Part shown: in pieces, positions 1-49,581 of the stretch | Position numbering within the stretch: the stretch's first letter is position 1 | Layout of the letters: each line of letters opens with the position of its first letter | From: a virus | Virus record (IMG/VR): IMGVR_UViG_3300026382_000026 | Coordinates: 1 to 49,581 of that record | DNA length: 49,581 bases | Reading direction: 5' to 3' (one strand) | Notes under the pieces: generated by a model | Seen by the model: only the letters and a program-made list of their open reading frames with translations | Database searches by the model: none | What the model was told of the DNA's origin: nothing | Program-made: the position numbers and the translations under genes

Positions 1-56
1 CTTCTAATTTTAATTAAAAATCCCTTTTGTTCTAATTCTTTTTTAAGTTTTTCCAT
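1..56 (-). CDS. 5' end of the annealing-like protein gene (duplicate of 49455..49510)
   Basis: This is a partial copy produced by the terminal repeat. It begins with the ATG at 54..56 and runs off the left edge of the window. The complete gene is at 48788..49510. In the circular molecule the two are the same sequence. Confidence 0.9.
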   Translation of the reverse strand, partial: MEKLKKELEQKGFLIKIR

Positions 57-90
57 TTTTTGATTGTTTTTAAAATATAAAAGTGTTTTT

Positions 91-118
91 ATTATATTCA
101 GATTATTTTCTTTGTCAA
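91..118 (-). promoter_or_regulatory. Early-type sigma70-like promoter (copy of 49545..49572)
   Basis: Read on the minus strand it is TTGACA (113..118), a 16-bp spacer, then TATAAT (91..96). Both hexamers are perfect consensus. It fires toward lower coordinates and, across the circular junction, into the gene at 48788..49510. The same architecture recurs at least seven more times in the genome. Confidence 0.85.
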
Positions 119-128
119 GTTTTTTTTC

Positions 129-1136
129 TTATTTTTTATCTTCTACTTCTTGTATTTTGAAAACTCACTTAAATCATCAAACTTCTACATAGCATATACC
201 ATCTCAAACTTTTAATACAAGTTCACTATCTTTATCTAAAAAGTTTAATATCTTGCTTAAAACTTCTCAACCAATATACACTGGCTTATTACAATTTACT
301 TCTCATTTTATTACTTTCTTAAAATTTAATGCCTTTTTTTTCGTTCACATTTCTATTGTCTTTTCTGGCTCTATTAAGATATTCCCATTCTCTTCTTTTA
401 TAACAAAAATAGGTAAAGCAACTTTTACTATTTTTTTTATAAAATTTCTCACTTTTAATAAATCTTTTGCTTCTATTCTATACTCTCACTTTATCTCATT
501 GTTAAAAAAATTTTCATATTCTGGAAAAATTGCTTCATTGATAAATCAAACAAATATATCTCATCAATTTTTTACATAAAATTTATCATCTTTTACTCAC
601 ACTTTCTCTGTTTTGTCAAATATCCTCATTAATTGTTTTAATCATCTTATCCCCAAAATATAATTTCACTTCCAGTTTAAATCATAATCTTTATACATCA
701 ATAAAAATCAGTCTGTTGCCACTAGTCTTAATTTTCAATTAACCTCCTGAAAATAAATTCAAGTAAAAACTAAATTTATTCAATTTTCATCTGCTACATT
801 ACATAGTCTATTTATATCATCATAAATCAAACTTAAATCCACATCAAAATATTTTACTAATTCATCATTTACTTCAAATATACTATTCACAACTCACTTT
901 TTTATTCTAAACTCATCATTTAATTGTTTAATAACTAAATACCCACCTTCATCTAAAAATTTCGCATCATCTTCCACATAACTTAATACTTCCTTCAAAA
1001 TTCTTCAATACGATCAATCAGGCAAATTTAATTCCAATAAAACCATTTCATCTCATTTTCATACAATATAAGCTTTTCAATTTTTAACTTTTAGTAAATC
1101 CGTTAAACTAAAAGCTTTTACTACTTTCTGTTTCAT
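129..1136 (-). CDS. dnaN: DnaN-like DNA polymerase sliding clamp
   Basis: 335 residues in code 25. Beta clamps are ring-shaped dimers that encircle DNA and tether polymerase and repair enzymes. The middle of the protein carries the typical run INRLCNVADENGINL followed by GKLRLVATDGFLLM (the clamp ATDG signature), and a later FPEYENFF segment matches the conserved FP-D/E-Y region. Length is slightly below bacterial DnaN (about 360-380), and the C-terminal tail is divergent. It starts at the ATG after an A-rich leader, with a promoter at 1170..1197, and ends just short of the next promoter. No phage polymerase was found, so this clamp probably acts with the host replicase. The fold assignment is from motifs read by eye; the partner is inferred. 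Confidence 0.82.
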
Positions 1137-1167
1137 TATTTGATTTTTTAAATATATAAAAGCAATC

Positions 1168-1659
1168 TTATTTTAATAAATTCAATTTCTTTGTCAAGAC
1201 TTTTTCAATTTTTTTATTCCTAAATCTTCTATTATCCAAAATAAATTTTATCAATTTAACTTCATCTACAACTTTTCACTTATAAAGGTAATCTAATATT
1301 TCCTCATCAAAAACTTTAAAAGTATACAAGTAATGCATCTTATATTCTTTTCAATTCCACTCATCTAACTTTTTCAAAATTTCCATACTTTTCCTAAACT
1401 TCTTATCCTTCTTATACAAATAGTCATCAATTATTTGTCTAATCAATCATCTATAACTAAACTTATATTTTTCTTTACTCCTCTTCACTGCCTCTTTATC
1501 TCTATGCTCCATCTTATATCTACTTTCACACTTACAACAATAACTATTATAGTAAACCTTTCATTTATAGTATCTCTTATGAAAGTGATTTAAAGTTAAC
1601 CACTTACCACAAATTTTACATTGTTTCTTATTTCATTTTATTTTACTTTTTCTTGGCAT
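1168..1659 (-). CDS. Small C4 zinc-finger protein, function unknown
   Basis: 163 residues, rich in Lys and Tyr. The N-terminus has CKICGKWLTLNHFHK and then CCKC about 20 residues on, a CxxC...CxxC zinc knuckle. It resembles the knuckle that precedes HNH endonuclease domains in many phage proteins, but no HNH motif follows, so nuclease activity cannot be claimed. Its last codons contain the TTGACA and TAAAAT hexamers of the promoter for the downstream clamp gene, so promoter and coding sequence are superimposed. It probably belongs to the operon starting at 3143. Confidence 0.75.
1170..1197 (-). promoter_or_regulatory. Promoter for the sliding-clamp gene
   Basis: Minus-strand TTGACA (1192..1197), 16-bp spacer, TAAAAT (1170..1175). 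It is a weaker -10 variant of the genome's repeated promoter and lies within the 3' end of the upstream zinc-protein gene. Transcription enters the clamp ORF about 35 bp downstream. Confidence 0.65.
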
Positions 1660-1668
1660 TTCTACAAT

Positions 1669-2019
1669 TTAAATGTTAAAACCTCTTTTTCTTAATCTCT
1701 TTATCATATTTTCTATATTTCTTTCATATTGTCATTTTTTTTGATAAACTTCCTCCTGTATCTTTTCAACTGCTTTTCTTAAATAACCAGGTAATGTTAA
1801 ATACCATTTTTCAAAATCACTTGATGGCTCATATTTTTCCACTTTCATAACTAAATCTGTCTTTATTATTATTCACTCAATCTCTATAAATTTTTTTGTC
1901 TCAAGTGCTTTCTTTAAATAATCTTTATACTTTTCTGGAGTTGTCACCGTTCATATCTTACCATCTATATCCTTATAATACACTATAAGCATCGGCTCAT
2001 ATTTCTTGATTTGATACAT
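1669..2019 (-). CDS. Hypothetical protein, 116 aa
   Basis: I do not recognise this family. The start MYQIKKYEPMLIVYYKDIDG and the following predicted strands look like a small beta-rich domain, and the C-terminal third is a basic helix ending KRLRKRGFNI. It is separated from the downstream zinc protein by only 9 bp, so the two are probably co-transcribed with the initiator-like gene upstream. No catalytic motif is visible. Confidence 0.7.
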
Positions 2020-2147
2020 ATTTTATTAGTTATTAAATAAAGATTTAATATTTTTGTTTTTCCTCATCATCATCTTTCAATTGCTTCTAATAAAGATTTA
2101 TACCTTATTTTAATTTGCTTTATTATCATCGTCTTTATTTTAAAAAT
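2020..2147 (-). other. 128-bp gap, possible 48-aa ORF
   Basis: The gap between the initiator-like gene and the next gene contains no promoter of the common type. A minus-strand frame at 1983..2129 (ATG at 2127..2129) would encode 48 residues with a run of four UGA-glycines, but it overlaps the next gene by 37 bp and has no recognisable domain. I do not call it a gene. Confidence 0.3.
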
Positions 2148-3083
2148 TTAAAAACTTGGTATCTCATTTTTCTTTGCCTTTATAAACTCTGATCTTGCTG
2201 CTTGTATAAGTGTAGCAAGTTCATAGTATATCTTTTTAGGTCAGGATATTTTAGGAGCATAATATTCATTTTGACTCACTATCTCTAGTAGCATTCTAAA
2301 CCAATCTTGCCACCTATATTGTCAACTACTAACTGCTTTTACTTTCTTTATTTTGTTTAAAAGAAGTTTTCAATAATATCTTTGCTCTTTTTGAGTTCCA
2401 TCTATAACACCATCATTAAATTCTTTTATAATCTCCAAAAGCTCATTTATCTCTGGATTTCCATATTCTTTCTTTTTATTTCTTACTTCTTTTATCACAT
2501 TTTTTTGATTTGTCAAGTCCGCGGCGGCTTCTTTTAAATTTTCTTGCTCTATTTTTATAATAGGTTCTGTTAAAATTTTAGACGAAGTTTTTTTTGAAAA
2601 AGTAGCACTTTGTGTCTCATCTTTATAAGATGAGATATTATTCTTTTTATTATTCTCTTTTATATTATTCTTTTTTATCTCATTATTTGATGAGGTGTGG
2701 AATTCATTATTTGATGAGGTGGTGAATTCATTATTTGATGAGGTGGAGGTTGATGAGATGGGGATCTCATTATTTAATGAGGTGGAGGCTAAAAATATTT
2801 TTCTTATCTTTCATCATCATACTACCGAATATGTTTCTCTTCTTATTAAACCAACCTTTTCTAATTTACTTAAAGCATTATCTATACTTCATTTACTTGC
2901 TCTTAAAATTTTTGCTAATTGCTCACTTTTGAAATAAAATCATTTATTTTTCGTTTTATTGTAAAATCTTATAAATCCATATACTAATCACTCTAAAGGT
3001 GTAAGTTTATACCTTTCTACCTCCTCAAGATAAAAAGGTATAAATTCTGGGCTAAATATTACCTTATCGTTTGTCAATTCCAT
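2148..3083 (-). CDS. Probable replication initiator / DnaD-like winged-helix protein
   Basis: 311 residues. Residues 1-100 look like a winged helix-turn-helix: FSPEFIPFYLEEVERYKLTPLEG, then a recognition region RASKGSIDNALSKLEKVGLIRRE as in phage replisome organisers. Residues ~101-200 are a low-complexity linker with near-perfect octapeptide repeats (TSSNNEF-type). The C-terminal 110 residues are helical (EINELLEIIKEFNDGV, QYRWQDWFRMLLEIV) and resemble the partner-binding tail of DnaD-type proteins. The start at 3081..3083 was chosen because the ATG five bases upstream is in another frame and soon stops. It has its own consensus promoter at 3116..3143. With the clamp nearby it plausibly loads the host replisome; that role is inferred. 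Confidence 0.65.
2678..2790. repeat. 24-bp imperfect tandem repeat inside the initiator-like gene
   Basis: A unit of about 24 bp containing TCATTATTTGATGAGGTG is repeated three times nearly perfectly and then about twice in degenerate form. The period is a multiple of three, so it encodes an Asn/Ser/Thr octapeptide repeat in the linker of the protein. Repeat-rich DNA inside an initiator gene can also act as an origin (iteron), but nothing here proves it. Confidence 0.85.
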
Positions 3084-3115
3084 TTCATTTTTAAGTTAAA
3101 AAATAAAACACTTTT

Positions 3116-3143
3116 ATTATAACTAAGTGTTTTTCATTGTCAA
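3116..3143 (-). promoter_or_regulatory. Early-type promoter for the initiator-like operon
   Basis: Minus-strand TTGACA (3138..3143), 16-bp spacer, TATAAT (3116..3121), perfect consensus. It lies inside the last codons and stop of the upstream 95-aa gene and about 35 bp before the initiator-like ATG. Confidence 0.85.
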
Positions 3144-3410
3144 TTTTTTTTCTAAATATAGATTTATCTGTTTTTTAGGTCAATTAACAACTTCAAAAAT
3201 ATAATCATTATTTCAAAATCATAAAACATATTCTTTTCTCCCAAATTTAAAATAAACATTTCATTTAGTTTTTATTTTACCACCAAATTTTAAAGTTTCT
3301 GCTACTTGTTCAACCAAATCTTTTCCTAGTAATATAATTTTAGTTCAATCTGGCATTTGTAAATACCAGCTTCCAAAAAATCTATCAAATTTTAATTCTA
3401 CTTTTCTCAT
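3123..3410 (-). CDS. Hypothetical protein, 95 aa
   Basis: The sequence opens MRKVELKFDRFFGSWYLQMP and alternates hydrophobic and charged residues, suggesting a small beta-sheet domain. I recognise no family. Its start overlaps the end of the upstream gene (3398..3673), and its last dozen codons carry the TTGACA and spacer of the next promoter. This overlap explains the unusual C-terminal sequence KLTMKNT. Confidence 0.7.
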
Positions 3411-3673
3411 AGTAATTCATTTACTGTTAAATAACCCATTTGTAAAAGAATATTTCTAACAAGCCGCACAGGCACTAATACTCTTTTTCATATTTTATAC
3501 ACTTCATTTACATCTACTTTTCTCTCTAACAAAAGATTAAGTATCTTTTTCGCTAATCTAGGTTCTAAACTTGCTACTTCTATGTATTTTATATCATCTC
3601 TCATCACTATCTTTTTTAATTCTTTTGCGTTTATTTTCTTTTTAACTAATTGGTTGGCATTTTTTACTATCAT
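3398..3673 (-). CDS. Hypothetical helical protein, 91 aa
   Basis: 91 residues, largely alpha-helical, with many Lys and Leu. UGA glycines at two positions split it in the standard code. It overlaps the downstream gene by 13 bp and the upstream HTH gene by 32 bp, giving a tight three-gene operon behind the promoter at 3930..3957. The repeated pattern of paired basic residues could bind nucleic acid, but no motif is clear. Confidence 0.7.
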
Positions 3674-3896
3674 ATTTTCTTATTACGTTATCATCTAAAT
3701 ATTTTCTAACAAGTTGTTCTACCCGTTGTTTACTTTTATTAATAATATTAGCAGTTTCTTGATAACTTCAAGTTTCTACAAATTTTTTTAAAATAAAAAG
3801 ATCCTTCTGTAATCAAGTTCAATAAAATTGTAATTTTTCTAATTTTCTTATAGTTTCCTTTATTTTTTCTATTTTATCTTTAGGCACCGTTCTCAT
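3642..3896 (-). CDS. Small HTH protein, sigma-region-4-like
   Basis: 84 residues. Residues ~48-72 read GSYQETANIINKSKQRVEQLVRKYL, a helix-turn-helix with the spacing seen in region 4 of sigma factors and in small phage regulators. The N-terminal half is a basic helix. Being first in the operon after a promoter, and just beyond the terminator that closes the late region, it is a candidate for a transcriptional switch. Function is inferred; the fold is from pattern only. Confidence 0.7.
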
Positions 3897-3929
3897 ATCT
3901 CACTTTTAAGTAAATAAATTCTCCTTTTA

Positions 3930-3957
3930 TATATAATCAAGTTTTTATCTTAATCAA
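3930..3957 (-). promoter_or_regulatory. Divergent promoter variant, TTGATT-N16-TATATA
   Basis: On the minus strand TTGATT (3952..3957) is followed after 16 bp by TATATA (3930..3935), matching the spacing of the main promoter class. The motif CTTGATTA occurs twice, 17 bp apart, and could be an operator direct repeat. A GGAG follows at about 3920, some 25 bp before the HTH gene's ATG. Confidence 0.55.
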
Positions 3958-3986
3958 GCTTTTTTTAAAAAGAAATTAAAATAAAA

Positions 3987-4007
3987 AGAGGAGTTAATAA
4001 CTCCTCT
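3987..4007 (-). terminator. Rho-independent terminator after the phosphoesterase gene
   Basis: A 9-bp inverted repeat (AGAGGAGTT / AACTCCTCT, 3-base loop) begins at the stop codon of the upstream gene, and the minus-strand transcript continues with CTTTTTATTTT. This closes the long late transcription unit. Confidence 0.85.
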
Positions 4008-4989
4008 AATCAAATGCTATAAATTTAGTTAGTATTTCTGTTTTATCTCATTTTTTCTTTAAATTAACAATCCATCATCAAATAGTATTTCATAATTTAT
4101 ATCTTTTAGCAAGTAGATTTTCTCTCAAAAAAGCACCTGGCAAAAAACTATGTATTCATCTATACATTAAATAAAGACTATCGTGATAATGTCACAATAT
4201 AAAAATATCAGGATCGTCTCATTTATTATAGTTCTCTAAATATTTCTGCAATTTATAACTTTTCGCATAGGCTTGACTTCATCATCAATGCTGCAAATCA
4301 ATAATAAATCAATTTAATATAATTCTTCAATTGTAAAATCACAAATATTCTAAATCTTTTCTTAAATTACTTATAAGATTTGCTATATTTATTCCCACTT
4401 TCTTTAGCCAACTTTCATCGTGATTTCATAAAATATAGTAAGTTTTTCAGTTTTTTAATTTAGGATAATGTTTTTTTATTACTTCAATTTGTTCTTCTAA
4501 ACTATGTTCTTTTAACTCAAAAACTTGTCATTTATAAACATCAATTCAATCTGTCAAATCTCATCAATGTAAAATCGTTTTTACTCACTCATTTTCTGCT
4601 ATTTCATAAAATCTTCGTAATTCTTCAATAGCACATAGTTTATTTCCTAAATGTGTATCACTTATTATTCCAATAACTATTTCTTTATCATCTCATAAGT
4701 TTATCTTTTTACTTCATCAACTCTTTAATTCCTTCCACTCTAGCAATTCTCTTAAATTTTTTAAATTTAATCATTTTTTTCTTAAAAATTTTAGTAGTTT
4801 TTTTTCTTCTTTATTAATTTCTTCTTCTTTTAATTCTTTTCATTTTCTAAACCAATATCAAGCTTGTCTTTCAGACAAAACTATTCATAACTCTTTTTGT
4901 ATTAAGATTTTAAATTGCTCTATTGTTTTTATATCTTCTTTTTTTAGTAAATCCAAAATTTGTCTCTTTTCAGAGTTATTTAATTTCAT
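4006..4989 (-). CDS. Calcineurin-like metallophosphoesterase with N-terminal HTH-like extension
   Basis: 327 residues. The metallophosphoesterase core shows all blocks in order: DTH (111-113), HGGD (141-144), GNHD (188-191), a histidine at 234 and GHYHD (266-270), the residues that bind two metal ions. Several of these glycines are UGA. Residues 1-100 form an extra helical region containing VLSERQAGYWFRKGK, which looks like a helix-turn-helix. Phage members include nucleases of the SbcD type and phosphodiesterases; the substrate cannot be told here. The gene stands alone between two strong terminators (5019..5043 upstream, 3987..4007 downstream), so its expression may depend on read-through or on a promoter I could not identify. 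Confidence 0.88.
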
Positions 4990-5018
4990 TATATTTTTTT
5001 TAACAAATTTAAAAAAAA

Positions 5019-5043
5019 GTAAAGTAGTTTTATACTACTTTAC
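5019..5043 (-). terminator. Rho-independent terminator after the cysteine-peptidase gene
   Basis: A 10-bp stem (GTAAAGTAGT / ACTACTTTAC, 5-base loop) starts at the stop codon of the upstream gene, and eight U follow in the transcript. It is one of the clearest terminators in the genome and marks the end of the tail-lysis operon. Confidence 0.9.
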
Positions 5044-6014
5044 TTCTTATTCATTCTTTCTAGCATTCTAAAATTTCACAAATCTATTAACATTCTTTGA
5101 ATAATATCTTGGTCGCTTCATTCTACATAATTATTAAACAAAGGAAAGATTTCAGGATATTTTTCTATTGCTTTTTGAATTTCTTGCTCCCAAGCATATA
5201 TTATTCATCTTTTTGATTGTTCTACCTCCTCTGGCTTTCTATGTGGAATATTTAGTTTCTTTGTCATTTTTATATATTTTTCAGGAATATAAAAATAAAC
5301 ATACTTAAAAAATACTCAATTTTTCTTTAAAGGTTCTAAATTATCAACTCTATAATAATTACACTTTCTTCAATAATAACTATCTACTATATAAACTGCA
5401 AAATCCTTTCACTTATACTTACTAAAATTTTTATCTCATCATACAAAATAAATTGCGTGTCAATAACTAAAATAACTCAATTTTTTAACTTTATTGATTA
5501 TACAATCATCTTGCATATCTCTTCAGTATTCTTTGATATTTCATCTATATCATCATTCTGCCATATATCATTTTTTCAACAACTCATAAAATAAATCACT
5601 ACATAATTCTACTTTAAAAGTTTTAACTTTCTTATCTGGATGTTTATTGTTCCACCAATTTCTATCAAGATCCACTCATTTATAAATATACCATCATACT
5701 CAATCTTTAAAAGGAGGTTTATCTTTTCTTGCTACATCTACTTGCTCTAAAATCTCTTCTTTTGTAAATTTATATCCAAAGTAGTTTGATAAAATACCAT
5801 CTCAACTAATTATCGTGCAAATACTATTATTAATGTAATATTGATTATATTGAATTTTATAATCCCAAAAGTTCTTTTCAATAATAGGTAATTTTTCTAA
5901 ATCCACTCACTTTCATTCAAATGTCCAATCTCACTCTCAATATACTTCTATCGCACCAAAATATCAAGGTATAGGCTCTTTTAGTAGTTCTTTATTTTTT
6001 TTGAATTCAGCCAT
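5040..6014 (-). CDS. Putative papain-fold cysteine peptidase, possible endolysin
   Basis: 324 residues with no signal peptide. The order Cys66 (NNSICTIIS), His186 (YGHAIYFVGG) and Asp211 (VYIVDSYYG) fits the Cys-His-Asp/Asn layout of papain-like and C39-like peptidases; the GHAI and VDSYYG contexts are typical of that fold. Phages use such domains as endolysins that cut peptidoglycan cross-bridges or as virion proteases. It overlaps the holin gene (5992..6279) by 23 bp, which favours a lysis role. The final 80 residues are helical and may be a cell-wall or partner-binding tail. Catalytic residues are assigned by pattern only. Confidence 0.6.
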
Positions 6015-6279
6015 CGCTATTTTTAAGTAATTTTATAAATATTTTTACATTATCATATCATCAACTTGCTGCTATTCATCATAATATTCAATAAACTACT
6101 ATTTCTGATACATTATTAAAATATCATACTACATTATTTGCTAAAAAACTAACTATTACTCAAAAAATAATAGACAAAATAGGGTAAATACAACTTTCCT
6201 TAACCATTCAAGTCTTTTTGATTATCTCTATTATTGTTCAAGTTAATGTTGCTATTGCTGTTATTATTATCATTTCCAT
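5992..6279 (-). CDS. Holin-like membrane protein, 95 aa
   Basis: Three hydrophobic stretches are visible: residues ~3-20, ~30-52 (YPILSIIFGVIVSFLA) and ~62-78 (VVYGILGGIAASGG), with a charged C-terminal tail ending GGIQKK. Size, topology and the motif ILGGIAASG are typical of small phage holins, which form holes in the inner membrane at lysis. It overlaps the peptidase gene and lies inside the 3' end of the second holin gene (80-bp overlap), giving a compact lysis cassette. An ATG six bases downstream is an alternative start and could produce a dual-start regulator. Confidence 0.75.
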
Positions 6280-6796
6280 AGGTCTTTAATTTATCTTGTA
6301 AAAGATTTTTACTTACTTCTTCAAATTTTTTAAATCCTTCATTATATCAATATCAGAGTATTTTACTTATTCTTTCTAAAAACTTTCTTTCATATTCATT
6401 GTGTCATTCTCATAATTTAAGAACATTCCATAAAACGCTTAATATTTCAGTTATAAGAGCTAGTCAATATAAAGCAATTAATAATCATCAAAGCAAATAA
6501 ATAATTGATTGGAATTTAGTCGCTAATACTCATAACGATAAAGTAGCACCAAACAATATCAACCACATAGTTAGTTTTCTTACAAATCAATAATACAAAA
6601 TTTCACTTCTCAAAATCTTCATTTTAAATGCTAACAACAATCAAACTATCATATCGAAAACCATAAAAGTTAATAACAAGATAGCGAATATAAAAATAAC
6701 GTCATATCAAAATATTGTTACAACGACTTGTCATCAAAAAAAACTTATCAACAAAAGACCTCAATCAATTTTTACTCACATTGTTTTTATTGTCAT
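6200..6796 (-). CDS. Second holin-like protein (phage_holin_4 type), 198 aa
   Basis: Four hydrophobic segments occur within residues ~12-125. The segment VFDMIVGLLLAFKMKILRSEILYYGFVRKL matches in pattern the phage_holin_4 / toxin-secretion holin family (D..xG...A.k....S....G..rK). The C-terminal ~65 residues are soluble, first a Lys/Glu helix and then an Asn-rich tail. It overlaps the smaller holin by 80 bp in another frame. The pair may act as holin and antiholin. Glycine is overwhelmingly UGA in this gene (15 UGA against 5 GGN in my hand count). The upstream ATG-like triplets quickly stop, fixing the start. Confidence 0.72.
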
Positions 6797-6853
6797 CGTT
6801 GTAAATAAAATTTAAAATCTAAATATCATTTTCAATCATCATTTAAAAATAAA

Positions 6854-8263
6854 TTATTTCATAAATTCATCTTGCGATCAAATACTATCAATTTCTGTGT
6901 GTCGATCTAGATACAATACTGGTAAATCAGCGTTCCAAGTATCTTCAGCATCACTTCATAATCTTTTTATTTCTCAAAATACCACTTGCGATAAACTATT
7001 AACAGTATCTATTCTACCAAAATTTAACAGCACGTGTCTACCTTTCATATCTTCTGTTATAGTAAATACTCTTACTTCTTCTTTTAATTCTTTATTTGAA
7101 GATCATACACTAAAAGAAGCAACTCAATCAGTAATAATTTCAACTGGTATTACCATTCGTTTAAATTTTAACTTTATATCTCAAGTAGGAGCATCTGGCG
7201 GTATATAACTATGAATATGAAAAGCACATTTAGAACCATACTTTATATCGTGTGTGAATTGAGTAAAAAAATGAACACTACTATCTTGTCAAGAAGGCAT
7301 TGCTTTTGTTGTTAATATAGGAGTAGATGTTTCCACAGTTACATCATAATTATTAACTGGTATTCAATCTATTCTTATTTCAGTATTGTTTATATTAGTA
7401 GTTCAATTGTTTGTTATTTCTACAGTATATGAACCATCAGCATTTGAAATTACATTTATTGAAAGTTGACTTTCATCATAATATTTTCTAACACACACAT
7501 AATCAACTCTCAAAGGATTAGCACTTGTATCACTATCACAAAACCATTGTAATGGTCAAGTAGAATAAGAAAGCGAAGAAGTAACAGTTTTATTTACAGT
7601 TTTATTAGTAAATTTTATATGTCAACTTTTTAATATAACTTGATATTCATTCCGAGCATTACCTTGTTGGGATCAACTTGGATATGTTATTCCTGTCGAT
7701 ATTGCTTGCGTTCAGCTTCATCTATCAGAAATAAAATATATATTTCATACTTTAAAACCTGAGTCAAAATCATAATTTCAAGAATACATATTCCATTCTA
7801 TAATAGCACCGTCAGGTATACTTAACACACTTTTAGGTCAATATACATTATTTCAACCATTTACCCTTAAAACACTTCAACTTATAGACGAATTTTGAAA
7901 AATCCACTTACTTGTATCTTGAAAATCAAAATCATCATACAAAGTAAATACAGCATCATTATTAGCAGAAGTAGATCAAGGTTTAAAAATTAATTTTACA
8001 CTTTTCCCTGCTTGTATTGATAATTTTGTCCGCACAGCATTTTTATAAACTCAATAAGGTATTGTTTGTTGAAATACTTGTTCTGCAAGAGAAAAATTCA
8101 CACAATTAATAAACTCAATCCTATTACTTGTTTGGTCATTTCGCACAGTAGCACTATCTACAAGTCTTAAACTTCCATCTGGTGCTTGAACTAGTCAAGG
8201 TGGTAATCATCAGGTTATTTTTGCAGATTGTAAAATTCTAATTATTTCCGATATTCATAACAT
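6854..8263 (-). CDS. Tail or fibre protein, 469 aa
   Basis: After a short N-terminus (LPPGLVQAPDGSLRLVD) residues ~110-250 resemble the DUF2341/lectin-like fold found in phage appendages (DDFDFQDTSKWIFQ, then a jelly-roll-like series). The C-terminal part contains KCAFHIHSYIPPDAPTGDIKLKFKR, a pattern common in phage baseplate or neck appendage proteins that begins with a His pair. It is the last tail gene before the lysis cassette. Receptor binding is likely but inferred. Confidence 0.65.
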
Positions 8264-8287
8264 TTTATTTATTTTTAATTACTAAAA

Positions 8288-8551
8288 TTACAAATAAGTA
8301 TAAGTTTCTTTTTCTCATCGTTTATATTTAAATTCAGCTTTTCAATCAGCAAATTTCTTCGCAATTATTTTTCAATTCTCATTATACTCATATTTCATTA
8401 TTATCCATTTAGCTTCATTTTCAGCAGTTCAAGCAGGAGCATATCAAGCATAAATCATATTCCCACTATCATCATAATCAATTCTTTCTGTTAAATAAAG
8501 AGAAACTCAATTTTTTACAAGTTCTAATAATTCTCTTTCATTATATACCAT
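8288..8551 (-). CDS. Small tail-module protein, 87 aa
   Basis: 87 residues: a helix (NERELLELVKNGVSLYLTERID) and then beta-strands with GYAPAGTAENEAKWIIMKYEY. Short proteins of this design often follow the fibre gene in phage tail operons and decorate or attach fibres. Spacing to both neighbours is 24-30 bp in the same operon. No family name can be given with confidence. Confidence 0.65.
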
Positions 8552-8581
8552 TTTTTGATATGTTAAAATTTAAAATTATTT

Positions 8582-11551
8582 TTATGGTCTTTCAATTATT
8601 CAAATTAATTGATCGTCTTCATAAAGTAATATTGTATACAAATCAGCTCATTCTAATTCATTCATATACAAATACTCTCTTATTTTTGAACCAAATTTAC
8701 CACTTATATTTATACTTCACTCTACAAAATCATTATCTATTACCTCATCTACAAATATAAATGTCTGTCAATCAATACTATAATAATACTTAAACTTATT
8801 TCAACTAAATACTACTTTAATCGTTATCCGTTTAGAATTTACAAAAGCTCAATCTCCAATATATTCTACTCAAACATTATTTTTTTTGCCAAATCTTAAA
8901 TTTCAATTTACAAATTCTATAAAATATCAATTTCACGAATTTTCTCTAAATGTAATTTTTACTCAGTCAGTTATAACTGCTTCCAATATTCAATCATTTA
9001 CAATAAATTCAGTATCTGCTGGTTCAAAATAAGCATCATCCTCCAAAAAAACAATATCATTCAATCAACCTTCATAATCAACAAATCAAATTGTTCATAC
9101 AACATTATAAATCTCAGACAAAGGCTGTATAGCAGTAGTTACATAACTTCACTCAAATTCTATCTCTCCTCAATTATTTTCTATCTCCACTATTTTAATA
9201 TTACTCCAATCAGGATTTCATACTTGATTTATATTTCATCTCTGTATAGTAAAAATATGAGTTCAGATTGTTTTATCTAAACTAATTTCAAAGTAATTAC
9301 TATCATCTGTCTTATATCTTATATACAAACTTGTAGGTTCACTGATAACATTATAAATCACATAAAAGACATCATTATTAGCTCAACTAAATCAATATTT
9401 ATAATGAAACAAATCTTTTTCTACTTGTTTACTATAAATTCAATTTCATAATAATGCCTTCTTATTTAAAATTCATTCTTCCTCTACTCATCAAAATGTG
9501 CTTCAATCTGTTATAAAAATGTATCTATTTTTAGGAAATTCAAACTTATCTCCTATTCATTTTCTTGTATCAACTCTTATCAACTTACCATCAATATTTT
9601 CTGTTTCTGTGATAGTTTGTTTTATAATTTCTACATTTTTTAAATACCAAATTCAATTATATCCTCAATGAAATTTAATAATTCACTCTTGCTGAATTTC
9701 TCAATCTACTACCTCATATACTTCTCATTTAATTTCTATTTTTAAACTATCTCAAATTTGTGTTACACTTATATAATTATCTTCTCACATAGTTAAAGGA
9801 GAAACTAAAGGTATATCTAACAAGTCTATAACTCAAGTTGAAGTATGTTTCTTTACTATAAGTTGAGTTAAATTATATATAATTATATGGTATCCAGTTC
9901 AACTATTTCGTCTTGTATAAATATTTATTTCTGTCAATTTGTAATAAGGTTTTATTACTAAATTAAGCACGAAATCTTTAAATTTTCTTCATTGATTAGT
10001 AGGTATAAGATATATCATAGGCTCTGCTCCTTCACTTATAAAGGCCAAATATTCTTCAGTTCAATCTTTCAAAAATGTTACTCATTTATCATTCGTCCAT
10101 ACTCAATTAAAAATATCTAACTTGTGTGCTCTCATCACATCAACTCTAAATACACATCATCAAGAAGTATTAGTAGAAAATTCAAATCTAATCGTATTAA
10201 TATTATTCCAATCAGGATTTCATACTGCTATAAAATCTGATTTATAAAGTTCTACTATATTCCATCAAGTTCCCACCTTATCAAGAAAATCTGCTGTAAA
10301 ATAATTAGTATCGTCTGTTTTCATCTGTAAATTACACTCATCAACATTATTTTTGTCCTCTATATAAACTGCAAAATATATTTTAAAATCATCAAAAGGT
10401 ATACTAACACTTTTAGTAACAAATAAAGTTCAAGTAGTATCTACTCATAAATTTAATTCTCTACTCATTTCATAGATAAAATCTGATGTATTCCAAGTCC
10501 CATTATTCCAATTTTCTGTGTCAACAGCATCAAACACATTAATTACATTATTTCTATATTCCTGAAAATCATCAAAAAAAGTAGAAAAAGCATATTCTCA
10601 ATAAGTAACATTCGTATCACTATATTGTAAATAATCTATCTTTTTTCTTTTACAATCTGCTACATATATAGTTTTATCATCTCTTGAAAAAATATTATTA
10701 AAAGAGGTCTGATTTAATCACGAAATAATAGCACTATCTACATAATCTTTTGTAGCATAAGGGTTAGAAGCACTTGGTATTCAAGCTCCTTCAAGAGCAT
10801 CTTTTTGTTCGTTTGTTGGTAAATTTCTATTTAATTCTTCTGATGTTACTGTTACATCTGTTATATCTTCTAATTTGTGAGTATGTCATTTATCTGATTT
10901 CTTATCATCAAGTTCTTTAATAGCTGCTTCCACATTTTCACTCCCCAAACCACTTCCTGTTTTATCAAAAATTACATTTTTACTATTTATTTTAGGACTA
11001 TCATTTCAATCGTGGGTATGTCAATCTTCAGGATCAAAATGTATTCATTTAAGTTTTATCTTTTGTCTCAAATCTTCAACTATCGTTAAATTTGCTCAAG
11101 TTTTATCTATTTTTGCTACAAAAAATTTATTAGTCGTATCCACACTTATATCAAAAATTCAAGCAGTTACTACATTACTTCCTAATTCATTATTAGGCTC
11201 ATCATTATTAAAACTAAATCAAACATAATAAACTCCATCACTTGTAGGAGCATCTAAAATTATTTCTTCTGTTATCTCTACTCTTAAAATTTGTTTTCTT
11301 GGTTCTGGATAATTTTCTTTTATAAAAGTATTATTTTCCTCTCTGAAAAATCAATCTACAACTATTGGCATATAAAAAATTCACTTGTTTATTTTTATTT
11401 TTCAATCAGTAGTTACCTCTACTTTTACATCTGAAAAATCAATAGTTTTACTTACTACTCATCAAGATTTATAAAAATCATTTTGAAAAGCAAAAAAATC
11501 TCTATCATCGTAGTAAGTTAAAGGACTATTCAATAACACTGCTCTTATCAT
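8582..11551 (-). CDS. Large tail-fibre / receptor-binding protein, 989 aa
   Basis: A continuous ORF only with UGA as glycine. The N-terminal ~210 residues form a baseplate-attachment region. Around residues 170-240 come two GHTH motifs (EDGHTHDGND, KSDKGHTHKL) with the phrase GSENVEAAIKELDDK between them, the hallmark of phage fibre shafts. The rest consists of several beta-rich modules. Two share the line VGNPDWnNI (VGNPDWNNINTI and VGNPDWSNIKIV), implying a duplicated galactose-binding-like domain. It is probably the main host-recognition protein. It is followed closely by two smaller tail proteins. Confidence 0.8.
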
Positions 11552-11553
11552 AG

Positions 11554-12612
11554 CTATTTGTTAGTAAGTAAATAATTTATTTTTTCATCAAGATGTTTCA
11601 AATAATCAAGAAGATCTTCTCTGTATCAATATCAATTTGTCAATTCCACGCTATATTTTTCTGAAAAATTACTATCCACATTCATTCTAATTGCTGTTAT
11701 TCTATATTGTCAACTTATAATAAAATTTCAATTTTTAATGTTTACATTTACATAATCTCCTAAATTATAATCTTCAAAAATTTTAAATCAATAAATACTT
11801 CATACTTTTGGTATAATTTGTAAAGTAGCATATTTTGCTAATTCTCTATTTACTGTTTTTTTCAATGTATCATAATTATTAACTTCATAAAAATATTTAA
11901 TTCACTCTAACTTTGGAAATCAATTATCTATTTCTCAAATATAATTTATATCATTTGCTATTCATAGTATTCTATTTAATAACTTTCATCAATCTAAAAC
12001 TACATCAAATCAAACTATATTACTTGTCTCTGGTAACTTACTATCATACAATAATACTATATCTCTTTCAACTCACATAAATCATACATTTAATTTAAAA
12101 TTCTTATCAATCCAAATATCGTATCAACTGATTTGTCTAATCTTATTTATTCAATAAAGAAAAGTGGTAGGTTTTAAACTTAAAAATAAATACAAATCTG
12201 TATCATTAATTCACTCACTTATATAAGTATCATCTATATTATTAACATAATTCAACATATCAAAAACAATATCTCCTGCTTTCACTCAATTATAATCTTT
12301 TCCTTCTATTATTCTTTTTTGAAAAAATTTAATAAGTTCTGGACAAGTAATAGTAATAAAATCCTTTTTTATAGAAATTTGCTCTATATATCAAAGAAAA
12401 ACTTTAATTCGTTCTCATTTACTATTTTGTCTATATAAACAAACTCTATTATAATGTTTAATTATTTCATTAGTAGCATTTAAATCATTTACTGCTACTG
12501 AAAAAGTAAGTCTTCAAGTTCAATCTATTCTTATTTCATAACTTAAACTTAATAAATCCCAAAACCACGCTTTAAATTCATTATTTGGTCCTAATATTTC
12601 TACCTTATACAT
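11554..12612 (-). CDS. Baseplate / tail-tip protein (gp37-like or tail-associated)
   Basis: 352 residues. The start MYKVEILGPNNEFKAWFWDL, then YEIRIDGTGRLTFSVAVND, FLGYIEQISIKKDFITITC and FQKRIIEG are typical of siphovirus baseplate proteins of the ReqiPepy6 gp37-like group, which continue the tail tube after the distal tail protein. The 3' end almost touches the fibre gene, and its start codon overlaps the stop of the Dit-like gene by one base. No peptidase motif is seen. Confidence 0.72.
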
Positions 12613-13529
12613 TATACTACTGCATAATTATATTTAAAAATTCAATATCAAGTAGGCACTACACCTATTTCAAGAGGATTAGCTCCATCATCAAGTAAAT
12701 CTATTCTATTATCTCCTGGATATAATCGTAACCATCAACTATCAACACTTAATGTATTTATTAAATTAGTTCAATCATCTTTTACTATTCTATGATTTTT
12801 TACATCTATAATAACTTTTTCTCACTCGTTAATTATAGTATTCAATTTCATCTTTACTCAATAATCTATATTATACATCACTGGATTTATTAAAGGTCAA
12901 TATAACTCTATATAAGGAGGCACCGCAACAGTTCATCAATTAAAACAATTTACTCTTCTTGTGCTAACAGTAGTAAGCACTATAGGTAATTTATTAGACA
13001 ATCTAACTCCTGGTTGATACCAAGTTCTTTTCACATATTTTATATATTCTTTTTGAGAATAAAAACGAGGATCCGCTGCTTTTACTTGTATAATAAACTT
13101 TCTCTTATTTTTCACTTTAAAAGTTTTCTGAAAATCAGGCAATTTATACACTTTAACTTTTATTTTATAATGAAAATCAAGCTCATCATTGTCTATATAA
13201 AGCCAATCATATCAATCTTCATCCTGGGTGTATACAGCAGGCAAACTAAATACTGTTTTCACATATTTTATTGCTTCTAATACATCTTTCTCTGTTTTTC
13301 CAACGAGAGTTCAAGCAAGAGTAATAACTCTTTTTCATAAAAAAGAATAACTATCATAAATTCAATGTCTTCACATTAAAGGTGTTTCACTATGTCTTAC
13401 TTCTGCTGTATGTATTCAATCAATTTCTTCTATACTTAATACTCGTTTTCTTTCTCATTTTAAAAATTTTTTTATTTCTTCAAAATCATTTATTACTAAT
13501 CATTTATAAGTAAACTTATAACTCAACAT
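12612..13529 (-). CDS. Distal tail (Dit-like) protein
   Basis: 305 residues. N-terminal beta domain, GLVINDF at the start, EVRHSETPLMGRHG at residues ~43-56, ITLAGTLVGKTEKDVLEAIKYVK, and a C-terminal half with WLRLYPGDNRIDLLDDG, the LxPGxNxI line of siphovirus tail components. Dit forms the hub between tail tube and baseplate. The upstream ATG at 13534..13536 reads into a stop, so 13527..13529 is the start. It sits just after the tape-measure gene, as expected. Confidence 0.78.
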
Positions 13530-13544
13530 CTTTCATTTTTTATA

Positions 13545-16500
13545 TTATAAAAGCAACTTACTTTTTAATAACCAATACATTTCCTCTGTCATAGCTCTTA
13601 CATCAATTCAATCTTGTATAGCATTATGAACCTCTAACTTAACATTATTTACTGGTCTATCTACGAATTTACTAACTATTCAATTTACATTACTTGTAAA
13701 TCATCAGGTAGCAAATCATTTTCTCATCTTTTCTAAAAGGTCAATAAGTCAAGTAGGTAATAATTTTTTCAATACGTGATTTGGAATTACATATTCTCAT
13801 TTATGAACTACTCACGCTATTTCGTGAATTGCTCCCCATCAAGTAAATCATCAAGTAGCAAATCACTTTCTACTACTACTTCTTTCATACGCTCTTTTAG
13901 CAGCTAACGCACTTCTATATGCCGCAGCAGCTCTTAAAGCCGCACTATACTCTCTATTTAAATAATTAATAACTTTTCTTATTCAGTTTACCCTTTCTTT
14001 AATTATTGCTTCTTGTTGAGCACTATATTCATCTCGTTTATTTATCAATTCATTTATTCAATTCAATTCTATATTTATTAATTCTTCCTTTTTTTGTTTT
14101 TCCTCTTCAATTATCATAGATACAAAATTATGAAGTTCTTCATATTTATTTTGTAAGAAATTTAATCTTTCTTGTTCTAACATATATTGTTGTTGTGTAA
14201 GAGAATATGCTTCAAGTTTCTTTTGGTAATTTTTATCTAAAAGATTATACATAGATTGTAAATTAGTTAGTTGTTTTTCTGTTATTTGTGCTTCTTCATT
14301 AGCTTTCTCTACTCTTCAATTTACTATTTTAATTAATCATTGCTCTATTGCTTCTGCTACTTTACTATAAGCTTCTGTTTGTTTTTGAATTTCTTGTTGT
14401 CTATTTTGTAGTTGTTGTAAATCAATAGCAGCTTTTAGTTTTATTTTTTGTTCTCCTTCAAATTCTGGTAATTTTGCTTTTGCTTCTTCTATCGTTACTT
14501 TTCAAGTCTTCAATCATTGAATAAGTGTATAAAGTTCTAGTTCTTTTTTCAAAAGATTTAATTTCTCTTGCTCTTTTTTAATCTCTTCATCTATTCCTCC
14601 ATTTTTTAAAGTTTCTTCTATTATTTTCTTCTTTTCAAGTAATTGTTGTAATTCCTTTTGTGCTATTTCTAGTGCTAATTTATCAACTTGAACACTTCTA
14701 TTTTTTAACTCATTTATTCTATTTTCTATTTCTAATTTTCTTGAATTATAATTAATATTAAGTTTCTCAAGTTTTGTCTGCAATTCTTGTAATTTTTTCT
14801 TCTCTTCTGGTAAATTTCAAATAGCTTTTCATTGTTTAATAAGTTCTATCTTTTTCTTTTGTATTGCTATCTCCTGCTCCAAAGCTTCCTTATTAGATTT
14901 ATAATCCAATTCAAGCAACTTCTTGTCATACAACAAACTATTTATCTCCTCTCTTATCCTCCTTTCTTCTTCTAAACTCTTTGTTGCTTTTCCTCTTAAC
15001 TCATTAATTTCATTTTCTTTATCCTTTATTTGCTTAATTATTCTTAACAATTCTAACTCTAAAGTTTTTTTATTTTTTTCTATTTTTTCACTTATTTCTT
15101 TTTCCTTTTCTGTTATCTGCTCTTGTCTTCTTAAAATCTCTAATTTGTATTCAGTTTGTTTATTAATAGCCTCTATTTCTGCTTTTATTCTTTCTCATTC
15201 TGCTTTTAATGTTTGTATATCATTTTTTATTTTCAATCATAAACTATCAAATGCCCTTTTAAATTCATTAACAAGTTGTTTTGTCTGATAAATTGTATCT
15301 TCTAAAGCCTTAAAATAGTTAACAAGATCGTAAGTAGTAGCAGTATCTAAATTTTGTAATATTCAACCAAAATTTTTTAACTCATCTACATTATCTCTTA
15401 ATGTTTTTAAAAGTTCTATAAGTTTTGTCTTTCAATTTTCTGTAAATCAATCTACATTGATTTGTCATTTTTCAAACCATAAATTTAATTTCTGTAGTTG
15501 TTCTACATTCAATTTAAGAATATCTAAAACTTTTACTCATCATTGAGTAAGATAATCAAAAGTTTTTAAAGCAAATGTTTTTTGCTCTATCTCATTTATT
15601 TTATTCTCTCTTTCTTCTATCTCTTTTAATAAGTTAGCAAATTGTTTAGCATCTGGTATTTTCTTTTTTAAAACTTTTCATACAGATCAAGTCTTTAAAT
15701 TTCACAATAACTTATCTATATCTATCTTTGGTGGTTCAATTTTTGTTTTTTGTAATTCAGCATCAAAATCTTTTAAAAGGTCTTTTCATATTTTAGCAAT
15801 ATTAACTTTAGAAAATCATTGTTTTAAAGCTTCTCACAATCTTCAGATTGTAGAGTTAGCAAAAGCTTTCGTTATTAAATTTCATACTGTTCACATCTTT
15901 TCTACATATTCTTCTGCCTTACTTATAAGAGCATCTCAAACTTTTCAAATAATTTTTCTACCTAAATTTATAGCTTCTTGTGCTCCTTCATAATTTCATT
16001 TTATAAATCATCTTAACAAAGCTAATCATACCTCTTTACCGCTATTTTGAACCTTTTCAAGTTGTTGTCTATTTATTACTCACATTAAATAATAATATAC
16101 AGCCGCTTTTCAAGCATCACCCATTCTTATTGCTTCTTTAGCAAATTGTTTTAATTGTATAGTTGTAACGTAATATCAAGCTTGTTTTAACTTATTAAGT
16201 GCCTCTACATTTGTTAATCACTCTGCAAGATATAAAGTAGCAAGCTTACCTACATCATTAAATTGTGCTACCTTCTCTTCTAGTCTTACTAACACATCAT
16301 TTAAAACTCTTCTTATTTGATTATCACTTAATCATTTAGCACTTAAAAATTCTTTTAATCACTCTTTCAAATTATCTAAACTTATCTTTGCTTGTTCTAA
16401 ATTAGAATAGTTAAAGTCAAAATTTTTGTTTACGAAATTTTCTACAACTTTTTTATATTCTTCTCCAACTTCTTTAATAACTTTTGCCAATTCTTTTGCT

Positions 16501-18428
16501 TGTTCTTTTGTTAAATCTGTGCTATCAGCAAATTTCAAAAGCTCATTCCTACTTCTACCAACAACATCAAACATATAAGATGTATCATTTACTAACCTCA
16601 TAATAGCAAGTCTTAAGTTACCTATTCTTTCAGCTTCTTTTATCTCATTTTCTCCTGTAAAAATTCACTTAAACTTTTCCCAAGCACTTCTATTATCCTT
16701 TAAACTATTTGTTAGTTCTTCTATTCTTTTGGTAAGTTTTTCTTCTATAATTCATCATAACTCACTTACACTTCATTTTAAAATTTGATTTATTTCAGCA
16801 ATTTCTTTACTTCTTCTATACCATTTTATAAACTTATAAACTAATACTCATATAGCGGTAGCAACTGCTGTTATGATTGCTCATATCGGAGTAAAAATCG
16901 CTAACAATCATCTTATTGCAACTCCAAGTCCTACAACAACTGCTCTTAATCAAGAAAATAAACTAATAAGTAATCATATAAAAGTAAGTCATCTTAAAGC
17001 TCCACCAAAATTAATACTTGCTACAGTAGCAAGAACAAAAGCATTTCTAACTGCTATAAGAGTAGCTTGTAATCACAATAAAATTGTATTTACATAACTT
17101 ATAATTCTTAAAGCTACAAATCACGCAACTAATCAACTTACTGCCGAAATTAAAATAGTAAATGCTTCAGCATTCCTTTCTACAAATCATTTAAGTTCAA
17201 GAAAAGCTTGTCACACTTTTCTTAATATAAAAATCAATCATTGTATTCAAGTTTTTACAATATTTACAAAACCTTTAAATTCTTCTGTCTTCATAAAATC
17301 AACAACTACCTTTCAAGCATCTACTAATACTGGTATAAATTGTCACGCTAAATCTTGTATCAAATTGTTTAAATTTTGTTTTACTATTTGTAATTGAACT
17401 TTAGCACTTTTTAAAGTTTCCTCATATTTTTGCGTAAATAAATCAGTTCTTTGAAAATTCTTACTTGCTGTCTCTAACGCTATATTTAATTTTTCTAATC
17501 ACTTATCAGTAGAAAGCACTTGTAAAACTCTTATTAAATTTACATCACTTATCTTTAAACCTTTTAGTAAAGCTACTTTTGTTTGATTATCAAGCTTCTT
17601 CAAAGCTTCTGAAAATATTTTTATTGCTTGTATTCAATCTTCTTTTAATGCTTTTACAAAATTTTCTCTTAACTCTGGAGCAATTGCTTCTACTACCTTT
17701 ATATACTGCTCTGATTGAGTTTGTAATTTAACCAAAAATTGAATAATAGGAGTAGAAGCTTGTTCAGCAGTAAATCATAAATCTGTTAGAGCAGCCGCAA
17801 GTCACACTATTTCACCAGCAGTAGCATTAGCATTTCTTGCCGCAGCACCAAATCTTAAAGCCATAGCAGCAATATCATCTACAGTTGCCGCAGTTACATC
17901 TGTTACCAAAGACATAGAAGCAGCTAAATTTTCTGCCTCCTCTGTATTTAATTGTAACACATTCAATAATTTAGCAAATCTACTTGCAGCTTCATCAGCA
18001 TTTCATCAAGCAAAATCAGGTTCAAGTGTCATAATCTTTTGAAGAGTTTTAACAAACATCATCATCTTTTCATTATTCTTGCTCATAGGTATTCACAATC
18101 TTGCAGCATTCACTGCCATATCCGCTAAAGCCTTTCTACTAGCACCTGTAGCATTAGATAATTCTGTTATTTGTTTTCTTAATTTTTTTACCGCCTCTTC
18201 TGTAGCTCACGCTGCTATTTTAGCTTGGGTTAAAGCAAATTCAAAATCATTTAAACTACTTGTAATTTTTTCAAAAGAAAAAGCAGCAGCAAGTCATATC
18301 AAAGTATTTTTTAATTTAGAAAATCATTCTCTTATTTTAGAAACTTCTTGATTAATTTTTTCTATTTGTTTACTTGCTTTATCTACCACAGTAAGTTCTA
18401 TATAAGCAGATCATATTTTGCCTGTCAT
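13545..18428 (-). CDS. Tail tape-measure protein, 1,627 aa
   Basis: The longest gene. Five blocks that look separate in the standard code share one frame, joined by UGA glycines. Residues ~1-330 match the TP901-type tape-measure core (MTGKIGSAYIELTVVDKASKQ..., LSNATGASRKALADMAVNAARLG). A hydrophobic region follows near residues 440-540 (coordinates ~16800-17110). Residues ~1040-1450 are long coiled coils (IRELEERIREEINSLL-like heptads). The C-terminus is basic. Tape measures set tail length and enter the host envelope. At roughly 1.5 A per residue it predicts a tail of roughly 240 nm (inferred). Confidence 0.92.
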
Positions 18429-18433
18429 ATTTT

Positions 18434-18727
18434 TTATTTAAAAATTCAAAATGCTCTTAATTCTTCATCGCTTGGTTCATTATCATCTAAATTTTCAATT
18501 TCTTCTTCTGGTTGTATCCTTTGCTTTATTTCACTCCACCTAGGAATATCTATTTTTTCTTTTATCATCAATTGTGCTATATGTAGCTGTATAAGCTGTG
18601 CTAATTGTAATTGCTCATTATATCTATCTTCTAAAATACTATCCACCGAAAATTTTAACCAATCTAATGTTTTACTTAAAATATACTCATCTGTATATCA
18701 ATAAGCTTTTCTAACTAAATGAAACAT
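18434..18727 (-). CDS. Tail assembly chaperone, downstream (T) part, likely made by -1 frameshift
   Basis: An ATG-started reading gives 97 residues, but the frame is open upstream through the end of the preceding chaperone gene. It is in the -1 frame relative to that gene, which contains the slippery heptamer T TTT TTA at 18793..18799. A slip would fuse 120 residues of the first chaperone to 119 of this frame, a 239-residue product like lambda gpGT. The C-terminus is acidic (PEEEIENLDDNEPSDEELRAF). It lies directly before the tape measure, the classical position. Confidence 0.75.
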
Positions 18728-18744
18728 ATACCATAATTCATTTT

Positions 18745-19152
18745 CTATTTCTGTTGTGCTTCATTCGCTATTTCAAGCATTCTTTTTATTTCTAAAAAAA
18801 GGGTTTGTATATCTTCAAACTCTAAAACAATTCTAACAAGTTTAATAAAATCTGCCATATTAAAATTCTCTTCTATTTCCTTTAATTTTTCTTCATCACA
18901 AATTCAATTATTCAAAATCAAACAAATTAATTCATAAATACTTTCTTCTTTCAAACTACTTAAAATCAAAACTATATCATTCGCATCTCATCATTTCTCT
19001 ACTTTTTTTGCTAATTCTGCTCCAACTTCTTTCAAAATATCTACTATTTTTAAAATAGTTCATAGTTTTAATCTCTTAATTCTATAGATTTTTTGTCAAA
19101 ATTGTATAATTGCTGTTGTCTTATCAAGAATTGTATCTACTTTTTTTGTCAT
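18745..19152 (-). CDS. Tail assembly chaperone, upstream (G) part
   Basis: 135 residues, mostly helical. The region FGQKIYRIKRLKLGTILKIVDILKEVG resembles tail-assembly chaperones that bind the tape measure, and later segments (VLILSSLKEESIYELICLIL) are leucine-rich helices. Codons 118-120 are CTT TTT TTA, which hold the -1 slippery site. It follows the major tail protein, after a hairpin, in the usual siphovirus order. Confidence 0.78.
18793..18799 (-). promoter_or_regulatory. Programmed -1 frameshift heptamer, U UUU UUA
   Basis: In the frame of the upstream chaperone the codons are C-TT TTT TTA, exactly X XXY YYZ, the same heptamer used by HIV-1. The -1 frame is open from here to 18434 when UGA is glycine. 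I did not find an obvious strong stimulatory hairpin downstream, but the AT-rich context makes folding by eye unreliable. Confidence 0.75.
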
Positions 19153-19222
19153 TTCAATTATGATTATCAATTAAAACTTCTATTTAGTAATATTATTCAA
19201 CCACAATACTACTAAATAGAAG

Positions 19223-19238
19223 GGAGGCAAAAGCCTCC
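19223..19238 (-). terminator. Weak terminator or attenuator after the major tail gene
   Basis: A 6-bp GC stem (GGAGGC / GCCTCC) with a 4-base loop just past the major-tail stop. The following transcript is CCTTCTATTT, with only a poor U run, so it may reduce rather than stop transcription into the chaperone and tape-measure genes. This fits the high need for tail-tube subunits. Confidence 0.5.
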
Positions 19239-19244
19239 TTATTA

Positions 19245-19862
19245 CTATCCTCCTGTTGTGTAAGTTCCATATACTTGGTCTATAATCTTACCAAATCATC
19301 ATTGTGCTGTATCTACTAACAATGTGAAACTTATAGGAATAAGTGTTTTCTCTCCTTTCTTGTAAGAATGCTCTACATCACTACCATCATACTTTGCTCT
19401 ATAAAAAATATATAATCTCTTATATTGATAACCTCCCGATTTTCTTTTATCAACCTGAAAAGCTATCATTCTTTCTGGCACTGTATCAGGTGCTTCTATT
19501 TTAACTGTTACTTCATCAGGATTTGTAGTAGTATCAACTGATTGATTTCATAACACCCAAGCAAGATTTAAATTGTCTAAATCATTTTCTGCTAATGCTG
19601 TCTTTAAAGACATCTTCCATTGAGTAATCCATTCATCAATTGGTCATAATACCTGATCTACTTCCCAACTTTCTTTATCATAACCTCTTGTAATTGTTAA
19701 ACCACCATCAGTAGCACCTACATCGTGCCATCAAGTAGTTAAACTTCAATCAGTATTAAACACATCTGAAAATTTTGTTGGTATTGCGGTTCAATCATCA
19801 GCATAAATTAATCTCGCTGCTCCTCAAAAGATGTTTAATTTGTTTTTTACTATTCAAGCCAT
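19245..19862 (-). CDS. Major tail (tube) protein
   Basis: 205 residues. The line WHDVGATDGGLTITRGYDKESWEVDQVLGPIDEW is typical of tail-tube proteins, and the C-terminal half forms beta-hairpins (YQYKRLYIFYRAKY, PISFTLLVDTAQGGFGKI). It forms the helical tube of the tail. Preceded by an A-rich stretch and a TTATAGT element at 19898..19904. Glycines favour GGN (13) over UGA (9) in my hand count, unlike most genes here. Confidence 0.78.
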
Positions 19863-19994
19863 TTTTCTTTTTTCTTAAAAAGTAAATAAAAATTAAAACT
19901 ATAATTTTTATACAATTTCAATTTTTTTTCTCTTTCAATAAGACTTTCAATTCAATAAAATTTTAATAATTTTTTTATCAATTACAAGCATCAA
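19863..19994 (-). promoter_or_regulatory. Non-coding leader with candidate late promoter before the major tail gene
   Basis: 132 bp without an ORF. The minus strand contains AAAAATTATAGTTTTAATTT; TTATAGT lies at 19898..19904, 36 bp before the ATG. The same heptamer precedes the capsid gene and the putative small terminase. No TTGACA-type -35 is present. Confidence 0.4.
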
Positions 19995-20363
19995 TTATAT
20001 ACTATCTGCTGTGTATACTAATATATACAAAAAAACCTCCTTTAATCAACTTTTTTCATCTATTCATTGATTTATTCCTCAATCTATGTCTACCCACTTT
20101 ATTTTAGGATTATCATAATCATACATTAACTGCTCTATCTTTCTCGCTATCTCAGTAGCTTCTTTTATTGTTTCTGCTCTTACTACAAACATATATCTTA
20201 TCTTTCAACTTCATTGCTCTCCCACTTCTTTAAATGCTACTTTAGGATAACCTTTTTCATCACTATTTAAAAACTCAGGAATAACTATTTCTTTAACTTC
20301 TGGTAAATTACTTTTTAAATACTGATAAATTTCAGTTTGTAAATTAGGATTTAAGATAGTCAT
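19995..20363 (-). CDS. Head-tail / tail-terminator protein (putative), 122 aa
   Basis: The N-terminal helix TEIYQYLKSNLPEVKEIVIPEF and the pattern IRYMFVVRAETIKEATEIARKIEQLMYD look like tail-terminator proteins (gpU/DUF3168-like ferredoxin fold): helix, strands, helix. The gene sits between HK97-gp10-like and major-tail genes, exactly where this protein is expected. It overlaps its upstream neighbour by 13 bp. Function from position plus weak pattern. Confidence 0.6.
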
Positions 20364-20758
20364 AGCTTTTTTTTTAACTTTTTAATAAAAAGCTCTCTTA
20401 TTTGGGACATACTTCTATCAAGTGCTCTTGCTAAAATTTGGTATCTTCTTTCAAGATAAATTGCATATTCTACATTACTTCAAGTGCTTAACACTATCTC
20501 ATTTCATTTTTTACTTATTTCGTGTATTCAATCTCAATTTTGTGTAGCAGCTACCCTTTCTCTTGGTATTCAATCTCTTTCATTTAAATTAATACTTGCT
20601 CTATATCTTCAAGTCCTCACGTGTTTCTCTAATGTAGTTATTTCTTTAGCCTCTCTTTCAAAAGCAAGAGCTCAATATTCTATACTTTCCTGTATAGCAT
20701 CAATAATCCTTTTAGAAAAATTTTTATCAAATTTTATCTTTAATTTAGCTTTTATCAT
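20351..20758 (-). CDS. HK97-gp10-like head-tail joining protein
   Basis: 135 residues. VRTGRYRASI, then STGSNVEYAIYLERRYQILARALDRS, match in order the HK97 gp10 family, in which the NVeYA..LE motif is diagnostic. These proteins form part of the neck (head completion/tail completion). It overlaps both neighbours by 7-13 bp in the connector operon. Confidence 0.82.
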
Positions 20759-21093
20759 ATTTTCTTTGCTTTATATTCCAAATATCATAATTCTCATCAA
20801 AAATCCCTTATCTCTTTTTTTTTCAAAATAATATATCTTCCTTCATCTACTACATCTCATTTTATAGTCTCTATTCTTTTTACTATACTTTTAAGTGGTA
20901 AATCTATATCCAACATTAAAGTAATATCATAAGCATCTTGATCCTCGTTCTTATCTACTTTATTTTCTTCATATAAATAAAATCACTTTCATACTATCTC
21001 ATTATAAGCAATCTCTTTTTCTCAGTATTCATTCTCTACTCATTTAGTTATTTTATCAATAATAAACTTATATTCTTTAAAATACTTCAACAT
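20752..21093 (-). CDS. Putative head-tail adaptor, 113 aa
   Basis: 113 residues, charged and beta-rich: ITLMLDIDLPLKSIVKRIETIKGDVVDEGRYII is the sort of segment found in stopper proteins (gp16/SPP1-like). It lies between two connector genes and overlaps the next start by 7 bp. I recognise no exact family; identity rests on order. Confidence 0.55.
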
Positions 21094-21094
21094 T

Positions 21095-21337
21095 TTATCC
21101 AAATTGATGTATAAAAGTTTTTAAATCTTTTAATCTTGAAGCAAATGACAAAAAGTTTCACTCATCATTAAAATAATTTTGAATTTCCTTTTCTATATTG
21201 TCTGTTTTTTCAAAAACAAAAGTAACTTTTCAATCAACACTTTGTGCGTCTTGCCATTTAAATCATTTAAGCTGCAAATAAGCTACTAAACTCAAATCTC
21301 TTGTTTCAATAATATTTTGTGCTTTCTTTTTTGCCAT
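21095..21337 (-). CDS. Hypothetical protein, 80 aa (DUF5659-like)
   Basis: Contains LSLVAYLQLKGFKWQDAQSVDGKVTFVFEKTDNIEKEIQNYF, the pattern of the small DUF5659-type phage protein (short strand-helix proteins ending in a helix with Phe/Tyr). Found in connector modules of other phages but with no known activity. It is flanked by 2 and 12 bp gaps in the operon. Confidence 0.55.
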
Positions 21338-21348
21338 CTTTATCTATT

Positions 21349-21900
21349 TTAAACAATGTAAATAGTAGCTCAATTAGCTATACTATTCCAAAAATCTTTT
21401 ATCCTATCTTTATATTTACTTTTTATATCTCAAAATTCAATACTTAATTGTCATACTTTCTTACTTTTTATATTTCATTTCTGCTCACTTTCATAAAATT
21501 TATCTTTCACTATTTCACATACTAACAATTTATAATCTTCAGGAATAGTATCAAAATATCAAACATTTCATTTTATTTTAAGTTGTCATCATCAAGAAAA
21601 TCATACTAACAATTTTATACTAATATCATTAAGCTTGTATCACTCTATATTTTCTTCAGTTCAATCAACATTTACTTTTTTTAATTCTACAAGCTTATTT
21701 AATGGTCTATACTCTTCTTTAATTGTTATTATATTTTGTCATTCAACTGGATTTTCTATCCATTCACAAACTTCTTTTAACAACTTGCGTTTTCATATTA
21801 TCTCTCTTTCTACTCAATCAAGAATTAATTGAAGCTTATCATCATATTCATTTGTAGAAATTCACATAAAAGACTTTACTGTATCTAAACTTACATACAT
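21349..21900 (-). CDS. Head-tail connector (gp6/DNA-packaging adaptor-like)
   Basis: 183 residues. MYVSLDTVKSFMGISTNEYDDKLQLILDGVEREI is the classic start of gp6/gp15-type adaptors that sit under the portal, and later IPEDYKLLVCEIVKDKFYE gives the second helix. Insertions around residues 60-100 make it longer than usual (~100-110). It is the first gene after a terminator that closes the head operon, so it may have its own promoter which I cannot pin down. Confidence 0.75.
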
Positions 21901-21920
21901 TGCTTTTACTTTAAAAAATA

Positions 21921-21943
21921 AAGAGAGGCTCCACACCTCTCTT
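21921..21943 (-). terminator. Rho-independent terminator after the capsid operon
   Basis: An 8-bp stem (AAGAGAGG / CCTCTCTT, 7-base loop) followed in the transcript by TTTATTTTTT. It lies just after the 85-aa gene downstream of the capsid and separates head from connector genes. Confidence 0.88.
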
Positions 21944-21975
21944 ATTCTAACAAACTTAATTAATTTTTCAACAAT

Positions 21976-22233
21976 CTATTTACTTGTTTTCTTTTTATTA
22001 CTCTTTCATTTATTTCTACTTCATTGTCCTTTCTCTTTTTTTTCATTTTCTACTCATTCTTTTGTCCCCTTTTTGTTTTCTTCTTCTACAACTTCTATTC
22101 AATATTTCTTCAACCTTTCTAACATATCTTCTTTTACATCTATATCTTTCACCTCTCATTTAATAAACGAATATATAGAATTTCAAATTCTAATACTAAT
22201 AGAAGCAAATCTTCAAACATACCTCAATTTCAT
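21976..22233 (-). CDS. Small basic-tailed head protein, 85 aa
   Basis: N-terminal 35 residues form strands (MKLRYVGRFASISIRIGNSIYSFIKGEVKDID), typical of a small capsid-neighbour protein. Residues 45-85 are Lys/Glu/Gly-rich (KSNKKKTSK end), a disordered basic tail. Proteins following the capsid gene often decorate the head or sit at the neck. No exact family. Confidence 0.6.
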
Positions 22234-22259
22234 CTTCTAAAAAGTTATTTTATAAAATT

Positions 22260-23165
22260 CTAGTAATCTAATGTTGATGTATAAGCAATAGCATCTTTTT
22301 CTTGAACAGCCATAGCTACTCTTGTAGACAACACATAAAATATCTCTTGTGTTCTTATATCCTTTTGTTTCTCCATCATTATTTGTCTATAAATACCTAC
22401 TACAAAATTTTGTTTAGGCATCAAAATAGCCCACTTGTCATCTAAAAATGGCACAGGCACTATTTCAATACCAAAAATTCTTAGATTTTGATTTGTTGTT
22501 AATACATTATCTCCTAAATTTGTATTTCTATCTGTCAAACTATCTCTATAATCTTGCTCTGCATTAGCTCAAACAAAATATACTAATTGACTTCTATTTC
22601 TTCTATATTTAGTAGGCAACGCTCTCAATAAATCAGAGAATACTTTCTTTGATAATTTTTCACTTGATGTATAAGTTACTGCGTGAGTTCCTCAAGATTG
22701 ACAAATTTTTTTAATTCAATCCATTAAAGCAAGATAACTATCTGTTGTATTACTTGTATCACCATTTATAGCCAATTCTTCCAAATCATTAGCAAATTGT
22801 GCTGCAACTTCCTTCATAATTGTATCTGCTAATTTTTCTTTTTCTACATTATCCTCTAACAAATCATAAGTTAATGAAAAATCTACCATAATTTTTTTAG
22901 CTGACAATTCTATTTTATCAGTTCCAATTGAAGTTACTGGTGCAACACTTGATCCTTCAGTTCACGCTCTTGCTACTCTACCTATTAAAATCAATTTAGG
23001 TATCTCCATTGTAGGAGCGTTCATCTTAATAGTTCTTGCATACTTCAAAAAAGTGCTTTCGTCAACTACATTTGTAATAAATTTATTTGCTTGTTCTGCA
23101 TTTAATAAACCTCCTCCTGTAAAATCACTTGTTGCTATTTTTTGTAAAATATCCTTTTGTGTCAT
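22260..23165 (-). CDS. Major capsid protein (HK97 fold)
   Basis: 301 residues. An N-arm (LQKIATSDFTGGGLLNAEQANKFI), the E-loop region with RTIKMNAPTMEIPKL, a spine helix (EKEKLADTIMKEVAAQFANDLEELAINGD) and the P-domain (VYFVGANAEQDYRDSL) follow the HK97-fold capsid plan; SYLALMDGIKK after NGDTS is typical of the P2/HK97-like capsid group. Next to it is a combined protease-scaffold. Glycine codons prefer GGN (11 GGN, 4 UGA by hand), unlike tail and lysis genes. A TTATAGT element lies 32 bp upstream of the ATG. Confidence 0.9.
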
Positions 23166-23196
23166 CGTTTTTTAATTTACAATTTAAAATAAAACA

Positions 23197-23203
23197 ACTA
23201 TAA
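23197..23203 (-). promoter_or_regulatory. Candidate late-promoter element TTATAGT before the capsid gene
   Basis: The minus-strand heptamer TTATAGT overlaps the stop codon of the scaffold gene and lies 32 bp before the capsid ATG. The same heptamer is found at 19898..19904 and 31212..31218, also 36-52 bp before structural or packaging genes. Whether it is a promoter is unproven. Confidence 0.4.
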
Positions 23204-23758
23204 CAAGTCAGCAAAAGATATATATTTACTATCAGATTTTTTATCAAGCTGTTGTGTAGATCTTCAAGCTTTTTGTATCATCTTCTCAATTTTATCAATC
23301 TTTTCAATATTTTTATTAAAAATAATTTCAATAGCTTTTATCAATTTTTCTTGCCTACTTTCAAGGTCTTTTATACTTACTTTAATTATTTCCTCTAACT
23401 TTTCAACTTTTTCTAACAATTCTTTATTTTGTTTCTTCAATTCTTCATATTCAACTTTACTTACTTCTTCTTTATTTTCCTTGTCTTTTATTTCTTCTTC
23501 TACTCACTCTTTACTTTCTTCATCATCAACATTATTTGTTTTTTGAACTTTCTCTTCTACATTTTCTTCTCTATTTTCTGTCTCATCATTTTCTTTTCTT
23601 TCATCTCATTGATTTTCAACTTTATTTTCTTCTATTTCTTCATTTTTTGTAATTTTTTCTCTATCTTCTATTTCACTTTCTTCCTGAAACGATTTAATTA
23701 AATCTTCCTCTTTTATCTCTCACTTTATAAACTTTTTAAGTAAATCTTTAATTCCCAT
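23198..23758 (-). CDS. Nested scaffold protein, internal start (putative)
   Basis: Same frame and stop as the protease fusion, starting at Met299. It would give 186 residues: highly acidic 20-100 (EEN/EDE-rich), then a coiled coil with repeated KIEKI/EKLEE heptads and a C-terminal helix SKYISFADLL that may dock to capsid. Scaffold must outnumber protease in a prohead, so an internal start is economical. The start is inferred from domain boundary only; no Shine-Dalgarno is present, as at most genes here. Confidence 0.45.
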
Positions 23759-24652
23759 TGTATCTAGATTTAAAGATTTAAAACTTTCTATAACTGCTTC
23801 TGGGTTAGCAGGTCTATCTACTAACGAAATCTCAATCAATTCTAATTTTGTTATTCTAAATACTTCTTTTCAATCTACTATTTCATATTTTCAATCTAAT
23901 ACTCTTCATCATATACTAAATCATTTGTATACTCACTCTTTTACTTTTAACCGTGCCTCATCATCTACTATCTTCGCTTTTATATAAACTGCCTTATTTT
24001 CATCATCAAATTTATAATCTACTACAGTTCATACTGCTTTTGGTTGATGCATTTCTCTTATGTTAGCAAATTTCATATAATCATCCCAAGCCTCTTTTAC
24101 AGCTTTATAATCTACTATATCTCATACACTATCTATTATCTCTTTTGTCGCTATTCACCATACTTCTCTTTTTTCTTCATTTTTACTTTTCCCTAAAATA
24201 GCTCAATAAAACTTAATCACTTTGTCACTATTCAAATCTTCTCAATTTTCTATCTTCATTAACTCATAATCATTATATATTTTCCCAAATTCTGGTGCTT
24301 CTTTTCACATTTCCTCATAATGTTTTTTCAAATGATTATAAACTGCCTTTTTTTCACTTTCAGGAATAGACACTCATCACCTTGCTCATAACAAAGCAGC
24401 CATAGCAGCAAACACTCATCTTGGAACTGTCTTAATTTGTCAATCTATTACATCGTGATGTGGTAGTTTATAAGCAGTTACATTTTCTTTTTTATTTTCA
24501 TCATACCAAGTAAAAAATTCTTTATACTTACTAAAATCAATATTTCAATCCTTATTTTTTGAATATTCTGCCGCGTGTTTTCTTGCTAATGCTCAATCCC
24601 AAGCTCTATTCTCATCAGCAAGTGGATATTTTTTGTATTTTACTACACTCAT
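23198..24652 (-). CDS. Prohead protease fused to scaffold, 484 aa
   Basis: Residues 1-140 resemble the N-terminal module of XkdF-like proteins (AWDGALARKHAAEY, YKLPHHDVIDG, GVSIPESEKKAVYNHLKKHYEE). Residues 165-300 are the serine protease: His202 (REMHQPKAVG), Ser246 (VYKGFSIGG) and ELIEISLVDRPANPEA, the standard herpes/HK97-type layout. Residues 299-484 are acidic and coiled-coil, typical of scaffold. The ATG at 23756..23758 (residue 299) could start a separate scaffold of 186 aa, as in lambda C/Nu3. The protease matures the prohead. Confidence 0.85.
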
Positions 24653-24723
24653 CTTTCTGAAAATACTATATAAAAATTCATAACAATTTTAAATAACAAA
24701 AACTAAAAATCAACTTATTTAAC

Positions 24724-25311
24724 TTATCACTTATCTTTTTCTTTTTTATTTCTATCCTTCAAATATTTAAAATATTCTTCAACAACTATCTCTGTTATCT
24801 TTGTTATTCTTGTAATCAATTTCTCTAACAATTCATTAACATCTTCTATGTCTACTAAATCTTTTATCTCTCAATTGTTGTATTTTTTCATATAAACTTC
24901 TACATATTTAGAAAGCACTTCTTTATATTTTTTCGGCAACTTTCATCATTTTAAATCATAATACAACCTTATAACTATCAACCTTTCCAATAAACTCACT
25001 CTCTTACTCAAATCTGCTAATAAATCTTCTAAATCTCATACTTCTTCTGTTATTCTATTCCTTACTATTCTTTTTAAAATTTTCTTATTTATATCTTCTG
25101 GATAATCTGACTTATATATCTTTGCTCATCTAGGTAAATCTTTTAAAATTTCTATATTTATATTTTCTAACTTCAACTTATCAACATCTACTTTATCAAT
25201 AATCACATAAATTAAATACTTTCACATTACTTCTTTATCATATTCTCAAATAACTTTATAAGTTCCTTCATAATTTAATTTATTCCATTCAGGATTTCAG
25301 ATTAATAACAT
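24724..25311 (-). CDS. Hypothetical head-module protein, 195 aa
   Basis: I do not recognise it. Residues 1-55 are strands (MLLIGNPEWNKLNYEGTYKVIGEYDKEVMGKYLIYVIIDKV), the remainder a long helical region with KKILKRIVRNRITEEVGDLEDLLADLS, ending in a basic tail. It is between the MuF-like gene (20-bp gap) and the protease gene (71-bp gap). It could be an internal or head-vertex protein. Confidence 0.6.
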
Positions 25312-25330
25312 TATTATCTATGTTTAAATT

Positions 25331-26164
25331 TTAAATAACTGGCACTATAGTGCATCTACAATTAGGGTGAAAAGGTGGTCTTCAACTATCATCATCAATT
25401 CTATATGGATTTCTTTCTGCCTTTGCTTTACATTTACTACAAGCATCTATAGCTGGCAATACATTATACTTCTTTACTCATAATTGTTCATAATAATCTT
25501 TTTGTATTCAATTCGCTATTCTATTTGTTTCAGTTCTTGCTATTCAATAAGCTCTTTTTAAAGAATAATCTTCTAACTTACTTGCTATCTCCCTTCTTAT
25601 TTTCTCATTACTCTTTCACTCAGCAAATCAAAAAATAATAATATCTCTTAAATCTCAATTTATTTTCACTACATATCTTTCTGACAAAAGTTTATAATAT
25701 TTCGTTATTTTTTCAATAAATTTCTGACTTATTTTATTAGGCTTTGTTTCAATTTCAATACCAAAATTTTCTATATTCTTACTTATCTCTTCAAAAAATT
25801 CATCTCAACTTGCAACAAAAAGATAAAAGAACAAATTATAAAACTCATCAGGTAAAAACAATCACTCTATCAAATGAAAAAAATCTTCTTCCATTAACTC
25901 TTTTTTAGTTATTACAGATCTATCCATATTTCATAAAAAATCAACACCTCACTTCAATTCTTTATACCTATCATTAAATATCTTTTTCTTTTCTTTAAAA
26001 AATTTCTTAAACTCCCTATACCACTTTTTTTCTATCTTATCATATACCTTTCTACTAATAAAAGGACTACTCCATTTTTCTCCTCATTGTCATCAAGACT
26101 TTATTATATCAACATATTTTTTTAACTCTTGAAGTTTAGATTGAATAACTTTTTGAAAATTCAT
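25331..26164 (-). CDS. MuF-like minor head protein
   Basis: 277 residues. The C-terminal 110 residues contain RAYGIARTETNRIANGIQKDYYEQLGVKKYNVLPAIDACSKCKAKAERNPY and end FHPNCRCTIVPVI; the terminal HPNCRC is the MuF/SPP1 gp7 signature. The N-terminal part is helical (phage head morphogenesis). It follows the portal (46-bp gap). Cys pair CSKC plus CRC may bind zinc. Confidence 0.88.
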
Positions 26165-26210
26165 AGACTTTAATTTTCATATGATAAAATTTGCTTTATC
26201 TGCTAATTTT

Positions 26211-27665
26211 TTATAAAAGTGCTTCTTTTTCTGCTTCCTTTTCTGCTAAATCCTTTGCTCTATTTAACAACTCACTTATTTTTTGTATTTCATTATCTAC
26301 TTTTCATAATAACGCTTCTTTTTGTTTCGTCTCTTCTTCAGACAATTCTTTTACACTTATAAGCATCTGTCATAATCTCACAAAATTTTCCTCTGCTCCT
26401 GCTAAAGGTTCTCATTTCTCATCTACTAAAATATCTAATCACATCATTTGTCTTGCTTCATTTATACTTATCACTCACTTATCTATCAATTTATTTATCA
26501 CTTCTGAAATATTTGTCAAATCTCTAAAATCTGGGCTATTAGCCACAAGTTTAGCATTTATTCAAAAATCTTCTCTAATCATTGTTGTAAAAATCTTACA
26601 TATTTTCTTTTGTAAAGGCACTATTTCTTTTTCATAAAACTTCTTTTCTTGCTCTATACTATTAGCTCTATTAGCATCTTCCACAATTCACAACATTATT
26701 GGTGGGACTCCAAAAGCTACGATTACTTCTTTATCAACTTTATCTAAAAGCTCCAAATAACTTCATTCCCTTATACTATCTCATATCTTTTGTATCTTTA
26801 CCTCTCATTGACTTGTATGTATAACTGGTATAGCATTCCATTTCCTATCTCTTCTTAAATCTTCCAAATAATGTTTTAAAGTTTCTATACTCTCTTTTGT
26901 TAAGGGTGCTCATTGAACCACAATAGCAAATTTATTCAAAAATCAACTTTCAAACTCTGAAATATTAAACTCTTCAATATATTTTCTGATTAAATAACTT
27001 TTTAATAAAGTTATAGATGGACTCAATCAATACCACAAATTTCAAGGATTTGGTAATTTTAACCATATAACCTCATTAGTAGGCAATCACATTTTTTCAT
27101 TTAAATCTGGATCGTATCAATTATCTTTCGTTCTATCTTCTGCTCTTGGTAAATATCTATTATACCAAATATACTCCTCTCAAATCTCATCAATCACCTG
27201 TATAAATCTTTGTCAAGTTCTAAAATTTTTTCAATCTCATCTAGCAACTCTTATCGTATCGATAGGAATATGATACAACTCTTGCACTTCTCACGTTATA
27301 GGATTTCTTACTACTTCAATAGCAGCATTTCAAGTAGTGTAAAGGTCAATAATTACATCATAAATTATCTCCTCAAATGTTTTTTCTGGATTACAATTTT
27401 CAAAAAAATCTTTTACTCTTTCCAAATCTTCATCTCTTACTTCTCAATCTGCCACAACACTATATCAATGAAGAGTAGCATTTTTCGCTATTAACTCAAT
27501 ACTCTTATTAGCATAAGTATTAATCTCATAAATTTTTATCAAATCTCTAAAACTATAAGGTGGTTCTATATACAAATCTTTTATTCAAGAAAATTTATTT
27601 TTTGTCCTTTCTATCGCTACACTTGAAGTATCAACCTTTATTAAATCTACATTTACTCACTTCAT
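26211..27665 (-). CDS. Portal protein
   Basis: 484 residues. Landmarks: IYEINTYANKSIELIAKNA near residue 50, LYTTGNAAIEVVRNPITGEVQELYHIPIDTIRV, EVIWLKLPNPGNLWYGLSPSITLLKSYL and KEVIVAFGVPPIMLGIVEDANRANSIEQEKKFYEKEIVPLQ, all in portal order. The C-terminal 40 residues form a coiled coil. The dodecameric portal is the DNA gate of the head. The ATG overlaps the epimerase stop by 13 bp. Confidence 0.93.
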
Positions 27666-28666
27666 AGCATTCTATTTAACTTATAAAAATTTTTCAACTG
27701 ATTAAATACATTTTCTAAATCTAATTTCAATTTTCTATTAAATACTCTCTTTATTTTTGTTATATCACACCAATATTTTTCTAAATCTCACTCCCTCCTC
27801 TCTACAAATTTATACTCAACATCTCATACAATTTCAATAAATTTATTTACAATCTCTAACACACTTATAGGCTGTCAAGTTCATAAATTATATTCTCATC
27901 TTTTCTTTTTAACCTCTGGTAAAACATCTAAATGAAATTTTACCAACTCATTTACATCTACATAATCTCTTAAAGCAGTTCAATCTGGTGTTTCATAATC
28001 ACTTCCAAAAATTCTAAACACTTTCTTATTTAAATAAGCATCAAACAAAGCAGGTATAATATTACTCTTTCAATAATCTCACAATATTCATCTTGCTCAT
28101 ATCGGATTTCAATATCTAAACACATAATAAGATAAATCATACCTCTTACAAATTCTACTTATCTCAGTATCACTTACATACTTTGTATATCAATAAATAT
28201 TTTCTGGGGCTTCATTTAAATCTTCCTCTTTTAATTTTCATTCTTTTCAATAAGCAGCTATACTACTTGAAAAAATAAAAGGCACTCTCAACTTTATTGC
28301 CAACTTTAACATATTGTGTGTTCATATTATATTTACATTCATATACTTTATCGGTTCTTTTTCTCATTCTTCCACACTTTTCAAGGCAGCAAAATGAAAA
28401 ATAGCTTCCACGTTACTATCTCCCTCATTTACTAACAATATCTTTTCAATCTCTTTTTCATTAGTTACATCAATATCATAAAATTGCATTTGTCATACTC
28501 ATCATCACATCTTCTTATAAAAATATTTTAACACCTTTTCATAAATAATTTTAGAATACACACTCATATTATCAACTACAACCACTCTATATCATCTTTC
28601 CATAGCTTCATCTGTTAAAATACTACCTATATATCATAATCATCAAGTTACTATTATCGTCTTCAT
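27653..28666 (-). CDS. galE: GalE-like NAD-dependent UDP-sugar 4-epimerase
   Basis: 337 residues, extended SDR family. Residues 8-15 are GGLGYIGS (NAD-binding GxxGxxG), S133-135 the catalytic Ser region, Y158xxxK162 the catalytic pair (IYGYTK), then FRYGNPIGARG and GTALRDYVDVNELVKFH, GTGQPISVLEIV, the UDP-sugar-binding part. Three of four N-terminal glycines are UGA. It interconverts UDP-glucose/galactose or the GlcNAc/GalNAc pair. Position between terminase and portal, with 13-bp overlap into the portal gene, is unusual; it must be expressed late. A metabolic role in decorating virion or cell surface is inferred. Confidence 0.9.
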
Positions 28667-28691
28667 TTTTTACTCATTAAAAATTAAAAAA

Positions 28692-30419
28692 TTACTTAAT
28701 CAAATAAACTCAACTTCAATCACTAAATCATACATCTTTTAAGCAACTATATACTGCTCAACATACAGCATCTGCTACATCTTTACTTCATTTAGGTGGG
28801 TGATCTACCTTTTTTCAATTAACTATTTCTAAATTTTCTAATTCAGTTTTCAATATCTCTGGAAATCTAGGTAACTCTAATCTTTCTTCATATAACAAAC
28901 TTTTAAGAGTTTCATAAGGTTCTAAAGTAGTATCTACTGATAAATACTCCGCTCTTATACCTCTTTGTTTTAACTGCTGTATAGTATCAACAGATTGAAA
29001 TCCATCAAGAGTTACTCTTCAAATAGTCCATCAAGCATCTTTCAACATATATATCTTTTTTCTAAATTCACTTATCATTATTTCTCACTCAGCTCAAGCA
29101 GTTACTCTCTCTACAAATTCAGTAGTTATTATTGGCCTTCATTCATTATCATATCCTTTCACTCTTACAACAGCTATTCAAGCAGCATCTCATTTTCATC
29201 ATCTATTTAAAGCAAGGTCTATATGTATATAAACAGGTTGAGCTGGCGGATTATTAACATTCCAAACTCAATATTTATTCACCCTATTATACGCTTTTCA
29301 AATTGCTTTGTAAATATATTGTCTCAACTTAATAAACGCCTCAATATTACCTATCGGATAAGCTCACAAATCTCTTACTGCTTTTTCTGGTGTCAACAAA
29401 AAAGTATTATAATACTCCATAGGCACTATCCAATACAAATCATTCAACTCTCTTTTTTTAAACTCTAAATATTTTTTTTCATACTCTCATATTTCAATTC
29501 ATAATTCTTTTAAATCTTCTTCCTTCAAAATTTTATAATTTTTAAAATCAAACACAAATACTTCATCTCAAAATTTACTTCTATCTTTAAATTTCCAAGT
29601 AGGACATTGAACTCAATAGATTATTTCAGGATATTCCTTACTCTGTTTATATTTTCTCACTGTAAAATCATCTTCATATCTTGGTGATGATATAATTATT
29701 ATCTTACCTTTCTTACCAAATCTTGACGCTAATCTGTTTTTTAAAGTGTTATAAATTTCATCAGCTTGATCCCTCTTATCTGTTGTTTGATAAAAAGAAG
29801 CTTCATCTAATATACCGCAAAAAATATTTCTACCAATAGGTGTCGTCTCCGCACTATTTCAACTAAATAATCTTACTATCGGATAATAAGCCCCTTTTCA
29901 TTCTATTATTCCTCATACCCTCATTAATTTTCTATAAAAAGTCAACTCTCTTTTCTTTATTTCTAACTTTCATTGTTGCTTTATAATCTTATTAAACCAA
30001 GGAGAATTTAAAATTAAACTCTTTATACCTTCGAATACTACTTGCTGTGCTTGTGTAGCTGTTAAACCCATATTAATTATCTCTATTGGTTTATCTCTTG
30101 TAAGTCAAAAATATTGATGCGGATCCTTCATACAAAGAATATGATGTGCTATATACGTAGCTACTACTTGTCAAAAAAATGATTTTCAACTTCATATTCA
30201 CGCTAAAATTACTATTTCCTGATAATTCCTCGAAAAAGCAGCTTGTCATATTTCTATTATTTTATCATATACATCTTCTCATAATCATAAATACTCATTA
30301 CTTAAACAAAATTCAGCAAAACTTGCAGGTGCTTCTACATAATAAGGGTGATATTTTAACCATAATGCTTTTTCTTCTGGTGTAGCAAAATATTTACTCC
30401 ATTTTTCTAATTTCTTCAT
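28692..30419 (-). CDS. terL: Terminase large subunit
   Basis: 575 residues. Walker A at 73-80 (AGIGSGKS, all three Gly are UGA), Walker B about 199-206 (IFCGILDE), coupling motif near 243-246 (ISSP), and nuclease acidic residues D401 (YIHIDLALNRGGKGD) and D411, with a late DAV near the C-terminus (VADAVCGAVY). It cuts and pumps DNA into the prohead. This gene alone argues strongly for UGA = Gly. Flanked by putative TerS (25 bp upstream) and GalE. Confidence 0.96.
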
Positions 30420-30443
30420 AATTTTATTTCTACTTTCTAAAAA

Positions 30444-31160
30444 CTACAATCAAGATACTCCTGTTAATTCTTCCATTATCTCCTTTCAATCTTTTCAAAC
30501 TTTACTCTCTAACTCCTTCACTTTCTCTTCCAATTTTTTATATATCTCTTCATTTACTCTCTCTGTCACTTCTATCTTCTGTGTAGGTGGCTCTATCTCT
30601 CAAACTGCTTGCTTTAACTCTATCAAATCTTTTAACATCTCCTTCATCACCTTTATCTCTTCTCTTACTTCTTTACTTGGCACTGCTAACTTCTTCTCTA
30701 ACTGCAACCGATTTTCTATCCTCTGTTTTGTTAAAATTATTAATCACTCCATCTCCTCAATAGCATCTACCTTATCTTTTACCTTCGCCTTATAATAATC
30801 TTGATAAAATTCATATGCTTCATTCTTACTATAAGTAAATGCCTCTAATTCTAAAAATAACTCTCTCAATTCTCTATAAAGTCTATCCTTCTTTCTTATA
30901 CTACTTTCAAAAGTATAATCATCATCATTTCAAGTAAAAGTCCCCCTCTTCTTTGCTAACTCTTTCATCTGCTTCAGTCTATTCTCTACCCGCTTCTGAA
31001 ATAACGGATCACTATCATTTAAATATCTCATTATATCCAACCAATGTATTCACATTCTTATTTGCCTCATTATATCAGGCAAAAATTTACTATACAATAT
31101 TCAAGTCTCTATCAACAATCTCCTCCTTTTCTTTAATTCCTTTTTCTTTCTACTTGCCAT
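30444..31160 (-). CDS. Putative small terminase or packaging accessory protein, 238 aa
   Basis: 238 residues. A basic N-terminus (ASRKKKELKKRRR), a helical ILYSKFLPDIMRQIRMGIHWLDIMRYL, DNA-binding-like, then long coiled coils up to residue ~225 (EVREEIKVMKEMLKDLIELK). Small terminases have an HTH plus oligomerising coiled coil; position before terL supports that role. Homology is not proven. It follows a candidate late promoter and a 113-bp non-coding stretch. Confidence 0.6.
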
Positions 31161-31273
31161 TTTAACTCTACAATTTAAATAAATAAATAACATTTTACAA
31201 AAAAACAATTGACTATAATTAATTTCAATTTTTTATTTTATTTTTCAATTTCAATAAAAAACATCTCTAAAAA
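31161..31273 (-). promoter_or_regulatory. 113-bp non-coding region with candidate late promoter
   Basis: Contains the minus-strand element TTATAGT at 31212..31218, 52 bp before the putative TerS ATG, inside AAAAAATTGAAATTAATTATAG. A similar AAAAAATTGAAATT stretch precedes TTATAGT at the major-tail gene. This is the most likely late-operon start, since early and late modules meet here. Confidence 0.45.
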
Positions 31274-32068
31274 TTATTTCATCTCTGGTATTTTTTCTTT
31301 AGGTATATTATTTATTGTCTCCCATCAATTTAATATATCTTTAAGCACATTGTTTATATTTTGTCCTGTATTTTCACAATAAGATGTTAATTTGTCTATT
31401 TTCTTTTTTAATTCTTTATCCATATTTACCATAACGTGAACATTTCAATTAAAATTAAATACAAGAAATCATAAATCCTTCCTCTTTTCATTTTCTTTCA
31501 TTATTCTACTTAATACTTCTGCTAATTGGTCTATTGTCTTTATTTCCTTTTTTGCTTTTTTTAACTTTGATTTCATCTCTTCTGGTAATACTTTTTCTAT
31601 TTCTATCAACATCTTTTTTAACTCCTTCTCATCTTCTATTGCTAACATCTCATTTAATATCTCCTTCGGATATTTTTTTAACATCTCTTGATAAAGTGCT
31701 GTAAACTTTGCAGGATCTACTTTTCATTTTATAAGATTTAATCTCACTGTTATCAATTTTTGTCTATCTTCCGAATATTCTTCTTTTGGTATAACTATTG
31801 CAGGCACAGCTTCATATCATAAAGTAGCTGCTGCTTTTACTCTATGATGCCCTCATAATATTCTATACTTTCATCAATACTTCTTCTGCTCTTCTTCTGG
31901 TAATTCTATAACTTGTATAGGTTCTATAAATCAATCTTTTTGTATGCTCTCTACTAAATAATCAAATTTTTTTCATTTTAAAACATTTACATTCCACTCT
32001 GCTTCTACCAACTCCTTAATTGGCACTATTCTTTGTTCATAAACCTTTGGTGTGTTTAATTCTATCAT
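31274..32068 (-). CDS. ParB-like nuclease-domain protein, 264 aa
   Basis: ParB/sulfiredoxin fold at residues 10-95: IVPIKELVEAEWNVNVL, FDYLVESIQKDGFIEPIQVIE and RILGGHHRVKAAATLGYEAVPAIV, where GGHHR (72-76) is the nucleotide-binding motif. Residues 130-190 are a helical HTH-like/linker part. Phage ParB-like proteins near terminase are common and may process DNA or regulate transcription; partition is unlikely without ParA. It precedes the late genes. Confidence 0.82.
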
Positions 32069-32072
32069 TTTT

Positions 32073-32444
32073 TTATTTATCTTTTAAAAATTTAAAAATT
32101 TTAACATCTATATCTCTTCTTTTTAATCAATTCTCTATTACTTCCTCTATTATTTCATTATCAGCTCATTTCCTCAATAAAAACAATACTTCCTCTATAA
32201 TTTTATTCAATTGTTTTACTTCAAGTTCTTTTATCTTCATATCTTCTATCTCTCTTCTTGCCTCTATTAATTTATCATAATAATACTCCATTTCTTCATT
32301 CTTTTTTATAAAACTTTTTGCTAATCATCACTCTAATACCACTACCTTTCATCAACATTTTCTACAAATAGTATCTTCAGATACATCTTCTCTATCTATT
32401 TCCCAACAATTTTCACATAAATATACTTTTTCATTTTCTCCCAT
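32073..32444 (-). CDS. C4 zinc-ribbon protein with coiled coil, 123 aa
   Basis: N-terminal CENC at residues 10-13 and CRKC at 27-30 form a zinc ribbon (LCENCWEIDREDVSEDTICRKCGG). The rest is a coiled coil (YYYDKLIEARREIEDMKIKELEVKQLNKI). I recognise no family. It ends 4 bp from the ParB-like start and is followed upstream by a 91-aa helical gene. Confidence 0.72.
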
Positions 32445-32456
32445 TTCTATATTTTT

Positions 32457-32732
32457 TTAATTATCTAAAAGTTCAACTATTTCTAAAAGCTCTTCATAAG
32501 ATAGCTTATCTATCTCTTCCTTTACTCTCTTCCTCACTTCCTCTACTAAAATACCACAATCTTCTTTTACAGCATCTACTATACCTATAAATTCATATAA
32601 ATTTATTTCATCTTTCTCTTTTATATAATCATATAAAGCAGTTCTTAAACACTTATTCTTTGTTAATTTTACAATAAGTTTCATTAAATCAGATTTACTT
32701 CATTTCACTTCTATTTTTCTTTTTTCTTTCAT
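32457..32732 (-). CDS. Hypothetical helical protein, 91 aa
   Basis: Starts at 32732, extended from a shorter internal Met by an in-frame UGA glycine at residue 11 (KIEVKGSKSDLMKLIVKLTKNKC). Mostly helical and acidic at the end (SYEELLEIVELLDN). No recognisable motif. It sits 12-18 bp from each neighbour. Confidence 0.68.
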
Positions 32733-32749
32733 ACTTTTCACTTTAAAAA

Positions 32750-34282
32750 CTAAATATCATTTATATCTAATTCTTTTCTCTCTAATTTTTCTTTCGTGCT
32801 ATTTCATAAACACACTTTCCGCATATCTCTTATCTCTTTTAAAGTCTTTCAATAATACGGGTTTTCAAAAATTGGTAACGGATTTTTTCATATATCTTTT
32901 GCTCATATACATTTTGCTGCCTTATATAATTGAAATTGACTTAATGATTGTGACTTCAATCTTGATGCTAATTCAAATGTCTTACTTATCTTCTTCATAG
33001 TAGCTATAAGTTTTGCCCGTTCTATTTGCTTTTCTTTTCTCAAAACCTTAAAAGCGTCTTTCACTAATTGTATATTTCATCTTCACAATTTTGTAGCATC
33101 ATTCTCTTTCTCTACTACCTCCTGAAAATAATTCCTATACTTCATAGCAACAACTTTTACATCATATTCATCTTTTATATACTTTCTCATAAACTCTGTC
33201 TTTTCTCGTGCTTCCTCATAATTTTCTATAATCCATCTTAACATTGCTCTTGCCTCATCTATATTCTTATAAATAAACGGATATTCTTTTGGTATCCAAC
33301 TTCTAACCCGATCATAATCAGGAAAAACTAAAATCACTCACGCATACAACATCTCCATATATCATACTGGAAAACCTTCTGTCTTACTAGCTACTAATCA
33401 AACGTGACATTTAGTGGCTTTCTTTAAATAATCTTCTCTTCATTGATTTTCAAAAATTTTAGCAAAATCTAGCCTTTTTAAACTTTCAGATACACTTTTC
33501 TGATTTCAAATAGCTCATCAAGTAGTTATCCAAACATCTACATCATATCAACCAGCTTTTATATAAAAATATTCATTAAAAATTATATCTGTCTTCTTTC
33601 AATCATTTATTCTTCCTCAATAATAAAGCGTTTTAACCTGTCTCTTCCCTTCTAATCAAACTTTTATCTTATCTATATACTCTGTATCTACTCATAAAGG
33701 CAATACCTTTGCTTTTTTAAGAAACTCATCTAATACACTTCACCTAAAATATTTAGTTAATTGTCTTAAAGCCGCCATTTTCTCGTGTTCTCATAAAAAA
33801 ATCGGATAACCTAAAATATATCAAAAATTATAAAGAATATATCACACTGGGTTTATTTTCTCCTCTCTCTCCTCCCAAACTTTTTGCTCTAAAATAAAAA
33901 TTGGTATATCTTGATACTGACTTCTTAAATCTACTATTCATCTCTTCATAGAATACACAATTTCTGGACTATGAACAAAAACACAATCTATCGGATACAA
34001 TCAAAACATTTGATTAAAATACGAAGCAAACTCCTTAAAATCAAAATTAAATACATAATTATAAAAATCAAACTTAAACACTTCTTGCTCTACATATGAA
34101 ACTTTCCACTCTAATCATCTTTTTTCCATTCTTTTTCTTATCGCTTGCATTATCTCACTATCTGAAAACCAATAAAAAAAATCTTCTTCTGGTGTATAAG
34201 CTACGAGATCTTCCATCGCTAAATATCAACTATTAGAATTCAACCTCTTTAATCACACAAGTGGCACATTTACTATTCTCAT
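32750..34282 (-). CDS. Glycosyltransferase, GT-B (GT1/GT4-like)
   Basis: 510 residues. The N-terminal half is a Rossmann-like acceptor domain. From residue ~200 come VLPLGVDTEYIDKI, LYYGGRINDGKKTDIIFNEY and, near 295, HVGLVASKTEGFPVGYMEMLYAGVILVFPDY: the EGFP-E-AG line is the donor-sugar E(x7)E region of GT-B enzymes. The last 110 residues are extra helices. It transfers a sugar to an unknown acceptor (virion protein, DNA or surface). Co-transcribed with small early genes behind the promoter at 35368..35395. Confidence 0.85.
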
Positions 34283-34316
34283 TTTAACATTTATTTAACA
34301 CATCTAAAACATCTTT

Positions 34317-34511
34317 TTATTTTTTCTCATCTTTTTGGCTTTTATTGTCAACATTATAACTAAATCTTTCATCAATTCAATAAAATAAACTCTTCATTAT
34401 CATTGTTTCTTGTAAATGCCTTTTCCGACATATAGGTCAAAATCATCTTTTCATACTTACTGGATCTTTTAATGGTCTATTACATCTTATACACCTTATA
34501 TACTTTTTCAT
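34317..34511 (-). CDS. DUF6011-like small zinc protein, 64 aa
   Basis: RCIRCNRPLKDPVSMKRGFGPICRKRH is the DUF6011 pattern (CxxCgrpLkdPvS...GyGPxC), a zinc-binding module often found in phage and actinobacterial proteins. The C-terminal 30 residues are charged. Function unknown; single-domain version. Confidence 0.8.
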
Positions 34512-34515
34512 TTTT

Positions 34516-34848
34516 TTAAAAAAACAAAAAGATAAAAAGATACAACTTATCTAACTCCTCTCAATATTTTTTCCAAAATTCCTCCGCTGTTATCTTTCAT
34601 TTCATATAATCCAAATAATTTCTTATCATATCCATATAAAATTTTACTAATCTATATATTAAAGCTTTCGCTTTCATCTCTTTTGCTCTTTCAAAATATT
34701 CATCTATCTTCTTAATAAACTTTTCTATTTCATCTCTTCCTTCTAACTTACTATAAACTTCTTTAAAAAGTAACTTAACTTCATTATATGCACTTATCCG
34801 TTGTTGTAATTCTTCGTCTATCATTTTTTCTATTTTTTCCTTTTCCAT
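34516..34848 (-). CDS. Hypothetical helical protein, 110 aa
   Basis: A continuous helix-rich protein (EKEKIEKMIDEELQQRISAYNEVKLLFKEVYS...), ending with a hydrophobic tail LYLFIFLFF that could anchor it in a membrane. The start has the shared A-rich leader (ATCTTTAAAAAAATCAAAAA then ATGG) without a promoter close by. No family recognised. Confidence 0.7.
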
Positions 34849-34860
34849 TTTTTGATTTTT

Positions 34861-35085
34861 TTAAAGATGTAAAATTCATTTTTTATAATCTCTTATAAGT
34901 TGTTTTCTTAAAGAGTTAAGATCATCTACAATTCAAACAACCTTTCATACTCAATAATTAATCTCTATGAAATATCCTAAACTTTTTCTAATAAACAAAT
35001 TCCCCACCTGTATAGTATCAAAATCTTTTAATTCCTTCACTCTTTTTATAACTTTTTCTTCTATAATTCTTTCTATGTTTGTCAT
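34861..35085 (-). CDS. Hypothetical protein, 74 aa
   Basis: MTNIERIIEEKVIKRVKELKDFDTIQVGNLFIRKSLGYFIEINYGVGKVVGIVDD: helix then beta strands, small alpha/beta fold. I chose Met at 35085 because it starts 5 bp after the stop of the upstream gene; an upstream Met at 35157 overlaps that gene. Unknown function. Confidence 0.65.
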
Positions 35086-35090
35086 CTTAT

Positions 35091-35333
35091 TTACTTTAAA
35101 AGAATAAATTCTGGAGCATCTATTATCCTTAATACTTCTCTTATTTTTGTAGTCCAAGTAGTTGCTTGATAGCCATCACCATCTATTCTAATAATATATC
35201 TTCCATCTCAACTTTTAATTATCTCTGCTTTTTCATCTCTATCTAAATATCCAACTCTTATTGTTTTCATTATTCATAATTTCTTAATTTTTTCCTTTAA
35301 TTCTTCTTTTGTGATTTCTCTAATTTTTTCCAT
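35091..35333 (-). CDS. Hypothetical protein, 80 aa
   Basis: MEKIREITKEELKEKIKKLGIMKTIRV and then GDGRYIIRIDGDGYQATTWTTKIREVLRIID. A short helix plus beta-hairpin domain, possibly structurally related to its neighbour (both have helix then strands). First gene after promoter 35368..35395 and carrying the shared leader. Confidence 0.68.
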
Positions 35334-35367
35334 TTTTTGATTTTTTAAGATTTAAATTGTTGTTTTT

Positions 35368-35395
35368 ATTATAATCAAGTATTTTTCATTGTCAA
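35368..35395 (-). promoter_or_regulatory. Early-type promoter for the GT-ParB operon
   Basis: Minus-strand TTGACA (35390..35395), 16-bp spacer, TATAAT (35368..35373). It drives genes 35333 down to at least 31274, then joins the late region. Confidence 0.88.
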
Positions 35396-35417
35396 GTAAA
35401 AATTCATTTAAAAACTT

Positions 35418-36206
35418 TTAAAATAAAGATAGCTGTTTAATAATTCTCTTCTTACCATCATCTTTTGTAGTATAATTAACATCTATCTTATCTTCTTTCA
35501 CTTGTATTTTATCTGTCATTATTCTTTTATTAAAAAATCCTCTTTTGTTGTAATAACTTATAGTTCAATTAAATAAAAGCTTGTCTGTAATATCAATTAT
35601 ATAAGGCACCTGTATACTTCATAAAAGCGGCATTGTAGCTAATACCTTAAAAACTTTTCAAGTTAAACTATTTCAGTTAAATACTATTCAAGTTAATCAA
35701 TGTAGTTGCAAATTTATAGCTGTCATTAAAAAACATCTTTCGTCTATATCTACTGCCATAAATAACACATCTTTTTTCCTATCCTTTAACATCTTACCCG
35801 CTAATAATAGCATTCTTCAACTACCACTTGCTGGATCTGATATTGTGATCTTCTTTCCTTTCTCTACTTCTCATAAAGTTATCCTTGTCATAAATTCTAC
35901 TACATTGTAAGGAGTAAAAAATTGTCAATGTTCTCAATGAGTTATATACTGCTCATATATACTTCATAGTATATCATAATACTGATTTTCTTCCTGTAAT
36001 TCTATAAACTTATTTAAAGCTTCTCATAAAATCTTACCTTCCTCTGCTGTATAACTATCTAACACTTTCTTATATTCTTCTATTTTTGCTCCTGATAAAA
36101 ACCAAACAATTCATTTTAACCAATCTTCAAATACTTTATGAAAACTTCTTTTAGTTGCTACTCTTTCAAGTATTTTTACTATCTCTTTTTCTACTCCTCT
36201 ATTCAT
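35418..36206 (-). CDS. HsdM-like N6-adenine DNA methylase, divergent, with clamp-binding tail
   Basis: 262 residues. SAM motif I at 124-130 (SDPASGSGRMLL), preceded by the type I signature GQFFTPYNVVEFM (94-106) and followed by DIDERCFLMTAINLQLHGL and a GNSLT line. The catalytic N/D-PP-Y/F motif is not visible in the last 85 residues, so activity is doubtful, or the motif has diverged. The protein ends in QLSLF (258-262), the consensus sliding-clamp-binding peptide. Modification would protect phage DNA or block host function. Located between a terminator and promoter 35368..35395. Confidence 0.82.
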
Positions 36207-36231
36207 CTCTATTTTTTAAAAAATAAAAAAA

Positions 36232-36246
36232 CCACTATTTAAGTGG
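36232..36246 (-). terminator. Rho-independent terminator overlapping the 99-aa gene stop
   Basis: Stem CCACT / AGTGG with 5-base loop, then a very strong U run (TTTTTTTATTTTTT). The short stem is compensated by the long U tract. Confidence 0.72.
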
Positions 36247-36534
36247 CATTAATTCTTTGATTGCATCTATATATCATCTTATATATCAAATCTCCCAATT
36301 AGCATTTTCCCTGCTATCATCTGATTTTTCTACTAACACTTTATTTACTAACCGAAATACTTCATAAACCTTCTCTTTATCCCATTTATAAACATCTCCT
36401 TTTTGATAATTTGCTAAAATCTTTTCCAAATCTTTATCATCTATATTATCATAACTTCTATCCAAAATGTAATCTAATTGCTCTCTGATAATCTCAAATT
36501 CCTTTTTTTCTATAATTTTTTCTAATTTTTCCAT
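36235..36534 (-). CDS. Hypothetical acidic protein, 99 aa
   Basis: 99 residues with MEKLEKIIEKKEFEIIREQLDYILDRSYDNIDDKDLEKILANYQKGDVYKW; helical and acidic, with a UGA glycine near the end (GYIRGYIDAIKELM). It lies between two terminators and has the shared leader but no close promoter, so transcription must read through the upstream terminator. No family. Confidence 0.66.
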
Positions 36535-36562
36535 TTTTTATTTTTTAAAGATGTAAAATAAA

Positions 36563-36590
36563 AAAAGAGGACTACTCATTGTCCTCTTTT
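36563..36590 (-). terminator. Rho-independent terminator of the 60-aa gene
   Basis: A 10-bp stem (AAAAGAGGAC / GTCCTCTTTT) with 8-base loop overlapping the stop codon, followed by U-rich sequence (TTTTTTATTTTA). Confidence 0.88.
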
Positions 36591-36754
36591 AATCCCATTC
36601 TCCAATCTGATAAATCTACACTTTCTTCTATAAATCTCCTCCATTCACTTTCTCATATCCAACTTCTTATCATCTTTAATACATACTTATAATCCCATAA
36701 TCCTTCTTCCAATTCTTCATCGAATTTTTCTACTAAATCTATCTTTTTTTCCAT
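36572..36754 (-). CDS. Hypothetical acidic protein, 60 aa
   Basis: MEKKIDLVEKFDEELEEGLWDYKYVLKMIRSWIGESEWRRFIEESVDL: helical, acidic, Trp-rich. Single-gene transcription unit with its own consensus promoter and a terminator whose stem holds the stop codon. Highly acidic small early phage proteins often bind host enzymes (including DNA mimics); that is speculation here. Confidence 0.66.
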
Positions 36755-36790
36755 TTTTTGATTTTTTTAAAGATTTAAATTGTTGCTTTT

Positions 36791-36818
36791 ATTATAATCA
36801 GATTATTTTCATTGTCAA
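36791..36818 (-). promoter_or_regulatory. Early-type promoter for the 60-aa acidic gene
   Basis: Minus-strand TTGACA (36813..36818), 16-bp spacer, TATAAT (36791..36796); sequence between them matches other copies closely. Confidence 0.88.
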
Positions 36819-36830
36819 GTTTTTTTTACT

Positions 36831-37094
36831 CTATTTTTTATTTTGAGCTTCATTCTTTAATAATAACTCTCTTTGATAACAACTACTACATACTAGGTAT
36901 CACAATCAAAACTTTGTATGATATTGCTTACTTGTATAGCTGTCTCCATACTTTATCTTTTTTCAACAATTTATACACTCTATCTCTCTATCTAAATCAT
37001 CTGTATATAAAACCGTATCTCTTTCTAACTCTATTTCTTCATAAGCTCTTTTGAAAAAATCCCGTTTATAACATCTTATTTTCTTTTTGTTCAT
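36831..37094 (-). CDS. Small C4 zinc-finger protein, 87 aa
   Basis: CINC at residues 40-43 (IECINCGKKIKYGDSYTSKQYH) and CSSC at 70-73 (VCSSCYQ) form one zinc knuckle. The first 30 residues are basic and helical. Unknown function. It overlaps the 5'-preceding gene by 19 bp. Confidence 0.7.
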
Positions 37095-37531
37095 CTTCTA
37101 TTTTTCTTAAATTTTAAATCATATTTGATAATCTGGTTTATTAACTTCTTACACTCTTGTTTCATATACTCCATATCCTTATAAGTTCACTCTATTATAT
37201 CTCAAAATACTTCATAATGATTTCCAACTTTTAATAAATAAACATCATTGCTATGAGCAGCATCAAATCATAAAATCCAATACTGGTCTGTTATTTTAAA
37301 ACTTCAAATACCTCACTTTCAACTAAATGTAAGTCATCAATGGATTTCTATTCAATCAATCTCATCATAATGCTTTCAATATAATTTGTTTGTTTTAGGC
37401 ACTAATACATATCAACATAGCCATCAATACTCTTGAGGTCTTCTAATTATATAAAGATAACCTCTATGCTTCCCTAAATAGTAATTCCCTTCCTTTTCTA
37501 TTTTTTCTATTAATCCTTTTATTGTCATCAT
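37076..37531 (-). CDS. Widespread phage hypothetical protein, 151 aa
   Basis: Residues 20-110 contain GYLYIIRRPQEYWGWLCGYVLVPKTNKLYGKHYDEIDGIEIHGGLTFSGKG followed by WILGFDAAHSNDV and TYKDMEYMKQECKKLINQI. The pattern GYV.vP..h.lyGKhYd.id...HGGLTf...WwiGFDcAH is frequent in unrelated phages but to my knowledge without assigned function; conserved His, Asp and Tyr suggest an enzyme or binding site. A basic tail ends the protein. Confidence 0.78.
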
Positions 37532-37794
37532 AACTTTCTTTTAAGAAATAAAACAATATGATTATAAATCATCTTCTTCATAATTTTTTCATTAATATAT
37601 CACTTTTCTACTACCTTCCACTGTTTATATAACTCATCAAAAACATCTTTTCCTCTTCTTTTATCCTTTAAAGCTATATATAATACACTATAAGCATAAT
37701 CTATTACTTCTTGCTCTGTTAATACTGGATTGTCAAAAGTTTTATACCGCTTTTTTAAATTTTCTAATAATTTTTTATTTACACCCCTTTTCAT
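37519..37794 (-). CDS. Hypothetical protein, 91 aa
   Basis: MKRGVNKKLLENLKKRYKTFDNPVLTEQEVIDYAYSVLYIALKDKRRGKDVFDELYKQW: helical basic protein. A UGA glycine joins the C-terminal helical segment. Overlaps the next gene by 13 bp and follows promoter 37829..37856 and the shared leader. Confidence 0.68.
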
Positions 37795-37828
37795 TTTTTA
37801 ATTTTTTTTAAAAATTTAAAGTGTTTTT

Positions 37829-37856
37829 ATTATACTTAAATAATTTTCTTTGTCAA
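37829..37856 (-). promoter_or_regulatory. Early-type promoter for the 91-aa/151-aa/zinc operon
   Basis: Minus-strand TTGACA (37851..37856), 16-bp spacer, TATAAT (37829..37834). Confidence 0.88.
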
Positions 37857-37860
37857 GTTT

Positions 37861-38658
37861 TTATCTTTTTCACCCGTAAACTACTTTTTTTATCATCTTT
37901 CTTTTAAGCCGTGCTAAATTAGACCTTAACCATCAAGTATATCATTTGTATCAATTATATGTCTTATAAAGGCACTTAAATCTCCTTTCATTCGTTTTGC
38001 TCCGCTTTCGATCACATAGATTTTTCATTCTTACTCTTATTAATCAAAGAGCAACACCTAATTGATACCTAAATAATCACTCCTTATTATTCCATAATTT
38101 CCAACTCTTATAATACGCCTCCTTATGTATTCTATTAATCTGGAATGGACCAACATCATATCAATTAAAACACCTGCCATCAGGAGCATTACACTCCATA
38201 CTCCTGATAGCTAGTAAATCAAGTGCTTCTGTTATAGTTATCTGTCATTTTCTTATATACTCATTTATTATATCACATTGCCGCTTATAAATTAGCACTG
38301 CTTGTGTATATCAAGCAAATTTAACTACTCATTTATAATCTACACAATTTAAGATACTTGTCTTATTCACTCTTACTTTATTTTCTCTATAATCTCCGAA
38401 TACAAGAGAAGTCACAATCATTATTAATCAAAAGATTATTGATACTATTCAGATAATTTTTAAAGCATTTAAAAACAACTCTTCTATTTTATATTTAATC
38501 CACTTATTTTTCACTATTTGTGCTGTTTTGTAATCCAATTTGTAAAGAATACTCATCAATTTTATAAATCCTTCTTTGTCTAATTTTCTTAAAAATCTTT
38601 CATCTTTTACTTTGTCTAATAATTCATTCAATTTATCTAATTTGTTTCCATATCTCAT
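37861..38658 (-). CDS. Membrane-anchored lytic transglycosylase / muramidase, 265 aa
   Basis: Single ORF in code 25: a cytoplasmic helical N-terminus (residues 1-64), one transmembrane helix (65-88, LNALKIIGIVSIIFGLIMIVTSL) and a C-terminal domain with E145 (AIRSMEC), then DVGPFQIN at 158-165, the E...GxxQI layout of SLT/lysozyme enzymes, and several Cys pairs. The topology (Nin-Cout) would place the enzyme outside the membrane, like a signal-arrest endolysin or a superinfection/envelope factor. It lies in the early region, far from the holin genes. Catalysis is inferred from the motifs. Confidence 0.75.
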
Positions 38659-38902
38659 CTCAAATTTTCTTTAAAGATGTAAAAATAAACTTCGTAATTA
38701 AAGAAACATAAGAATAAATTAAAGTAGCTTGTCTTACAAAATCTCTTTTAAATTCTCAAGATAATATCCAAAGCTTTATATCTTCTTTCATTTGTGACAC
38801 TCTTCTTCTTTTAAATTCTCTTTTTCTAATTTTTGTGTAAATTTCCCGATTTTTTTCCAATTTAAGCTTAATTTGTTTTCCCTTTTCTGTGATTTTTCCC
38901 AT
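38633..38902 (-). CDS. Hypothetical basic protein, 89 aa
   Basis: Strongly basic N-terminal half (KGKQIKLKLEKNREIYTKIRKREFKRRRVSQ) and a hydrophobic helix near residue 60-75 (ATLIYSYVSLITKFIF). Overlaps the muramidase start by 26 bp. It might interact with the muramidase; no family recognised. Confidence 0.64.
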
Positions 38903-38904
38903 CT

Positions 38905-39162
38905 TTATTCATTGTTAAGATATAAAAACTTTTGACAAATAATAGCTTGCTCTACATTTGTTTTCATCATCTCTTGCTCTTCCTTTGTAGGTCTATAAAT
39001 ATCATCTCATCATCAACACTCTGTAAAATCTTTACTACAATGTTGATAAAGATAAGAAGCTACCAAAATCTTATCATAGCAATAATCCTGCAACCATTGC
39101 GGTGTCTTAATGTGTAGCAAGCTGATTAACTTGAAGATTAAAAGTAATGTTGTAGTTTCCAT
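38905..39162 (-). CDS. Hypothetical protein, 85 aa
   Basis: METTTLLLIFKLISLLHIKTPQWLQ, then CYDKILVASYLYQHCSKDFTECGGGDDIYR; Cys-containing helical protein, first gene in the operon with the muramidase. Shared leader and consensus promoter. No family. Confidence 0.64.
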
Positions 39163-39197
39163 TTTTCTATTTTTTTTAAAGATTTAAAAGTATTTTT

Positions 39198-39225
39198 ATT
39201 ATATTCAGATTATTTTCTTTGTCAA
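39198..39225 (-). promoter_or_regulatory. Early-type promoter for the muramidase operon
   Basis: Minus-strand TTGACA (39220..39225), 16-bp spacer, TATAAT (39198..39203). The spacer and -10 match the copy at 91..118 exactly in the core. Confidence 0.9.
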
Positions 39226-39251
39226 GTTTTTTTCATTTTTTTCATAAAAAA

Positions 39252-39289
39252 AGAGCACCTACTTAATTAAATGAATATGTAGGTGCTCT
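39252..39289 (-). terminator. Rho-independent terminator inside the HIT gene's end
   Basis: An 11-bp perfect stem (AGAGCACCTAC / GTAGGTGCTCT) whose outer arm is formed by codons of the HIT motif and whose inner arm includes the stop codon, followed by TTTTTTTAT in the transcript. Confidence 0.88.
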
Positions 39290-39678
39290 ACACTTGCATC
39301 ATCTGTTTTTCAATAAACTCTTCATAAAATCTTATATCACTTATTCGTATATTTTTCTAAAATTCGTTTTAACTCTATCCATTCTTCTACACTCAACTCT
39401 CAATAAGTTGTTTTATGCTTAATAGGTATAATTAACAAATGATCTGTTGCATTCATATAAGGAAATTGATTTTTCACAATCTTCCACTTCATAAAATTTT
39501 CTACACTCTCTTTAACATTACAAAAAGGACACTCCGATAAATCTATCCGCTTGGTATAATCATAAAGCCTTCAATAAATGGCACAAATTTTCTTTCAAAC
39601 TATTTTTTCAGCAAGTTTAATTAATATTTCTGCTGTTTTTTCTCTAATTCTATCAGTTATTTTTCTTTCCATTTTCAT
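39259..39678 (-). CDS. HIT-family nucleotide hydrolase/transferase, 139 aa
   Basis: The HIT motif HLHIH is at residues 132-136, and ATDHLLIIPIKHKTTYGELSVEEWIEL (78-104) and CPFC (50-53, N-terminal zinc half) agree with the HIT family (Hint/Ap4A). It hydrolyses or transfers nucleoside monophosphates from dinucleotides or adenylylated compounds. Overlaps the nucleotidyltransferase stop by 29 bp. Last gene in its operon. Start could also be at 39672. Confidence 0.85.
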
Positions 39679-40417
39679 TATTTAAAGACTTAAAATCAAT
39701 CTCCATAAGTATATCAATTATTTCTTTTCAATATTTTTTAGCAATCCACTCCTTTTGTCTTGTTAACGCTCTCTTTACTACATTACTCGTGCTTATATTC
39801 CGTCTCTCTCTTACATTTCATTCTGGTAATTTCCTTTGATCCTCAAAAGTTACTACTATGGGTTTTGTTTTACTATTCGTTCATCTTATCAATTTTTTAG
39901 CAACTCTCAAATATCTTCAAAAATCAAAGTATTCCTGATGACTTATTCGATAGTCTGGCTCTATATATAACATTAAATCAGATGGATATAAATTTATATC
40001 AATATCCCGAGTAAAAACATAATCTACATACTTATTTGCTCTTCGTTGATATTTTTTCTCTTCATCTCTTAAAATAGATAATTTTCATTTTCTTTTTAAA
40101 GTTCTTTTCTCCCTTTCTAATCAAACTATTACAAACAACTCATCATCTTTCAAATTAAACTTCTTCTTTACTTTCTCTATTCAAGCTTTTACATAATTAA
40201 TATGTCACGGCAACATTAAGTCTCAAGTCATACAAATAATTAATACTTTTTTCCCCTCTTTTTGTGCTTTTTCTACTACTGATTTAACTTTCTTTATTTC
40301 ATCATCTATATATTTTTCTACTATCAATGCTTTTCATAACAATTTTTTAAAAGTTTTCTCTAATGGTTTATTTCATTTTACTATTTCTAATTGTTTTTTA
40401 TACCTATCCACTAACAT
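39650..40417 (-). CDS. Nucleotidyltransferase, HxGH-type (cytidylyltransferase-like)
   Basis: 255 residues. Residues 58-80 read VLIICMTGDLMLPGHINYVKAGI; this matches the N-terminal fingerprint of the nucleotidyltransferase superfamily (strand, then G-D-..LPGH at 69-72 in place of HxGH), and DDELFVIVGLEREKR with KYVDYVF follow as second-strand signals. A typical product is a CDP- or ADP-activated polar molecule. The partner HIT gene overlaps it. Substrate unknown. Confidence 0.72.
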
Positions 40418-40718
40418 CACCTAATAAAATTAATGAATTAAATCTTGTAATTACAAGATTACTTAAATCAATACAATCAACTTTAATCTTCAAAGGTAAC
40501 TCAAATCGCATTTTTTCTCACTGATATACTTTTACACTTACCACTATAACTCAATCTAATTCTAAAAAAGAAGCATCACCTATAAACTTCAAACCTTCAT
40601 ACTCACTTTCTAAATGTAACTCAATTTTATTGTATCAATAATTGCTTACTATCTCCTGTATATCATTAATAAATGTAACTAAATACTTTACAATTCTTTG
40701 CTTATTAATTACTTTCAT
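40404..40718 (-). CDS. Hypothetical protein, 104 aa
   Basis: MKVINKQRIVKYLVTFINDIQEIVSNYGYNKIELHLESEYEGLKFIGDASFLELDGVIVVSVKVY: alpha-beta with several consecutive strands; no family recognised. Contains a 20-bp perfect palindrome near its 3' end (40441..40460). Overlaps both neighbours (10-14 bp). Confidence 0.62.
40441..40460. repeat. 20-bp perfect palindrome
   Basis: AATCTTGTAA and its reverse complement abut without a spacer. It is inside a coding region, 24-43 bp before the nucleotidyltransferase ATG on the minus strand, where it could be an operator or a translation-blocking hairpin. Chance cannot be excluded in AT-rich DNA. Confidence 0.6.
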
Positions 40719-41170
40719 TCACTCTTTTTTTTAGTATTTAAATTTTTCTCTAATTCTTCTACTTTCTTCTCATAATATTCTATCATTTCTTTTAACTCTT
40801 GCTTCGTATACCTCTTTACACTATGTGCCTTCCTTTCTAATTCATCTATAAACTTTTCTCAATACTCTTTTATCATCTTTCTTGTATAAACTATATAGTT
40901 TCATCACTTCATAATATTACAGCTATAACATTGTGGTCTACAATTATCCTCATCTCGTCTTGTAGCATTATGTCTTCTTGAAAAAAAATGTCAACATTGT
41001 ATCTCTTTCCGCGGCATTCTCTTTCAACAAGTATAACAAGCTACGTATCAATTAGGATCAGCATACTTCAATCTTATATATTTAGAAAAAACACTATCTA
41101 ACTTCTTTTTTAAAGAAGAAATAGTCTCTTTCTTTTTCTTTCATCTTATTTTTTTTCTTTTCATTTTCAT
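40709..41170 (-). CDS. ninG: NinG-like recombination endonuclease (Rap)
   Basis: 153 residues. SLKKKLDSVFSKYIRLKYADPNGYVACYTCGKRMPRKEIQCGHFFSRRHNATRRDEDNCRPQCYSCN matches lambda NinG almost word for word in its conserved spacing: CxxC (44/47), CGH (58-60), NCRPQCYSCN (C76, C80, C83). NinG (Rap) is a structure-specific nuclease for Holliday junctions and D-loops. It is encoded with the annealing-like protein elsewhere, fitting a recombination-dependent replication mode. Confidence 0.92.
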
Positions 41171-41841
41171 TTGAAAAAATTAAATACTAAATTCCATCTT
41201 GGCCTCTTTGTCTTTTTATCCTTCTTCACTTTTCATCTTTTATCTCACTTTGCCTCTTTTTCTAATGGTTTAGTATAGTTACTTCTTGCTACCTCTAATA
41301 ATCACAACACAAATAAATCATAAGGTATTAATTTATCTGTTATATATTTTTTCATTATTTCTACAGCTTCTTCTAACAATTTATCTCAATCTTTATCTAC
41401 ATCATTTGTCTGTAAAAATTTAAACCAATTATATCACATTAAAACCCAAAACTCATCTATATATCCATCAATTAATCTTTCTATACTTCTTTTATACCAA
41501 CTTTTTAATGTCTCATCACATTCCTCATTAATAAGTGTATCATAAAGTCTTACCTTATCTTCTATCTCTTCTTTTGTTTTTACAGGCTGATAAATAGTAA
41601 ACCAATTAAATAAATCAGTTAAGACTGCCTTTATATCAATATTTTCTATCCTTGTCACATCTTTACTTTTATACAATTCATTTAGATACTTATTATACTT
41701 CTTGTAGTTCATATCTCTTAAAATCCTCCTTACTTTAATATCATCTGCTTCAAATATAAAATACCTCTCTCAATTAATTCTCATAACCCTTACTATTACA
41801 TCAAAGATACCTCATAATTTATCAATTTGTATTCTTTTCAT
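41146..41841 (-). CDS. Hypothetical protein, 231 aa
   Basis: One frame in code 25. The first ~45 residues (MKRIQIDKLGGIFDVIVRVMRINGERYFIFEADDI) look like beta strands and the rest is helical. A later Met (41712) has AGGAGG 12 bp upstream and an earlier Met (41910) is also in frame, so the start is not certain. The C-terminal 40 residues are very basic. It overlaps ninG by 25 bp. No family. Confidence 0.66.
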
Positions 41842-41955
41842 CGCTTTTATAATTAAGAAATAAAAAATTTTTAAATTTATCACCATAAAAACATTACCTA
41901 TACCCTCCATCTTTCAATTTATATTCTTCTAACTTCAACATCAAATTCTCTTTAT

Positions 41956-42159
41956 TTAAATATAATCATAAGTTAAAAGAGCATCATCTATCCATCTTCA
42001 TTCTTCAAATATTTGTAAAACAATCAAATCATTTTCTACTATCTTTCACTGTTCTTTCATACTTCTTAAAATTTCTTTTAATCTACCATACTTTCAATTT
42101 CACTCTATAAAACGATAATTATTAATTTTAACCCTATATTTTTTCTTTATTCTACTCAT
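41956..42159 (-). CDS. Hypothetical protein, 67 aa
   Basis: MSRIKKKYRVKINNYRFIEGNGKYGRLKEILRSMKEQGKIVENDLIVLQIFEEGRW. Small basic-to-acidic alpha/beta protein. Between it and the next gene are about 114 bp with no clear gene, holding two short in-frame starts only. Confidence 0.6.
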
Positions 42160-42177
42160 TTTAAAATAAATTAAAAT

Positions 42178-42921
42178 CTAAAAATTTTTATAAATTTTTC
42201 ACGCCATTTTTTCTAATTCTTCATCTCTCCTTTCTGGATCTAAATTCCCATATTTTTGTCGCTCCAATTCCATATAAGCATTTCAATAGCCCGTGCCACT
42301 ATACCTTGTATCTAATTTATATCACTCCTTCTTGAGTTTCCTTCAAGTTTTTGAGTGTGTATCTAAAGCTATCCTTGGTAAAATAATTTTTCACTTTTTC
42401 CTATACTCCTTTTTATATTTTTTTTCTATTTCCATCGCTAAATCCAAAGCGTGTAACCAAGCTATTCATTCCATCTCTTTTGTGCTATAAACTTCATCTC
42501 ATATTTTTCTACACTTCCATATTGTTTCAAATCTCTTTCTAAACCGCCCACACCAAAATATAGTTCTCCGAAAAATATTCATATCTCCTTCACCCGTATA
42601 CACCTTCTCCCATTCTCATCTATCATTTTTCTTCCATTGAAAAGCTGTTTTATCATAATCTTCTACTGCTCTTCCTACTCTTTCTATCATCTCTAAACTT
42701 CCATCTTCATAAGCAAATATTAATGCTCTTTTTAGAACATAACTCTTACTCAATATTTTTTCACTTACTAAAAATTGAGCAAGTCACATTGCTTGCTCTA
42801 TTTTACTTAATCTCCATAATTTAATAATAGCACTTATACCATCACTCCTTAAATTTTCTCCATCAACTTCTATATACATCGGTAACTCCTTTTTTTCTGT
42901 TTCATTAAAAAGTGTTTCCAT
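42178..42921 (-). CDS. Hypothetical helical protein, 247 aa (faint resemblance to RarA C-terminus)
   Basis: Residues 28-75, LWRLSKIEQAMGLAQFLVSEKILSKSYVLKRALIFAYEDGSLEMIERVGRAVE, recall the helical domain of RarA/MgsA and clamp-loader subunits, where a RR-L-I-A-ED line is conserved. No AAA+ ATPase domain is present. A second region, ILPRIALDTHSKTGRKLKKEGYKLDTRYSGTGYGNAYMELE, is unusual. With promoter, leader and 42956..42983 upstream it is the first gene of the NinG operon. Similarity is weak. Confidence 0.6.
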
Positions 42922-42955
42922 TTTTTGATTTTTTTAAAGATTTAAAAGTGTTTTT

Positions 42956-42983
42956 ATTATATTCAGATTATTTTCTTTGTCAA
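42956..42983 (-). promoter_or_regulatory. Early-type promoter for the NinG operon
   Basis: Minus-strand TTGACA (42978..42983), 16-bp spacer, TATAAT (42956..42961). About 45 bp around it are nearly identical to 91..118 and 39198..39225. Confidence 0.9.
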
Positions 42984-43013
42984 GTTTTTTTATAAAAAAA
43001 ATAAAAAGAAAAA

Positions 43014-43032
43014 CCCCCCTTAACAAGGGGGG
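43014..43032 (-). terminator. Strong Rho-independent terminator after the 868-aa gene
   Basis: An 8-bp stem with six consecutive G-C pairs (CCCCCCTT / AAGGGGGG), a 3-base loop and a U run (TTTTTCTTTTTATTTTTT). It is exceptional in such AT-rich DNA and insulates the virion gene from the next promoter. Confidence 0.95.
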
Positions 43033-43037
43033 ATTAA

Positions 43038-45644
43038 TTATTCTTCCACAATCAAACTTAAAGGTTGTCAAAAACCTAAAAATTGCGGTATATGTCACTC
43101 TATAATAATACTTTTATTATACTTTATACTCAAATCAAGATTTTCTAAATCTGTTACTAATCACTCAAAAAATAAATTTCAATCAATATATAACTTGATC
43201 TCTCTATTAAACTTATACCCAGTATGTCAAATATTATTTAAAATAATCTTTTTTAAAATTCATCTTCAATAATGTTCTAGAAGTTTACCCCAAAGAATAT
43301 ATCTTTTAAAAGTCTTATCTGTATAATCCAACTCGTCAGTTAAACAATAAAACTCTGGCACTTGCTTACCGAATAACAAAACATTATTTGATCCATAAGC
43401 TAACCCTATTCTATTTACAACCATTTCTCAAGTATCATAATGTCTTATCTGTAAGTGTTGATTAAAAGATACATCAAGAGTAAATTTATACTTTTCATTA
43501 ACAATAAATACATTATTATCATTATAATCTCACCTATATCTTGGTGGATTTCAAGTATAATCATACCAATATAAATCACATACTCTTTTCCATCAGTTTA
43601 CAGCTTCTAAAGCATTTTCAAATAATCTACTATCACCATATTTTAAATATAAAACTCATCTCTCATCGTCACTACAAATAAATCAAGTCTGATAATCATC
43701 AAACCGTCAATTAATTTCAGTTGCCATAGTTAATTGATAATCTATTACATTTCATAACTCATCAAGTATAATCCCTCACCAATAATCTCAACCATTAACT
43801 GACCATACATTTTTATCCTTATAAAATACATTATTAGAAATTGCCGTTATTTCTGTTTCATACCATTTAAAATCATTATTATAATCAGCTCATCTTCAAT
43901 TTCGTATTCTAATAAAATACCTCTTTTTCTTTTTATTATAATATACTCAACTAGGTATAATTCTTCTTATTGCTACATCAAGTGGCACACTCATAGCAAC
44001 ATCTCTTTTTATTCTTCTTTCAAAAGAAATTTCTTCATCTGGAATAGTTAATTGTTTCACAATAGTATTACTAAAAGGGTCATAGTGTATAATATTTATA
44101 AAAGGATACCTATAATATCCATCCCACATCTTAGGCACAAAAATTAAATTTCAATTTTCATCTTGTGGTATGTTTTGTCATTCAGTCCACATATTTGGCG
44201 GCAAATATATAACTCATTTTTGTTTTCAATCTTTACTTTTCCAGTATAAATTCATAGAAACTCATACTGCTCATCTATTTACCCATACAATTCTTCAAGT
44301 TTTTGTCATATAAACTCAATTAGGAAGCGAAGAATATCATAAATTTTTTCTTAAAACTTCTACTTTAACATCATAATAAGCAGGATCTCCTGCAGACTTC
44401 ACTTCAATTGTAAATAAAAGAGGCCTATCTCTAAATTCGCCATCTTGAAAAGCATCATTACTACTAGAAGCTTGATTAACCAAATATCCATTTCAACTTC
44501 TTAAAGGACATCTTAATACTTCTATTTTATTTGTAGAAAGTATTCTATAAGAAAAATAACTTCTCTGTAATCTATATAATAGTTGCGTATATATATTACT
44601 TCAATCTCTTACTAAAAAAGTAATATTTCCTCAACTATTATAATAAGCACCTCAAAAAACAATTATTATATTTTTATTAGGATTAGCAGGATCATCAGGA
44701 TCAGGCATTATTACGTGTTTAACATTAAAATGACTACCTGAAGGACTATATCTATTATCGTTAGGCACTTGATATAACTGAACCAAACTATTATTACTAT
44801 CTATTCTATACATATAAGCATTATCATTATCATTATTGTTTGGGTGTGCTATTATATACAAATAATCATCATCTGTCTTTTCTCAAATTGACCGAATTGT
44901 AAAATATCAATTTGTTCAAACTACATCGTGCCAATTATTATCAGTTTCATCAAAATAAATTAATTTATTTTCTGTTGAACTCCATCTATTATTTCATCTC
45001 TTCACAATAAACAAATAAATTCTTCAAAACTTTTCAAATATACTTAATCAATAATTATAATCTGAATTATAGGTATCCTTATCCATAAAAGGAATATTTA
45101 TTTCTTCCCAAGTATTATCTGACTTTTTTCTCCTCCATAAAACATATTGTCTACTTTTATACGCGTCTCTATGTCTTGGAATAAGATAATATACATAGTC
45201 TGTAGTTTCTTGAACTTCCATACCTTTATAATCCATAAAATTTACAGTTAATCTACTATTCCTTATTTTAATCGTATCATTTTCCAATCAAACAAGAAAA
45301 TCATCAGGATAATCAATAGGATTTACATAAGTATTATTATCTCTATCAAACTCCCAATGTTTGTAATGATTGTTATTAAAAAAATTCTTTAAATCTAAAG
45401 GATTATAACTACCTCAATAATTGTCATCATCCATCAAAAGAGTTTGCGGATAATAATATATCCTATCTTCATACACAGTTTCTTCTCGTGTTCTTCAATT
45501 GTCATCATCAGAATTTTTTCATCTTACTAAATCAGAAAAATCTATATCAAAATTTCACACTACACTTCTTTTTTCAGTCAATAATTTAAATGGCTTCTTT
45601 ATAACATTTCAGGTTTGTCAACCTACCAAAACATTTACTGACAT
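43038..45644 (-). CDS. Large virion-like / fibre-like protein, 868 aa
   Basis: A single frame with UGA glycines, rich in Trp, Tyr and Asn. It contains repeated beta-sheet-like segments with YYxxWGI, ENLxNVYFT-like turns, e.g. LIPRHRDAYKSRQYVLWRRKKSDNTWEEINIPF and WSVNGGDYWGGIILDELGNVIDYQ. No signal peptide. It resembles a beta-propeller or fibre protein by repeat style, but I cannot name a family. It is upstream of the early genes and downstream of PIG-L and WbqC genes, a long way from the tail module. Confidence 0.6.
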
Positions 45645-45662
45645 TTTTAAATCGTTTAAAAA

Positions 45663-46295
45663 TTAAAATTTTAACATTCTTAATAATCTAAACTGCTCTC
45701 AATATTTCTCTCACCATCAATATCAACAATACAGAGCATATTCAATTATTCACTTCTCATTTGCCCAACTTTCATTATTATACTGACTTTTATATTTCTT
45801 AAAAGCTTCTATTTTCTTCTTCAAATGTTTTTCTTCTAAAAATTCAACTACATTCGGGATCCATCATTCAGGATACCATATCAATGGTGGATATCAATAC
45901 TCATAAACTTCTGGAACATTATACCTCTTCTTTAAACTTATCCTCAAGGCTGTTAAAGCAACTTTATTTACTATCTCGTGATCCTGATGAACCGATTTAG
46001 CTGGAATATACACTTTATGAGGCTTAAAATTATTTATCTCTTTATCAATTTTATTTACCATCAATCAATATTCTATAGTATACAATTTAGTATCCATTCA
46101 AGGAAATAAAGGTTTTTCATATGATGCTCATAACACTTTCATTGCCTCATAAAACTCTTTTTCTCTTATATCATTCTCTGGAGTAGTAAATAAAAGCACT
46201 CTTATATCATTTCAATCTTCCACATATTTAGCAATAGTTCAACCCATTCAAAGAGTTTCATCATCTGCGTGTGGTGTCAATACTAATATTCTCAT
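45663..46295 (-). CDS. PIG-L / LmbE-family deacetylase
   Basis: 210 residues. The zinc site is complete: PHADDE at 8-13 and SVHQDH at 101-106. The family removes N-acetyl groups from GlcNAc-type sugars, including activated or lipid-linked forms. Together with a WbqC-like gene upstream it suggests synthesis or alteration of a sugar. Target not readable. Just 18 bp upstream of the large fibre-like gene. Confidence 0.9.
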
Positions 46296-46360
46296 CTTCT
46301 TTTGATTTTAAACAAATAAAAAATTTTTTCAAGTTCTATTTTTTTTTATATAAACCTAAC
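46296..46360 (-). other. 65-bp gap without recognised signal
   Basis: AT-rich spacer between the WbqC-like and PIG-L genes. On the minus strand it has TTGAAA and, 18 bp later, AAAAT; this is a poor promoter match, so I call nothing. Confidence 0.3.
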
Positions 46361-47329
46361 TTATATTGTTATTATTCATTTAAATCTAATTCAAGACAAA
46401 CAATATAACTGAAATCACTCTAAAACTTTATAAAGATTTCAAAAATCCTGTAAAATATAATCTAAACTACTTAATCAAGGTATAAAATACTTATATTCCT
46501 TTTGTTTATAAGGCAAAAACTCAAAATCATATACTAAAATAGGAGGCATATACTTTACAGCATCATCTTTAACCATATACTCAAAAGTTCAAAAATTAGA
46601 ATTAACAAACACAACTCTTCTTTTCATAAAATCAACCCGCTCTTCAAAACTAGCTCACTTTTTATTTAATAATTCTACTTCATTTTCTATCTCAACTATA
46701 TTAGGATTTTCTACTCACATTCAATAAGTCTTCCTAAATATGTTTTCAAAATTATACTCTGTTATATTCCTCATATCTTTCAAAATATTTATAAGCAATG
46801 TAACTAATTTATAAGTCTTCTTTCACTCCTTCTCATAATCACTGCTTTTTACAAACTCAATATAAAACCAATCTCTTAAAATAAACTCATTAACATCTGA
46901 CAAATATTGTCAACTATCAATAAATTTTATTAATTTCTCTAATAAAACTGAATACTTAATATTGTAGTATCTAGGCAGTATATCTAAATTGTGTCAAATT
47001 ACTAACTTCTCATTTATTGGCTCTATCTTATCTTTGTTTTTTAGTTTTAATCAAATCTCTATGATATTTTTCTTATCTCTTATCTTATTTTTTTCTACTC
47101 GTGTTCATCTCTCAAACTGGTAATCATCAAGACTAATAAATAAATCACTGATATATATTTTTGCCATATATTTAGCCCACGGAAAAAAATGCGGTTGGTG
47201 AGCACTTATTATTAATCTATCTCATCTTAAAGTCTCTAACATAATCTTTTGAAATTCTTTACTGTCTGGTGTATAAAATTTCATATTATCTGGCAAGTAA
47301 AATTCACTACCTTTATATAATACTATCAT
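46361..47329 (-). CDS. WbqC-like protein
   Basis: 322 residues. Residues 40-90, LIISAHQPHFFPWAKYMAKIYISDLFISLDDYQFERGTRVEKNKIRD, fit the WbqC family line (iHQPnYfPwlgyf.Ki..sDvfi.lDdvqf.r....RnkI). WbqC proteins are found in O-antigen and glycan gene clusters with no proven biochemistry. The start overlaps the upstream gene's stop by 7 bp. Confidence 0.85.
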
Positions 47330-47682
47330 CTGTAGTAAGGATTAGGTGATAAATACTTTGCTGCTATAACTGTTTTCCTATCTGGACTTAAAATTTTTCA
47401 TCAAATTATATAAAAATCATCTCTATCTGGTGCTAACATAGCAACTACACTACTAACTAAATAAATAACTCCTTCTTTTTTGGGTAATAATTTTTCTATA
47501 ACTTCATTTCATTTAAATTTCTTTATTTTTACTTCTATCTTCTTTCAATTATATTCTATATATCATAAGTCCTTCAAATCTTCACTTAATACTATTCTAA
47601 TATCAGAAGGGGGGATCGTAATAATCTCCCCCTCGCTTGTAAGTATATCTATATTATGTCAAGTTACATTTATTATCTTCAT
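47323..47682 (-). CDS. Hypothetical protein, 119 aa (NLTPH-type)
   Basis: MKIINVTGHNIDILTSEGEIITIPPSDIR matches in pattern the small bacterial/phage family beginning NLTPHavni....itippsG.vaRv, usually without assigned function. The middle is strand-rich and the end YLVSSVVAMLAPDRDDFYIIGG completes an alpha/beta domain. Overlaps the WbqC-like gene by 7 bp. Confidence 0.68.
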
Positions 47683-47724
47683 CTTTCTACCTCATTTAAA
47701 AACTAAAATATTTTTAAACATCTA

Positions 47725-48078
47725 TTAAAAAATTTTCCAAAATTTATACCACTTTCTATTATTAAAAACTCAATCTAATAATCTCTTATATTTTTTATAA
47801 TCTCTAAATTGCTCTTTCTTTAATAAAGAAGGTATAACTTCTTTTTTAATTTTCCATTTTTTCTTTGGTGCCATTCTATTTTTAGGATTTTCCACTTTTA
47901 TTGATATTAAAAATCATTTTTTTCACAATTCAGACAATCTTGGTCAAGCCTCATATCAAACAAATAATTCTCATAATCAATACTGCATAAAATCTTCTGG
48001 TCTAAATCGTCTATCTGGATAGTTTAACATAGTTATTAAAATTTTCCATTTTTGTGTGTTTCTTTTTATCTCTCTCAT
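47725..48078 (-). CDS. Putative small winged-helix protein, 117 aa
   Basis: KWKILITMLNYPDRRFRPEDFMQYGLGELFVGYEAGPRLSELGKKGFLIS is a helix-turn-helix-like arrangement with a following wing. The C-terminal 50 residues are very basic, as in DNA-binding tails. Likely nucleic-acid binding; no exact family. 42 bp before its downstream neighbour. Confidence 0.6.
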
Positions 48079-48095
48079 CTCCTTTAATAGTTAAA

Positions 48096-48317
48096 TTATA
48101 AAATAACTTTTATAACTGCTAAAAAACCAAAAAAGATGTAAATAATTCCAAAGAATACTTTAGCAAATACTACATAGTCTTCATCATATCTTAAATTAAC
48201 AGACCATAGAAAGAAACATCATAATAATATAGCAATAACTCCTGCTGCTTGTCTTATTGTTATAATATGAAGAACTGCCAATATTATGTCTATTAGTGTA
48301 ACTGCTACTATAAACAT
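48096..48317 (-). CDS. Small three-pass membrane protein, 73 aa
   Basis: Three hydrophobic segments (IVAVTLIDIILAVLHII, AGVIAILLGCFFLWSV, FAKVFFGIIYIFFGFLAVIKVIL) separated by short charged loops. Could be an early superinfection-exclusion or membrane-stress protein; function unknown. Located between two soluble early genes. Confidence 0.7.
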
Positions 48318-48343
48318 TGTTATTTAAAATTAAAAATATAAAA

Positions 48344-48766
48344 TTAACTCAATATTTCTTGTTTTTCTCTTTGATTAAGATGATACAATGAGCTATCTAC
48401 AGCCTTCCAGAAATAATTCGCTCATTGTATTTTTGCCTTTCATAGACTTATATACTTATCTAATTTTAACAACAACTCTCTATCTTTTTCTAAATCTTTT
48501 TGAACTCTCGCTTCTATCTCTTTAACTGTCATCTTCTTTTCTCAACTTTTATATTCCAATATCTTATCTGCCTCCTTCTTCTTAAGATCTTCTTTCATAA
48601 ATCATTTTTCTACTTCCAATTGTGTTATATAAGTAATTAACTCATCTATTAAAAAAGAATATTCTCTAAAATCATCTATATTAGGTGCAACTCTTAATTT
48701 ATTCCTTAATTTGTCTATTTCTTTAATAGTATTAAGCACCTGTTGTATATAATCTTTTAGTGTCAT
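48344..48766 (-). CDS. Hypothetical helical protein, 140 aa
   Basis: MTLKDYIQQVLNTIKEIDKLRNKLRVAPNIDDFREYSFLIDELITYITQLEVEKGFMKED: long amphipathic helices, Lys/Glu-rich, with a late segment IQGANYFWKAVDSSLYHL. Resembles small Siphophage_Gp157-like or Mre11-associated early proteins only in composition. It may be a partner of the annealing-like protein, whose gene ends 21 bp upstream. Confidence 0.63.
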
Positions 48767-48787
48767 TTGATTTAATTTAGCTAAAAA

Positions 48788-49510
48788 CTAAAAAGGTATT
48801 TCTTCTTCCTCTACTGGTTTATCTAATCCTTTTAAACTATTATTTACTGGTTTATTAAAATCTTCCTTTAATTTTTCAATTGCTTTATCTTGTGTAAATC
48901 ACTCTTTTAATAATTCATTTATTCTTTTCTGTTCTTCATAGCTTAACGCTACTCAATATTTCTTTTTAGAATAATCATACACTTTTTTACTTATTCCTTC
49001 TCAACTTATATCACTTTTATATTCTTCATTTACCGCATTATCAAGAGATTGTTTCTCTTTTAAATTTACCTTACTTGTTTCCGCTTCTTGTGTAGCATCA
49101 ATAATTTCATCAGCTGTTACCGCCCCTCAAAACTCTATCCCATATCAAAGATAACTTAATGCCTTACCAAGAGCTATTGACTGACACTTTTCTAAAGCTT
49201 TTATATTATCTACTATCTCTCCCTTTTTATTTTTTAATTTCTTTTTCACTTCAGCTATACCTATACTCTGTATATCTCTTCAATCTCTTTCAACTTTTAA
49301 AATTGCTTTCACTATAACGCTTTCTTCATCATTTTTTAAAATCTCAAAATCTATTAATCTTATATCTTGCTTCGCTAAATAAATTTTTCACTCTACCTTT
49401 AAATAATAATTTTCTTTCGTTTCCCACTCTCACGTTTGTTCATTAAAGAAAGCACTTCTAATTTTAATTAAAAATCCCTTTTGTTCTAATTCTTTTTTAA
49501 GTTTTTCCAT
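48788..49510 (-). CDS. Putative single-strand annealing / ssDNA-binding protein with SSB-like tail
   Basis: 240 residues. The core IGIAEVKKK...ALEKCQSIALGKALSYLGYGIEFGGAVTADEI matches in shape the Rad52/ERF/DdrA-like annealing proteins of phages (LEkaeTsAiGRALa.lGYG...asaeEi). The last nine residues are PVEEEEIPF, like the acidic tip of SSB proteins (DDIPF) that recruits repair enzymes. A linker of ~70 residues separates the two. It is first gene behind the promoter at 49545..49572. Exact family uncertain. Confidence 0.68.
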
Positions 49511-49581
49511 TTTTTGATTGTTTTTAAAATATAAAAGTGTTTTTATTATATTCAGATTATTTTCTTTGTCAAGTTTTTTTT
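49455..49581. repeat. Direct terminal repeat, right copy
   Basis: Identical over all 127 bases to 1..127. Collapsing one copy gives a circle of 49,454 bp and makes the annealing-like gene and its promoter continuous. Confidence 0.95.
49545..49572 (-). promoter_or_regulatory. Early-type promoter for the annealing-protein operon
   Basis: Minus-strand TTGACA (49567..49572), 16-bp spacer, TATAAT (49545..49550); it is the right-hand copy of the promoter at 91..118. It starts the operon of genes running down to about 43,038. Confidence 0.88.

What the first reader, a model, noticed from the sequence alone, without database searches (positions are those of the whole stretch)
129..1136. Phage encodes a sliding clamp but no polymerase
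A DnaN-like clamp is present while no polymerase, helicase, primase or clamp loader was recognised in 66 genes. A phage-specific clamp could capture the host replicase and exclude host repair partners. This would be an unusual replication strategy, possibly linked to the minimal replisome of the host.
Basis: partly seen in the sequence, partly recalled or inferred. Interest (0 to 1): 0.7.

Follow-up and report, generated by a model that had tools for sequence, protein, structure and literature searches.

The report
Phage sliding clamp with eroded pocket
This bacterial virus carries its own copy of the ring that holds DNA-copying enzymes on DNA but no copying enzyme of its own, which turns out to be common; what is odd is that the ring has lost most of the standard docking site that its partners are known to use.

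Summary
The clamp is real. It lies at 129-1136 on the MINUS strand and is open only when TGA is read through (here as Gly, code 25). HMMs, a solved relative and an AlphaFold model (pLDDT 81; best Z 26.1) say DnaN-type sliding clamp. The genome looks complete (127-bp terminal repeat); no family A, B or C polymerase or DnaB was found. A clamp without a polymerase is not unusual: 42 of 45 other clamp-carrying viral contigs had no A/B/C polymerase, and annotated phages show the same layout. What is unusual is the clamp itself: the longest branch of 52 clamps compared, 5 of 17 canonical peptide-pocket residues, none of the four pocket arginines, no C-terminal Met-Pro-x-Arg. A Mycobacterium abscessus prophage clamp, also without a polymerase, is similarly eroded. 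Most likely it is a phage-dedicated clamp with altered partner choice; a decoy or hybrid-ring role is possible. Function is untested. Side finding: a methylase-like protein of this phage lacks the catalytic motif and ends in QLSLF, a consensus clamp-binding peptide, as do many relatives in other phages.

The parts
129..1136 (-). DnaN-type sliding clamp, 335 aa, code 25 (24 in-frame TGA)
699..716 (-). residues T141-L146, TDGFLL, counterpart of TDGHRL in the peptide pocket (R176 is Leu)
144..158 (-). residues K327-V331, KIQEV, counterpart of the C-terminal MPMRL pocket segment
   Evidence: model residues 330-333 end where solved clamps end
1168..1659 (-). endonuclease VII / HNH-like protein directly upstream of the clamp
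   Evidence: phrog_1035 E 2.5e-6, phrog_2340 E 1.1e-5
2148..3083 (-). replication-initiation protein (winged-helix, O-like / DnaD-like)
   Evidence: phrog_270 E 8.5e-10; O-like phrog_345 E 1e-5; DnaD-like phrog_186 E 7e-5; HTH_36 E 3e-4
48788..49510 (-). next gene after the clamp across the circle (its start corresponds to position 56 of the left repeat copy, about 72 bp from the clamp stop); possible ssDNA-binding or annealing protein (my reading) ending EEEEIPF, resembling an SSB tip (recalled)
   Evidence: sequence, adjacency; only phrog_11717 (unknown function) E 9e-5
35418..36206 (-). N6-methylase-like protein without an NPP[YFW] motif
   Evidence: PF02384 E 1.4e-15 over profile positions 3-121 of 311; phrog_5696 E 1.6e-42
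35421..35435 (-). its C-terminal QLSLF, consensus beta-clamp-binding peptide
   Evidence: the only such C-terminus among 69 selected ORFs of the window
1..127 (.). left copy of the 127-bp direct terminal repeat (circular, probably complete assembly)
49455..49581 (.). right copy of the 127-bp direct terminal repeat

Best explanation
The gene encodes a strongly diverged DnaN-type sliding clamp of a tailed phage that uses genetic code 25 (host probably in the Absconditabacteria or Gracilibacteria). Shown by computation: the fold, the gene neighbourhood, the absence of a recognisable polymerase or DnaB, and the loss of most canonical pocket residues. Inferred: the phage's O/DnaD-like initiator opens its origin and brings in the host helicase and replicase; the phage clamp serves that fork or its recombination step; its changed pocket selects different partners or contacts from those of the host clamp. 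The general arrangement, clamp without polymerase, is common in phages.
For: Fold: AF2 pLDDT 81, pTM 0.83; Foldseek best hits are bacterial clamps, E 2.4e-17; best Z 26.1 over 321 residues. Independent sequence evidence. Position in an initiator - endonuclease - clamp run, with a possible ssDNA-binding gene next across the circle. Host clamps were found in 135 of 145 genomes of the candidate host class, so the phage does not supply a missing part. Clamp-only is usual: 42 of 45. Pocket: window 5 of 17 canonical residues and 0 of 4 basic sites; candidate hosts 9 to 11 of 17, with R176 19/19 and P363 19/19.
Against: No experiment, no expression data, and no close relative of the clamp was found, so selection on the pocket could not be measured. 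The clamp loader's delta subunit uses the same pocket (PMC11139829), so loading by the host is not assured. The first 40 residues of the model average pLDDT 61-63 per block and residues 263-273 are below 50. Single-sequence folding failed (pLDDT 32), so the good model leans on an alignment of clamps.
Confidence: 0.5

Rival explanations
1. Ordinary processivity clamp: despite the sequence changes the pocket still binds the host replicase and clamp loader, and the phage simply supplies extra clamp.
For: Other phage clamps are also diverged at the pocket yet keep R176 and P363 (10 of 11 annotated phage clamps each); the T172, G174, L177, P242 and V360 equivalents are retained; the window's N and F at the R246 and V247 sites are also the commonest residues there in candidate hosts.
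Against: R176, H175, M362, P363, M364, R365, N320 and Y323 equivalents are all changed; only prophiGD11-2 is as eroded.
Confidence: 0.22
2. Decoy or poison: the clamp is a takeover protein that forms inactive or mixed rings with host subunits, or blocks the loader, and so slows host replication.
For: Pocket loss would make an inert ring. A phage clamp (Waterfoul gp48) was listed as inhibiting mycobacterial growth on overexpression (PMC9339283, passages). Twort Gp168 is a known, unrelated phage protein that disables the host clamp (PMC11139829, passages).
Against: It sits in the replication gene run rather than among small takeover genes. The Waterfoul authors relate such toxicity to replisome stoichiometry, and that phage has its own primase/polymerase.
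Confidence: 0.18
3. Relic: a captured clamp gene that no longer functions and is drifting.
For: By far the longest branch of 52 clamps, 2.85 against 1.61 for the next; no close relatives were found in viral contigs or in the phage collection.
Against: An intact 335-codon frame in a compact genome; all three domains are still predicted; conserved Gly and FPxY motifs remain.
Confidence: 0.08

Closest known systems
Bacterial beta sliding clamp (DnaN; PF00712/PF02767/PF02768, TIGR00663)
   Same: three-domain clamp fold over 321 residues, FPxY and TDG motifs
   Different: 335 aa against about 370, below the Pfam and NCBIfam cut-offs, 5 of 17 pocket residues, C-terminal KIQEV instead of MPMRL
Phage-borne DnaN clamps (phrog_947), e.g. 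Rhizobium RR1-A, Arthrobacter Seahorse, M. abscessus prophiGD11-2
   Same: clamp in a genome with no annotated DNA polymerase (for RR1-A the 38 kb viewed, for Seahorse the 36 kb viewed)
   Different: RR1-A and Seahorse keep R176 and the Met-Pro; prophiGD11-2 has a comparable pocket loss
T4 gp45 clamp
   Same: phage-encoded sliding clamp
   Different: trimeric (PMC11139829, passage); recalled: works with a phage polymerase and a phage loader; not compared here by sequence
Twort Gp168
   Same: phage protein acting on the host clamp pathway
   Different: binds the host clamp's DNA channel; not itself a clamp (PMC11139829, passages)

Membership tests
DnaN-type sliding clamp | three-domain clamp fold | tested here: met
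   AF2 model pLDDT 81; PDB matches are clamps, best Z 26.1
DnaN-type sliding clamp | significant sequence similarity to DnaN families | tested here: met
   phrog_947 6.8e-8, TIGR00663 9e-12, 1vpk 2e-8
Equivalog dnaN (TIGR00663) / Pfam PF02767 | reaches the curated cut-off | tested here: not met
   PF02767 25.3 of 27 bits; TIGR00663 44.6 of 137.65 bits, so not filed as the equivalog dnaN; the fold-level claim stands
Canonical beta clamp | canonical peptide-binding pocket | tested here: not met
   5 of 17 residues, 0 of 4 basic sites
DnaN-type sliding clamp | dimeric ring around DNA, loader-dependent | not testable with these tools
   no complex prediction or assay available
Phage replication module with own polymerase or helicase | family A, B or C polymerase or DnaB in the genome | tested here: not met
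   PF00476, PF00136, PF07733 and PF03796 without match
Initiator-driven, host-dependent replication (O/DnaD type) | replication-initiation protein | tested here: met
   phrog_270 8.5e-10 and related families for 2148-3083; activity not tested
N6 adenine DNA methylase (35418-36206) | catalytic motif IV NPP[YF] (recalled) | tested here: not met
   absent from the sequence; Pfam match stops at profile position 121 of 311

The most novel reading that the evidence does not exclude
Some polymerase-less phages, in unrelated hosts, have converged on sliding clamps with the universal docking pocket erased. Such a clamp could make hybrid rings with host subunits, leaving one usable arm that holds the host replicase but cannot serve as a tool-belt for repair or translesion proteins, or could be loaded without the host loader. 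In this phage a clamp-binding peptide on a dead methylase would meanwhile dock on the intact host clamp.
Probability: 0.1. Interest if true: 0.75.

Novelty: new variant of a known kind. Interest (0 to 1): 0.42.

Why it matters
All known clamp partners bind one conserved pocket (PMC11139829, passages), which is why it is studied as a drug target. A working clamp without that pocket would show how a ring can be loaded and used differently, and how a phage redirects a host fork without bringing a polymerase. The survey also corrects the expectation: in the sample tested, phages that carry a bacterial-type clamp usually have no polymerase, so the clamp alone looks like a common way of steering host replication.

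Tried and rejected
Code 4 (Trp) and TAG=Q were tried; TAG=Q opens little, and Gly is preferred over Trp for TGA. Close relatives of the clamp were sought in viral contigs (none; three distant loci; none) and in annotated phages (none). Capsid and terminase queries found relatives of 25-36% identity, all reading mainly in the standard code; phrog_947 was not found in those 7 records, nor in the 5 methylase-bearing phage records searched with them. The portal query found none. Direct search of host genomes with the phage clamp matched 69 of 353, at about 20-29% identity, so no close host donor was seen. The tree does not resolve its origin. Single-sequence folding failed. The 868-aa protein 43038-45644 has no useful match. 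The metallophosphoesterase 4006-4989 resembles the phosphoesterase part of the archaeal polymerase D small subunit (45.9 bits against a cut-off of 445); it is not a polymerase by itself. An early PF00712 search of the window's own record gave no match: the N-terminal clamp domain is too diverged for that model.

Selection effects: the 80 loci were picked by the TDGHRLA-type motif, so R176 and H175 there are conserved by design; the 11 annotated phage clamps and 19 host clamps were not picked by that motif. I gave 45 of the 69 loci with a DnaN ORF to the polymerase searches, leaving out mostly shorter contigs; records may be fragments or carry host DNA. One annotated record (Acinetobacter MD-2021a) proved to be a dnaA-dnaN-recF host stretch and was not used, so the 182 records overstate true phage clamps. 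One truncated host sequence (L071) was dropped. The regex for NPP[YFW] had no positive control. Literature searches were made; no paper on a clamp with an erased pocket or on clamp-binding dead methylases appeared in the listings, which is not proof of absence.

Full report
Observation. Under the standard code nothing is open at 129-1136 on the clamp's frame. The clamp is on the minus strand and contains 24 in-frame TGA codons. Stop-free stretches of at least 150 codons cover 79% of the window with TGA as sense and 1% with table 11. Reading TGA as Gly fits: at the TGA positions the aligned clamps hold 308 Gly and 1 Trp among 1234 letters. Code 25 is the code of Absconditabacteria and Gracilibacteria (PMC10746230, passages). 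No tRNA gene was found in the window. The ends share a 127-bp direct repeat, so the assembly is circular and probably complete.

Clamp identity. The protein matches phrog_947 (E 6.8e-8), PF02767 just under its cut-off, TIGR00663 well under its cut-off and 1vpk (E 2.1e-8). PF00712, the N-terminal domain model, gave no match. Folding the single sequence failed. With 52 viral clamps in the alignment the model reached pLDDT 81 and pTM 0.83; the PDB chains listed are bacterial clamps or their complexes, best Z 26.1, rmsd 2.7 A over 321 residues.

Replication genes. PF00476, PF07733, PF00136 and PF03796 have no match in the window's record. PHROGs and Pfam scans covered 38 proteins (30 by PHROGs, 30 by Pfam, overlapping), including every minus-strand ORF of 153 aa or more in my gene list; smaller ones were mostly not scanned. 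A replication-initiation protein is present at 2148-3083. Downstream of it in transcription order come small ORFs, an endonuclease VII-like gene, the clamp, and, across the circle about 72 bp further, the 48788-49510 gene. So the phage has an initiator and a clamp and must rely on host helicase, primase, loader and polymerase, as far as homology can tell.

Is clamp without polymerase unusual? No. A Gracilibacteria-class DnaN query matched 182 of 50,697 phage records, some of them host contamination. prophiGD11-2 (64 features, no annotated polymerase, helicase or primase; no match to PF07733, PF00476, PF00136 or PF03796), RR1-A (38 kb viewed) and Seahorse (36 kb viewed) have clamps without an annotated polymerase; Rhizobium 16-3 does carry a 'DNA polymerase/primase'. 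Among 45 IMG/VR contigs with a clamp, PF00476 matched 2, PF07733 1 and PF00136 0, leaving 42 without any. DnaB_C matched 11 of 47 records in the enlarged set, and neither the window nor prophiGD11-2.

What is unusual. Mapping the pocket residues listed in PMC11139829 (Val344, which that review calls unconserved, left out), the window clamp keeps 5 of 17: T172, G174, L177, P242 and V360 equivalents. It has no basic residue at the four arginine sites. Eleven annotated phage clamps keep 5 to 17; 10 of 11 keep R176 and 10 of 11 keep P363. Nineteen clamps from the candidate host class keep 9 to 11, with R176 and P363 in 19 of 19. prophiGD11-2 is the only other clamp with 5. Against this reading, the window's N and F at the R246 and V247 sites are also the commonest residues there in candidate hosts, and the alignment is at about 20% identity, so single positions may be misplaced. 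The window clamp has the longest branch of 52 (2.85, next 1.61), and its origin is unresolved.

Mechanism. Best supported: a phage-dedicated clamp in an initiator-driven, host-dependent replication scheme, with changed partner choice. The rivals are an ordinary clamp, a decoy and a relic. Overexpression of another phage clamp (Waterfoul gp48) was listed as toxic to mycobacteria (PMC9339283, passages). MabR prophages of M. abscessus are described as sharing a sliding clamp among genes likely expressed in lysogeny (PMC9434293, passage). Neither passage tests mechanism.

Side finding. Gene 35418-36206 matches the first 121 of 311 positions of N6_Mtase, lacks NPP[YFW] and ends in QLSLF, identical to a consensus peptide shown to bind beta clamps (PMC4549789, passages). 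A pattern search gave 80 loci of this kind; 80 of 80 lacked the motif. Of 59 non-redundant members with a closed end, 18 end in a clamp-binding-like peptide, against 11 of 630 other ORFs in the same loci; one of the 18 (L153) is a truncated frame and may not count. In 9 of 12 inspected loci that do not end so, a nearby gene on the same strand does, directly downstream or overlapping in 8 and 372 bp away in one.

Noticed in passing
35418-36206 (-): Methylase-like phage protein family (phrog_5696-like) without motif IV that often ends in a beta-clamp-binding peptide; 18 of 59 non-redundant IMG/VR members against 11 of 630 control ORFs.
   Followed up: partly
L100, L113, L114, L117, L136, L145, L146, L151, L152: Where the methylase-like protein lacks the peptide, a neighbouring PcfK-like (name recalled) gene on the same strand carries it, e.g. 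QMDMFSMMGM or QLSLFDMMGV.
   Followed up: partly
L093:2981-4129: The clamp of M. abscessus prophage prophiGD11-2 also has an eroded pocket (TDRYIV, C-terminal LIGIRG) and the prophage has no recognised polymerase.
   Followed up: partly
48788-49510 (-): Protein of unknown family ending EEEEIPF, resembling the tip of SSB proteins (recalled), next to the clamp across the circle.
   Followed up: no
4006-4989 (-): Calcineurin-like phosphoesterase with weak similarity to the small subunit of archaeal polymerase D.
   Followed up: no
27653-28666, 32750-34282, 45663-47329 (-): Epimerase, glycosyltransferase, PIG-L deacetylase and WbqC-like genes, suggesting modification of surface sugars.
   Followed up: no
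L055-L074: Candidate-host DnaN proteins have Ser in place of Gly in the TDG motif (TDS), 19 of 19.
   Followed up: no

Follow-up and report, generated by a model that had tools for sequence, protein, structure and literature searches.

A tailed phage with UGA as a glycine codon, CGA and CGG as probable tryptophan codons, and a capsid gene depleted in UGA

The virus record IMGVR_UViG_3300026382_000026 of IMG/VR, which we analysed in its entirety and refer to as the window, comprises 49.6 kb (positions 1 to 49,581) and has a GC content of 26%. It begins and ends with identical copies of an exact 127-nt direct repeat (1-127 and 49455-49581), through which the record closes on itself. As 127 nt is also a common overlap length of assemblers, we regard the window as probably a complete circular assembly, and thus as a complete-looking genome. 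The phage is of the tailed, siphovirus type, and all 62 genes in the open reading frame list that we used lie on the minus strand. In searches against Pfam and PHROG models, its structural genes match a terminase, a portal protein, a Mu-F-like protein, an S78 protease, an HK97-type capsid, a head-tail connector, a tail tube, a tape measure and Dit, and the remaining assignable genes encode holins, a DnaN-like clamp, NinG, a ParB-like protein and a replication initiator, as well as several sugar-related proteins.

The large terminase subunit (28692-30419; 575 aa; phrog_2, E 1.2e-16, and phrog_17415) matches 373 phage records in tblastn, and contains 34 in-frame TGA codons; under table 11, its coding strand holds no open reading frame of at least 80 aa within these coordinates. 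The other genes central to this analysis are those for the portal protein (26211-27665; PF04860, E 2.4e-41), the S78-type prohead protease (23198-24652), the major capsid protein (22260-23165; phrog_1623, E 7.5e-87, and PF05065), the head-tail connector (21349-21936; PF05135 and phrog_442), the tail tube or major tail protein (19245-19862; PF25681 Phage_TTP_17, E 3e-8, and phrog_476), a calcineurin-like phosphoesterase (4006-4989; PF00149; 27 TGA) and an N6-DNA-methylase-like protein (35418-36206; PF02384, E 1.4e-15; 13 TGA).

The sugar-related genes encode a GalE-like NAD-dependent epimerase (27653-28666; PF01370, E 8.5e-42; 25 TGA), a PIG-L deacetylase, a WbqC-like protein (46361-47329; PF08889) and a weak glycosyltransferase match (32750-34282). 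The PIG-L gene adjoins that of WbqC (45663-47329), a pair that is also found on a Mycobacterium branderi plasmid (L218), and the other two lie away from it; together, the four could possibly form a glycan-modification set. Seven distinct perfect sigma-70 promoters (TTGACA, 16 bp, TATAAT) are present on the minus strand, with -35 elements starting at 49572 (equivalent to site 118 in the terminal repeat), 42983, 39225, 37856, 36818, 35395 and 3143. Most of them sit within a conserved intergenic repeat of about 84 nt, and all are located upstream of presumed early genes; the structural operon and the plus strand are devoid of them. The replication-initiator-like gene (2148-3083) harbors four near-identical 24-nt repeats at 2680-2790, which encode an octapeptide repeat. 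Finally, the proteins are very rich in Lys (11.7%) and Glu (8.8%) and poor in Gln (2.8%) and His (0.9%), a composition that may reflect the low GC content or a warm habitat.

The initial annotation had proposed that UGA is read as glycine throughout this phage, and the retranslations and alignments that it called for bear this out. Across the 62 genes, we count 796 in-frame TGA codons against 253 GGN codons; TGA occurs in every gene and makes up 76% of all glycine codons, so that the glycine content of the proteins is 6.7% when TGA is counted and 1.6% when it is not. Reading frames of at least 150 aa cover none of the window under table 11 (coverage 0.00, not a single such frame), 0.01 of it when TAG is taken as sense, and 0.78 when TGA is; the stop codons of the genes are TAA (43) and TAG (19). 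Likewise, in alignments with standard-code homologs of the terminase, portal, capsid, protease and other proteins, TGA columns face Gly in 118 and Trp in two of 342 ungapped cells, against a Gly background of 5.7%, while TGG columns align with Trp, as previously noted. When each column is given a single vote, code inference assigns Gly a score of 153.7 and the next residue -5.0 (148 window columns); pooled over the code-25 phages described below, Gly scores 588.1 (377 columns).

These codons occupy the positions where glycine is expected. The three glycines of the terminase Walker A motif AGIGSGKS (G74, G76 and G78) are all encoded by TGA, and, with lower-case letters marking TGA, the epimerase reads TggLgYIGS and the phosphoesterase HggD and gNHD, all as the initial annotation described; in the methylase motif, DPASGSg, this holds for the last glycine but not for the other. 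Even with its TGA sites masked as X, GalE still matches PDB GalE structures (E 5e-33), and the masked sites mostly face Gly, at nucleotide-binding and other conserved positions. While bacteria more often reassign UGA to Trp (PMC8629427), a table 4 reading with a Mollicutes-like host is contradicted by the TGA columns, with Gly scoring best by a margin of about 158 units in the 148 window columns, and we reject it as having a negligible probability. At the level of sequence comparison, the role of UGA as a glycine codon in every gene is thus established against both Trp and stop.

Since the window contains no tRNA gene according to ARAGORN and Rfam, and since TGA is found in replication and late genes alike, UGA must be decoded by the host, and constitutively so. 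The DnaN-like clamp alone has 24 TGA codons, other replication genes carry TGA too, and the TGA share of glycine codons is 0.81 in virion genes when capsid and tail tube are set aside, compared with 0.76 in the other genes. Phages that live in standard-code hosts and reassign a stop codon with their own suppressor tRNA are known, this mode having been proposed for code-15 and code-4 phages (Borges 2022, as cited in PMC10746230), and one Absconditicoccaceae phage does carry a tRNA-Gly(TCA) (PMC13059738). For the present phage, we nevertheless reject such self-recoding as highly improbable: the record closes on itself without a tRNA gene, and TGA is found in every gene rather than concentrated in late ones. 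Among bacteria, UGA is known as a glycine codon only in Absconditabacteria and Gracilibacteria (PMC8629427), which, together with the lack of a decoding tRNA, supports the host type suggested by the initial annotation. A pattern search for tRNA-Gly(UCA) returned ten matches in genome_contigs, about the number expected by chance and none of them in Patescibacteria, and none in viral_contigs.

With a DnaB Walker A pattern containing TGA glycines, we obtained three matches, one of which is a real code-25 phage (IMGVR_UViG_3300019730_000002, 36.8 kb; hereafter G003). Its phosphoesterase is about 49% identical and its NinG 38% identical to those of the window. An alignment search with the phosphoesterase yielded four further contigs, G004, G005, G006 and G007 (the last being IMGVR_UViG_3300028549_001305), of which G005 and G006 are sister phages, and a search with the G003 capsid yielded two more code-25 contigs, L226 and L228. 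The closest relatives found for the phosphoesterase (4006-4989; L130:15024-15875) mostly come from code-25 phages that belong to different lineages, and this gene may be useful as a marker for the group. The window's terminase and capsid, used as queries against viral_contigs and the phages collection, gave only standard-coded or distant relatives and no close code-25 cousin. Likewise, a pattern for the terminase Walker A motif with its glycines as TGA returned only contigs that we judged by coding density to be of standard code, and a GNHDE pattern returned G003 again and one standard-code contig (G008), without any new code-25 phage. Where classifiable, the capsids of the other code-25 phages belong to families other than that of the window; for the capsid candidate of G007, no homolog was found in the phages collection or in Pfam.

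In Absconditabacteria, Codetta predicts from bacterial genomes that not only UGA but also CGA and CGG are reassigned, the latter two to Trp (PMC8629427). The codon usage of the window is peculiar in this respect: it has one CGT, one CGC, 22 CGA and 28 CGG codons, a distribution that departs from that of its remaining fourfold boxes, where T and A dominate the third position (P=1e-22). Its CGA:CGG ratio of 22:28 also contrasts with 548:96 for AGA:AGG. For the code-25 phages, we aligned CGA and CGG columns with homologs that use the standard code and scored the majority residue of each column. Twelve of these columns are aromatic and one is R/K, as opposed to 15 and 179 for AGA/AGG (P=2e-11); by the same scoring, TGG columns are aromatic in 46 cases and R/K in six. 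The pooled inference for CGA gives +28.9 for W and -35.6 for R (19 columns), and when G005 is aligned with its sister G006, CGA codons pair with CGA (28), TGG (10) and F/Y codons (2), never with AGA/AGG, while CGT and CGC remain arginine codons in the code-25 phages. Translating CGA and CGG as Trp also raises the model scores of several proteins, namely WbqC (PF08889, 48.7 to 55.4 bits), NinG (phrog_5034, 117.0 to 121.4), the G006 cytosine methylase (145.8 to 150.3) and the G003 terminase (phrog_38407, 62.5 to 69.5). As far as comparative sequence evidence goes, these results show that CGA and CGG are tryptophan codons in a group of related code-25 phages.

For the window phage itself, this reading is probable. 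Its individual sites are consistent with it: CGA77 of WbqC faces F/M/W/Y; in NinG (40709-41170; PF05766), CGA72 faces F7/W2/Y1 and never R, and CGG54 faces TGG in G005; and in a 469-aa protein (6854-8263), the C-terminal part of which is shared with a tail-fibre-like protein of G003, CGA369 and CGA454 each face a Tyr codon in that phage. CGG234 of the prohead protease faces W/I/R, and reading it as W makes the XkdF model PF14550 appear in the results. The alternative, plain table 25 with UGA as the only reassigned codon, CGA and CGG as Arg and a gracilibacterium as host, draws on the small number of window columns with code-11 homologs (just four for CGA and two for CGG in a window-only inference), on the models of Dit and the phosphoesterase, which score slightly better with Arg (90.1 against 88.5 and 46.2 against 45.7, respectively), and on the prediction that some Gracilibacteria retain CGG as Arg (PMC8629427). 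Few as the window columns are, five are aromatic and one is Lys, which differs from the 15:179 of AGA/AGG (P=3e-5); moreover, a third-base bias cannot explain 28 CGG next to a single CGT, and CGA reads as Trp in the related phages. We therefore consider plain table 25 unlikely. Of the initial assignment to code 25, the reading of UGA stands, but table 25 is probably not the full code of this phage, as CGA and CGG behave like Trp codons. The combination of UGA as Gly with CGA and CGG as Trp has been inferred for Absconditabacteria, so that, judging from the code and the literature, the phage most likely infects a bacterium of that group. G007 uses mainly CGT for Arg (61 codons), with six CGA and three CGG, unlike the other code-25 phages, and its codon usage perhaps represents an earlier stage of the reassignment.

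UGA is not evenly distributed among the genes of the window: its share of glycine codons varies more than expected by chance (chi-square, P=3e-7). The major capsid gene has 4 TGA among 15 glycine codons, compared with a share of 0.77 elsewhere, the lowest value among the 40 genes with at least eight glycine codons, and the tail tube gene follows with 9 of 22. Taken together, these two genes have 13 TGA in 37 glycine codons, as opposed to 302 in 375 for the other virion genes (P=2e-8), and the capsid gene's neighbors are full of TGA, with 26 of 28 in the portal and 16 of 16 in the connector gene. The same depletion is found in the other phages, with TGA counts in the capsid gene of 0/32 in G003, 1/33 in L226, 1/18 in both G005 and G006, and 4/29 in G007, where the capsid is assigned by position only. 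In Fisher tests of capsid versus remaining genes, this corresponds to P values of 6.7e-5 for the window, 9.0e-13 for G003, 2.7e-9 for L226, 2.4e-7 for G005, 9.2e-8 for G006 and 1.1e-10 for G007, and in each of these six phages the lowest TGA share is that of the capsid gene. L228 is the exception with 10/28, which is still below the level of its genome (Fisher, 0.043). UGA is also the most strongly avoided of all codons in these capsid genes, with 10 observed and 76 expected over five phages.

Selection for translation usually shows itself in a preference for ATC, TTC and similar codons. The capsid genes other than that of the window do prefer ATC, TTC, TAC and AAC over ATA, TTT, TAT and AAT, while that of the window avoids UGA without this general codon bias. 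A low UGA content could also result from recent acquisition of the capsid gene from a standard-code phage, in which case no selection would be involved. The window capsid, which shares 32-36% identity with its counterparts in standard-code phages and lacks other codon bias, could, taken by itself, have such an origin. As a general cause, we deem it improbable, because the GC3 of the capsid genes is near that of their own genomes, and because the G003 and L226 capsids have remained at zero and one TGA in spite of 104 synonymous codon differences between them, at sites that were able to switch to TGA in L228. Furthermore, the depletion recurs across unrelated capsid families, and the codon preferences of the other capsids point to selection for translation. 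An avoidance of UGA at critical sites only is not favored over a general cost of this codon: at conserved glycines, the use of UGA was not found to be lower in the window's other genes (P=0.20), and the code-25 relatives showed only a weak effect of this kind (P=0.016). While the pattern itself is observed, its cause is likely a slower or more error-prone reading of UGA compared with GGN.

In the explanation that we propose, the phage would have adopted the genetic code of its host. A host tRNA-Gly(UCA) and a tRNA-Trp reading CGA and CGG would serve the phage, which brings no tRNA of its own, and the host, going by what the literature describes, would presumably lack RF2. In ordinary genes, no codon is used for glycine as often as UGA, and yet it would be a second-rate one. 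If it is read more slowly or with more errors than GGN, the cost should matter most in the capsid gene, because the loss of time or yield per codon would scale with the number of copies made. Each virion requires hundreds of copies of the capsid protein and of the tail tube protein. In the capsid genes and, in this phage, the tail tube gene as well, GGA or GGT largely takes the place of UGA, probably because selection has purged it at the highest expression levels. For the window, we hold it to be very likely that this is a tailed phage that uses the code of Absconditabacteria, with UGA as Gly and CGA and CGG as Trp, and that selection has removed UGA from its capsid gene; that a whole group of phages shares the three reassigned codons and purges UGA from its capsid genes, we consider likely, with slightly less confidence.

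Code-25 phages and prophages as such are already known (PMC10746230, PMC13059738), and the impression conveyed by the initial annotation that few such phages have been found no longer holds. According to Liu et al. (2023; PMC10746230), 50 phages of Absconditabacteria have been predicted, most of them in code 25, in addition to prophages; like the window, they have dense in-frame TGA, gene calls that succeed only in code 25, tailed-phage genes, and Absconditabacteria and Gracilibacteria as presumed hosts. In the text consulted, the paper treats UGA only, does not mention CGG or the capsid, and does not report an uneven use of UGA between genes. RSA-ATP1, a tailed phage of Absconditicoccaceae (PMC13059738, 2026), likewise reads UGA as Gly, has a similar size (39 kb) and encodes NinG, but differs in its four tRNAs, including tRNA-Gly(TCA), and in having UGA in 60% of its open reading frames, as opposed to all 62 listed for the window. 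The code that Codetta predicts for Absconditabacteria is the same as the one proposed here, there for bacterial genomes and here for phages (PMC8629427). A parallel for the capsid genes comes from trypanosomatids, where reassigned stop codons are avoided in highly expressed genes; in Blastocrithidia, they are depleted at high expression as UGA is here, although in a eukaryotic nuclear code and not in a phage capsid gene with the code-25 glycine codon (PMC12153298). In the literature that we searched, with most subscription journals and preprints outside its range, we found no report of CGA and CGG as Trp codons in phages and none of UGA depletion in code-25 capsid genes, so that both the reassignment of sense codons in phages and the avoidance of UGA in capsids appear to be undescribed.

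Gene callers apply table 25 to such phages. If CGA and CGG are indeed read as Trp, tens of positions per genome are given the wrong residue in the protein sequences of these phages, and the genetic code itself would serve to mark the host without the help of CRISPR spacers. The group would then provide a phage example of sense-codon reassignment, and UGA, though reassigned, would still be an expensive way for code-25 cells to encode glycine. Its loss from capsid genes suggests that translating a former stop codon continues to carry a cost long after the reassignment, and such a lasting cost would bear both on why genes differ in their use of reassigned codons and on the strength of a recoded host's resistance to phages with the standard code.
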